A DNA stretch of 64,000 bases from Ectocarpus siliculosus (lineage: Eukaryota; Sar; Phaeophyceae; Ectocarpales; Ectocarpaceae). The notes under the pieces are model-generated. The model was given only the letters and a program-made list of their open reading frames with translations, was not told the origin of the DNA and ran no database searches. How positions within the stretch are numbered: the first letter of the stretch is position 1; every line of letters starts with the position of its first letter. Both the position numbers and the translations under genes were made by a program. Positions 1 through 64,000 of the stretch are shown piece by piece. The stretch covers positions 5,383,983 to 5,447,982 of the forward strand of contig FN649741.1 in NCBI GenBank assembly GCA_000310025.1. The letters are read 5' to 3'.

Positions 1-3000
1 TAACACCTCCTCCTGCCTTTTGTTTCCCCTGATCAACGTCGCTCGCTGCTGTGTTACGCTCTGACCCCACCCCGCGCGCGATTTCGATCAGTGGGCCGAG
101 GTCGCTCTCCTCCTGGTCTCCCAACGGCTCGCCAACGCCCTCGAACCAAGGCCACAGCCGCCGCGGGCCCAGGACGACGAGACTAACAATGGCGGCGGAG
201 GCGTTACTGCGGCAGGGAACGGCAGCACGGAGGCCGGCGAGGTCCGAGAAAGCTGCCGAGGCATGGCGGCACGCCTGTCCGAGCTGGACCCGATGCACGG
301 CCGTTTCTACGAGTTTGTGGAGAAGGGCGGGACTGTGATGGGGGGACAGCAGATGCGAGGCTCGGCGCGCGAGGCAGACAGATAGGGGGCTGGCATGTCA
401 AAGCGGCTGTTACGCTTTAAGAAGGAATGGTATCCGGAGGGTGATCGGGGAGTGAGTTGTGCGGGAATGAGTCCGGAGACGGCAGGCGGCAGCGGCAAGA
501 AGCCCTACGGCTTTCAGAGTAGAAGCTGAGGTTTGCATAGATGGGCGTAAAGCGCCCACCGGACAACTCGAGCGGTTTCGCTATCCTGCGAAATAAAGCT
601 GACTGCCTCCTTCAAAAAATCCACGGCTATTTGTTATTCGTTGGTCTCTTCCGCTGGACCTAAGACTGAACGGTCAAGAGAACATCGTCCCGTATAGGGC
701 GTTGGGGATGGCGGACCCGAGGCTCTACCGAGCAGTAGAGCCCTTGTCAAACTCGCTTGAGGACGGAGGACGGAGGCAACAATGTGGTGCGTGACGTTGA
801 GGGTGCATCGGGTCTAGGGGCTCGTCCTGAGCGAGGCTTGAGAGAGTCCTTCATCCCGATGCCCGATGGGCGCAGTGAGAGCGGGGGAAGGTTCTGCGGC
901 AACAGCATTTAGAGGATATTGCGGCGTACAGGGAACTGCAGGGGGAGAGGTTCGGCTACCTTGCAATATCGGGGGCGGAAAGGGCCGTTGCGAGACGACA
1001 CGCCTTTGGGTGTGGAGCACGTGCTCTCCCGCTCTCTTTCGCAGCGCAGCTATGTAGTGCTCGGACAGTTCGGGCCGACTTCACCACATCTCATATGAGA
1101 TTTGTGGATCGACCGGAGGGACGAGCGCCTGCCTCGCTACCGTTTTGCGAGCCACTAAACGTTCCGCTACAGGGGACCGGACATGAGCTTTAGGAAGAAC
1201 GTGCGGGCAAAGTGCCGTGTCTTTCTCAACAACGACCCGGCCCGTACCGTCTTGACCAATAGAAACTGAAATCAAAAGTTTGTCGTGGGTTCGAGACCCA
1301 CATCTAAACATTGAGGTGTTTGTTTTGCTGAGACCCTGGATTCCCTGGGCCAGAGAATGGGTGACGGAAAGACTCGTCTCAGACCCTGGAACATTCTGCA
1401 GGATGTGGCGAACGAGTGATGAATGAAGCGAAACATACATATAGATAGATTGATTGGATGGATAGCAGCGCTGGCGAGGGGAGTCACCCTCCTTGGAAGT
1501 GACTACAATGACCACCACATACATACATACATGGCTCACCTCTATCGCCTCATGCCAAGGACTTGGGAGGGGCCCGAGGCGAGCGTGTGGGCGAAGGTAA
1601 AAATAACGTCCTCCGTCCCTCAAAGGACAACAGGAGCGCAACGGCCGATTCATCGGGCCAGCCAACCCCTAAATCGCCGACTGCATGCTATGCTCTCCAA
1701 CGGGTTTGAATTGGATGTACGTACCGAACTGTTGTGCGCTCCAACAAAGTAGAAATGGATTCCATCTAGGTACCGAATATTATAGTCAAATGGGGGCCAT
1801 TACCGTACCAAGCGTGTTTCCAACGATCACGAAGCGCGAAGGTTAGCTGATTAAGTTGATGCCCGCTTGAACGCTGCGTTTGCCAGTACTGACGTAGGCA
1901 GACCCTGCTTGGGAAACCTGAGTATGTGTGCTTGTGCGGCGCGATGATGCAATGCCCCGCGCCCCCCCCCCTCCTGTATTCCGATTGGGTTTGGTGTTTG
2001 AGGTGTAGCCGCCGCCCGGCCGGGTGTTTTTGGTACGGTCGTGGTGGGTTTATGGTCTCAAAGAGACACACAAGTATCGGCAGTTCCCACGTTCGCAGCG
2101 CTTCTGTGCTTTTTCTACAGTACACACTGCTCGGCTGTCTGCAACTCGAAAGGTGACGGAAAAATAAAATTTTCGCCGAGAGTGACCCAAGGCTGCCGTC
2201 GATTTTAACTGTCTGTGAAACCGCAACGCAGTAATGTTACGAGGACGGGGAAACTTGACGTCGAGCGCGAATCCTCAATTCGTATTGAGTTGATGCGCTC
2301 GTGAGTGTACATACACTTGGACGGGGGGGGGCTTGTTGCTTTCATTAGCATTTCTTTGTTGGTTGAACAAAGAAATACTGCATACTGCAGTTTTTCAAGG
2401 CGGGGGGGTGCTTGGGAAGATGTCAGCCTAGTGTAACGCCTCCTGGGAACGAGAAAAATAATACCGCGCCAAGGGTGGCACGCTGCCTCATTGTTCTTCA
2501 TGAGGGGTGTATACTACATTAATCGATATATGGCTATGCTGTGCAAGAGTTCACCGCTGGAACACGTTGATGTTTGCTCTTTCTTCGAGTGGGTTCAGGG
2601 AGTACGTATGGTGATGGCTCCCTATGCGTACCCGCTGACCTGTTGAGCGCCTGTCCAACATTTGATATTTGGAGCTGGTATTTTCAGAGGACTGATTGTG
2701 TGGGCAGCCCTTCGATTGTGTTGGCAGTCACTATGTTCGGCTCAAGTCAACTGCTACGCACAACCATACCAGATGGCTTGCCTTATCCAAGATTTGTTTG
2801 TGCCGCACTCCCTTCTCGCGTGCTCACTGATTGGTGTTTGGTTGGATCACGCCAACCTTTTCCCACTCGCGTGTGGCAAGTCCAAAAACACAAAACGAGA
2901 GGTGAGAGGAATACGGCTAGCTAGCCCGGTCGACACCAGACCCTGTCATCGTTGAAAGATTGCGGAACGCAACGCGCACCGACCACCACTCCCGAACACA

Positions 3001-3160
3001 CCAACGAACCAACGAACCAACGAACGCCTCGCCGGCGTACATCGTCATCAGCCCAACACAACACCGTCGCAACACCCGAGAGACTACTCGGCACGACCCA
3101 AGCACCGCACTAGATTCTTGGTCACAGCAAAGGACAAAACCTTGATGAGTTCTAACAAGC
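1..3160. other. No confident gene
   Basis: I find no recognisable protein domain on either strand. Short open frames exist, but none shows family motifs or a convincing exon chain. An AAATAAA sits near 591 and could be a polyadenylation signal for a transcript entering from the left edge. A short GGTTCGAGACC (about 1288-1298) resembles a pol III B box but has no partner. The last part of the stretch (about 2960-3160) is probably the 3' flank of the minus-strand ubiquitin protease gene that ends at 3161. Confidence 0.4.
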
Positions 3161-6100
3161 CTAGCCTGATCGGCGAGTGTAGGTGAGAATCAAGGCATTC
3201 TCGGTCAACACGTCTTCGTAACCGACTTTGGTGACTTTGCTGTCGTCGTATCGACGCCACTCCTCTCCAGCTAGGTGGACGAAGGCAGTGTAGTGTCCGG
3301 TCTTCGTCGTTTCGCCCTCGTGGTGAACGACACCGGTGAGGTCGTACCGCTCCGACTGTGGGTCTGTGGATCAAAAGCACAAGGCGGTGAGGGAAATGAG
3401 GTTTGAGGCCAAGAGAGGATGCAAAACATGTTGGTTGACATGATCCGAGCAGAAAGTTGGAATGCCATGAGTCTAGGGGTGGCCACTTTTTGCTGCACCG
3501 AATATCCTCATGGTGTTGTCTTACCTCCGGCGCTGCTGGCAGGCGGGCGGGTGTAGGGCGCTATGTCGATCGATTTGGGAACGTCGACATGGTGAGAGAG
3601 TTTTCTCTCGACGAACGTACCGCCGGACCTACCGCCGTCGACGTGGCAAGAAGCACACAACAATCGACAATCAGAACCAAAATGAGAGGACGAACAATCT
3701 TGCAAGGTTGAGGGTACACGCATGTGGGTCTCAATGAAGGCAATCAATGAGCTCAACAAAAAAATTGGTGCAGTCAACGTGAACAACGACGAAAATTCAC
3801 GTGGAATGTGATTTCCAGAGCACGACGCAACCATGGCAGCGACCCTTCCTGATCTACAAGTTCAACGGCCAACCTCAGGGAAACAACCATCTCTTGAACG
3901 GAACAACGCAACTCCATGAATCCATGCACGATCAGCCAAAGACCAAGGGCGGCTCACCTCACGTGCTCGAAGCGTATCAGGTAAAACAATATTGTTGGTG
4001 GGCACTGCTTGAGGGAGGTTTTTTCCTCCAGCGTGCTACGCCCTACGTCGCCAACCTGCAAAACACAAAGAAAGCGACAGAAGAAATGTACCTCATTTGC
4101 AGTTGGCCGTGCGTAGAGCGGGGAGTGCGGAGAAGAATCACATGTATGTTCCATGCCAGGAATCGGTTTCAAGGCTTAAGGGGACTTCTACTGAAGCTAT
4201 GGCCAAACTCCACACTAGGCAATGACCCCCAAGAGTTAGGAACGCTTTCGAGCAACCAAGATTGAACCGACGTGCCTGCCCATCCCGTTGTTCTGCTGTA
4301 CTGTACACCGTCGATCTGTGCGGCTTATGGCCGAATGACACGGCCTGAGTCAAATCGAGGCGTCACAAGAAACACGTCCAAGTACCTTCGTCTGGTGCCG
4401 ACAGAACGGCCATCATGCAATGGATGCCACACCAACCAACCACTGCCGCACCACCAACGAAACCACTTTTTGCACCCGACGAGATCAAGAAGAAATGTTC
4501 CATCCCCCTTGGAATGACCAACCCATAACGCGCCGGTTCTACCTGCGCTGTTCTCTTGAGCGACTCCACGACCTGCCGCAAGTGCTGAGCAGCTCTCCCG
4601 TGGTCGCCCATCTCCCGAGTCTTCGCAAGATGCGTGATCGCCTGAGAAAGAGAGTTTCGAGTACAACGATTGGAACAACCAACACTCACCTCCGTCCGAA
4701 TTCCCATCAACTCGTATCAAGCAACGCCCGGCCTCTAGCAATGGTGAGTATGTACGTTCGTAGACTGCGTGGCCCGTGTGGAGCACCTCGTCGGCAAGCA
4801 GTCTACGCACTGTCACGAATACAGTACAGGCGTAGAGCAACAGACCCCCCCACAAGTTAGCAGGGCGAGCAAATTTTGCCGAAGGATCTTTGGCGACTGG
4901 ATACGTACCTGTTGTCGCCCATGAAACAGTTACCCTACACAATATTAGTGATACCGGACAGCGGAGCGGAGAAATGAAACAACGCAAGGGTTTGAATGAT
5001 CGGCATACATACCTCGAGCAGCAGGACCACCACGTCGTCGACCCCACCAAGCGTCACGAACGTCTGCATCGCTTCCGCCGTCGTTCCTTGGCGAAGTATT
5101 GGCTGTTCGTGGACGGGCGGCACACAAAGTCGTACAGAGAAAGCGAATGGCTACCGGATCAAGGAGTTGAACATATGCAGCCCTGAGCGTGACGATTGGG
5201 AGAGTTATGAAGGGTGAGCCAAGATACACAGGTGAAGCTGGAATCCGCCCCGAAGTCCCAAGCACTGGCTGGAAAAAGCCTGCCACACTGAAACACGACT
5301 GGATTCCATTCATTCGTTCTTTTCTGGAGACCTCCACGGCTGAAACAAGTACAGTCGACACCGATACTCAGGCTTGCCATAGTCAATTTTTCGGGAGAAA
5401 CATCAAGGGGTTTGCACATAGGTCCGGCGAGTGGATAGAGCGACGGAGACTATTTGTCAACACGTTTCGAACGCGCAGCCTGTAGCACAAGGCTCCAGTG
5501 CCAGAAGGTGTGGCCACAGCCGGCATACCCTTCCCCACAAGACGCGAAATGGGTCCATCGCCGACACATCAGAGAAGCCATGCGATTTCCTCGAGTAGAA
5601 GGCCACAGGAACAATGATGTGCGCGTGTGAAGAAACAACAATGACTTACCCGCAGCCGAGATTCCGCTGATGCGACCGCTTGTCGAATTGCGGCCGTTGG
5701 TCCCCCTAGCCCAGGGTTCATTGCCGCCAACGCCTGCGAATCTCGATCGCGCCGCACATCGAAATGGTAAGTGGTAGGAGATGTGAGGGTGAGGTCGCGA
5801 AGTCCGGGATGAAGAAAACAAGGCTGGCAAAGAAGTGACGCTCGGGTTAGACTCCATTGGATACGCAAAAAAGAAAACGAAGCAACACATCGCCCAACGC
5901 TGCTCGTTCCCACCCGATGTGGGCACAGAACAGATGTCACGCAGGCAGTTGACAACGTAGTGTGGGCTGCTTGGTAGAAGTGGAGTCATGTAAGTCAGGC
6001 CCCGGCGTTGGGCAGGGTTCGGCCACGGGTAAGAAGCAGATATGGACAGTTTCGGTGAAGCTACAGCAATGTGGGGAGGGAGGAATTTGATCCACCACAG

Positions 6101-9100
6101 GAACGAAGCAGGTCGGAACCCGAACAATCAGTGAGGGGTTCAATACGAAAGAGGTAAAGCAACCAGACAAAAGTTCACCTGTTGAGAGTCGAGGAGGAGG
6201 AAAGATGCCAGTCGGCAATCACGTTGTTGTCCAGAGCAAACGGGCGCATTCAAAACGGTGCATACAGAAAGGGGGTGTAAACGGGACGGATTCACGGATG
6301 TGGTGAAGAGGCACATGACTAACATATCATCAACGAGTGCTTCTTGTAGAGGTAAATCAGTACACAATAGGCAACTTATTCACTTGAGTTATCTAACTGA
6401 ACAGCAACATCGCCAACCTGGTCAAGGAGAATATTGGAGACGGTGTGGTAGGATTGCTCGGTCGCCAGCGCTTCCTTGACCGCCTCCGACAGCAACCCTG
6501 TTCTCCTCCACGCGTTGCCGCAGCGTCTTCAAACACTCGCCCTTTCGAGTTCGCACCTTGAGTGCAGGGTCGAAACAGTAGAAAAAAGTGGAGCTGAGGC
6601 CTACGTGATGGATCGAGAGGCAGTGGTCCAACATCTCCCGTGATATCGCGTACCTACCTAAGCCACCAGTCCAACACGCCACCGGTAAACGGCCAGCGTG
6701 ACCACAGAGGTCGAGGAAGTCTCTTCGACGTACACACGCAGCTTTTACAACGAGTATGTACTCCTCTACCGTACCCGTTGCCTCCTCTGATCCCGGTTCT
6801 ACACAAGGACCTACCCACCTACCAGTACCCACCTAGCGGAACGAGGAGGAGCAAGTAAGAAAAAAACAACTAAAACAGCGGACGGAAGAAACCCATGTAT
6901 TCGTAGCGAATAGGGCACGCCGGACGGAAAACAATACAGAGGTATGCATTCAATCGGCACAGCGATACCGGGCAGAAGAACGATACCTCGGCGAGTCCCT
7001 GGCACCCGTGGCACCCAGAGGGGATGGTCTTCGTGGAGAACTTCTGTAGAGCCGTAGGTTGTCGCAAAATGGGGCACGCAGCAGCAAGGGGTATCATGTG
7101 AGATGGTGAGACCATTTCACTCGGGCCCCATTGCTCAGAATCGACAAAACTGAAGCTGATGTCTGTGCGGTTTCGAACAGTAACGACGACGCAGGCGGCG
7201 GTGACATAAAAAACAACAACGGAATACAGCCCGTACCTCCTTCAGGAGCTCCTCAAGTCGGGGCAGCGTATTTCCGTCGGGCAACAACGTCACCGTGAGG
7301 GTGTGCTCCTTGGGTGGATCTGGCGTCGACACCTGAACGTGTCGGGAGCGTTTCAACGGGTAAATTTTAGCGAAAATGTCATACACGGAACAGCGTCGCA
7401 AAAACGATGTTGGAAGTGGAGGTTGTGTGCGTTTTCGGGAATGGTAAGGGGTAAACTGTTTGCAAGGACGAATGAACTGTCAGTGCTCTAGGCCGATCTG
7501 TCAGGACGAGGCCCTACGCTATATCCTCAACAACCCTGTACCTGCTGAGGCACAAAGATGAGACCGCGCAGGTGGTTGTTGGGCGTTTGCTTCAAAACAG
7601 GCATGTGGCTGTCATCTCGACTCGTCGGGGTGACTCGGCCTGTCCTTTGCGTGAGTATATTTCAAACGTCGACGGCAACCTCGACCCGGTTTCATGTGTC
7701 AGGGGTCCTCAAGTACTAGAGCGTAGCATGCATTACCCACCGACCCCGCCACCCTCACTCACATGGCCGCAGCTGCACACATGCTCCGAGGCCACTACAG
7801 GCGTCATGTCCACCATCGCCTTTTTTAACATGTCGGCCTGAAGAAGTCAAACGTAGGGTTGAGAGGGGGCTGAAACGATGACGGCACTGGTAGGCGGGTG
7901 GAGGAGAAGAGGAAGATATGAACAGTGACACGTCGCGGGGGGGCGGAGGCGCGGGGTGCGATCTGGCAGAATCTTCTGGAATGAAAGTGGCCGCTAGATA
8001 CTTTGCAACGTCGAGTCTCCAACTCCAGGTTGAAGCCTGCAACATGTGAGAGGAGATATTGAAAGCACGTTGTACGCAATGTTGAGCGAAACGAGAGCGC
8101 AGCAGATCGGCACGAGCCGTACAAGAATTACTACGCAGGTGTAGGTGAAAGGCGCCTCACCCCCGTGTACCCTCACCCTTTGGAGGTCACCGGCAACGCT
8201 TGAAAGCTGCTTGTTGGGCAGATCGAAGCGTGCAACTTTGGTACACAGACGAGAATATGAAGAGTCGAACGGTCTGCGACAAAAGCCGCACACGGTCACA
8301 TTCAACTAGAACAGCAACGACAATCGTGGAAGAACTGACACTAGAAGTGCAGATACAACTCTCATGTTCTATGTCGGAGTTTTTCGGTGCGGTAGAGAAT
8401 TCCCCTCGCTTATAGTAAAAAAACAGATGCAATGCCTGCACAATGCAATAAATGCAGTCAAACGTTTCAAAAGAAGCGCACTTGCCACTTGAAACCTTTC
8501 AGTGCACGAATGAGGCCAAGAGACCAGACGCCAGTGTACGTGAGTCCTGTCCCAGCAAACAAGAGAGATCTACGTACAATAGCTGGCTGGGTCGACGATT
8601 GCGCACGCTTGTCCGAATCCACCTCAAAAACAACCGACCGAGGCCGTGTCATGCTGTTCGCCACCCACCCCTTTGACAACAAGTAACCCTAACCTCACGG
8701 GATACGCCCCCTCGTTGAACGCAAGGCTGCGTAAAATGATAGGGTTGGCGCGGAAGCATGGACCAGTCCTTGCGTTGCCGCGCTACATAGTCCGGAAGAA
8801 ACATCCGCCCCAAGTTCTCAACCGGTACTTCCAAATGTACATCAAAACAAAGAGAGTCTGGAAAGTTGACCATGTGTTCGTTCTCGCCCCCACCCCCTCG
8901 TCGCCCTCCGAAGCTTCGGAAAACGCGTCCAGGAGCTTGATGAGGACGAGGTGAGCATCCCCCTGCTGGCCTTGAACCAGCTGTCACGTCAAAAGATCAG
9001 GGCGTAAACAAGTTGCCGAAAATCAGAAACGGAATGACGGAATTGGTGTGAGCGCTGGTTGTGGTGCGTGGTGGAATCAGACGGTTCGACGCTGAACCTC

Positions 9101-10026
9101 TGCCCTGGAGTCGATTGTTGATACTATTTCTTCAAATGCTACTTTACGATTGGCACGTAGCATGTACTCCAAGGGTTGAGATACTCGCGCCGCCAGAACA
9201 AGAAGGAGGATGGTGCAGGCTAGGCTTGAGATTGTGTACTTACCAGAACAACGGAAGCAGAGTTCGTGAGGACAAAGGAAGCAGAGTCGTGAGGTACGAG
9301 TTGCTACACACAACTCAGGCCAGCGTTGAGCGGAGTCTGCTCATATGGCGCACCCAAAATGAAGAACAAAACCAGAAAAATTCGGACGGGTAAATTATTG
9401 AAGTACAGTGCAACCCCAAAACGTTTCATGTGCACAGCTGCTGATTGCTGATTGTGTTAATGCACATTGATTCACACAACGCCGACACCCTCCAAAAAGC
9501 TCTCGAAAAGCAACCCCACTTGTTCCCTGTTTCCCGGTCCCTGCGGCCTCGACCCTTCCTGTAAAGTTTACATAGTTCAGATGATGACCAAGTTTGTGTA
9601 TTTTTTTCACCACCGTCCGTCGGTGCCAACAAGTTGCCAGGAGACCAGCAGCTTCACCGGACACCACTGGGTTTCCCGTGTGGGGACGGGAATAGACGCG
9701 CCGGGCAGGTAGGTATGCCCCAAAAGCAGTGACTGACTTGATGCAATGCAGCCACTTTTAATAACCATTCAAGCAAAAAGTGCTGTTGTTGTATCTAAGA
9801 GGCAGGCCTAACAGGAAACACATCCTTTCGGGTTTTTGCCTCGGCTACAGATCAACCAACCCTGGTTTCTTCTTGAAGGTGAAAGAACGCACCTTCGTCA
9901 TGGCGGCCACCCCTTTAGCAGCCGCCTTCTGCTTCGCGTTCTTGGCAGCCCCTCCGCGATCTGTGCGTTTATAGCAAGACAATCAGCAAGGAAGCGCGCA
10001 AAATCGAGAACAACACGCAAAACTTG

Positions 10027-10068
<42 letters not shown>

Positions 10069-11051
10069 AGAGAGAGGGAGAGAGAAGTGCCAACCGGAGC
10101 AAGTTTTTCGTGTGTACAGAGCCTGTTGACTCGCAGGCCGGGTTCACTTTGGCCAGCATATGGTTCTTCAGATCTGCACTGAGACGGCCTCGTTTCTTGG
10201 CAAGACCATAACAGCGTGAAACACCCCGCTCCGGCGGGAAGAGGAGACATCGACGCGGAAAAAATGAAAAAAGCTGTGGATGAAGAGATTTCGAAGCCTC
10301 AGCCCTCCACACGCCGTAGGTACAATACGTGGAATAGGACGTTGACTTCCCCTGCGTTGCCGACCTCGTCATGGGCGTGTGAGACGGGCACGAGCAAGTT
10401 GCGCGTTATGGTTGCCTCCACATGATTTAGCGAGATTAGTTTCGGCCAGATTAGTTCGTGTTTCGAGCCCTGTGCTTCTCTGTTTCCAAATCTAGGCGGT
10501 GCGACATCACAGGTGGAGGTCGACCCCCCTTCCCCACAATGTCGGATGCCCTCGCCCCCTTGTGGAGACCTTGACAAGGTCGAACACCTTGGAAAAGACT
10601 TCCAAGGCCTCGAAAGGGGAGAAATCGAGGTAAAATCGAGGCCTTGGTTGTCTTCTCCAAGGTGTTCGACCTTGTCAAGGTCTCCACAAGGGGGCGAGGG
10701 CATCCGACATTGTGGGGAAGGGGTGTGGACGTCCACCTGTGATGCATCCACCAATTGTTTTTTAGCGGTTATGTGCCTTCTAAGTTGTTGTTATTGATGT
10801 CGCTATTGTTTTCTCTTCCGACGGGCATGCTTGGCGTGTGGTCGCGCGCTTAGCTTCAGGAAAGCAAGGGTCCTGAAAGGCACATGTGTACACATCTCCC
10901 ATATCTCACCGCCTGTGGAGCTCGTACCGGCACTGCTGGTAGTGAGGGGGGTCGTGAGGTAGGCCGCTAGCCCCTCGCGAAGCTGCGGGCAGTGGCGTAG
11001 CAGCTGCACAACTGCGTTCACGCAGCACAAATTTGCCCCATTTGGAGCCCC
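3161..11051 (-). CDS. Ubiquitin-specific protease (USP/UBP, peptidase C19), multi-exon
   Basis: Cysteine protease that removes ubiquitin from proteins. The terminal exon, 3363-3161, carries the His box: GVVHHEG then TGHYTAFV, followed by WRRYDDS and ending ILTYTRRSG-stop. The exon at 3606-3525 (RKLSHHVDVPKSIDIAPYT) and the exon at 4055-3963 (LKQCPPTILFYLIRFEH) match the core USP strands just before it. Phases join cleanly across these three exons. The Cys box is in 11051-10910: GANLCCVNAVVQLLRHCP fits the family's GNTCYMNxxLQ pattern, with the first of the two cysteines as nucleophile. Between them lie exon-like segments with good GT/AG borders: 8235-8177, 7332-7237 (beta-rich, like a UBL insert), 6497-6418, 5733-5650, 5102-5013 and 4641-4543. 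Their order is certain, but their membership in this gene is inferred. Exons for the usual QDAHE box were not found. The true 5' end is unknown and may lie as far as 15.1 kb. Confidence 0.72.
10029..10086. repeat. (GA)n microsatellite
   Basis: Near-perfect GA dinucleotide run with one CGC interruption, inside the presumed intron between the Cys-box exon and downstream exons of the minus-strand ubiquitin protease. On the coding strand it is a CT tract, a common composition of introns in this window. Confidence 0.9.
10505..10744. mobile_element. Foldback / MITE-like inverted repeat, 240 bp
   Basis: Two arms of 109 bp (10505-10613 and 10636-10744) are inverted copies differing at only a handful of positions. 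They are separated by a 22-bp spacer. The ends read CATCACAGGTGG inward from both sides. Within each arm GACCTTGACAAGGTC is itself a small palindrome. No ORF of transposase type is present, and I could not find an unambiguous target-site duplication. It lies in an intron of the ubiquitin protease gene. It is best read as a non-autonomous DNA transposon or foldback element. A hairpin small-RNA locus is the alternative. Confidence 0.7.
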
Positions 11052-12030
11052 CTGTAGCCGGGATTCGTTGGCGCACGGACAACCAGGCGGTCGACGATAG
11101 GGCAGCAGTCAGGACTTTCGTTGCAGATCGGGAAAAGACTGGCACCTACTGCATCGCAGAAAGCGTGCTGTGTGGACATGGGAACCGACCAAGGCATGCA
11201 AAGATCAGCATACTAGATGCGGGGCACGCATACCTGCAATGTTTGGATCCGGGTGCTGGGTGTTCACGATTTGTGACAGCTACAATATCATGGGTGTCCA
11301 CGATTTTGCGACCCTTGATTTCAGTACGTTGCACTTCTCTTGCACGTTGGCTATACAGTACCGCACTGCTGCGATGAAAGTCGTCCCCATCACGTCATGC
11401 GACGCGTGGTGCGGCGGTGGCTTCAAGCACGAACGCCGAAGGGATCCCCACGACCCAAGAAAAAAAAGAAGACTCAGTTTTAAGTGAGCTGCCTGTACCC
11501 TTACATCAAAGAACCATGTAGTAGTTCGAGGAGCACTCACCGGGGGGCGCAAGGTGTGAGCGGCAGCTGTGGAGCCGGCGGCTTCGGCTTCTGCTTCTCG
11601 CCGTCGTGCAAGGAGGCATAGATATAATATTGAGCGCTCTTTTCAGTTCTGCTGGGACTACTCCTGCTGCTGTGTTTGGCGATGGCGCGTGGCAATCGAT
11701 GTTAAAATGTGGTGGTGAAGTTGAGAATATTAATATTTCCCATTGGCGTCTTCGAAACACTCGTCGGCCGCGGGAAACACACCATGTGCTGGATGGAGCA
11801 TCACCCGGATTCTCAATGAATGTGTCCCATTAACAACACGTGTTTGTAACCAAGAAGAGCAGTAGCAGTGATTACAAACGTTCCTTGTTCTCATCCGGCC
11901 GAGCTGGGGAAGTTGAGCCTTACGTAGTAAATAGCATTGCTCGAAATGGCATCGGCTTGTAGACGGGGTACACGTGATGCATTTCTTGTCATATGCGATA
12001 TTGAGGGATCGTTCGAAATCAATTCCCTCG
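11052..12030. other. Unassigned stretch upstream of the USP Cys-box exon
   Basis: No recognisable domain on either strand. If the USP gene extends to the coding-looking segments at 12.0-15.1 kb, this is intron sequence. If not, it is the promoter and 5' region of the USP gene. I see no feature that decides between the two. Confidence 0.35.
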
Positions 12031-12929
12031 GTCACCTTTTGCCCGCCGGTGGTCGCCTTCTCTCCGCTCGCCGCAGGTGCTTCACCCTCACCGCACCCCT
12101 GTGTTCCACCGGCATCAGCATCGCCCGGCCGCGTCGATGAGGCTGGTCCGGTGGCCAAAGGCGCGGAAGCAGCCGCGTTGTTGTCGTCGTCGCCAAGGCG
12201 TCGGCCTCGCTTGCGACGTCGAGCCACGGCGGGCGGCGAGGGCGGCCCTCGCTTCGCCCTCCCGCGCCTTCTTCGCGGCCTTCGCCAGTAACTTCTCTGC
12301 TCGGCGGGCTCTGGCAGCGACTTGAGCAGCGGTTGGCGCAGCCGACTTCCCCCCCCCCCTGTTTTGGGGCCCATGACGTTTCCCTTAGCTCGAGGAGCGC
12401 GTCGCCCCCCGACGGATTCCAGCGTTCCCTTAACTTCCTGGCCGGCACGGGTTGGTGCATCGTGCTCAACCATCGGCGCCTTTTCGCCGTCCTTCTTCGT
12501 CTCCTCTCAAACAGGCGCAGCTGCAGCACCGCCGTCGCCGCCCCGAGAAGCGTGCGGTACTGCATCGGACCCTCCCTCGCCCGTGCTAACGGAGGCGGAC
12601 ACGCCCCTCGATCGACCGAGGGGCGTGTATCCCACGCTAGGCGCCGCGACAACCCCTCCCTCTCCCGTGCTAACGCAGGCGGACACACCCCTCGATCGAC
12701 CGAGGGGCGTGTATCGCACGCTAGGCCTAAGGCTAGGCAGAACGGCCGAAGAATCCACGGAGGAGGTCTGAGCCTCCTGCACTCCACCAACGCCTTCCTC
12801 GCCCGTGCTGGTGGGGGCGGACACGTCCCTCGATCGACCGAGAGGCGCGTATCCCACACTACGGACGGGCGAATAGTCAACGGCAGCCGATGCCGGAGAA
12901 GAACTGCCGGAGATCTCACCATCGGGCAC
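12031..12929 (-). CDS. Probable low-complexity coding segment with three tandem repeats
   Basis: Unrecognised. On the minus strand a long open frame runs through 12929-12507. It contains three imperfect repeats of about 28 residues built on YTPLGRSRGVSA and STGEGG. These are followed, in another frame nearer 12.3-12.2 kb, by a charged Ala/Arg/Lys-rich helix-like stretch (AQVAARARRAEKLLAKAAKK). The composition and the regular repeat suggest real coding sequence on this strand, perhaps the N-terminal part of the ubiquitin protease gene downstream, but there is no family match. The plus strand is also open here because the repeat is partly palindromic, so strand choice is not certain. Confidence 0.35.
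12595..12855. repeat. Three copies of a palindromic repeat
   Basis: CCCCTCGATCGACCGAGGGG-type hairpins occur near 12605, 12690 and 12830 (the last diverged), spaced about 85 and 140 bp. Each forms a strong stem with an ATCGAC loop. They coincide with the repeated LGRSRG codons of the putative minus-strand reading frame, so the palindrome may be a by-product of protein repeat expansion. Confidence 0.75.
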
Positions 12930-13469
12930 AGCTCTAGCCGAGTCGCTGCCCTCGCCATGTTGTTCCGGACTCGAGTCCGCCGCTGTGGTCGGCGATACAC
13001 CGCCGGAGATGTCCGAATCTTTTCCCGACGATGGTGCGACTCCTGGAAGATATCAACGCCAAGACATGTGCAACGTCTCGGATTGGAGGCATACAATGCC
13101 AAACAAGGTATGGCAGAAGAAGAGCATGTTGTACCTACAGTACGGGGTCGCCGAGATTCTCTGCCCAGTGGCCCAGACAAGCTGCGCTGGACCAAGAGTT
13201 TAGTCCACTCCTCAGGATATTATCAAGACTACGACCGTCAAGGAGACTGATAACAATACCCAGTTGCGCCGAAAAAGCAAGGCCAAATGGTTTTCCTATT
13301 GCCAACAAGAAGAATTGGCCTATCGTTAGGGAGAATTGCCCGTGTCTCACGAGACGCGTTGTCCGTCTAAGATGCAGCGGGAGTTGCAGCTGGAGTCGTT
13401 TCTGCAAACTGGTACGCGATTAAAAACTATCGAGTGACGTGCTTAGTTTGTTATTATGTCTAGGGAGCA

Positions 13470-13800
13470 CTACCTTGGGCGGCGGCGGTGGTGGTGGTGG
13501 CGGCGGCGGCAGGGGCGGCGACGGCGGTGGCTCCAGCGGTGGAGGTGGCGGCGGCGGCGATCGTTGGAGAAGGCGCGGCGGCGGCGGCGGTGGTGGCTCC
13601 AGCGGTGGCGGGGGCGGCAACGGCGGTGTCTCCAGCGGCGGCGGGGGCGGCGGCGGGGGCGGCGGTCGTTGGAGAAGGCGCGACAGTGGCGGTGGCTCCA
13701 GGGGTAGCGAGGGCGGGGGCGGCGACGGCGGTGGCTCCACCGGCGGCGGGCGCGGCGGCGGCGGTCGTTGGAGAAGGCGCAGGGCCCGTGGCTGGTCCCA
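13470..13800. repeat. GC-rich trinucleotide / minisatellite array
   Basis: Dense GGC/GGT/GGA repeats contain recurring blocks of the type GTTGGAGAAGGCG and GGTGGCTCCAGCGG at roughly 60-90 bp spacing. All frames read as low-complexity protein: Gly-rich on plus, Pro-rich or Ala/Thr/Pro-rich on minus. The minus frame starting near 13912 begins with a less repetitive, coding-looking leader (IQQEDERPRPARSSS). It could therefore be a low-complexity exon, but the repeats alone cannot prove it. Confidence 0.8.
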
Positions 13801-14708
13801 CGTCGGACGATACCTCCCCCGGCGTCAGAAGACCAGCTGTGACCACGCTCGAACTCCTCGCTGGTCGCGGCCGTTCGTCTTCTTGCTGAATCACAACAAG
13901 AAAGAGAGGCATTTCGTCAAGCTCAACGATATTCGCAGGGGGTGGGGGAATAGGAATGCTGGCACGTCACCAGAAAATGATTTTTTGTTGCCAACCCGTG
14001 CCGGTCGTTGGTGCAAGACAATGTGACCGCAAAGCTCCTTTGAAACGGTTGATTCTGGGGAGAGGTACTGATATTCTCACACCCACAACACCTGCGGCAC
14101 CGAGACGGAAACAGCGAAGGCGCCGCCGCCACGCAGCGTAAATATGTATGGCTAGAAAAATGATTCCCTCTAGCTTACCGCGTGCAGGACCGGGCGCTAC
14201 GTGGTGTGAGGTCAAAGGGAAGGTTGATTAGCACAACCGGCACTTGGATTCTTAGCGCAAGTTGGTTGAAGGCCTGACAAGAGCACACAGCTGCTACCTC
14301 GCTTGCTGCTATTTGAGCGAAGAGGAAGAACGGTGTGCGTTTTGAGAAATGGTAACGAAATAAATGCTGGGAGCACAGTGTATTCAGGCGACAACCGCGC
14401 TACATACTTCCGTAGTTCGAGCTCGATGTTTCTGCCTCTCATCACAAACAAGGGCCCTACTTGATGGTTTCAAAACATTTTCGACCCCAAGAAGAAACTG
14501 AAAACCACAAGCATGTACTTTGAAGCATGGTGAGGTCGAGAAATGCCATTCTGATGGAAAGCCTCACGCCGAAAACCCTATCTAGTGGAACGCCACGCCA
14601 AATCACTGACGACCTACGAGACGAACCGGTTTGCCGACCACGTTGCATGCGCACCCTACCATACGTGATTGGCGAAGAGAATGTACTACAAAGTCGTTAG
14701 GGCATTAC
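13801..14708. other. Unassigned stretch between low-complexity segments
   Basis: No recognisable protein family, RNA gene or long repeat. It would be intronic if the flanking minus-strand coding-looking segments belong to one gene. Confidence 0.35.
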
Positions 14709-15109
14709 CTGTTGAACCACCGCACCCTGCCGCCGAAGAGGGGTCCCCATTCGACGGCGCCGACATGCGCACAGTACCGCTCCGGCAAGAAGCGCAAGAG
14801 CGAATACGACCGAACCCACGATGGCCGGATGCGCCGCAAGTGGTACACAGTAGGGGCTGGAAGCTTCCAGGTGGCCCCCTCAGGGGCCGGAAGCATGAGA
14901 ACTTCCGCCCCCTCAGGCGCCGGAAGCATGAGTACTTCCCCCCTGTCGAATCGCTCAACCAATGGCCGTAGGTCCGAGCCGATCTCGTCCTCGCCCGCCG
15001 CCTCGCCGCCATCTTCACCCGTAGCTGCCCCGTCGGAATCAAGCCTTTCCCAACGGTCGTCTGCCCCCGGCCCGTTCTTCGACGCCACGGGCTCCGTGGT
15101 GTTGGCCTG
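14709..15109 (-). CDS. Probable exon of an unidentified minus-strand gene
   Basis: Bounded by a good acceptor (TTTCTCAG before 15109) and donor (CAGGTAATG after 14709), with an open frame of about 133 residues between. The product is acidic in the first half (DGEAAGEDEIGSDLRPLVERF-like composition). It contains a duplicated EVLMLPAPEGA motif and ends in a basic, aromatic segment (RRIRPSWVRSYSLLRFLPER). I recognise no family. Orientation and position would fit an upstream exon of the ubiquitin protease gene, but no domain such as DUSP is visible to confirm this. Confidence 0.4.
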
Positions 15110-18100
15110 CTGAGAAACAACAACGCCGCGACAAGAATGGAAGTCAAGGTTTGCAAGGAGCAGAGGCGTTGCTGCTTCTCGAAGCACAGCTTCGCTGCGA
15201 ACGAATCAGCCAATACTCGTACTCGACCACACCCAGAGGCTCCGTCCGGTCCGCCACTCAAAAAACAGAAAACGGGACAAAAGCAAGGCGGGGCGCATGC
15301 TAAAGTGTTTGTTTGGTTGTCTCACGGAGCTGTTTGTGTTTTGATCCGTGGTGGTGAAAACAGATCGCCAAGAAGAAGCAAAAATAACCAAACTACAAGG
15401 AAATTCAAGAGAGCTAGTGCTGCAGCGTAGGTGATGAGAAATTGTTGCCGGGAAGCAATTTCCCGGGATTACATAGGCCAACGATTTTCCGGAGGGGGAA
15501 GGTAGTGCAAACATAGGATATCACTGCCTAGGTGAAAATCTGAAGGAGATGGCGGTGAACTGAACCAGTTACGTATCTCCATTCAGCAGCCTGGATTCTC
15601 CAATTTGGAGGTCCACCACCATCTGCCCGTCCGCCGGTCGGTACGGTATTGCATCACGCAAACGTTTCGCACAAGCAAGATTGTGGACGCTTCGATTACC
15701 CCAAACCATCAAAAGCCATCTTATACTATCTTCGACTCTGTGTGCTTGTATTGAAAACTTGTGTCTCACCGCGTTGTCCAGGTAAAAGAAGGCCTATGAC
15801 ACCGTCGACGAACTCGGGCTTGAGTGCCCAAGAGTACCTGAGCAGCTGGGTGACATCCTTCACCCGTCTGCAAGTAACGCGTGTGTGTCAGAAAGATGTC
15901 GCACCAAGCAGGCATGAGAGGTTGATTATTTAACATTTACAAGCGGAGGGATTATATTCATTCGTTTGTTCCTGTAGTGGGCCATGCAGCGTCGATGTCC
16001 GGTGGGGTTGGGCCTGGATTTGAAAAAAGCGAGCAACCACACACTTACTTCTCGGCAACTGTACAGCGGAGATACAGCAAACATGCGAACGAGGTGGGCC
16101 ACTGCAACTCGCTTGCTCTATTTAGCTATCGGCTGGAAGCACTGAACACGACAACAACACTCGCCACCCTTACACCCTGGTCGGGCGAAGACAGACGAGC
16201 AAAGAAACGTGGAACGCTACTTGACTGCATGTATGATGTTGAGTCCCTCTCTGTCAAGGTCGGTTGTAGACTTTAGACTTTCACAAAGCGAAAGACAACA
16301 TATTACATTTCCGACCGAAAAGGGGCGGCCTCCTCGGCGGTATCATCAACAGAACACTCCATGCAGCGACGACGTGCATCCTACAATGTAGCACGCTCGG
16401 GTCTACTGCTGGCGGAGAGAATTCCAAGGTAAGGTACAACGTGTGCCAGGAAGCTTCCTGGCGTTCGGGTCTAACTCTGAGTCTTGGCTACAGATTTTAC
16501 CATCCTTCTGTGCTCGTCGAGACACGCCCCAATCTCCTCCCCGGGCACCTAACGCGTTGTATGGGGAATCATGAAGCGGAACGTTTTCACCACTTGTCAA
16601 CATCCACATGTATTAAAAAACATGCTCTGTGTTAGACAAGATTCCCCGCGCAGGGCCTTCCGACCCACTTGCCTTGGCGCGCGCGAGCTGGCGCAACACG
16701 CTTACAGTACAGCTCACAAACTCTTGTTCCTTGGAAAACATTGAGCGTGGGGGCACCGCGTAGAACGAACGGACCCTCGTGTTTTTAGGTTCACGTTCAA
16801 GTTGAAACGGCATGTTTTTTTTGTCCCTGGCGAAGAAGAAGGGCGTCTCGTGTACAATTCTTGTTCGAAAGAAGGCGAACAACGGCTGTCCCGACATCTC
16901 TCACCTCTTCCGACGAACCGCTTTCTTCACCGTCCGGGGGATCCTCTTGAGATCGCGACAGTCTCCTTGGCGGAAAACTTGAAGACTGTCTGGGCGTAGG
17001 ACGTCCGCCAGAGCCTGAGGAGCGGCAGTTGCAGGAGTAGACAGCAGTATTGAGCAGCAACAATAATAGTAATGTAATGAAGTACGTACGCATAGCAGCA
17101 CGACAAGTGGCGCCACGCCTGTGTGCGCACACAACAAGCAAAATCGGATAAGACCTCAAACGGTTTGATGTCTGGACATACATAATTGTGTACCGTGATC
17201 GTAGGTGTCGTCCCCCCCCTATGTGTCATCCCCCCACCTAACTGCCCCCCCAAACTCGCCGAACAACAGTCAATATCTTGTCGTGGCCCCGGAAGTGATC
17301 GATAAAAAAAAAGAATGTCGCCTCCGCTCCCTTTGCTTGCCCTTCGGGTTAAGAGATTTTTTTATTAGATGCCCCCATTTTTTTTTTCGAACTAGACTAG
17401 TACACGTATGTACCTGGTCACGACTATTTTTACCTCGACAACCCGTAGAACTGACGCGCCCAGAGTACATATCCGCCGTATTTTGGGATAAGACGCGTCA
17501 TCCGCATTTGACATGACGAATACGTTATGGTGGTAGTACACAAACAAAGCCCATGGGTGGCGGTTCGTTGATCCTGGGGGTGTTGATTTCCTGTTTGTCT
17601 CGGTCTGAAAACAAACGGTGGGTGTCAAGTGTCAAGTGGCATCCGGCACCACGGAAGAAACCGTACTGGACTCGAATTTGCACTTTCCCTCATGGTAGAC
17701 CCCCGTGGGTAGCAGGTATTGCCGAAAACATCAAATCCCACCCGTCCCTCTGTTATTATTTGTACCCGCGGGGGTAATATGTATCGCATAATTTCAAAGG
17801 GAAAGAAGAGCACCCTCTCCTCAAGGGCACGACACCGACGATTATCATTGCGGGAATTGCAAACTAAAACATGCATGTACTGGCGGTATAGGTGGTAGAG
17901 TGTACGGAAGATGAAGAAATATAGACTGCAATCGGATAATCTGTCGGTGTGAGCAGAAAACTATCCTTAGGCAGTAGTCTATAATACGTGCATTTCGTGG
18001 TGCCAAACGTTCGGTTGCAGGAAGCTTTCTGGTGTTTCTTTCGTCCACCTCAGTCAGACTCGAGCCAAGAACACAGCAGCAGTATACAGAGTAGTGCAAA

Positions 18101-19830
18101 GGCTTCTTATCCATCCGGCCCGCCTTGGCCGAGCCACATATAATATGTACTTGAATTATGTAGCCCTCTCCACAAAACCTACGTACCATGGTACATGTAT
18201 ACACTGCAATGTAGACATGTAGACTGCTCCGATTTCCTAGAAAACCTCGACCTCTTAGATAGGTCCACCTCTCGTCCACCTGATACATTTTAACCGGAAA
18301 GACGCACCTTCTTGTCAACGAGTACTGTACAAAGCCTGTGTTAATAGTTTCTAAAAAAAAAGACGCACCTTCTTGTCGATCCCTGGAGTATTGATCCAGC
18401 GCGATGATGTGTGAGCCGCCATCTCGACAGCAGTAGCGCCGAGACGGCAGCAGCAGCGCACGCCCCGCTCTGTCTGGCGGGAGCAAAACAGCGGTGCCAG
18501 GGAAGAGGGGAGGCATCAGAGCGACCACGTGGTTGGTGTGCAATGAAACCACAATGAACCATACGTCAGGGTGATTCTCTCAAAAAGTGCACAGCGGCAA
18601 GCAAGTGCACCCCACGCCAGTTTGCCCCTCCCTTGTCCGTCGTGCCGTCGTGCCCAGCGGGCACCATGAACGGTTGAGGAAGGCGGATCGGCAGAACAAA
18701 AAAAATGCCTGCGTTTTGACCGCCGGACGCTCGCTGCCACGACACATGCGCGGCTAACCCAGAACAAATAAACGCATCCAGCAGCAGGATTTCTCCCCCA
18801 TTCGCTGCAACGAAAGCTTCCAACACGGCCCCTTCTACTGCTGTGGTATCTTTTCAAGTCTCAAGCAGGCGCAATACATATTTGTAGTCCTTCTTGTTCG
18901 TTGAGATCGAAAATGTTCAAGTTGTTTATCCGAGGCAGCTGCTGGTGGATCCCATCGTGATTGCATCGATCTTTCCTCTTTCGATCCCGCAGACTCTGAG
19001 CTGCGCGTTGGGGGAAGAGGGGGCACGGAGGGTATGCACACATCCGGCGCCAACCAGCCACAGCATCTTGAGGTCGAAGACGACCGACTACGGCAACGAT
19101 GTGCTCCTATCTATGTACAGCAGTATGCAAAGCAAACGGCAAAATTGCAACGATGCCTAAACGCACGACAGAGAGAGAGAGACAGACAGAGAGAGAGAGC
19201 CAGCGACACCATGCTACGGCACAAGAACTCATGAGTTGAGCCCACGCTCGCTTGCTTTTACCCCTCGCTTGAGCACTTTGGGTTAGTGATCAGGCGGCTG
19301 CCGCGATCTTTGGACGCCTGCTGTTGCTGGGTACAACGAGGACACCAATGTAGAGGCATCCGGCGGCGCAAATGTCAGTAGTAAGAGCTGAGAGGCAATC
19401 ATCGAGTCATCGTATTAGCGGGATACGAAACTCCCACCTTTTCTTCAGCGGCACCCAGCTACAACGTGGCCGGGCGTCGCTCGCTCTCTCCTTTCCTTGC
19501 TCCTTCTCCTGGTACGCGTTGAGCACACAAGAAGAACAGGATCCACACAACGACAAAACATGATGGGCAAAACAAGGTGATCTGTCTCTCTGCTATGCAC
19601 CAACGCCCGGCGGGCTTCAGAGAGCATGTGCTGGTCGGGAGTTCGGATGGCATGTTTGGTACGAGAACGAAACGTCTTTTTTTTTTCCTCTTTCTCGACG
19701 ACGACGTGCCGTTATTCGTTTTTATATCAGCACGATCCCATCTACTATGTTGTAGTCTATGTACAGACCGTACCCAACTATTGTACAAGGGTCCAGTTTG
19801 AATTAGCAACGGACCCATACATAGCGTTTT
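15110..19830. other. No confident gene
   Basis: Scattered minus-strand segments look mildly coding. One is about 18826-18566 (Ala/Gly/Leu-rich, ending at a stop). Another is about 16990-16890, with a Ser/Glu-rich frame ending at a GTGAGA donor. None has a recognisable motif or a phase-consistent neighbour. A (GA)/(GACA) microsatellite lies at about 19167-19200. I would treat the whole stretch as intergenic or unknown. Confidence 0.35.
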
Positions 19831-19910
19831 TGTTAAGATGTACAGCATATCCACTATGCTACAAGTCAGCGCTGACTTGTAGCATAGTGGATATGCTGTA
19901 CATCTTAACA
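19831..19910 (-). repeat. 3' terminal repeat of gag-only element (perfect 80-bp palindrome)
   Basis: Two 40-nt halves are exact reverse complements meeting at 19870/19871 with no loop. The inverted symmetry extends three further bases on each side, to 19828-19913. It starts TGTTAAGATG and ends CATCTTAACA, giving the TG...CA ends of an LTR. Confidence 0.92.
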
Positions 19911-21020
19911 AAAGCACAACCGGGGTCCTTCGGCCTGTTAGAGCTGTTGGACCTCGGTAAACCCCAGGGTTGTAATCCCTGTAACCAGCGCTGCCCCCAT
20001 GCGGTTCATCGACTTACAGGGCGGGAATATGTGCCTTCACTTGGACGACTGGAATGTATACCGTCTTTCAGGCCTATCCCAGACGTTTCCAGAAAAAAGG
20101 CGTCACAAGTGGTCACAGTGGTCCCAGAGGGATTCGAACCCCGGTTGTACTTTTGCTTTTGGCACTCAGCATCGCTGTGTGTCTTGGTGTTGTGGTAGGA
20201 GCACCACTTGGGCTGTGCACTCCCACCACTTCCTCGCTTGTTGGCTCCCTTCTTCTTGCCCTGCTTAGGACGGCTCTTTTGGACCTGTTGGGGACAATCG
20301 CGCTGGAAGTGTCCGTACGCCTTGCATCGGCGGCACTGGTCGGTGTCGGACGCGACCGCCATCGCAGCCCCCCGGCCCGAGACCACGGGGCCCGACGCGT
20401 TGCGCGACTGCTGATCCACAAAAAAGCGGTTAGCCGTCGCCTGGAGACTGTCTACTGAAGTAAAATTGTCGCGGTAGTGCATCTCCCTGATGAACTTGAA
20501 CTCCGGGGCCTTGGTCAGGCCTGAGAGCATGATGTCCAGGTAGACTGGGTCCGAAACTTCCTCCCCCAGCACCTTAAGGCGAAGCTTGAGATCCCACCCC
20601 TTTGTGAAGAAGTCAATGGGGTCACCGCCCGCAAGGTGTCGCAGGTTGAACAGCTCGTTGTGACACGCACGCCGAGCTTCCTGGGTTTGAGCATCGAAAA
20701 GCTCGTTGAGGGCTCTCCAGGCCGCCGTCCCATCCCCCATGTCACTATCCGCGGGGAGTGCGGACGGTGAGCTGCGCAGACCCGGAGGTCACGAAGAAGA
20801 GGAGGGAGAACAGGCGACCGTTGGCCTTGTCCCACGCGCCCACATCCTGCGCGTTCGCCGCGGTTGCCGAAGGACGCGCGTTTCCGTTGAAGACGGGGAG
20901 AAGCTCCGGCGCGTGGAGGATCATTGCTTGTCGAAGTTTGATCTTCCACTCGCGAAAACCCGAATGTCCCGCGCATTTCCCGATGGAGTCCAGCATGCGG
21001 TTGAGCCCGGAGCTCACTCT

Positions 21021-21100
21021 TGTCGAGACGTACAGCATATTCACTATGCTACAAGTCAGCGCTGACTTGTAGCATAGTGGATATGCTGTACATCTTAACA
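21021..21100 (-). repeat. 5' terminal repeat of gag-only element (near-perfect palindrome)
   Basis: Same 80-bp repeat as at 19831-19910, in direct orientation. It differs at four positions, all transitions and all in the half next to the gag region. The outer half is identical, so the palindrome is only slightly imperfect. Confidence 0.92.
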
Positions 21101-21105
21101 GTTTT

Positions 21106-22507
21106 CGGCCGGACAAGCGCAGACCCACTGACAACGGCGTCAACTTCCACAAAATGACGCTTAGACTACATACACACGCCGAGATCTACAATACGCAGCG
21201 AGCGGTTGTCCAATCCAAAGTGACAGAGCACCGAAAGTATGAGCAAAATCAAGTACGGGGCGCACCTGTTCCAGGTTCACTACAAGTGTAGTACCACAGG
21301 GAAACACTCACATCGACTGAGAAAATACGGATCAATCTGTACAAACAGGCGTCTACTTCTACACACAGCAGCAGCAGCACAGCAGTACATTGGCGACTCA
21401 CCAACACGAGGAGAACAACAAACACCCTTTCTTTGGCTGTTTCCGTCCACCAACCGGCAGTGACCGTATCTCCGGAAAGTGTGCCACCCTTGTTCTCAGC
21501 AGAACCAACGCACAGGCAGCACTTCGCCGTGGCGGCACATACAGTAGTAGTTCGCCGATTGTATGGTAGCAGCTGCGCCCGCGAAATTTTGGATGCGCCG
21601 CATTCATCGCGGTAGCTGTACTACTCTTTAGTGCCCTCGACGCCTGCTCACGTAAATAAATGTCGACGGGAAGCGTGTAGGCTTCCACGAGAGTGTTCAG
21701 GGCCTCGTCGCCAGGTTATCTCTAGGTTTCCAGCGTCGCACCACCAGACACTACAGCTGTAGTACATAGCTTCCGGCGGAATAGATGTATGTATGGGCTT
21801 TTGTGAGTCACCGGCGCCTTGGTGTTGAGCGTATGCATCGCACCACAACAAGAGACCACAAACAAAACAACAAGAACATTCCGTCAGGAATTGCCATGGA
21901 TGCCTACCATAGGGTCGTTCTCTTTGCAACTATTGAGAGAGGCAACACAGCTGGCACGCGTGTTTGGTTCCTGTGACAACCTCCACCAACAGCAGCAGCA
22001 GGCGAGGATCCCGCTCGGCGCCTCACCGCTAGACTATCTATGTATAATGGACCAGCCTGTAGATTCTGCACCGACCGATCGTTCTCGGAGCGATGCGCAG
22101 GTCTCTCGCAGCTCTCGCACAAAGAAACATGCGGATCTCTGGGTGGCACGGCTGTGAACGCGAGACACACTGCAGGCTGTGGTGTGAAAGATGAACCCAG
22201 GGCCTGCAGGATGACGCGGGCGGCGAAACAACTTGAACCCTGATTAGAACCAGAACAGTTACTACTCCTGCTCTAGCCTACAGCTCGCAACTCGCGGTCA
22301 CATCCGGCACTGTCATTTTCGACCCCGGGTCGTGGAACTCCCATTTTTTTGGCGATGAGCGGCGAGATTGTGCTTGTGTGCTGAGTGCTGTGTGTGCTGC
22401 TAGCATACTTCTTTGTGTCGTGTCCTGTGTATTTGTCATCACGCCTGGCGGTCTGGTGCCCGGTGATACTCGTTTTCTTCAACCAGTGAACAAGCGCAAA
22501 GTATAAG
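21106..22507. other. Intergenic, no gene seen
   Basis: No protein family or RNA gene recognised. The final few hundred bases are presumably the promoter and 5' UTR of the SCFD2-type gene starting at 22508. I see no clear TATA box. Confidence 0.45.
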
Positions 22508-23944
22508 ATGGCTGTGGACCTCCTTGCCGCATCACGCCGGCCGTTGGAACGACTTTTGCACGAGTGCTCTTTTTCTCAATGGGAGAATATCGCCTTGTTC
22601 CTCGACGAAGGCGCGACGGAGGCGGTGAGGTGGGCAGGGGGCCTGGGCTTCGTGCTGGAGGAGCTTGGAATCTCTCATATCCTGGACTTGCAGGTGGGTT
22701 TCGGTTGTTGTTGCTGTTGGTCGTTCGTGATCCGTGCATCTCTTTGATGTTCTCGAAATACGGAGAGTTCCCAACAGTCTACTCTTGTAGTCTATGTATC
22801 TAGACTTGGTGCCCTGGACAGCAGTACAGCAGTCTATCGTACGTGTCTACCGGTATGCATGCAGCCGTCGTAAATATGCACAGCTGAGATGAGCAAGGGC
22901 AGGGTCTACAGCATCCTGCAGTCTATTGTGTGGTGTACTCCTGTGCTGCTGATGTTCCACCCGCCTGTGATCGACGCGTGCGTTCAGCTGGTACTGTAGA
23001 TGGAAAGACGCTTCGTGCGGAACGATACAGCGGCTGTTCCACATGTAGGCTGTCAGGTGGATATGCTGGTACTACTGCTGTACATGAGTACTGCAGTATG
23101 TAGTATTCTACTGCTGTAAACTGCTGCTGTTTAGTGCACAGTATTGCTGTAAAACACTTTCAGGAAATTGGGACTCGTACAGCAGTATTGAGGAAGAGCT
23201 GGCTGGATGTTTGGATCCATGTGTTGCGAGTGTTGATTACCGTATATGACACAAGATAACACACCCCCTGGACCGATTTTCAAAGCTCGATTACTCCACG
23301 ACGAAGAGGATGCATAAATGAAACAATACGTTTTCGAACAGCTCTCGACGAGACGGTTCCAACGCCGCCGTTTTCGGCGCTGTGACTCTTCCTGCTGTTG
23401 AGAAATCGAGCTTTGAAAATCGGCCAAGGGGGGATGTTATCTTGTGTCATATACGGTAGCTCAGCAGTATCTAGGCTTTGACATCACTACACCTCAGTTC
23501 CAGAGACCTGAGCGTGTCAAGGCGCATGTCGCTACACTGCACAACGTCCTCAACTGGCGAAGTATCTTAGGCCAGGAATCCGCAAGCCTATTTGAGCGGT
23601 TTTCGATTCGGCCCCCAATTATGGTATGCGACTTTCGTCTTGGATTTATCTTACACAACCGATTTACCCGTGTGGTCGTGATCCCCGTACAGAGAGGGAG
23701 ACGAGCGTGGTATTTGTTCGCCTTTGGAAGAGAGGATTGTCAGATCAGGAAGCCTAACACATTTCACCCAAACATGTGCCGTGTCATCAAAGGCATTTGC
23801 GCCAGGCAGGAGCCCGCCTGCAGTCCCAGAGTCTGAAGGGCTAACCCGGGGCATCTTTCTGGTGACGAACTTTGTTTGGGACGTGGAAGGGGCAGTGCTT
23901 CACGCGGCCTGCACCTACGGACTCACAGAGGTAAGCTCGACACC

Positions 23945-24000
<56 letters not shown>

Positions 24001-27000
24001 CGCCTTGGGCTTGCCCTGCAAGTGCCCATTTGCGCGAAAAGGGCGCACTTGATTCGTTTTTGGAACGTTGTCCTTGGCCAAAAGAAAGCGTGCTTGCTTC
24101 CCGAAGCACTCGCGTAGTGCACACCGATTCACAGCACCTGCGTAGAGATTGAAGAACGTGATGTAGTGCTGGCCTACAGACGAATAACGTCGATTAACGG
24201 TCGACGCTCAACTTGTTTTCCGATCTTCATGGAGATGAGAGAAGAGAACTGGTGCGGTTGAGATATATTTTAGCCCAAGTTGTTGTCGTGACACGCTGAA
24301 CCTATGTCTCTGGAAGCTGTTTTTCTCAACTGCCACACTGCGATAAGTTTCCGACCGTACGCCAGATCTTTCGCCGGGGTTCCTTGTGCTCAAGGGGTCG
24401 CAACGTGTGTTGCGAAGTCGACACAAACGCACCGTGCAATGATAAGTATCAGTCTTTTGTTTCATGTGTTGTGTATTCGCGCCCTGCCTATGCACAGACA
24501 AACCTGACGCTGAGACTAATGGTAAGAATCCACATCGCTACCTTCCATGACCCATCTATTTTTCGAATCTTGGACACTCTTACCTCCACGATCGGATCCG
24601 CATGTTATTTGCAAGTTAGAGGACGCTTGCACAAGTTCCTGGATCTTCGCCTTTGTGTTTCCTTTGAAGGAGGGCCCAGTAAAAAACCTGAGTTGAATAC
24701 TCACATGAATTCCGCTGTGCTGCATGGTACCGCTCACCCCACAGACCCACTTGGGCGACGCCGAGGGTGCTTAACTCATGTTCCTCCGCATCGCAGGCGC
24801 CCAAAACCCAAAGTACACTCTGTGCTCACGACTAACGGCAGCCCTTTGACCGCTGTTAAGGTGGCGTTGGCGTGTTCGGTTTCCGAGGAGGCCCATGCCT
24901 GCCACTCTCATGCTGCTCACATATCGGAGGAGACTGGGGGTCGCGCCTCCTTTGCCGTCGTGTCTCAGCAACTCAAGGTGTGAGCGCGACGCCACATGAG
25001 TGCGCGTTAGCAGCAGCTTTCGATTGCCGGTGGGAGACGTTGGGTGTCGATATATATATATTTTTTTACGTGCTGTGCGTGTTGTGTGCTAGTTGAACCC
25101 AAGACGCTTGCCCCAGTATGGAGGAAGAGAGCGCGTATGCCGGGTGCGACGGCTGGTCCAAGAGCCCATGCCTGTGCATAATTTCTACGCCATCTTGTGT
25201 GTGGCGGGCAGGTTCTACAGCAATATGTAGGTCGCTTTGCAGGAATCATTTCATCCCTTCCTGAGGCATTCGACACACATTCGCTCCTCCTGCGTATCCG
25301 TGTGATCTCCCATCGAAACCGGAGCTGTCGCCCAAAGCGCGGGGCGGCCAGTATTGCCCGACTTCGTTTCTCTCGCCGCCCTCTGCAATTCACCCATCGA
25401 GGACTTTTACGATATCGACGTCCGACGCGTGTGTTTCAGGTCAGCCTGGAGCGGATGCTCAAGATAAAGGCCCAGAGCAGCAGCAGCGGTCGCCGTCGGT
25501 TCTCGAAACCGTCTCCCTCATCTACTTCGCCGCCATCTTCCTCGTCCACGCAAACCATCGCAACGGAGGCTGCCCCCCACCTCGCCGCCAACGCCGTCGA
25601 CCCCACCGTGTTAGTCACGATCAAGCACTCCCCGCTGCACGTGGGCTGCTTCTTCCAGGCCTCAACCACGATCACCAGCGGCGGCGGAAGCAGTGTAGAT
25701 GTAGACCAGCCCCTCGACTCTCAGGGGCAGCATCAAAAGGGATGTTCGGCGTTCTCGCTGGCCAGCCCGGCGTGCGCGAGAGTGTTCCCGCTGAGGCGGT
25801 GCGATTGGGAAGGCGGGGGCGGGGGCGGGGCTGGCGCTGCGCTGTTTGCGGCGGCCGCGGCGGTGGAGGGGGGCGGGGGTGGGGGCGGAGAGACCAGGGG
25901 GCACGTGTCAGCGGAGGAGGTTCCAAGGGGAGAACGCCTTCGATACAGGTACAGGACGCCTACGATAGTGCTTGTTCTCGGAAGACGAGGGGGAAATTTC
26001 GTTTGTCTCTCCGACGCTTATAGCGCCTGACCACCCCGTGCGTAGTGCAACTGCGTCCTCCGCACGGCTCAAGAGCTCCGCGGGTGACAAACCGTAGGCT
26101 CCCACGCTCTCTCTTCCAACCCTGCTGCCCGTAGCCGCTGCCGAAAGTCCGTTTGCTGGCTTGTGTTGTAAAGCGTGGAAACTAACAACAACAACACAAC
26201 CGACACAGGCTGCTGGCTCACACGCTTGTGGAGGCTCTGTGGGATCAGCTCTTGTTGGACGTGAGCGGCGGCGGCGGGGTGTTCACGCTGGGCGACACGT
26301 CTCGTCTCATCGGTACCACTGTCGCTGCAGTGGTGAGTGAACAATTGACTGACAGCAGTTAACAGAGGAGAACATGAGAGCATTATCATTCTACCAAGAA
26401 CAAGAAGGACGCAGTCCAGGAGAGGTGTCGGAAGGTATACCTCGCGGGTGGCGGTTCTGGCGTTGGATGGAGGAAGGAAACTTTCTCTCTCTCTCTCGAC
26501 AGCCGCTGTTTCGTTGCGGGTGGTTTTGGCGGCTAGGACTGAGGCTCATCGGCTACCGACCAATGTCGTGTCGATGTTCCACGGTAGGATGGAGGCTAGG
26601 CTTTTCTACGAACTGGCGTTGACGGGGGTGGCTGGGAGGCTATCCAGAGGCACAACTTGGACTCGCGTCCCGCCTGGCGTTGATGCACAATGTGTAAACA
26701 TCACGTATGAGTGTCAAGCCCCCCAGTATTCTTGCGAATCGTAGCTCGCTCGCCTCAGACACAGGTACAGCGGCGGTAGTGTAGCCCTCGCGAAAAAGAA
26801 GGCGCATGGCAGAGCTCGAGCGCATTGGGAACCTTCTTTCGAGGGGCCGCCGCTGTACCCTCTCGTCTTCTCTCATTCCGACCGCGCTACGTATCATGCG
26901 CACGGCTCTCGTCACAAACTAACCTGACAGGCAGAAGACTTGAAGCGCGTCTCGCTCGAACGACCAGCCCCCCCGGGGTTTGGTGGGGAAGGGGGCGCGG

Positions 27001-27886
27001 ACAGCGCCTCCAGCGGACGCGGTGGCGGGTTCGGGTCGGATGGGGCTGGGCCGGCTGCTCGCCGTGAGGCGTCTGTGGTGTTGATCGATCGGAACTTGGA
27101 CGTGGCCGCGGCGGCATCGCACGGCGGAAGCCTGCTCCAGCGAGTGAGAGATGCGAATAATAGTAGTACGGTCATCCCTCGGTTTTGGACACGCCTGGTT
27201 TTTCGTTAAAACTGTTGTCCTTAAGCCGGGGAAGTATTCTTACGATTGCTACCCCTCCTTGTGTTTGTCTGTGGGGCACCGTGCCCGTGACAAAAAGGGT
27301 GTCCTTTGCCGAGGGACGACTGCCGCTGCTGCAAAGGTTATTGTTGGGCGAGATCATAGGCCTCGTGTGCTTGGTTTGGCCCGAAGGGGAATAGATAGGC
27401 ACAGAGATGGTTTTGTGTCCGGCCGGGGGTTGGTCGTGTCTGTCTGTCTGTTTGTCTGACTGTCTTAGTCTTCAGATGTTCGTTGATGTTGGCGCGAGAT
27501 TCTTGTAAGCGGTTTGCGGTGAGACCGGTGGAACGACGGGTTCGGTGCCTGGCGCGTGCAGCCGCGAGAAGCATTTACACCGTGGCTACAATACAATTTT
27601 GTTGCTGCTGAAATCTTTTCGTGTGTGGAGGCGGGTTGTCATTGTTTTTGGCAGCCGTACGTGGGACGTTAAGAAGGTGCAAATACCAAGGAACTACTGC
27701 TGTTGCATTTCGATACGCTACGTGTCCCCCCACCACAACTAGGGAAGTAGCCACAAGAAAGCCATTCATGGACCCCTCTCTGCCCTCACCGCGCACCCAT
27801 CGCCTTGATCGCCGTTGATTTACGCGATCTCTCTTAATTTCCCTCTCTCTCTCTCCCTCCCTCTCTCTTTCTCTCTCTCCCTCTCT

Positions 27887-27982
<96 letters not shown>

Positions 27983-30900
27983 CTCTCTACCTCCCTCCCT
28001 CTCTCTTTCTCTCTTTCTCTCTCCCTCTCTCTCCCTCTCTCTCCCTCTCTCTCCTTCCCTCTCACCCTCCCTCTCGTGTTGCCCTACCGAACCTCGCGCG
28101 CTGCCATACGGCGGCGGCCACGACCGGGGCCCCGCAGATCCTGAGCTCGATAGATCGAACCGGCACTCCAAACTCCGCCGTCCCAGCCACCCCCTCTTCG
28201 CCCGAGGCCGTCGCCATCGACTGGTCTCCTTCCGCCGCAGCTCACCAGCAGGATGTAGGCGTGGTCTTGCCCATGCTCACGCCAGGTCTCGGACTTCCGG
28301 CACGCGCGGCGGCGGTGGAACGAAGCGGCGGTGGCAGCGGCGGCGGCGGCGGCGGCGGCGGCGAGGGTGCCGGGGGAAAGCCACCGCGCTTGCTGGCGAT
28401 GAAGGCTCTGTCTGGGTTTCCGTGGCGGGCGCCGCCGTCCCTGTGTCACTCGGGGGGCGACGCGGGCGCGGCGGCGGGGGTGGTGCATGCGATGGCCTGC
28501 CACGGGGAGGAGGAAGGGCAGGCAGCTCTCATCTCGGCCCTGGAGAAGTGAGTTTGTTGGGCTGGGGAAGGCGAAAACGTTGCCCGGAAGGCAATCGCTC
28601 GGGGGGGAGTGAGTGCGGCTGGCCATCACGGTCGTTCCTCCTAGTATCTGAGTACGTGTGTTGAGCTACGGGGGGGGGTGGGGGTTGCATGGTGTTTGTG
28701 TGTGCTGGTATAATAAGTGATTCATTGAAAATGCTGGGAATGGCACGTATTGCGCCTGCAGGAGGGCCTTACGTATTGTACAATCTTATCTCTTCTTTTC
28801 CTCACGTCTCGTCCCTTTGAAGCCGCGCCTACCGGCGTAGAATAGAGTAAACTCCCCTGTCTCTCTCTCCCATCTCCCATTAAAATTTATAAACGACTTT
28901 TCCGACAAGGTGCGTCTCCGACAACGGCTGCGTACCGCCGCCGCGCAAGCGCCGAGGCATGGGGTCGTCGATCATGGCGTTAGTCACCAGCCTCGCCAGG
29001 GGTAATCCTCGTGCTGGCGGCTTGTCGGGTGATAGAGGTGAGGCCTTGTTGGCTGGGGGGGGGGGGACACGTGTTTTTCATGCCTTAGATATTAGACCAC
29101 GCGTCCTGGAGAGAACGGAGCATTGTTCCGGGCGGGGGGGGTGGGTGACCTCGACATCGAAGCTGCCGTAGCTAGATCGCCGGGCGGCACAAATGCAGTC
29201 TGTGCTATGCACACGTTGTTTCCTACTTGCATTTCAGTGGGATGCTTGCTCGCTCATCGTGAGGTCCCCCATGTGTCTGTTTTTTTTGTTTGGCGCCTTG
29301 CCTCAAGCTTCCTTCCTTTCATCTCGAGCACACCTGTGTACCTCCTACCCCACCAATGCTACCCTGCTGTGCTGGTGATCGCCGTTTGTGTGTGCTTTAG
29401 TGTGTTTCAAGTCCCGCGGGGTGTTGCAAGTCGCGCTGGCGGCGATGGAGGCCCACCAGAGAACTTCCTCGCTGGCGGGGTCCGGCTGGTCGGAGACGGT
29501 GGCGGCGGAGCGCGTACAACTACGGCAGCTCAGGTGTGTGAAAGAGAAGGAAGGGCGCGCTCGCGCACGCTTCGGGGTCCTCGATGCGAGGGAGGGAGGG
29601 TTATGGGTGGTGTCAAGGTGGCGCGGGAGTGGTTTCGTTATCCTTGGAATCACCTTTCACCTATCACCGCATCAACTCCTCGTCAAAGCCTTGTGTGTAC
29701 TGGACAAGCGCGTTGTTTAGTCTCATCTCAGCACACGAAAGGTCGAAGCGGTAGATGCCATGGACAAGCGCGTCGTTCAGTGTTAGCACACGAAGCTCCA
29801 AGCGGCAGATGTCATGGGCAAGCGCGTGGCGCAATTTCAGGGCACGAGAGCTTGGAGGGGTGGATACACAGCGAGAAGGCTCAAGCGTGATTTTTTGCCG
29901 CTGACGGTGTCGCACACTCCTTGCTTGCTGTCTTTATCACAAAGCGCCTCCCCCTCCCTTTCATCAACCTGTGCACTCTTCTGTCCCGCTTGGTTGCCTC
30001 TGCCTCTCCGGTACTTGCCCACACCGCACAGGGATGGTAGCACGGTCGACGTGGTGATGGAGCAGCTCTGCGCCACACTCAACCGAGCTCCACCAATGGA
30101 CTTCTCCTCCTCCTCGTCGTCGCCACCAGGTGGCACTGCGAGTCTCGGTGCCGGAGCGGCTCGGACGGGCTCTTCGGCGAGGGAGGCCCTGCTGCTGGCC
30201 TTGAGGGGGGTGTCGCTGGCCGGAGAGAGCATAGGGGCGCAGGACGCCACCAGCTTTCGAAAAGTGAGGAGGAACGTCGATTCCGTTTTTTTTTTTTTTG
30301 TCTCTCGAACAAGCAACCAAGGACAAGGACCCGTGGCTATTTTTTTTTATATTGCCGTTAGTCGCCTCCTCTACCTCGTGTAGTACCTCCTGCAGGGGAC
30401 GGGTGGTCCTTGCTTGTCTCTACTCGTTTTGTTGATGTGTGTTGTTCGCACTATAACACCGCCATGCTGCGCTGGTGTTACGATTATAGGGCATGCAGTA
30501 TGTTCGATTTGGCCCGCAACATACGGCATTGTGGTGGGCTGACTGTGAGGATGCTTGGTATCGTGCAGCCGTGCGCATGTTGCTAAATCCGTCTCTCGGT
30601 ACAGATTGTTTCGTCGAGGTCTGTGATTCGACGGCAGACAGAAACCCGACTAACCTCTCCATGGCACGGTTGTTTTGCTTCAACACCGTTATTCAGGCCT
30701 GGATTTCGCGAATGCTTGCCGGGGGCTTTCGAGAAGGAGGTTCGGGAGTTCCCGCGGGCGTCGCCGAGGCGGTGGACCAGATTCGCTCGAGAAAGCGGGA
30801 GCGCACGACAGCCCCAGAGCCTGCTGCCGAGAGCGTCGGCACGGGAGAGGTGGAGGAGGCCGGGGTCCTGCTTGAGCTGGAGGACATCGCCAGGGAAAGG

Positions 30901-31183
30901 TGCGGTTCTGTGGGGTGACCCCACACGACGGGTGGCGTCATCGGAACGAGACACTTTTTGTCCTTGTGCAGGGGGTGGTGGGTGCGTCCATACGACAGTC
31001 CCGTGACCGCTGGTGCAGTGCCGATGGGTGGGGGTATTCCGCCGTCTGCGATGATTCCTCTCCCCGTTCTCGACGAGGAAGGTCGTTTAACGACGTGCTC
31101 GTCTTTTTAGCTGGCTCTACAATTTGTTTCTCCCGACCCCGCTTACGTCCAGTGTGCCAATCTCGTTTAGTTCTTTCTGCCTC

Positions 31184-31233
<50 letters not shown>

Positions 31234-33873
31234 TTCTCCCGCTCTCTCACACACATACGCATGCGCTTCTAAAAAGCTCGTGCACAAAGCGCACATTCAG
31301 CAATTTTGTTTTGTTCCAACCTCCCTCTGACTGTCTACTTACCAAGCCCCAAGCCCCCCCCCCCTCGAAACCTTCTCATGTCGCCCAACCACAGGACACA
31401 GCGCCTGCGAGAGGTGGCCTCGTCGAGATCCTTCCACCTCAAGAGCACCGCAGTCCTCAGAGACCTGGGCTTCGAGCCCTACACCTTCGTCGCGTCGGCA
31501 ACAGCAGCAGCAGCAGCGGCGGCAGAATCGGCTTCCGGGGGCGGCGACGGCAGCGGCGGTGACGGTGATGGCGAAGAAGGTTGGGATGACTGGGGAGAGG
31601 ACGAAGCTGGCGAAGGGGTGAGAGAAAGCGTCTTGCGGGGAGTTTAGAGGGGGATAAGCAGCCTACCTACCCCCCACATGATGGAACCCAGCGGCATCTG
31701 TACGAAAGTACGCGATCATACTGGAAGAGAAGTGTGCGCTCTGTCGGCATGAAGGAGTCCTCGCCTGGGGTTGTAACCAACCATCGAGCTTGCACCGAGC
31801 GCTCGGTTTCGTTGTGGTCGCAGCGGTGAACGGCTCATCCTTGCTTGTATGTCACGGTCGAGCATTCACACCCCTGTCCTGCCCGTGTTGGTCTAAATAG
31901 TTTCGCGCAACCTAACCCGCCCAGCGTCCCACACCGCCTCCCTCCGCCCCGTCTCATGTCTCGGGATGGTGGACCGACCGACCGACACACACACACAACC
32001 CTCTTGATTCACTCGTGACCAGACCCCGGGCGTCGCCAACGACGACGGGGGGTCGCGAACGGAGCACACCGCGGAGTGCGACACGCTGGTGGGACGCCTG
32101 GCCGGGCTGTTGCTCGATCGGACAAGACCGGACGTGCCGGATCTTTACGAGGTGAGAAAGAGCAAGCAATGCCCTGAATCAAGCCTTGGAGATAATTAGA
32201 GGGAGGTACCATTTTTCTGATTTTGCCCACCCCAAGTTCGTTGGACCAAGCGACGAGGCGGTTTTTGATCCCGAGCCACCCCAGCCCTCACCGATCGAAA
32301 ATGACGAGCGCTAGAGAGATTAGGTTTTGATGTCTCTCGCAGTCGTCTGTCGCTCGAAGACGGATGGCGAGAATCAAGTGTGCGCCCTCTTCCCCGATCA
32401 ATACGCCACTGTCTAGGCGTCCCTGCCGGCTTTGATTTTCCCTCGCATCAAGACTTACCTGACACAAGATTTTTTTACTGACTTGACACCGCAAGACGGA
32501 AAGCATCGAGGGAACAGCAATGCAGCTGCCTGACAAGCACGCGTGCGCTCGCTGTTTTCTAGTCACAGGTCTTGCGGCGCGACAATCTGGAGCCGTTCCC
32601 GTTCAGTCCCTTGCACTCCCAAACAATCACGCAAACAATACAAACTAACTTTTGTACAAGGCTTTGATTTCGCCCTCTTGTTTGGCCGTTCCGTGTTCGC
32701 TTCTTTGGTCGCACCTTGGACGTGCCGCCTGCCGACCGGAAAAATCGATGTTCGAAATGTGGGGGGGGGGAAAAAGGCAAAGGTTGTTAGCCCTGCCTCG
32801 GTCGGTCTGGGGCTCCTCTCGTCCGGGCTGAAGAAGCTAGGCAGGATGGGAGGGGCTGGGGGAGGGGTGCACCGGGGGCGGCACAAGCAGAGCCGGTGAG
32901 CGGGGTATCTCGACGAAACGGCCACATTATGTAGATAAACTTCGTGGTCGATGTTCTCAATAGTTACGCTCTGGACTGGCTGTTGGTTTGTTTGTCTTGG
33001 GTGCGAGCGCCTGCCGTAGTTGTTGTGTGTTGGCGCCAACTACTTTGCTCGGTTGGATATTTCGACTTGGGTGTGCGACACGCGATGGAAAAATGAAAGG
33101 TGGTTGCGCTAGTTCTTGGTAACATGAGGCGTCTCCTTTCTTTTGCTTGGCTTCGCCTGAGATGGACGATGGGGATGACGCTGTTGCGTGCCTACCTTTT
33201 TCGTTTTGTGCCACCCGCGTGTGCTTTGTGAATGAAATACATGTTGACCCGGTCCTCAGGATGTTCCGGGGAACCCCTTGAGCGCCTCCCTACCCGTCTC
33301 CACCATACCTCCTCTTTATCCGCGACGCTCTCCTCCCATCAACAACACACAGCGTTTACTCCTCCTTCAATGCTTGCCCTCCTTCTAAACCTTGACGACT
33401 GACGATTGCCTGGACACCTCGATGCCGCGACACTGCTAAATACCTCAACGCTCGTGTCGGAAACCACTGCTGATGACACTAATCGTGTGCCGTTTTGGCC
33501 CCCTCGTTGTTTTTCTCGTTTGTTTTCGTGCGATTTTCTCGGCGTTCCACCGCACCCACCTCCTCCCGACCTTGGATGCCCTGCGGCTTTTGTTCTCCAA
33601 TACCGTCGCCCCCCAACACCCCGCGGCTCGGCACCCTCGCGACAAATTAAAAGTCCGACCGACCGGCCGGTGATAGTTGTGTTCCTAGTCGGCGGCTTCA
33701 CACCCCTCGAGTTAGCCGAGGTCAGCGGTGTTGTGCGGTGTGCGGCGGCGGCGGCGGCGGCGGCGGGCGGGGGCGGATTGGGTACGGAGGTGATCCTAGC
33801 GGGAACGACGGTGTCGACGCCCGATGTGGTTTACGAGCAGATATTTACCCGCCCCCCGGCCGGGCAAACGTGA
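22508..33873 (+). CDS. SCFD2: SCFD2-type Sec1/Munc18-like (SM family) protein, 15 exons
   Basis: SM proteins bind syntaxin-type SNAREs and help vesicle fusion. The SCFD2 branch is poorly characterised. Exons: 22508-22693, 23793-23930, 24861-24977, 25212-25948, 26209-26332, 26931-27143, 28138-28547, 28910-29001, 29401-29533, 30032-30263, 30697-30899, 31395-31617, 32023-32151, 32783-32895, 33654-33873. All borders are GT/AG and every junction keeps phase, giving about 1089 residues against about 680 in the human protein. The excess is Gly/Ala/Ser-rich insertion. Diagnostic segments match SCFD2 from memory: ASVVLIDRNLDVAAAASHGG (exon 6), LLQRILSSI across the exon 6/7 junction, RGVLQVALAAMEAHQ (exon 9), LLELEDIARER (exon 11) and SRPTDRPVIVVFLVGGFTPL across the exon 14/15 junction. 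Exon 1 starts at the first ATG of its frame. Exons 2, 8 and 14 are the least certain. Confidence 0.88.
23241..23456. mobile_element. MITE with TA target duplication (Tc1/mariner-like)
   Basis: A 216-bp element in intron 1 of the SCFD2-type gene. Terminal inverted repeats of about 52 bp begin CCGTATATGACACAAGATAA at the left and end with its reverse complement at the right. They match except for a few positions near the C-rich middle. TA dinucleotides flank both ends (23239-23240 and 23457-23458). The interior has no coding capacity. The TA duplication and small size suggest a Tc1/mariner-derived MITE. Confidence 0.82.
23945..23997. repeat. (GA)n-(GACA)n microsatellite
   Basis: About nine GA units followed by about nine GACA units, starting only 15 bases after the donor site of SCFD2 exon 2 (donor at 23931). 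Confidence 0.95.
27840..28080 (+). repeat. Giant CT tract acting as polypyrimidine tract of SCFD2 intron 6
   Basis: About 240 bases of almost pure C/T, mostly CT units with CCCT and CTTT variants. It lies upstream of the acceptor CCCCGCAG at 28130-28137. No AG dinucleotide occurs from 27762 to 28135, so the first AG after the tract is the acceptor used by exon 7. Confidence 0.9.
29701..29870. repeat. Three imperfect tandem repeats of about 55-60 bp
   Basis: Units begin TGGACAAGCGCG or TGGGCAAGCGCG near 29700, 29760 and 29815. Each continues with a related CAGCACACGA...AGCGG(T/C)AGATG segment. They lie in the intron between SCFD2 exons 9 and 10. Confidence 0.75.
31184..31229 (+). repeat. (CT)n microsatellite
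   Basis: Perfect CT run in the intron between SCFD2 exons 11 and 12. Confidence 0.95.
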
Positions 33874-36058
33874 TCGAAACGATCGATCGGCCCTTCATGG
33901 ACGATGTCCACGTGATTGGACTATCCTGGTGCCGTGGTGCTAAAAACAGACGCGGTCGGGTAGGCTGCCATGGTGGCGTAAGTGTGGGTCCGGCCAACTC
34001 GACGTCGAAGAACGTTTAGCAGGCACGTTGGGGGTGAGCATAGATTGCGGAGTAGTGTATTTTGGGGGGCGAGGGTCCTTCAGCAGGAGGGGGCAGGATG
34101 TTCCATCCCTGCACTTCAGGGTGGCGCGAAACTTTGACAGCGGATAAGACCGATCTTGACTCGCTTGCGTACCAGGTCAAGGAACCTCGTTTCTGTTTTT
34201 AAACAATCATGACTTCGGTGCATAAAGGCACCCAGAAGAACACATGACCCCACCGAGAGGACATGCTGTCATTCTTGCCATTCGACCTTGGGGGCCACGT
34301 GGGATGACGTTAACTGAGCGTCAACCAGCAGTGCATCTATTGGCTATGTTATAATAGGTCTGGAGCAAAGCATCGTCACACGATACACTCGAAACAGTCA
34401 CACGACAAGTTCGCCACAGCGACAGGATGAGGTCACGTGCATCGCCATGTTTTGTTTTGTGGAATCACTTTCCCCGCCCGGCGGGTTGGTCGAAGAACGC
34501 CTGCCACATGTTCCAATCCGAGTAGGAACGGTGTCTGCTCCGGAACCAAAAGAGTCTACTTGTAAAAGGAGATCTTGTCTGCGATTTTTTCACCGGAGAA
34601 AATTGACCGCGCTAAAAAAATTTCTCCCAGCTCGCGAAAGCTATACGTGCGACCTAGGCCTCGACGGCCCTGTCCAAGAAATTTCAATCGAAGCGAAACC
34701 GGCGCCAAACGCAAGCACTGTGTCTTGCTTCTGCCCACATCAGCATCCCTCTTGACGCCTTCGAGTGTTTCTGCTTTTATCTCTTCTTCGCCGCGGCTGA
34801 AATCGACTTCAATTATTCGCCCTTGGGCGTACTGGAACCCGCACCCGTACACAAATTAATGTCGATGCGCGGAAGCACCGCTGCCTGTATCGCACGTGTT
34901 GTTGGACCAGATTGTACCCAGCCTTGCTTCACCTGCCACCAGTGCTAAAACTGCACACCTCTCATGCACTGAAGTACGTACAACGGGGCTGTCGAATACC
35001 ACCGGAAAACCAAATATCCTTCGATAAAAGGTGCCCACGCCCACCACAACGTACTCTGCAAGGTTACTGCCACGAACGACACATTCGTGTGATGGAACAC
35101 CAGCGACACTACAGTTGAGAGAGAGGAGCCGGACGTTGCAAACGGCGGCCCCAAACATACAACGATCGGTTCCACCTCGACCTCTCCAAAAGCGAAAAGG
35201 CTTCAACTCTTGCGCCGCTCAGCAGGCCCCTCCGACAGCAGTCATGACCCAGACAGACTGACCCAGAAGGACAGACTACCTCACGGAAGAGCAACCGACG
35301 ATCAAGTCCGTCGCAAGCGGTGAACAAAAAACCTCGTAGAAACTACGTCCGGACCAGTGAAAAATCTACGGAACCCCCCCCTCATCGTAAGTCAAATTTC
35401 ACGGCAGAAACGTCAAACATCGGCCGGTCAAAGCAAAACGCTAACCTCATATAAACAGCGCCCAACACTGGTATAGACGTCGACGGGCGAGGTGGTGGGG
35501 GGCAGCGAATGCGGCAGTGCTGCCTGACAAGACCAAGGTATAACATACTTACAAGTCTACGGGACGCTTTACGCGGCATATGCAGACATCCCCCCCCCCC
35601 CCCCCCAAACCCCATCCCGCCAGAAAACTGTCCCCGATACTGCACACCATTTTTCGAAAAGCCTTCCGCCATAAATGACCCCAACGCGCTTTCAAACCCA
35701 CAAAAAATATGGTGCGAGAATGGCAATGGCACGTCACGGTTTGTGCTGCAACGAGGACGGAAGCGACAAGACAACCGGCGACCCCATTTGGGAAGGGTGC
35801 AAGTACCACGACAGGGGCATCCTACGCGGACAAGGAAGAGGGCAAACGAAAAAGCTTGGCGTTTTTGGGCTTGGTCGGTTTTCATCAAATACAAGTTGCA
35901 CCGCCAACGCCAGCCAACCAACAACATCTCCAAACAGGGCGTAATGTACTTGTCCCCCCCCCCACCTCAACCCCCCAACCACGCTCCGCCAGCCTCTATT
36001 CGGTAAAAGACAAAAAAACACCAGCTCCTCCTCCTCCTCCTCCTCCTCCTCTCCCAAA
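33874..36058. other. Convergent intergenic region between SCFD2 and CK2-beta
   Basis: The genes on either side point toward each other, so this stretch holds their two 3' flanks. No recognisable gene. A C-rich run lies near 35590-35606, and a perfect (TCC)n microsatellite occupies about 36024-36051, just before the CK2-beta terminal exon. A few open frames of up to about 160 codons are low-complexity shadows. Confidence 0.5.
36024..36051. repeat. (TCC)n microsatellite
   Basis: About nine perfect TCC units immediately downstream of the proposed CK2-beta terminal stop codon (minus-strand gene). Confidence 0.9.
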
Positions 36059-39000
36059 CTACACGGGGGAGCGGCCTTGGCCAATCCGCCGGCCGCCCGG
36101 GCTCCCGACTACTCCGCCCTTGACCGCCATCGCGGTGGTGGCAGGCGCAGCAGACCTCAAGGAGGAAACCCCTCGGGCAGCCGGCGATGCGTGATTTCTA
36201 CCGCCGCGAAGCACCTTCCCTCTGGTTCTTCCTCCTCCCCCTCCTCCTCCTCCGCCCGCCTCCCCTGCGCCACTACCGCCATCGCCGCCTCCGCCGCCGC
36301 CGCCGCCGCCGCCGTCTGCTTCTCGGGATAGCTCCGTTTCGAGCTCTACCTCGGAGGACCGCTTCTTCCCCCGATCTTTCTGAGGACCATCAGATTTCGA
36401 CGACGACTCTGTTGCTGCTGCCGCCGCCGCTGCCGTCGCCGCCGCCACCGCGCTGGCTTGTGCTGCACCGTCGCCAGAACGGCTCCCTCTCCCGGCACCG
36501 CAGGCATCTCTTCGAAGAGACTCGCTGTTGTTAGTGCCATCGTTTTTCGTCATTGCCGCCGCCCTCGCGTTGGCGTCAGCGGCTTCTCTGTCGTGACTGG
36601 AACACCTGGCGCCGCCGTTTTCGGCGTTCCCCCCATCGGACCGCTGAGGCGTGGCGATGGTGACGCAGTTGCTCTCTGCTGGGCCCTTCCCTTCGGTTGG
36701 AGTCCCGGAGTGTTGCAGCGTTACGGTAGGGCTGGGGCGTAGGAAGGCCGGCGGCGGGAAAACAAGTCAGCCAGCAGATCTTAGTGCAGGTGGCGTACTG
36801 TACACTGATTTCATCCTAACACATTTTTGGGCATCAAGACGACACACGGACCCAAGAGGTCGCCGGCGACGCGCGGCAGCACCACGCGTGCGGAAAACGT
36901 GCCATCCAAGCCTGGAAAACTGGAAGATGCTCCGACCACCAAAATGAGGCCACGAGGCACACAAACGACCCCTTCTTGAACCCACCCACACCACCTTCTT
37001 GGGAACAACACCACGACGGCGACCTAAAAGCTGGGAAACAGGCGTTCGCACACATGCACGCAAGAGAGGCTGCAAGAAGCGCAAGCTCACGACGCCCTTA
37101 CCTCGTCTCGTGTCCGTTCTCCGCGCCGTGACTGCTGCCATGGCGATCGCCGCCGTCTTCCATTCTCTCGCTAGCCCCGCTTCTCCTACCGCTTCTAGCA
37201 TCCTTTCGGCATTCCGCCCCCTCGACCTCCGCCTCCCCCGCCACCGTTTCCGGTCCTTCCCCGGCCGCAGCCCCTGTCCCCTTCTCTCTCCCGCCTCCGC
37301 CTGTGCTCCAGCTCCCCTCCTCTTCCTTTATGCGCACCACGACCCCGTTCCTGCCACCTCCTGCGTCCGCGCCTTCCTTCGCTCGCCCCTTCCCCTTCCC
37401 AGCACCGCTGGCTACCGCTCCTGCTACCTCTCCCCCTGCTGCTGGTCCTACTACACCTGTCCCGCCTTCCCCCGCCCCGCCTGGTTCCTTGGGGGGAGGC
37501 AGGCTCGCTCGGCGTAGCCGCTTACGCTCCTGTAGGCGCTGGCCGTGACGGTCGCCGCTGGCGGACGCCCCGTTCGGAGCGGTGGAGTGGACGCGGAAGC
37601 CGAACACCCGGGGCACGAAGGCTTTGTCGAGAGGGTCCGGGACCAAGGTCCCGTACGTCATGAAGAACAGGTGCGGGAAAGTGGTTCCGAAGTACGCCCC
37701 GTCCACCCCTGCCACGCCCGCCGGAAAAAATGGTGATCATGAGATGCGGGGGTACAGTTGCGCGGGTGAGGGTGTTGAGGGAACAGGAGTAGGTAGGCTT
37801 GGAGAACGAATCTAGGGCCTTGATCATGGCTGCCACATTTTCCCACGTGGGGGGCGCCACATTTTCCCACGTGGGGGGCGAGGGGGACACACAAGTCCTC
37901 CTGAGAGGGGATAAGGCGTTTGATGCACGTCCCTTTCAGAGCGTAAAAAACTGCAAGATGTGACCGACGGTATGCAAGGCGACAGCCTGCTTGGGGACAA
38001 AAACAAGAGCAGCGTTGTGGCCGATTGGCAAAACTGACATGTTGACTCTGTCACTTTGTATTTAAAAAACACATCATAAGATACCTCACCTCGATAGAAG
38101 GGCCCCAACTCCCCCCCATCCACCATATCGACTCTGCCGCATGTAGACACATGAACCAGATAACCAAGCACTCAACAGCTACAACAGATCAACCCGCCCA
38201 GCGAACACACCTTTGCTGGTGGCAGCCACGCAGGTGTGGGATGCGTGATCGAGGATCACCACTAAAGGGCGCGGCGGTGCCACACCAATGTATGCCAAGA
38301 ACTACAACATACTTTTTAGAAAGCAAACTATGTGGTACAATTGATGGTGCCAAGATGAACCAAACTCACTCTGAGCTGCGTGCGACGGGTGCACGTACAC
38401 GTCCTGGCACTTGGGACAGTACAGCTTCACCGTTTCTATGTGCGGCTCGTCCCGTACTCCTAGAGGAACCACCGACTGCCCCTTGCAGAGGAAGTGCGGG
38501 CAGTTGCCAAATTCCTGAAGGCGGGAGACAGGGGAGACAGGGACGCTCGGCGGTTGATGGCAGGCAATTTTTGGCTGGCAGTTCACGGCAGCGCATGCAG
38601 TACTGATCGACCCGTTACAAGCGAGACATCGAACGCATAGGCACGCCATAAACATCTGACAAACACCACAGGGCGCTCTTGGAACGGCCATCGCTATGGA
38701 AAATCGTCTAGGAGCGATGTCTCGACAGCAGGACGTATGGCGAAAAGGACAGCAGTTGACATGATCTTGCCTCCAGGGACGTTTCTACGTGCGTGTCTGG
38801 TCGATATTCGGACGCCACTTGTCGTCGATATACCAAGCTTCGACCAGCGGCCCACAGCATGAGGTGCTCATGCAACCTACGACAAGCAGGCAACAGCAGA
38901 GAGTGCGAGATACTTTTCGGCCACGCCACACCGCGCAAGGTCGTCAAGTCACGGTTGTATGCATTGCTGCCATGGTGCCATGCACACTTAGAAACAGAAA

Positions 39001-41900
39001 ATACTTATACACGCCGGGAGGCCCGGGGACCCCACCGCACCTGCAGCGTGTACTTCGCGTACATCGCCTCCAGGCCGGCCGCGGTAAGCACGTAGCGCGC
39101 GTGGATCAGGCCGTACAGCGCGCAGGTAGCCTCCATCAGCTCGTGGCTCGCCTCGTTTTGGGCTGCAATATTGTAGTAGCGTTCGTTGTTGCGGTCATCG
39201 GAGTTGGCGGCAGACAAGAATTCACGCGCGTGTTCACAGCAAAAAACATGCAGGGGGCAGGGCAGCATCGCAGAGGGTGTGGGGATAAGAGCAGGTGGGT
39301 GTCGTGGAATCAAGTCTGGAGGGTGACACGTTTCGTAAAACCGGTTTCGTAAGCCGGAGGGCAATAACTCCGTATGCAGCCGCGGCCCGCGAACTGGTTC
39401 CGGTTATAGAGTCATGTCCGTCTTCCAAAAACAAGCAACATCCCAGCAGGCGACACGACTGTGCTGTCGTCCGAAAACAAATCAAGCACATCAGGGCACA
39501 CGCGACGCTTGCGTGTCCCCTTAACACTCCCATCGACAAACATATGGTATATTGGCTCCCCCTCTTCGGAGTCTAGTCTTTGTCGGTGCCACTGCTTCAA
39601 GAGGGACTGCCGATAGATCCAGCCCAAACCGGTGACAAAGTGCAAGGATTGAACAGTTCAAACGGCCGTTGGAGCTCGGTTTGTTTTGCATGTGGACAAC
39701 GGCCTGAAACAAAAGAGAGACTGCGGCTACAACATGCATACAAAGTACATGTTCAACAGCGGGCCTCCTCATCAGTCCCCTCGAAACCAGCCGCAAAGTT
39801 GTTTGCCGTATGGCCAAAATACATGCGTATGCGTATGCATGAGAACGGATCTATGAATACACGTATCGGGGTTGTATTAACCCTTACGTGACTGGGTTAA
39901 TTTGAATTTTTTTGTTTTTTTCCCCACAACTGGCTCTCTGCGGCCAAAGATCTTCCAAGCATGCGTGTACACCCGTAAATCACGGCGGCAAGGATGGTGC
40001 AGCAGTGGGTCCATGTGTGGGGCTCACAGGGATGGGGACGCGGTATATGTAAGGGTGACGAACAGGAGTACAGTAGTACTACTGCTGTACAGCAGTAGCA
40101 GCTATGCGGAGAGAAATAGACTGCTGTACAGCAGCAGCCGTAGTTTCTGAGCAGGTGTGCATGCCTGTCTCCGACAGCAACCATCCGCACAGAGGATGTA
40201 CCTGTGCAAGTAATACCTGTTGGCACACCTTCCCCACCTCATCCTTGGACAGAGCATACGGCAAGCGCAAATGCTAGCGGTGCTAGATGCCAAGACGCTG
40301 ACGGGAAACCGCTTCACAGAAGCGCCAGATCGACAAAAAAACGGCCCGCTCATCAGAGAATCGAGACCATCATCCACTACCGCACAAAATGCATAAAAAT
40401 CGTGATAAATTTAACTATTCTGTACTACAAATAGAGAGCTGTGATCGGAGCTGTGATCGGAGCTGTAGTCCCGAAAACCCTTGCCATTGAGCGAAATTTT
40501 GCACACAGCAGACGAACCACCCTTCACTCCCAATATTGGGAACCACACGCACCGCAATCACAACAACATCAAGCACCGAGGCAGTACGTTAGCATCGGCT
40601 CAGGTGTGCGCTTTCTCTGCTCTCCCACGCGGATGCGGCACCGGGTTGATCACATGTTCAGGGTGCTGTATGTACCCTCCAGTGGTGGTATTTTGCGTTT
40701 TGAATCTTGACAGCTGGTAGGCAGTAGATTGGATCTGGAAAGGATATCTGCCCCACGTCAGAGAGATTAGGCATGGGTGAATAGTATTGTACTATGTGAG
40801 AGTTGTGCGCATTGCTGATAAGCGTGCTTTTGGGGTGGGCTGCCTGTGTCTCCCTGCTGGTCTCTTATGTATGTTTTTTGCTCTTAGCCGAGGCACAACG
40901 GCGATCTTTCGGCACGCAAAGTGATCGGAGCTGAGAACGGAGCTGAATCGGCCTGTAGTCACATAAGGGTTAACAAGAGCGCTCGCCTTTGGTCCGTCGT
41001 AAAATAGCCAAAGCACACATTCATGGATGCGAGAGACTACACATGTGCACTGCGAATTTGTTATACTGCTGTACACAATACCAACACAACAAACCTTGAG
41101 TCGAGCAAAACCCACGTGCACTACCACCTCCGTTGGCGATACAACTCGGACGAATTTGAACCTCCGTTGGTGATACTCGGATCAGTCCACACCCAGTACA
41201 ACGGAACAAGACTTCAAGGGCAAGGCGCTTTCGTTGCAGATTCCAGAGTGGGTGCGGTGCACCCCCAACAACAACCCGCAACCGCACCCCGTGCACGTGT
41301 CTTTTTGCGGGTTGTCCCATCTCCTCGCAGGGCACCGGAGGGGGACATACTGCTGTACAAGGCACATCTCCTTTTTCCTCTTACGAAATCTCCAGTTGCT
41401 GGCTTGCTGCAAAGAGAGCCGTGAGATCTTTGTAACGCCGACACCCGCACAACTCCCCCTTCACGAGTCGGCGGCGTCCGATCTATCGGTTGCGCGATGC
41501 GCGACCCGCGACACGTGCCGCCGATCAATGGCAGAGGCGCGGTGGGGCGTGGAAAAACCTGAGTTTATCCGGGGGCGCGCCTGCCTCGCCTCCGATGGCC
41601 AATTTTCCAGTCCCGAAAGTGAAGGTTCTCTATCGCCAACACCACTGACCATGGAGACGCAGAAACGGCCCAAGAACGCCAAGCTACTGCACCAGCACCG
41701 CGTTGCCCTCGCTCACCTGTGCGGTCGAGGATCAAGTCCAAGCTGTCGTTTATGCGAGGCACGAAGTGGCGCAGCCCGTAGAGGTTGAACGCATCCTCGA
41801 TGTAGCCCCTGTCTATCTCGCAAAACATCTCATGTCCCTCCAGGCCGCAAAACCATTGGATCCAGGTGTCCTCCCCGTCGGAGGACGAAGAGTCAGACAT
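36059..41900 (-). CDS. Protein kinase CK2 regulatory subunit beta, with long C-terminal extension
   Basis: Regulatory subunit that dimerises through a zinc finger and docks the CK2 catalytic subunits. Exon 1, 41900-41717, encodes an acidic serine start ([11 protein letters not shown]) and [20 protein letters not shown]. Exon 2, 39162-39041, has [13 protein letters not shown]. Exon 3, 38514-38370, holds the zinc finger, CPHFLC-x22-CPKC. Exon 4 begins at 37708 with [19 protein letters not shown] and [10 protein letters not shown]. All junction phases agree. The canonical protein ends here at about 215 residues. This one continues in a Gly/Ala/Glu-rich tail. Exon 4 either runs to a TAA at 37098 (about 353 residues) or is spliced at 37102 (donor GTAAGG) to 36731-36059 (about 576 residues). 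The acidic loop before exon 2 looks short, so a small missed exon in the 2.5-kb intron 1 is possible. Confidence 0.9.
37837..37882. repeat. Short tandem duplication in CK2-beta intron 3
   Basis: Two adjacent copies of a 24-bp unit, GCCACATTTTCCCACGTGGG plus GGGC. Each contains the palindromic E-box CACGTG. Confidence 0.85.
40060..40140. repeat. CTGCTGTACAGCAG-type palindromic cluster
   Basis: Overlapping self-complementary words (ACTACTGCTGTACAGCAGTAG near 40079-40099 and ACTGCTGTACAGCAGCAG near 40119-40136) sit in the large intron 1 of CK2-beta. The same vocabulary recurs elsewhere in the window. Confidence 0.75.
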
Positions 41901-42556
41901 CTGACTCGTGGCTCGGGCAGGGCACCCCGCGATACAACGCACACCACCACAAAGGCACAAATGAGGTAGGCAGGTGTGGAAGGTGGAAGGTGGTTGTCGA
42001 TCTCAACGGGGGTTTCGTGGATTCTTTCGCAGGTATTGGGGGTTCATTCTCACATTCATCGATCTAAGATCTGCCGCAAACAGGCAGGTTCGGCACACGA
42101 TCCTGGAGCAGGCAAGTGCATATCTGCATATCTACATGCCTGGTACACAGAGATAGCCGTGGATAATCGGCTACCATGAAAATCCTCTATCTAGAGGCTA
42201 CGTCAGGAACCCTTGTTGAGGAATAACTAGCACGAACATCCATAAGTGTGGTGTCATCAGTTTTGTGTTGCGCTAATAATATAAATAAGAGAGACACACA
42301 ACACGTCGGTAGACAGGTAGTCTACTACTGATGCTGTAGACATGTATTGTCTCGATATGCTCCGTGTGTATTCCCAATCCTTAAGCGCGACCACGTGACT
42401 ACGTCCGTACTGGCGGACGCTAGTACCTTCATACGTTTAGACCCCTCTTGGGAAAGCACTTGCTAACCGCCTCCTGAGAGGAAGTCAAAGACGTCCACAC
42501 TGGCGGGCGGCACAACATTGACAGTTTGAATTCGAATGTTTGTTGGCCAAAAAGAA
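41901..42556. other. 5' flank of CK2-beta up to the GST duplication
   Basis: No gene seen. Presumably it holds the CK2-beta promoter and 5' UTR. It contains another TAGTCTACTACTG / GCTGTAGAC cluster near 42318-42338. Confidence 0.5.
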
Positions 42557-43762
42557 CAGCACTGCTGTCATGACGCTGGAAATCAAAACCGACCCTGTTC
42601 TATTCTCCACAGCCAGCCGTGAAAGTCTCGCACCGCACAACAAGACTTCAACGGACCATACTAAAGGTTATTTCTGGTGGAGCGGCGGGTGGAGGGTTTG
42701 CTTGCGGTGTACACTTTATGTGTTTGGGGGCATGTCGTATGTCATCAATCAATGTACATACAGAAGTACGCGGTCCTTCAGCGATGGTGCACCGGGCCAT
42801 GGGGGCGGGAGGCAAAGGGCTTTGGAACGTGTAACGTCCCGACGAACGGCCACCGCATTACTCCCCTTACGCGTGAGTTCAGTGTACATCTCTCTATTCG
42901 AGGGGTGGGTACGCGATGCCATGCGTAAACCCCCCAACCAGAAACCGGGCGCGAGAACTAAATGTTTCGACACTTCCGTCACGCAGACAGGTGGTGCTGT
43001 CCCCACAAAGGAAGTCTGGATTGGCCATGGACCACGCTTATAAACCCGCGGGGTGCTGTGGTGGGGGGGGAAGAAAAACGGGCGAATCGTTGTGTGACAC
43101 CAACACATCTTCCCGGTGCCGACACGTGTGTCTTGTCGGCAACGCCTCGCATTCGCATCATGCACGACACGTGTGTCCTGCCGACGACGCCAAGTGTAGT
43201 GGTATGCACGCGTGATGAAGTCTGGTTGACCCGTGAAGAAGAACTCACTTGTTGTTACTCTTGTAGAACAGCAGCAGCAGTAGCTGTTGCCTTGGGTATC
43301 GGTAGGAATGACACCAAGGGGCACAGGATCCTCTGCACAAGCAGGGGCTACGAGATCCTGTCCCCTGCTTTTTATCCTTCCGCGGAGAGTTACATCTCTC
43401 CGCGCCTTCTAGAAGGAACCAAGCTCTTCTATGTTCCGTCTACACATCTGAATCCTATAACAGTTCCCAGGTGGGGCCAAGCTGACACTTTTGCGGACGG
43501 AAGATTAATGCAGTCATACAAGACTATGAACGGGTGGGTTATGCAATGACTGCTTGGCTGCAAAGACCACGGGGGTCACCAACTGCAAAGGAAGCACCCT
43601 GCCCACCACCATGACACTTGATTCAAGGTAGGGTTCAAAAAGAGTGCAAGTCGAACGACACAGATTGTGTTTGTTCCTCACTCGAGAAGAAGAGTTCAAC
43701 AGAGAGAAAGGCATGAACACTGCAAAGCCGATATTGTTGGTACCGTTCAAGCCGTTGAACGA

Positions 43763-44903
43763 TCGTGTTCGTGGCGCTACCACCCTCAGCGGTTGGCGTC
43801 GAGACTGGGTACTAAGTTTTCCCAGGAACGGCAGATGAAGAAAAGGACTCATGTTTTATGTCACACATACACGCAAGCCCCACGAGCAAGCGGGTCAGAC
43901 ACGTGTGTGAGTGAAGGGACACACACACACCAACTACCTACAACATGGAGCGCTCACCCCAGTATCACGAGCATACCTGCGTGTGCTCTCTCCCGGGGGG
44001 GGCGCCCTTGGACCCAACCGCATACATACCCATCACACACGTACTTCCCTTCGCTTATCCCCCTCCGAGGACGCACAGATCGGACTCATATCCAATAACC
44101 ACAAACAACCCCCCTACTTGATACAATGTACTATCTTGCAATCCTTCACGGGTAGCAGACTTTGACCAAGAGAGAAGAACACCCCTTGAGAAACGTATTT
44201 CACAAGAAGACTGGCTACGCATGCAACACAAAGTGTCTCTCCTCGTCTCTAGAAACTATGTCAAGCCGTCAACACAAAAGAATCCTTCTCAGCAAAGTAC
44301 CCAACATGTATCCATGCTACGTACATCAGAAAAGCGTCGGAACGAAAACGGACTTTTCTGGAAAAACAACGTCAAAGAATTGACACATCTTCGAACAAAA
44401 CAAAGTTTCAACTACTTCTGCCAATCAAAACGAGCATTCGGAAAGTACCGTGACCCCAACCATTACTCGTCAAAACATGTCAAACCCTTCCTCCAATATA
44501 GTGTCCAAGGGACAAATCCAAAACAGCGCGCACCCGCGAATCGGTGTCGTCCCTGTTGTCCAAGAAACGATAGAAAACACACGCAAACATCCATCCATGC
44601 AAACAGCCCCCCTGCTGCCACATCCCGAAAACTACCATCCCGAGAGCTTGTATCACTTCGCCAACAACCCCCCTGCTGCGACATTCTGCCAAAATACAGC
44701 TTCTAGAAACATGGCCACACATGACACCATGATTTTGGATGCAGGAATAGCAAAGCAAACGAAATCAGAAAACACATGCATAGCAGAACTCGCTGCTAGG
44801 AAGGCAGAGAAAACAACAGTATGAACGCGCAGCACGCATGGCATCAAACTCCACAAAAAGTTCGTACCGCATGCAAAGTTCCTCTTGAACTGAAACCCAA
44901 AAA
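43763..44903. other. 1.1-kb block present only in duplication unit A
   Basis: Flanking sequence joins directly in unit B near 50352 (TTGAACGA then CACAGA). The block has open frames but no recognisable protein. It contains a short direct repeat, AACA(G/A)CCCCCCTGCTGC, near 44603 and 44662. It is either an insertion in A or a deletion in B. I see no terminal repeats that would mark it as a transposon. Confidence 0.6.
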
Positions 44904-45259
44904 AGCACAGAGTGCGTCCGTTCCTCCCTGAAACAGTTCAAGAGAAGAAATCAAACCCAAACCAATGTTATTTTACCGTCCAAGCCTCACACACCACCTA
45001 CTCGCTGACATGTAACACGAGACGAAGTCTGGGCCAGATGCCGACGATCATTGGTCCATTCATGGGTGGCAGAAAACAGCATAAGCAACACACACGAAGG
45101 ACACACACCTACACACAGGAACCCCAAAAGACATTCCCACGTCGACCACCCACTTGCATGCCTTTGGAAACCTTCCAGCCCGTTGTCTACAACAACTTTG
45201 GCGTACCTACAGGACGACTTCACGCATGCAAAGCAAAACTGCTGAGCATTTTTTGTAAT

Positions 45260-48200
45260 CTACTTCTTCGGTCGCTCCTCCATGTACGCCACGATCCTCG
45301 GCTCGGCCATGACCCTCTGCACGAGCGAGGACAGGAGGGGGAACTCTTCCAAGATGGCCGAGGGGACGCTCTCGTCAAAGGTACCGTCCGTGAGCCAGTT
45401 CAGCCGTGCGACAACCGCGATGTCGCCGATGGAGAGCTGCGACAAGGAAGCAAGATGCAATGTCGTCGAGACCACGAAATGGACGGAACGGGCGCAAGAA
45501 TGGAATCGGTCACAAAGGGTCGCCGCGCAACCGGGCCATAGCCTGCGGGTAACGGGGCCCCAGAAAAAAAAAACTTGCGTCCAGGGTGGAAAGAAGCTCG
45601 GCGAGAAGAGCGAAGAAGGTACGCACGTGCTTGTCGGCTACACCGACATTTTCTAAAGACCTGAGCACCTCGTAGTTCGCATCCAATGCGAACTATGTAC
45701 GAGGAGCTTTCTTCCGTACCCATCGATTGAGCTGATGCGGGCAATATGATGTACGAACGGAAGAGCGGGTGAGGGGTGATAGGCGTGGCGATATAGTATC
45801 AATGCCACTTTGAGTATGCTATCCTACAATGTTCGTCATCTTCATACCTTGTCGCCGGCGAAGTACTTGCCGCCAGCCAGCTTCAACGCCTTCTCCAAAT
45901 TGGCCAGCCACCTGCGAAAACCGTTAAATGCAAATGTGGGTGGAGGGTAGACGAGGAGGGGACGGATGTGTGTGTGAGTGAGTGTGAGAGCAACGTTTCC
46001 TCGTGTCAAGCTGTGCATCAAGCGCATGGTCACTCGCTGGTCGTACTACCGTTATCGTCACACATTGCATGTGAGCACCTCGTTCGGAAGCACGGTGGTG
46101 AGGCGAGCAGCGATTCTCATCTCACCACCGTTTAATGTTTCATTATCGCCGTTCAATGTTTCAACATCACGTTTGCATAGCCGAATAAGTTTTGTGAGCT
46201 TGCTGATCGTAAATGCAGACAGCTTCCCCCTAGTACGAGTTGATTACACCAGACGACGGCGGGGGTACTAAGGCCAACGCTGAGGCGGCACTCACGGTGG
46301 GAGAAGTTTCTCGACCAGGTCCTTGAGCAATTGCGTCTGCGATCAGGGCAGGAGACCACGGCGCGAGCCAAGACAAAGGAGGACAGAGAGAGAAGAAAGT
46401 GTTGCTGTGTCATGGCATCAAATCTCGCTAAGATGGCTGACGGGCCGACCGCAGGTTGGTGTTGGCCACAAGGACCCCAATGTGTACTGCTTCGATGGCG
46501 TTCCATGATGTGTACCAACAAAGATCAAGTCGCGTGTGCGCTGACAACTACCCGCGTTGTCACGTACGACAAGGACATACTACATATATTGCCTCGTAGA
46601 GAGGTTTTGCAGCAGCGACCCTCTTCCATCAGGACAGCAACAGCGAGGGCGCCAAAGAAATACACGAGGGAACAAATGTTGAACCTCGAAGGTTCGGAAT
46701 CTACATACTTCGGAGGAGGGGCGCTCGTTCCCATCCGTGCCCTCGAGTGATAAAACTTGCTAGACCATCGTCAAACAATGAACTTGGCTTCGAGGTTCGT
46801 GTAGATGCAAGCCACGTTGGGGGGCGGGGGTGGGGGAAGATTGCTTGTTGTTCGTAACACAACCGACCAGTAAGTAGACGCTTGCGAGCGACGGCAACTT
46901 GGGGGGGGGAGGGGGTAGTATACATGGAAACATGTTTCACTATTCTGCCTGCCGTACCTTCGCGTCCGCGTCCTTCTCGAAAAAGATGGCTCTCATGTGG
47001 CCATGCATGTCGTTTACGGCGTCAGTAGCACTGTCGGCGAAAGCGGCTTGGATGGGGTCCGTGGGGTACAAGTCCCCCATCTTCCCGACGTAGCGGAGAA
47101 TTGCGAAAGTCTGAGGGATTACCGCTCCATCTACCTCCAAGACTGGCATCTGTTGATACGGCAGAGCTGAGCACGGCGAAAAACAAACGTAGCACACGGC
47201 AGGCGAGACACGTGTGTGTGTGTAGGTTTTAATTGTGCAAAAGTCACTTCACTTGTGACAAACGGCGGGACCACAATTAATTGTTCTCAGCGTTGCACGC
47301 CTGGCAAGAAAAAGATGATCCGGCAACTTTTGTGAACACCGCGAAATCATCCATCCTGGAATAATCATGCAATGCGAAACTACAGCATCTGCTATGGAGT
47401 TTAGTTTGACGCGTCCGTAGTAGTCTACATGTAGACACCTGTTGAGATCTAGCTCTATGAAAAGCTGCTACCTCCAGCACCGTCATGTGCTATGCATACG
47501 TGCTACTCTCGCTGGTGCTCCAGGGCACGAGAGAAGAGACTGGCCGCAAACAAGAAATTGATGTGTAGATAGACCGTTTGTAATGTTCGTGAAGAGCACA
47601 GATCTCGGCGGGTATCCGGATAAAAAGTAGCAATAGATCTTCGCGGAAGACCAAAATCAAGAACAGAAAACTCCTACCTACATCATATATCCAAATAGAC
47701 ACATCCCAGAACCACCTCTCTCAGCAGACTCACTCGGCTTGAGAGTGGGCCACTCCTCAAACGTCACCCTGTTGTCGATCCATTCAACCCCGCTTTGTGC
47801 CAGCGCCAGTCTGAGTTGTTCGCCCAGGGCGGCCTGCGACGCAAACAGTAGGCAAGATATTATACTCTGAACTGGCGGCGTAGTAAGATACATCGCTTGC
47901 AAACAGCAGTAAGCGCCGGCCCGCTCGTAAGAAATACCTACTCCCACTAAAGGCCCACTTAACAATATCTCAACGATTGAGCGCAGGTTGTTAGCTTCGT
48001 GTGATGCGAGCTCTGTGGTGCCGAAGGCTGAGAAAAAATTCTCAACAATCTGACGACAACGCGTGTAGACTAGAAACTCGTAGCCTCGATATTGTGCGCA
48101 TGTTTTCTGATGAGCGGGCCGGTAGTGCTGTAGTCGCGACCGCCGAGCGAGGCGGCCTGCAAGGAAAATGGGTTAGAGCTGGATGAGCACCGTGATGACG

Positions 48201-48403
48201 CCTGAGGCCTTTAAAAACTACCAGCAAGAACGAGCACCAGACGCACAGCACGTGATGAACAATGAACGGACACACACGCTCCGACGGCGGACCATCATCG
48301 CCGACGGCGGATCTTATATTATGGGCAACAAATTTTGAAACAAGCGGTGACAATGTTGTTGCATACTCACAATATCGAAGTAGGTCAACTTCATCGGTGC
48401 CAT
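45260..48403 (-). CDS. Sigma-type glutathione S-transferase, copy A (complete, 6 exons)
   Basis: Cytosolic enzyme that conjugates glutathione to electrophiles or isomerises prostaglandin-like substrates. Exons 48403-48371, 47833-47734, 47166-46958, 46336-46296, 45911-45848 and 45436-45260 join in phase with GT/AG borders to give 207 residues, the usual length. The thioredoxin-fold N-domain starts MAPMKLTYFDI, with Tyr8 as the expected catalytic tyrosine. It continues through LPYQQMPVLEVDG (cis-Pro loop) to PQTFAILRYVGK, the glutathione gamma-glutamyl site. Here Thr replaces the usual Ser of the QS motif. The helical C-domain has LANLEKALKLAGGKYFAGDK and the N-capping LSIGDIAVVARLNWLTDG, and ends EERPKK. 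The start is the ATG giving MAPM; the next in-frame ATG would lose the beta-strand. Its tandem partner is at 50774-53701. Confidence 0.93.
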
Positions 48404-50773
48404 GATGATGTCGGTGTCGAGGTGTTGAAGTGCTGGAGCTGGTTTGCTTGGTTGGTTTGTGTTGTGATGTGTGTGTGCGTGGAGGAGGACCTGTCTGTGT
48501 GTGTGCGGGAGATATTTGTAGGAGGAAGCTGCGGGAGAAAGGAGGATTCCGCGGGATATAAAAATCAAATTCCTCCGCGGAGGTTTCGCCGCAATTGTTC
48601 GGGTTCTTATTGTGTCGAGACGGAACGTGATGAGGCTTAGTCTACGAATAGTCTACCCCACCGGCACCGGCGGTGGTGGGACGAATTCGGCGGGGATGAT
48701 CAGCCTTATTCGCCCCACGGCTGTCTCGCCCTACAAGAAGAAGAATCGAATCGACACGGCGACATATATAATATGAAAGTTGAAGCGTTTGGCGGCTATC
48801 GTGGGACTCATCAATCGGTGCTGCCGCGGCCGGTGGGAAATGACGGATCCACCCGATAAACTGCTGGGGTAGATGGCCTAAACTGAAAGTTATGCCTACG
48901 CGGTGATCTCCTACTTCTGTTACTACAGCGTTGGGTCCCGTTGGTTGTTGAAGGAGCTCGTCTGCAAGAATTTTTGAATGAAGAAGGCAGAGAGTTTCGG
49001 TATCCCGTGAATGTACAGCAGGATTCTCCAAAAACCTGTAGGAAAACTACATATTGTAAGTACAAACACAGAAAGACCGTTCGAGATATAACCACAGTCG
49101 AAGGGGATGTGTAAAATATGTTGGCGGCGTGGCACTACCACCGCGCAGTGACGTTCGTTCTAAACCATGCATGCATATAGTCTAGTCCTCAGAAATGATG
49201 AGAGACGTTCTACCACGACACCAACCACGACACCAACCATGACACCAACCACGCGCACCATACATCAACTGGCTGACGATCCGCCACAGAACAACGAGTT
49301 TTTTAAGGAGTGGTATGATACAAAACAAACGCGCTTGGCCAGCAAAAAGGGCAAAGTTAAAGGAGTCACTTGAACGCAGTACAAACACTAGCCGGCAGCT
49401 ACAGAAAATAGTTGCGGCAAATGACAGGAAAGCGTCTAGCGATAAGGTCAGCAGCAGAGCAAAGCAAAATTGACTCTGGAACTCGAAAACAAACCCGGTT
49501 CTATTCTCCACAGACAGCCAGCCGTGAATCTCGCACCGCATAACAAGTCTTCAATGGACTATATTATAAAGCTTATTACTGGTGGTCGGGCGGCGGGTGG
49601 AGGGTTTGCTTGCGGCGTGTGTGGTTTGGGGCAAACCGTATCTCGATGTACTGTACTGTAGTACGGTTCGGTGCACCGGGCCATGGGGGTGGGAGGAAAA
49701 GGGCTTCAGAACGTGTAACGTCCCGACCAACGACGAAAACATCACTTCCCGTACCCGTGAAATCAGTGTACCTCTCTCTATTGGAGGGGTGGGTGCGCGA
49801 TGCCAGGTGCAAACCCTCCAACAAGGAGCTGGGCGCCAGAACTATCGCCAAAGCCTTACAAATTTTTCGATACTTCCGTCATGCAGACAGATGGTGCTGT
49901 CTCTTGTAAAAGTAAGTCTGGATTGATTGGCCATGGACGAGGCTTACAAACCCGCCGGGAAAAAAAAATCGGGTGAATCGTGGTGTGAAGCCAATACATG
50001 TTCCCGGTGCCGATACGTCTTGTCGGCAACGCACCTCGTATTCACGTCATGCACAGTTCCCAGGTGGGGTCAAGCTGACACTTTTGGACAGACCAGTCTA
50101 AAAATGCAGTCATGCAAGACGATGGGTCATGCAATGACCGCTTGGTCGCTAAGGCCACGGGGGTCGCCAGCTGCAAAGGAAGCACCCTGCCCACCACCAT
50201 GATACTTGATTCAAGGTAGGGCTCAAAAAGAGTGCAAGTCGAACGACACAGATTGTGTCTGTTCCTCACTCGCGAAGACGAGTTCAACAGAGAGAAAGGC
50301 ATGAACACTGCAAAGCCGTTCTATTGTTGGTACCGTTCAAGTCCTTGAACGACACAGAATGTGTGCATTCCTCACGGAAAGAATTCAAGAGAAGGGGGCA
50401 CAAATGAACACTCAATTCTACCGTCCAAGCCTTACACACCACCTACTCGCTGACAACTCAATCTTGGCCTGTAACATGAGATGAAGTCTGCGCCAGACGC
50501 CGATGATCATCGGTCCATTCATGACTGGAAGAAAATAGCACAAGAAAAAAACACGAAGGACACACACCCTACACACAGGAACCCCTGAAGAAGTTACCAC
50601 GTCGACCACCCAACTGCTATGCCTTTGGAAACCTTCCTGCCGGTTGTCTACAACAACTTCCGCCTACCGCTATTATAGTACAATTTCTGCGTACCTACAG
50701 TACAGAATTTTCCGTGGTAGCACGCTAGCTCAACACGCGTGCAAGGCAACTACCATTGAGCAATCTCTGTCAT

Positions 50774-53701
50774 CTACTTCTTGGGTCGCTCCTCCATGTA
50801 CGCCACGATCCTCGGCTCGGCCATGACCCTCTGCACGAGCGAGGACAGGAGGGGGGACTTGTCCAAGAGGGTCGAGGGGACGCCCTCGAAGGTACCGTCC
50901 GTGAGCCAGTTCAGCCGTGCGACAACCGCGATGTCACCAATGGAGAGCTGCGACAAGGAAGCAAGAAGTAATGTCGTCGAGACCACGGAACGAACGTAAG
51001 AAATGAATCGGTCACACAGGCCGCAGCGCAACTGGGCTACCGCCTCCGGGCAACGGGGCGAGAGGAAAAAAAAATGCTTCCAGGGTGGGAAGGATTTCGG
51101 CGAGTACAGTAGAGTGAAAATGGCACGTACGTGCTTGTCGGCTACCAAAATATTTCTAATGACATGAGCAAGTTCTAACTCTTGTGCCACACCAGTATCG
51201 GATACAAGATGTTTCCTTATGCACCCATCGATTGAGCTGATGCGAGCGAAAGAGCGGGTGAGGGGTGGTACGCGAAGCGAAAAAAACAATACCCTGAACA
51301 CTGAAGAGTGTGCTACAATGTTCGTCATCTTCATACCTTGTCGCCGGCGAAGTACTTCCCGCCAGCCAGCTTCAACGCCTTCTCCAAATTGGCCAGCCAC
51401 CTGCGAAAACCGTTAAATGCAAATGTGGGTGGAGGGTCGACGAGGAGGGGACGGGTGTGTGTGTGTGTGAGAGAGTGTGAGAACAACGTTGCTTCGTTTC
51501 AAGCTGCGCATCAAGCGCATGGTCACTCGCTGGTTCTAATACCACCGTCCTCACGCTCTGCATGTGTGAATACCTCGTTTGGAAACACGGTGGTGAGGCA
51601 AGTACTAGCGACTTCCCACCTCGCCACGGTTCAACGTTTCGTTATCGCATATGGTATGCATGTAGCCGAACACGTTCGTTGTTGAACATCCAGATCGCAA
51701 ATAAATGCACACAGATCCCCCCCCCAGTACGAGTTTGATTATTTCAGATGAAGGCGGGGCGGGGGACAAAGGTCAACGTTGAGGCGGTACTCACGTTGGG
51801 AGAACGGTCTCGACCAGGTCTTTGCGCAGTTGCGCCTGCGATCGGGGCAGGAGACGTCGGCGCGAGCAAAGACAAAGGNNNNNNNNNNNNNNNNNNNNNN
51901 NNNNNNNNNNNNNNNNNNNNNNNNNNNNNNNNNNNNNNNNNNNNNNNNNNNNNNNNNNNNNNNNNNNNNNNNNNNNNNNNNNNNNNNNNNNNNNNNNNNN
52001 NNNNNNNNNNNNNNNNNNNNNNNNNNNNNNNNNNNNNNNNNNNNNNNNNNNNNNNNNNNNNNNNNNNNNNNNNNNNNNNNNNNNNNNNNNNNNNNNNNNN
52101 NNNNNNNNNNNNNNNNNNNNNNNNNNNNNNNNNNNNNNNNNNNNNNNNNNNNNNNNNNNNNNNNNNNNNNNNNNNNNNNNNNNNNNNNNNNNNNNNNNNN
52201 NNNNNNNNNNNNNNNNNNNNNNNNNNNNNNNNNNNNNNNNNNNNNNNNNNNNNNNNNNNNNNNNNNNNNNNNNNNNNNNNNNNNNNNNNNNNNNNNNNNN
52301 NNNNNNNNNNNNNNNNNNNNNNNNNNNNNNNNNNNNNNNNNNNNNNNNNNNNNNNNNNNNNNNNNNNNNNNNNNNNNNNNNNNNNNNNNNNNNNNNNNNN
52401 NNNNNNNNNNNNNNNNNNNNNNNNNNNNNNNNNNNNNNNNNNNNNNNNNNNNNNNNNNNNNNNNNNNNNNNNNNNNNNNNNNNNNNNNNNNNNNNNNNNN
52501 NNNNNNNNNNNNNNNNNNNNNNNNNNNNNNNNNNNNNNNNNNNNNNNNNNNNNNNNNNNNNNNNNNNNNNNNNNNNNNNNNNNNNNNNNNNNNNNNNNNN
52601 NNNNNNNNNNNNNNNNNNNNNNNNNNNNNNNNNNNNNNNNNNNNNNNNNNNNNNNNNNNGGTTGGTGTAAACGGCACTACAGCAGTAGAGGGGCTGATTT
52701 GAAGTGACAAGACAAAAAAAAAAAACTGCTGCTGCTGTAGTCTACGCTCATATCTAGTCTAGACTTCCATCGGTGTCTGTGAGACCTGGCTCCATGAAAA
52801 GCTACCTCTCAACACCGTCATGTGCTGCGCGTTACTTTAGCTGGTACTCCAGGCCGCAAGAGAGGAGACTGGAGCTGCAAATAACAATATTTGAGAGACA
52901 GACCGTTTGGCTTTTGACGAGGACGGATCTCGACGCATCTCCGGATCGAAAGCAAAATATCGTCCCGAGAGTCGAAATCAAGCACAGAGCTCCAGCAGCT
53001 CTACTCCGACAAAATAGACAACCTCCAGCTGTACCGAGAGAACAGCACTACCTCAGCAGACTCACTCGGCTTGAGAGTGGGCCACTCCTCACTCGGCAAC
53101 CTGTTGTCGATCCATTCAACCCCGCTTTGTGCCAGCGCTAGTCTCAGTGGTTCGCCCAGGGCGGCCTGCGAGGCAAACGGACAGGCAACAGATTTGTTTT
53201 TGAACGGGCGTTGGATACGTCACTTGCAAATGTGCGTCAAACTTTTGTTCCCAGCTCAGTAGCGCCGGCCCGCTCGTACGAAGCACCTACTTCCACGAGG
53301 CTCACAGCCTTTACCATCTCTCAACGAATGAGCGCACGGTATTCGCTTCCTGTGGCGTGCGAGCTCTGCGGTGCCAAAGGCTAATATCCTGACATCTGTG
53401 ATGCGTGTGTAGACTAAAACTCGTAGCCTCTCGATTTGTGAGCATGTTTGTGATGAGCGGGCCAGCAGTGCTGCAGCGTGACGACCGCCGAGGCGGGGTA
53501 CAAGGGAAGTTGTCAGATCTGGATGAGCAGTCCGATGACGCATAGGGCCTTCATAGCAGCACGAGCACCAGGCGCACAACCATGATGAACATGAACGGAC
53601 GCACACACGCGCTCAGCGCCGACTATCGCTCGATGTATGTAATCTACACCCAAAAAATGTACACTCACAAATTCGAAGTATGTCAACTTCATCGGTGCCA
53701 T
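50774..53701 (-). CDS. Sigma-type glutathione S-transferase, copy B (one exon hidden by assembly gap)
   Basis: Same exon plan as copy A: 53701-53669 (MAPMKLTYFEF, catalytic Tyr8 kept), 53165-53066, [exon 3 missing], 51835-51795, 51400-51337 and 50947-50774 (LSIGDIAVVARLNWLTDG to EERPKK). Exon lengths and phases equal copy A, except that the last exon is one codon shorter. By position in copy A, exon 3 (about 209 bp, the glutathione-site half of the N-domain) should fall near 52500, inside the run of N. The visible exons have no stops and intact splice sites, so the gene looks functional. Differences from A are mostly substitutions (RLPSEEWPT, ETVLPTW, GTFEGVPSTLLDK). The start codon lies 207 bp from the 3' LTR of a co-oriented Copia element. 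Confidence 0.85.
51879..52659. other. Assembly gap (781 N)
   Basis: Run of undetermined bases. By comparison with unit A it should contain exon 3 of GST copy B and parts of its flanking introns. Confidence 0.97.
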
Positions 53702-53908
53702 GATGATGTCAGTGTTGAGGTGTTGAATCGCTGGAGCTGGTTTGCTTGGTAGGTTTGTGTTGTGATGTGTGTGCTGTGGAGGAGGACCTGTGCGTCTGTC
53801 GCAAAGCGGGAGATAGGAGGATTCAGCGGGAGATACGTTCGAGCCAAATTCCGAGGTTCCGCCGCTATTTGACGGAACATAGGCAAAATATTACCCCACC
53901 GGCGGCGG

Positions 53909-54208
53909 TGTTAGGATGATCCGAACTGGGGGTAGCTTGTCGCAAGACGTGTGTTGAATAGGGTGTCGGCAACTCGGCGAACTCGCGCCAAGGAGGAAAG
54001 ATGTGCTGGGCTTGTTGTATAGACTTCTTCTTCACATGAAAAACATGGACTCACATGAACACATGAACGAACTGCACGCACACGCGCACGCACCATCAGT
54101 ACGGGGGCGACGCAGTATACAACAGGGGTACCTTGCACACCCTGGAAATACATTCCACGTACCACACAATCCTACAACCACTTGGCATTGCTACAAGTAT
54201 ATCTATCA
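53909..54208 (-). repeat. Copia 3' LTR
   Basis: 300 bp. On the minus strand it begins TGATAGATATAC and ends CATCCTAACA. Identical by eye to the 5' LTR. It faces the start of GST copy B in the same transcriptional direction. Confidence 0.95.
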
Positions 54209-54490
54209 GCCCCCCTGCTTGTGACCATGCCATGTCTTTTTCGATCCTCAAGAACTCCAAAACACAAGAAAATAAAATCATAAACTCAATTCAACTCCAG
54301 AACAATAGCCTTCTTGGCTAGACATCAATACCCTTCCCCGATCATACCAGTTATAATTCTTCGAACTTCAGCGAACTAATTGCCCCCCAGCCTAGAACAC
54401 CATCCATTGAGAAAAACCATAGGCAAAAATGCAAAATATTGCCACCCTAGTTGTTTGATCGCACACAAAATAAACCCAAACATAAAAATC

Positions 54491-57400
54491 TTAATCCATA
54501 CTCATTACGAAGTTACGATGAAACTCGAAATTTCCCACGTTAAGTGCCTTCGTGAGGAAGTCAGCATGTTGATACGCCGATTCCACGTGAAAAATCGAAA
54601 TCTCCTTCCTGCGTACCAAATCCCTGATAAAGTGGTGCCTTACGTCGATGTGCTTCGAGTTACTGTTGCTAATTGGGTTCTGTGCCAACTGAATAGCCCC
54701 CTGGTTATCCTCGAACACCGGAATACACGGCATACCGGCTTCTGGCAACATGAAACGCCATACTTGCCTCAGAAACAACACTTCCTTCATCACATCCGCA
54801 AGGGAGACATACTCCGCCTCTGTCGTGCTCAACGTAACGCACTTCTGCGTCCTTGAAAACCAAGAAATACATCCCCCCCCACACATCACCAACCCTCCTG
54901 ACACAGACCTCCTATCGGCAGCCTTACTTGCATAGTCTGCGTCTGCGAACACCTCCATGCTCAACCCTGCTACACTACCCCTCCTGAATGTAATACCCAA
55001 GGCACTAGTCCTTACCACATACCCCAAAATACCAAGACCTGCTCTCCAATGAATCTCTTTGGGAGAGGCACAGTACCGTGCTACCGCTCTCACTGCGTTC
55101 GCGATATCTGGCCTCGTTTGCGTTGCCAGCCACATCAATGATCCTATCAGCTCACGAAAAGGCCTTGATACCACTTCTTCATCTTGGTCAAACTCTGAAA
55201 GCTTCAACCCTACAGGAAGAGGAATTTCCTTCCCGTACTCTACCCCAAACTCCATCCCCAACTCTTCAGCGTACGTCTGCTGCGATATCTTCAAAGTCCC
55301 TGCATCCCAATCTCTCTCATAAAAGCATCCTGAATACCACCTCAAATCCCCAAGATTCTTCACCGGTACCATGGTGTTGAGATCTCTGCCAAACTGGTCA
55401 CATCTCTCCTCCTCTCCTATCGAAAATATATCATCTACATGTACCACCAGAGTTACTACCACTCTTCCCTCCTCAATCAATCGAAACACACACGTATCCG
55501 CCATGCATTGAATAAAACCCAAACAAACCAAACACCCCGCCAAGTGTGAATGCCATTTCCTCGATGCCTGCTTAAGGCCATACAGACTCTTGTTCAACTT
55601 CACTATCATACCTGACAATCTACCACACCCCTCTGGCAGACGCATGAAAACATCCTCATCCAAATCCGACTGGACAAATGCTTGCTTGATGTCAAAATGA
55701 CGGAGAGAAAGATTTTGCTCACACGCCATCGCTGCCAATAAACGAACGCTAGAAACCGCTACAGTCGGTGCATACGTCTCTCCACAATCTACATGTACTC
55801 GCTGCATATCTCCTCTCGCTACTAGCCGTGATTTCACACTAGTTGGCCATCCGTATTCATCAGACTTCCAATCAAATACCCACTTCGCCTTGATAACACT
55901 CTCTGGTTGCTACAATACTTCCTCAAAGGTACCAGCCTCGATCAGACCTCTGAACTCCCTCTCTACAGATGCCATCCACAAGTCAGCATGCTCAGAGGAC
56001 ACAGCCTCCCTATACGTTTTGGGGACGCGCAAGTCACTAGCATAGCATTGGGGCAAGTCCGGTGCCACTTCCGGGGGATCTAAATCCCTCATCGCGCGAT
56101 CAATGTCCTCGCGGGAGGCAAGTAAGGTGGCGCACGCAAATGGGACTTCTTCACGCAGTCCTTCTGTTTTCGTGCCCCCCCGCTCTTCCCCCCCCAGCTC
56201 CGCTCCAGCATGTCCTCTGGCTGAACTCGGGATCTCCTTTCTCCCCCCATCGACGACGCTGCGAGTGGTGAGGGTTGACAGGAGCGTTGTCTTGTCCTGC
56301 AGGGAAACAAGTCCGAAGCGGTGGGCGGGAGCGTCGCCGCTCCCGCCATGTGTCGTCGACCGCTCGTCCCCTTCATCCTGGAAACGCACCCTCCGATCCC
56401 TCAACCTCCCCGGCACCCGCGTCTCTCGTCCCAAGTCCAGCTCTCGATTGGCCCTGGCAGAGAGGGGCGGCATTGACGAAGCCCGCCCCCCCCCCTGGTC
56501 CTTAGCGGCTGCCCTCGTGCGCCCAGAAACCCTCATGTCCCCGCGTCCCACGTCCAGTTCACGGATGGTCCTCGTGGTGAGCGGCGGCATGTTGGTCGAT
56601 GGCGCGGCACCGGGCGGCACGGCGGCGGGAGACGGTGTTACTGACGGAGCAGGCGGTGGCCCGGCGACGAACGGCGTTGCAGGCGGCGCGGTGGTGGTGA
56701 CCGGTGGCGCGGCGGCGAACGGCGTTGCAGGCGGCGCGGTGGTGGTGACCGGTGGCGCGGCGGCGAACGGCGTTGCAGGCGGCGCGGTGGTGGTGACCGG
56801 TGGCGCGGCGGCGAACGGCGTTGCAGGCGGCGCGGTGGTGGTGACCGGTGGCGCGGCGGCGAACGGCGTTGCAGGCGGCGCGGTGGTGGTGACCGGTGGC
56901 GGGGCTGCGGTAGACGGCGCCGCCGGCGATGGTGGTGTGGAAGTTGCCGGCGGCGCCTGTGAGGGTATGGCAGCGGGTGAAGTGGGGGTTCGGGCGAACG
57001 GTGAGGGGGGTAAGAGAGGCGGTGCAATGTACTCAATTAAAAACGTCGGTGCGGCGGCGACATCTGAATCCCCCCCCTCGCCCGCCGGCGCCGGCAGCTC
57101 CAGCGGCGGGGTTAGCAACGGCGCGCGGTCGGAGACCCATACAATGTTATTCGTCATGCACACGCGCCCCGTAGCAAACTTGAGAACCTTGACCGCCGAG
57201 TCGTGGTGGTTGTCGCCATTGTTGAGGTAGCAGCACAGCACTGCCTGGGGGTCCATCTTCCGCGTACGCGTCACACGCATGTACCCCGGCTGCAAGAACG
57301 GGACGATCTGGAGTGGGGGCGGGCGACCGGTGAAGAGCTCGTGCGGCGACTTGTGCCCTGCGTTCGCCGTGGTCGGGGAACGGTTGAAGCCGCCGGCAGC

Positions 57401-60400
57401 CCAGTGACATGACTCTAGCCAGAGCCGCTCGCCATCGCGCCCGTAGCCAGGGATGCGGGTGAAGTCGATCTTGGGGAAACAGGCGGCATGCTTCGAGACG
57501 AGCGGCGTGGCCGGCCTTGTTCACGCGCCAGATCGCGCTCTCCGCCGGGCCATTTTGTTGCGGAGTGCCCGGCGCCGTGTACGTACGGCGGATGCCGGCG
57601 TTGTCGCAGAAGGCGATGAAGTCGTGGCTGAGGAACTCCCCCCCGTTGTCCATCCGGAAAGAACGAGGAACACCGGTGCCACTCATGTCGGCGAGGAACT
57701 TCTTGACGAAGGCGAGGGTGTCCGACTTGCGCCTCATCCCGTACAGCTTCATCCACCGCGAGAAACTGTCCACGAACATGATCAAGAAAAATGATCCCCC
57801 CAGCGACGCCGTCATGGGCCCACATAGATCGATGTGCCAAAGATCGTGCGGCCCGCTCGCGCGCGCGCCCATTTTATGGGGCACGCCCGCCTTCTTCCCC
57901 TTCGCCTGTATGCAACCACCACAAGGCTGCAGAACACCGGTCAGGCGGAGGCCGTGCTGCTTCGAAAGTTCACGCAACAAAAACTCATTCGCATGGGAAC
58001 ACGAGACGTGGAGAAGATTAATGTCAACAACGGTTGTGGGTTTCCCCACCGAAAAAGGTCGCTTGCCCGGGGCCATGACGGGGACGGCAAAGGCAACATC
58101 ATCGAAGACATTCGCAAAGCCAGACTCAAACATCAACTCCAAAAATTCATGGGGGTCGTCTGATTCTTCTCGTCGCTCTAAGAGGTACACAGCCCACTCG
58201 TAATCTCCCTGCTCCGTGAACGGAATGCACCCACGGTCATCATCATCAATACTCTCTTGAAAAACGGAGACGTCGGGCGAGGACAGCCCGGGAACACCTA
58301 CCAACTCCATTCCATGAGGTACTTGAGGAGCGGAAGAAAAAACCACACTCCTGTCAGCGAGGGGGGGGGCATACATTGCCGGAGGAACGACGCTGTTCGC
58401 AGCGGGCGGGACACCGGACACAGCAGAGGGTACTACGCTGTTTGCAGCGGGAGGGTAACCGTACATCGTGGAAGGTACTACGCCGGTAGCAGCGGGCGGA
58501 AAATTCGACACGGGTGCATGAAAAATATTCCTGTGGGGGGGGTCACCATGAGGTACTACGCTGCTGGCAGCGGGCGGGAAACCAGAGACATGGGACGGCA
58601 CTATGCTCCTCGGAGCAGATGGATGCACGACACTGCTTGCAGTGGGCGGGAACCTAGACACCGTTGGAGGTACTACACTGCTGGCGCTGCCGACAGTGGG
58701 CGGTACACTAGACACCGAGGGAGGGGGCACGTACGCTACACCTTGGGGGGAAGGCTGCATGCGGGGGATTGCATGCATAGATTCAACACCACTCACACTA
58801 ACGTAATCGGCAGAGCGAGGGGCGGGCGGGGGAAACGGCGTTGTCACGGGCACAGCAATGGGCGTCCCGTAATTCGGGGGCAGGCGAGTGGCTCTCAACG
58901 ATGAACCACGCTCGCCACGGGGAAAAGTTAAATTTCCGTCGAATAGGTGAATGCCTACAGGATCCATTACTATGCGTTGCCCGCCCATGGCCTTGTGAAG
59001 CGAAAATAAATTAAAATCCATTCCCTCAACGTGGCGTACGTTGGTGAGCTTCACGCAAAACTCGCTCCTACCGTTGTGGAACTTTACGTTCAGGCTCCCG
59101 ATACCAAGTACATACATAATCCTTCCATCTCCAATCACCACTCGCTCGCTACCAGGGGGAGGAATCACCACATCGTACATGCACCTAGGGTCTCCTGTGG
59201 TGTGGTTCGTTGCGCCAGAGTCTGCAAGCCAAGTTTCGTCTCCTACACTCTCATCTATCATGTTCATCATGGCATACCCTTCGACCCTACGCTCTACCAG
59301 CACACCATTCTCTGACTCACGTGGAAAAGCCCACACCACACACGCATGCAAATCCCCACCAGCCGATGGAGACGTTCCGGTCGAAGGCGCCGGAGGAGCG
59401 TACGGGCTGGGAATGGACTGCTGCTGCTGTTGCACGGGGGGGGGAAGGTACTCCGGCTGCTGCTGTTGGGGCGGGTACTCGTAAACGCCGCTCGCGTGCG
59501 TCACCGGATGCTGTTGTGCTTCTGCCGCCGCTCCTGCTGACGCGCCTGCTGCCGCTCCTGTCTCGTGCGGCCCCCCGCCGTACTGCTGTGCGGCGTTAGC
59601 CTGCCCGTAGGAGTGCGCCCATGGGGGCCGCTGGGTGTTGTATCCCGCGGCCGGGGGTCGGGGCGGTGCGGGCGCTGCGGGCTGGCCGGCTGGTCTGCCT
59701 ACATCCACCCGTGAAGGGCAGAAGATGTGGTTGTGGCCCATCTCACCGCAGTTTTCGCACCGCTTCCTCGGATCTGCTGCGTGGATAGGTGGCTCGTTTC
59801 CTTGGGGGCGGTAGATGTTCGGAGGGTAAGCGCTGTAGTCGTACCCCTGCTGAGGCACGGGGTAGGCGGGAAGATTGCTGCCTGGTGCTCCCTGGTGAGG
59901 AGGGCCTCTGCCCCATCCACCGGGAGTGGCGCCACGTCCACCGTGTCTTCCTCTTGCCAGCTGCTGCTGATGACGTCCTCCTCCAGAAAAGCCCCGGCCC
60001 CCATGCTGGGGCCCGTACCTTCCGCCGTATCTCGCATCTTGGCTGCCCGAGGGACCTCCCCAACCTCGCTGCCAGCGACACTCATCGTTGCTGTGGGACG
60101 GGGTGTTGTGGAGGTCACAATATCTTATCTCGGGCGGGTGCGGCGGCGGGTACATCTGTTGCTGTCGATAGAAGTATTGCTGATTCTGCTGATGTGGCTG
60201 CTGCGGTTGTTGCTGCTGTTGTCGCGCTCCCGTCCTCCGTTGTCCTCTCGACTGCCCTGGTCCCCCCGTGTTCCCTCCCCCGCCACTACGGTTCTCACCG
60301 CCAGTGACGAGGGCGTAAGCCCCCACGCTCTCCTGCTTCTTCTTCCTTCTCGCCTCCATCTCCGCCCAAGCATTCACTATGATTCTTTCTACCCTCTCCC

Positions 60401-61295
60401 TCTCCAGACCATTCTCGGACATGAGAAAACCTGTGTATACATCATAATCCGGGAGGAGGTTGCGCACGAGGTGTCTGTTGGCATCATCTTCAGTTATCAT
60501 CACGCCGCATGACGACAATCTTTGCCTTAGCACCCACCCTCTCGACAGGTACTCTTTGGGATGTTGGTCTCCCTTCTGCGTCAATTGTTGCCACTCTAGT
60601 TGGAGGCTAGTCTTTTCTGTGTGGGCGTGCACTTCAAAGTAGTTTCGGAATATCCTCCATGATTCCGTGGGGCAACCACTAGAGATAATGGCTGGAACGA
60701 TCGATGCAACCTGAATCTTCGCCAGTATTAGCTGCCATGCCTTCATAGCCTTCTCTACGGCCCTCCTACCATACTCCTCCTTCAGATTGGGAATGTCTGC
60801 ATCTGGTTTCCCCACCTTGATCGTCTCTTCTGATTGTATCGCGCTCAGGCAATCTTCTTGTTGCAGCAACATCCGAAATTGGCTCTCAAAAACCTGCACT
60901 CTAACCTGGACATCGACACTCGAATCGAACACACCCGTAAATGGGGCTACATGTATTACAGGACTGACACGAATGGTGTCCTTAGGGGGTAAGACTTCCC
61001 TGGTTTCCTCCCCCGGAGTGTTGGTCCTCCGCATTGCCCGCGCGAAGGACTCAACGAGACGGTCCTCCAACGATCGTGGCTGGTCTTCAGGTTGCGGGTC
61101 TAACGCTGTTCCAGCCGGCCGAGCATGCCGGGGATCGCCTCCATCGGGGGGCTTGTCCACGCTCTCTGATGCGGGACGCTTCTCTTCGGTAAACTTGATT
61201 TTTTCTTGTACTCCTCTCTCCACTTCCTCTTTGATGTGCGCCGATAATGCTTGGCGGTCCTCTTCAGTTAAGCTGCTGAGGTCGAGGGCTTCCAT
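54491..61295 (-). CDS. Copia gag-pol region
   Basis: Polyprotein region of the Copia element. The gag part is large (about 650 residues before the protease) and rich in Gln, Gly and Pro. It is followed by a protease with the DSG active site and an integrase with WHIDLCGP, RMDNGGEF and QQNGPAES around its three acidic residues. The RT has RHFDIKQAFVQSDLDEDVFM and LVVHVDDIF, and the RNase H has TLSTTEAEYVSL, VFEDNQGAI and KHIDVRHHF. Two proline-rich spacers, one between protease and integrase and one between integrase and RT, are unusually long and repetitive. The product is a fossil or near-fossil copy, interrupted about twice. Confidence 0.92.
56670..56909 (-). repeat. Five 48-bp tandem repeats in Copia spacer
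   Basis: Units start at 56670, 56718, 56766, 56814 and 56862. They are nearly identical and encode a 16-residue PPVTTTAPPATPFAAA motif between the integrase and RT regions. Confidence 0.93.
58370..58740 (-). repeat. Degenerate Pro/Val repeats in Copia spacer
   Basis: About eight imperfect copies of a 60-75-bp unit encoding variants of FPPAASSVVP, located between the protease and integrase regions. Confidence 0.8.
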
Positions 61296-61368
61296 GATCT
61301 ACTTCTCTAGCCGAACCCTTTTATAGCTAACCTCACCTCGGGATCCCGTGTGATATCACACGCTAGCG

Positions 61369-61668
61369 TGTTAGGATGATCCGAACTGGGGGTAGCTTGT
61401 CGCAAGACGTGTGTTGAATAGGGTGTCGGCAACTCGGCGAACTCGCGCCAAGGAGGAAAGATGTGCTGGGCTTGTTGTATAGACTTCTTCTTCACATGAA
61501 AAACATGGACTCACATGAACACATGAACGAACTGCACGCACACGCGCACGCACCATCAGTACGGGGGCGACGCAGTATACAACAGGGGTACCTTGCACAC
61601 CCTGGAAATACATTCCACGTACCACACAATCCTACAACCACTTGGCATTGCTACAAGTATATCTATCA
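61369..61668 (-). repeat. Copia 5' LTR
   Basis: 300 bp, same sequence as the 3' LTR. The leader just inside it holds a small palindrome (GTGTGATATCACAC, 61348-61361) and leads to the gag start at 61295. No standard initiator-tRNA primer site is obvious to me. Confidence 0.95.
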
Positions 61669-62300
61669 GGCGGTGGGCCGGCGGCAGTGGGATGAATTCG
61701 GCGGGTTAGATCCAGTAGTTAGACCTCAGCAGTAGTGCAGCCTTTATTCACCCCACCAGCTGTCTCGCGCTACGCCACTCGAATCCATACGGGGACTTGA
61801 GAACGAGTACTCGTACGTGTTGCTGCGTTTGTATACATGGTCTAGGGCTATCGTCGGAGGGTTGGTTCTCTTCAGGCCGCTTGCTATCGTCGGACCCACA
61901 TTGTGAACCAAAAGCGGGCCAGCGGGATTTGTAATGAAGCATCCACCCCCACAAGCTGCTGGGGTAGATGACTTTGACTGAAAGTTCAACCATACCTTCA
62001 CAGTGATTTCCTACGTCTGTTGTGGTGTTGGGTCCCGTTGGTGTTGTTGAAGGAGAGCTCGTCTGAAAACACTGAGAAGGCAGAGTTCGGAATCCCATTG
62101 AAGGTATAGCAGGATCCCTAATGATGGCATTTCTGTTGGCAGCGTAGCACTATACAGTAATACCACCGCGCGGTGACGTTCTAACCCATGTGTACGGGTG
62201 TACGTGGTCCCCAGAAATGGCGAAGCTCTATAGTTCCACGACGCCAACCACGCGCAACAATACATCACCTGGATGATCATCTGGCACAAAAAAAAAACAA

Positions 62301-63435
62301 GCAGATCCAGTGTATGAGCGTTCCGTTGAACTGTTGTATGTTGTTTTTTATTTTTCTTAATGACACATAGAAAAGAGTCTATGTTGTTGTTGTTGTTGTT
62401 GTTGTTGTCTTCACATTAAAAACGTTCCGTTCTCTCTGCCCAGTACCTTCTTCTGTCCGTACTAGTCTAACACTTTTCGGGGTCGATTCCCGTGGTCACA
62501 GGCTGACTTACCCAAAAAAGGTGTATACGAAAATATGATGGACCCGAACGGTCCGCAAGCCAACAAAAAAAGTCAACGACAGATAGTCTACGCCACTCCG
62601 CTCGCTTCCACACGCTATGCGAGCTACCCTATATTGGAAAAGATAGAAAAAGAAAAGGAAAAGAAAGAAGAAAAAGAAAAGGGGGAGATCAGATGGAGAG
62701 AAGGGAAAGAGAAGGAGAAAGACACATACAGAGAGAGACACGCGCCGTAGTGTACAATATGAGCATTGTACGTATACGAGCGTTTCATGAACGTTGTATG
62801 AGCGCTTATTGGATATTTTGAATTTTCTTTGGATATGGATATTTGGCGTCGTTGAGGGGTATTGAAGTAGCTTGAAGGAATATCAAAATCCCAGCCCCGC
62901 TCTCTCACTCTCCGAGTGGGCGCCGAGCGGACCTGGTCTAAGAAGCCTAAACCAAGAGATCAAACAACAACTGTGAGTACCCGAAGCCAGGAGCAACGAA
63001 CTTGCTCCCTTCCCTCTTCTTCTACTTCTCTGTTCCTCCATAACAGTAGCGACAGACAACAAAAAACAGAACAACACAAGACAAAGCGGGCCACTCGAGC
63101 CAGCCCATGCACGTCATCGCTCGCGGGGGGTTGGTGCAATCGTGTAGTGCCGGGGGGGGGATAAGTTAAGCAAGGGGTTCAATTCGGCACGGTGTTTCGC
63201 GCCACTCGGTCCGCCTCTTCGTTTCCTGCCTTCCTCGCGGTCTCGTCCGCCTGCTGTACCCCTCCCACCCCCGTGGTTGTTGCCGTGTCCGTGTTGTTGC
63301 CGGGCTTCTTGTTTCGTTTGAGCGCTCATTGTCGGCTAGCCTCCTCTTCCTCTTCTTGTGCCAGGAGGCCATGAACCTCTTAGCTCCCTGCAGTACCCCT
63401 GTTTGCCACGGTACCCCCCGGTCCACCTTCGCTGC
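62301..63435. other. No gene; simple repeats
   Basis: Holds a (GTT)n run (about 62383-62408) and a purine-rich AAAGA/GGAGA tract (about 62637-62722). Nothing else is recognisable. Part of it may be the 3' untranslated tail of the LINE that ends its ORF at 63436. Confidence 0.5.
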
Positions 63436-64000
63436 TTACATCCAAGTTGTTTCCGGGACTCCGAAGACGCATGGTTCGGCGTCCGTAGATCCGTGCTCTG
63501 CTTCGAACTTCTTCAGGTCGTCCTTCAGGCACATCTGCCAGTTTTGCTCCGGTCTCCCCCTGCCTGGGCCCTCCCCCCTCACCAGTTCGCCAAGCATCAC
63601 CCATTTCGGGAGTCGTCCGTCTGGCTGCCATACCAGCGCTCCCGCGAACAGCAGACGCCGTTGCCGGATAGTGGTTTCCACGCTCTGGCACCCTACCCTC
63701 TTCAGGGTCTGGGCGTAGGAAAGCTGACGGTAGGGGCCCTTCTTGCGTTGGTAACCGATAACTCGCAGGAGGAGTCGGTGGTGTATCGTTAGCAACGTCC
63801 GGTATTGGTCTTGACGTGGGGCCCATGTCACGCTGCCGTACAGCAGTGCCTCCATCGCCTCGGCCTGGAGAAGGCGAGTCTTCAGTCGGAACGGTGCTTT
63901 CTGCCTGTCGAAGAGCTCCTGGCCATATCTCCTGACGCATGCCCACGCTGTTCTGCTCCGGGAATTGATCTCCCGGGTGAGGTCGCCATGTTCGTTGACG
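63436..64000 (-). mobile_element. Non-LTR (LINE) retrotransposon, C-terminal end of RT-bearing ORF, cut by window edge
   Basis: An open frame of at least 188 codons runs from the right edge to a stop at 63436. It carries the conserved tail seen after the RT domain of many LINE ORF2 proteins: RLKTRLLQAEAMEALLYGSV, then WAPRQDQYRTLLTIHHRLL and LLRVIGYQRKKG, then TIRQRRLLFAGALVWQPDGR, RLPKWVMLGEL and GRGRPEQNW. The family pattern from memory is 'LLYGSETW...RRLRWFGHVxRMPDDRLPK...RGRPRxRW'. The catalytic RT motifs should lie beyond 64000. No stops or frameshifts interrupt the visible part, so this copy may be recent. Confidence 0.85.

Follow-up and report, generated by a model that had tools for sequence, protein, structure and literature searches.

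Short non-autonomous elements with palindromic terminal repeats in Ectocarpus siliculosus, and a copy that carries a captured Copia gag fragment

The Pol III-promoter TRIMs, named TRIMp3 and represented by Helenus, Ajax and Cassandra, are short non-autonomous elements (Helenus measures 311-1263 bp) in which a tRNA- or 5S-type Pol III promoter lies within the terminal repeats, as described in the main text of PMC10886601. According to the same text, Helenus makes 5-bp duplications in fungi and plants and 4-bp duplications in animals, and fungal Helenus has Copia as its likely helper; a PBS of the anticodon-loop type is also discussed there. Terminal repeats that are themselves palindromic, and that also occur singly, are described for the TIRs of the Tc1/mariner elements Sardine and Thon of Paramecium (in the parts of PMC3464196 considered here). 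For Ectocarpus, the main text of PMC12477816 reports gag-only Copia families and 51 unclassified DNA families.

The element described here lies at positions 19831-21100 of a 64,000-nucleotide stretch of Ectocarpus siliculosus DNA (contig FN649741.1), which as a whole is called the window. It belongs to a family of short non-autonomous elements with palindromic terminal repeats, and it carries a captured fragment of a Copia gag. The unusual part is the palindrome-ended family, not the gag. Most genomes do not maintain loop-free palindromes of 74-80 bp stably, and it is unusual for a transposon to end in them; at least two families have spread with them here, and some copies are still perfect. 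The elements form a natural setting in which to ask whether a eukaryotic retroelement can use hairpins at its ends as primers of DNA synthesis, and how palindromes are kept. Little transposon work has been done in brown algae, and the family may be a link there between Copia, short mobile elements and promoters of tRNA type. On the practical side, palindromic ends may upset genome assembly and could pass for microRNA precursors.

The window element and its gag passenger

The left terminal repeat (19831-19910) is a perfect loop-free palindrome of 80 bp with TG...CA termini, built of two head-to-head 40-nt arms that lengthen to 43 nt when the flanking TTTT/AAAA is included; as RNA it is predicted to fold at -65.8 kcal/mol (z = -17). 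The right terminal repeat (21021-21100) is an 80-bp palindrome, likewise with TG...CA termini, that has four mismatched pairs, and all of its changes fall in the inner arm. Over 81 aligned nt the left and right repeats agree at 95%, and a 20-nt end searched with up to three mismatches is found four times in the window against none expected, always within these two repeats. GTTTT stands on both sides of the 1270-bp unit, at 19826-19830 and at 21101-21105. An earlier note, made from the sequence alone, had described both the palindromic repeats and the perfect GTTTT duplication, and re-analysis recovered them with the same coordinates and mismatches.

The same note had taken the inside of the element for a gag only, with a CCHC knuckle. 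The knuckle holds up (20288-20338, minus strand; Pfam zf-CCHC, 4.6e-5, over the cut-off) and the rest of that description does not, as positions 19911-20155 (minus strand) are the conserved interior of the repeated family, with ends that form an inverted repeat of ~15 bp (AAAGNACAACCGGGG). The gag itself covers 860 bp from 20156 to 21015 (minus strand), and its reading frame is split into two ORFs; the Copia gag profile matches weakly, at 0.0054, below its cut-off. The genome searched (189 Mb in 492 contigs) holds 13 matches to the gag, the window included, and none of the 12 others lies at any listed palindrome place (at least 43 stretches). Reading covered six gag loci (L051-L056) and left out five short matches of 65-87 nt (C110, C18, C31, C15, C49). 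The palindrome is absent from all six, window position 21015, close to the beginning of the Copia gag, is where each of their matches (92-97% identity) ends, and L052-L056 share with L051 one Copia leader upstream of the gag. At L051 the leader and gag belong with a Copia pol (RVT_2, 2.7e-61), and the LTR of this Copia is free of the palindrome, for which the earlier note had proposed a search in a larger Copia family; this LTR ends in ...ACAATATCCA, followed by TAATAGGTTATGAGCC, which we take to resemble the anticodon-loop type of PBS. Because the gag loci read have the same gag start and a Copia leader and lack the palindrome, the gag is a frame-broken passenger. It is foreign to the palindrome-ended family and a one-off in the window copy. 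Within the end of the Copia gag ORF of the C144 copy there is also a 155-bp tandem duplication of 94% identity (L051:1827-2136).

The gag piece is flanked by ACTTTTG on its left (20149-20155) and by ACTCTTG on its right (21016-21022, overlapping the start of the right repeat), where intact elements have a single ACTTTTG; CTTTTG is common to Copia. The right flank looks like a mutated second ACTTTTG. With two such copies flanking it and CTTTTG shared with Copia, the insert resembles a capture joined through microhomology at the inner border of the right palindrome, and both a capture before and a capture after the landing of the window element are compatible with this arrangement.

The window contains several other repeats. 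Two 300-bp repeats that are 100% identical and 7460 bp apart (53908-54207 and 61368-61667) may be the two LTRs of an LTR retrotransposon of young age. Two further hairpin elements, at 10505-10744 (109-bp arms, 94%) and 23238-23458 (62-bp arms, 90%), are visually unrelated to the palindrome family. Several blocks located between ~42.6 and 48.5 kb of the window recur at 49.5-53.8 kb with 84-97% identity and a spacing of ~5.3-6.9 kb, which suggests a duplication of several kb. A common repeat around GTCTTTCTGTGTGTG is seen at window 49062-49109, L024:4736-4837, L029:1783-1826 and L054:1-98, where it occupies the expected start position of a Copia LTR.

Two repeated families with palindromic ends

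The earlier note had proposed that the genome be searched with the palindrome and the interior separately, and these searches reveal a repeated palindrome-ended family with TG...CA ends and 5-bp duplications. The palindrome has at least 86 matches, equal to at least 43 stretches counting both strands, from the 40 of 80 candidates scored (two of the stretches, on C111, are pieces of a single palindrome), and the interior query (19911-20155) has 33, the window's own included. The short elements read at these loci consist of a palindrome, AAAGTACAACCGGGGTCCTTCAGCC..., an interior of up to ~235 bp, ...GGGATTCGAACCCCGGTTGTACTTT and a second palindrome, with a total length of up to ~390 bp. Their interior ends form an inverted repeat of ~15 bp that extends the palindromes inward, and some copies, such as L029 and L024, have internal deletions with both outer ends kept.

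Target-site duplications were scored in 15 two-ended units, picked for having two ends that can be placed visually; L065 was left out, as its left end was not located, and the scoring did not extend to nested or complex copies such as L031, L038 and L068. Exact 5-bp duplications surround 9 of 14 units (the window, L017, L023, L024, L027, L029, L044, L058, L059), four match at four of five bases (L026, L049, L060, L062) and one, L061, in which the right repeat is without its outer arm, has none. Because of these duplications the outer ends of two-ended copies are taken as true insertion boundaries. For solo palindromes as insertion units the boundaries are less clear: among 11 scored, one duplication is exact, three match at four of five bases and seven have two matching bases or fewer. 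Eleven one-ended copies were inspected visually (L018, L019, L020, L022, L028, L030, L032, L034, L040, L046, L048), with exact 5-bp duplications at L019 and L046, four of five bases at L032 and L022, and none in the remaining seven; those with duplications would suit, weakly, the insertion of incomplete cDNA. One unrelated segment with a near-perfect hairpin (CCACCGGCCGTCTTGCTCATGAGCAAGACGACCGGTGG) is seen within the chimeric family copy L068, at 526-563.

Beside a family 1 palindrome, at L018:4032-4323, stands a different element of the same plan, and a search with this second family gives at least 134 matches from the 40 of 122 candidates scored. The L018 copy has interior ends that pair, apart from some mismatches, as an inverted repeat of ~41 bp. 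The match coordinates led to an inferred end, a 74-bp perfect palindrome TGTTAGAAAGG...GTCAGC|GCTGAC...CCTTTCTAACA, before any such copy had been read; it was then found at 100% identity and full length at a minimum of three loci (C456 and twice on C3), again from 40 of 80 candidates scored. The two families have in common their TGTTA ends, an AGTCAGC|GCTGACT centre and TAACAAAA at the junction. Across the genome there are 318 copies of the 14-bp centre AGTCAGCGCTGACT, against none in the reversed control; a large superfamily built on it was considered and dropped, as only 16 of these sites have the extended exact centre of family 1 and 11 that of family 2. Of the AGTCAGCGCTGACT sites outside these two groups, two were looked at: L069 is a decayed palindrome whose left arm has TAGTCTAATGG, and L029:1722 adjoins an unrelated repeat.

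The arms of the palindromes tend to change together. In 44 palindromes the same change is present in both arms at 13 positions, different changes are present at 4, and 165 changes are one-sided, and when arms were shuffled among copies the mean was 3.0 symmetric changes, with a maximum of 11 in 2000 shuffles; subfamily structure may account for some of the excess, because the shuffling ignores shared descent. Hairpin-based correction or copying is a likely cause of this joint change. Two larger palindromes, with arms of 171 nt at L016 (3776-4117) and ~275 nt at L021 (3764-4313), resemble fold-back duplications centred on a family palindrome. They directly abut runs of N (L016:2485-3775 and L021:436-3763), and in the genome the L021 flank is present only at L021 and in its own inverted arm, so these two were rejected as real duplications and treated as probable assembly artefacts. 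A 100-base N run also lies near a palindrome at L058.

Searched against Rfam, the window element and five loci gave microRNA-hairpin models and one weak tmRNA match only, all below gathering scores. A viral origin was dropped, as two palindrome patterns had no match in viral contigs, a set possibly without records near this genome. As a separate observation, the EsV_1_7_cys domain has at least 150 matches in the 189-Mb genome (150 of 880 candidates scored) and none in 14 control genomes; its proliferation in brown algae is noted in the main text of PMC12477816, and the matches fit a brown-algal genome.

Promoter-like motifs, Copia fusions and competing mechanisms

Read in the gag direction, the palindrome arm carries TAGCATAGTGG, a perfect A box by the consensus TRGYNNARNGG, and the interior ends in GGTTCGAATCC, a perfect B box, so that the A box lies inside the terminal repeat and the B box outside it. 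In the window these motifs are found at 19880-19890 (plus strand, within the left palindrome's inward-facing arm) and 20130-20140 (minus strand); there the gag stands between the A and B boxes, and a single change is present in the right-hand A box. Of 17 right ends, 9 have a perfect B box. The A and B boxes are both perfect at a distance of 44 nt, which is the spacing in tRNA genes, in one of the 17 (L061); one mismatch over both boxes is seen at L060 (44 nt) and at L032 and L026 (45 nt), two in the B box at L017, and in most other right ends the adjoining palindrome is damaged or missing. A perfect A/B pair 30-60 nt apart arose in none of 20,000 mononucleotide shuffles of the 325-bp palindrome-plus-interior segment. 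The A-box position is occupied in family 2 by TAGTTTAATGG or TAGTCTAATGG. The palindrome may be viewed as two head-to-head promoter modules that resemble the 5′ half of a tRNA. Three results speak against a true tRNA origin of this promoter half: Rfam gave no tRNA match for the window element and five loci, a 75-nt tRNA-like composite is no more stable when folded than its shuffles (z 0.57), and the tRNA-like module has no acceptor stem.

The terminal repeats had been called LTRs in the earlier note, a status that is unproven, as both families continue inward as inverted repeats and have neither PBS nor PPT by eye. Visual reading beside the repeats of families 1 and 2 found no PBS of the TGG... 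type or of L051's GGTTATGAGCC type and no polypurine tract; the sequence at the PPT position in family 1 is CCGGTTGTACTTT or its inverse. Terminal repeats that are palindromic are both direct and inverted repeats, and the similarity of left and right palindromes does not decide between LTR and TIR: of 12 elements compared, the inverted alignment is the better one in 6 and the direct alignment in 2, and in 4 they are equal. Terminal inverted repeats are present in the form of the palindrome plus the inner ~15 bp (family 1) or ~41 bp (family 2). No autonomous relative was recognised among 99 places of the 18-nt end (up to two mismatches; 4 in the reversed control), and the sole pair 1.5-20 kb apart is a same-strand pair on C14, 1.8 kb apart and unread.

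Fusions with Copia sequence occur at two further loci. At L030 a Copia-type LTR end and PBS (TAATAGGTTATGAGCCTC) are joined straight to the family interior, with likeness to L051 over 34 nt (88%) and 38 nt (84%) plus the PBS, and no 3′ LTR is seen at this locus. At L068 the interior is joined to a Copia-type LTR end with its PBS and leader (276 nt, 75% to L051), and the interiors fused at the two loci have opposite orientations. A search for Copia with a TTAACA-ending LTR before an L051-type PBS gave three matches, none of them with TTAACA.

The reading that we tentatively prefer, at somewhat short of an even chance, combines an RNA stage and a Pol III-type promoter with Copia-type reverse transcriptase and integrase acting in trans, the gag being a capture. 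The inward-facing arm and the interior end, with the A box in the palindrome and the B box inside at 44 nt, would form the promoter, and the element RNA would be copied and inserted by the enzymes of a Copia-type LTR retrotransposon, a machinery suggested by the TG...CA ends and 5-bp duplications, as proposed for Cassandra, Helenus and Ajax. The gag may have entered by template switching between two RNAs in one particle or, alternatively, as Copia cDNA captured at a palindrome-induced break, in either case at the 6-nt microhomology. Such an RNA stage is supported by the repetition of the palindrome (at least 86 matches), the exact or near-exact duplications in 13 of 14 units, the boxes and their absence as a pair from all shuffles, a gag that reads in the B-box direction and is joined at CTTTTG, the LTR-PBS fusions of L030 and L068, the truncated one-ended copies with exact duplications (L019 and L046), the second family of the same plan, and the failure to recognise an autonomous DNA element at the 99 places. 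It is weakened by the missing PBS and purine tract in both families, by the inverted-repeat form of the interior ends, not required in LTR elements, and by a TTTT run at the interior end that could stop Pol III. Moreover, both boxes are perfect at 44 nt in only one of 17 right ends and are separated by the gag in the window, the tRNA searches and the search for a TTAACA-ending Copia came back empty, the left/right alignments do not favour LTRs, exact duplications are limited to 2 of 11 one-ended copies, and the L030 Copia piece comprises only two short matches and a PBS, with its interior oriented opposite to that of L068. It is also quite possible that the elements are derivatives of a DNA transposon (MITE or foldback) whose ~95-115 bp TIRs have a palindromic outer part and which a 5-bp-duplicating DDE transposase, for example of Ginger2-like type, would move; the gag would then have been captured later at a palindrome break, and the tRNA-type boxes would be old relics. 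Inverted repeats beyond the palindrome in both families, the lack of PBS and PPT, the 6 to 2 majority of inverted over direct alignments among 12 (with 4 ties) and the internally deleted copies with both outer ends (L029, L024) agree with a DNA transposon, as do the palindromic and solo TIRs of Sardine and Thon (PMC3464196, in part) and the 4-5 bp duplications of Ginger2 (PMC10045372, in part). However, no autonomous element with these ends was found at the 99 places of the 18-nt end, MITEs are not expected to retain A and B boxes, and the Copia fusions would be a coincidence. The RNA stage with Copia-type help is slightly favoured over the palindromic-TIR MITE, and the two are close.

Three other explanations are less probable. 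It is unlikely that the palindromic ends are self-priming hairpins of a retroelement that replicates by hairpin transfer: the 3′ palindrome of the element RNA would fold back and prime the first strand, the palindrome at the cDNA end would prime the second, and an LTR-retrotransposon integrase would insert the product, with the hairpin ends of parvovirus DNA as an analogy. Self-priming of this kind would replace PBS and PPT and so explain their absence, and it would also explain the excess of joint arm changes (13 against a mean of 3.0). The earlier note had favoured a gag-only retroelement of the TR-GAG kind, that is a gag-bearing LTR family with palindromic LTRs, and TG...CA ends, a 5-bp duplication and a gag inside fit this, as do the gag-only Copia families reported in Ectocarpus (main text of PMC12477816); it is nevertheless highly improbable, being contradicted in this genome, where copies sharing both LTRs and gag are lacking and the window is the sole place that joins gag and palindrome. 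Scarcely credible is the origin from two independent palindromic insertions flanking a gag relic, which the earlier note had tied to palindromes that stand without the gag and without 5-bp duplications. Single palindromes do exist (11 solo copies scored, with the one exact and three near-exact duplications given above), and palindromes without the gag are found, but they have 5-bp duplications, which makes this origin unlikely; neither window palindrome alone is surrounded by a duplication, only the outer flanks match, and the standard interior adjoins the left palindrome as in other two-ended copies.

Comparison with known systems

Ginger2-type elements have TG-type ends. Together with related integrase-like DNA transposons they make duplications of 4-5 bp, as the elements here do (PMC10045372, in the parts considered); they differ from the present families, for which neither a transposase nor an autonomous relative was found at the 99 places of the 18-nt end. 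Sardine and Thon offer the closest likeness in their ends, the TIRs being palindromic and occurring solo. Sardine is ~6.7 kb long, however, genes for a transposase and a tyrosine recombinase are present in both elements, and their TIRs measure 425 and ~700 bp (PMC3464196, likewise in part); Tc1/mariner elements normally duplicate a 2-bp TA, against 5 bp here (PMC10045372).

The TR-GAG type and the gag-only Copia families of Ectocarpus resemble the window element in having gag without pol (PMC12477816), whereas here the gag is a one-off passenger and palindromic ends are absent from those Copia loci of this gag that were read. The main texts of PMC12477816 and PMC10886601 contain no occurrence of 'palindrom', and palindrome-ended elements may already stand unnamed in the supplements of PMC12477816 or in Repbase. 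Among the open-licence papers listed, none is, judged from titles and abstract openings, about LTR or TRIM elements with palindromic ends; where two tool papers speak of a 'palindromic LTR', the passages concerned mean the TG..CA motif (PMC2253517, PMC6547461).

The TRIMp3 elements are alike in being short and non-autonomous, in the 5-bp duplications of fungal and plant Helenus and in the likely help of Copia for fungal Helenus. Helenus and Ajax have both PBS and PPT (main text of PMC10886601), which by eye are absent here. The terminal repeat of the present elements is palindromic, with the A box in the repeat and the B box in the interior, whereas TRIMp3 elements as described in that text carry their Pol III promoter within the terminal repeats.
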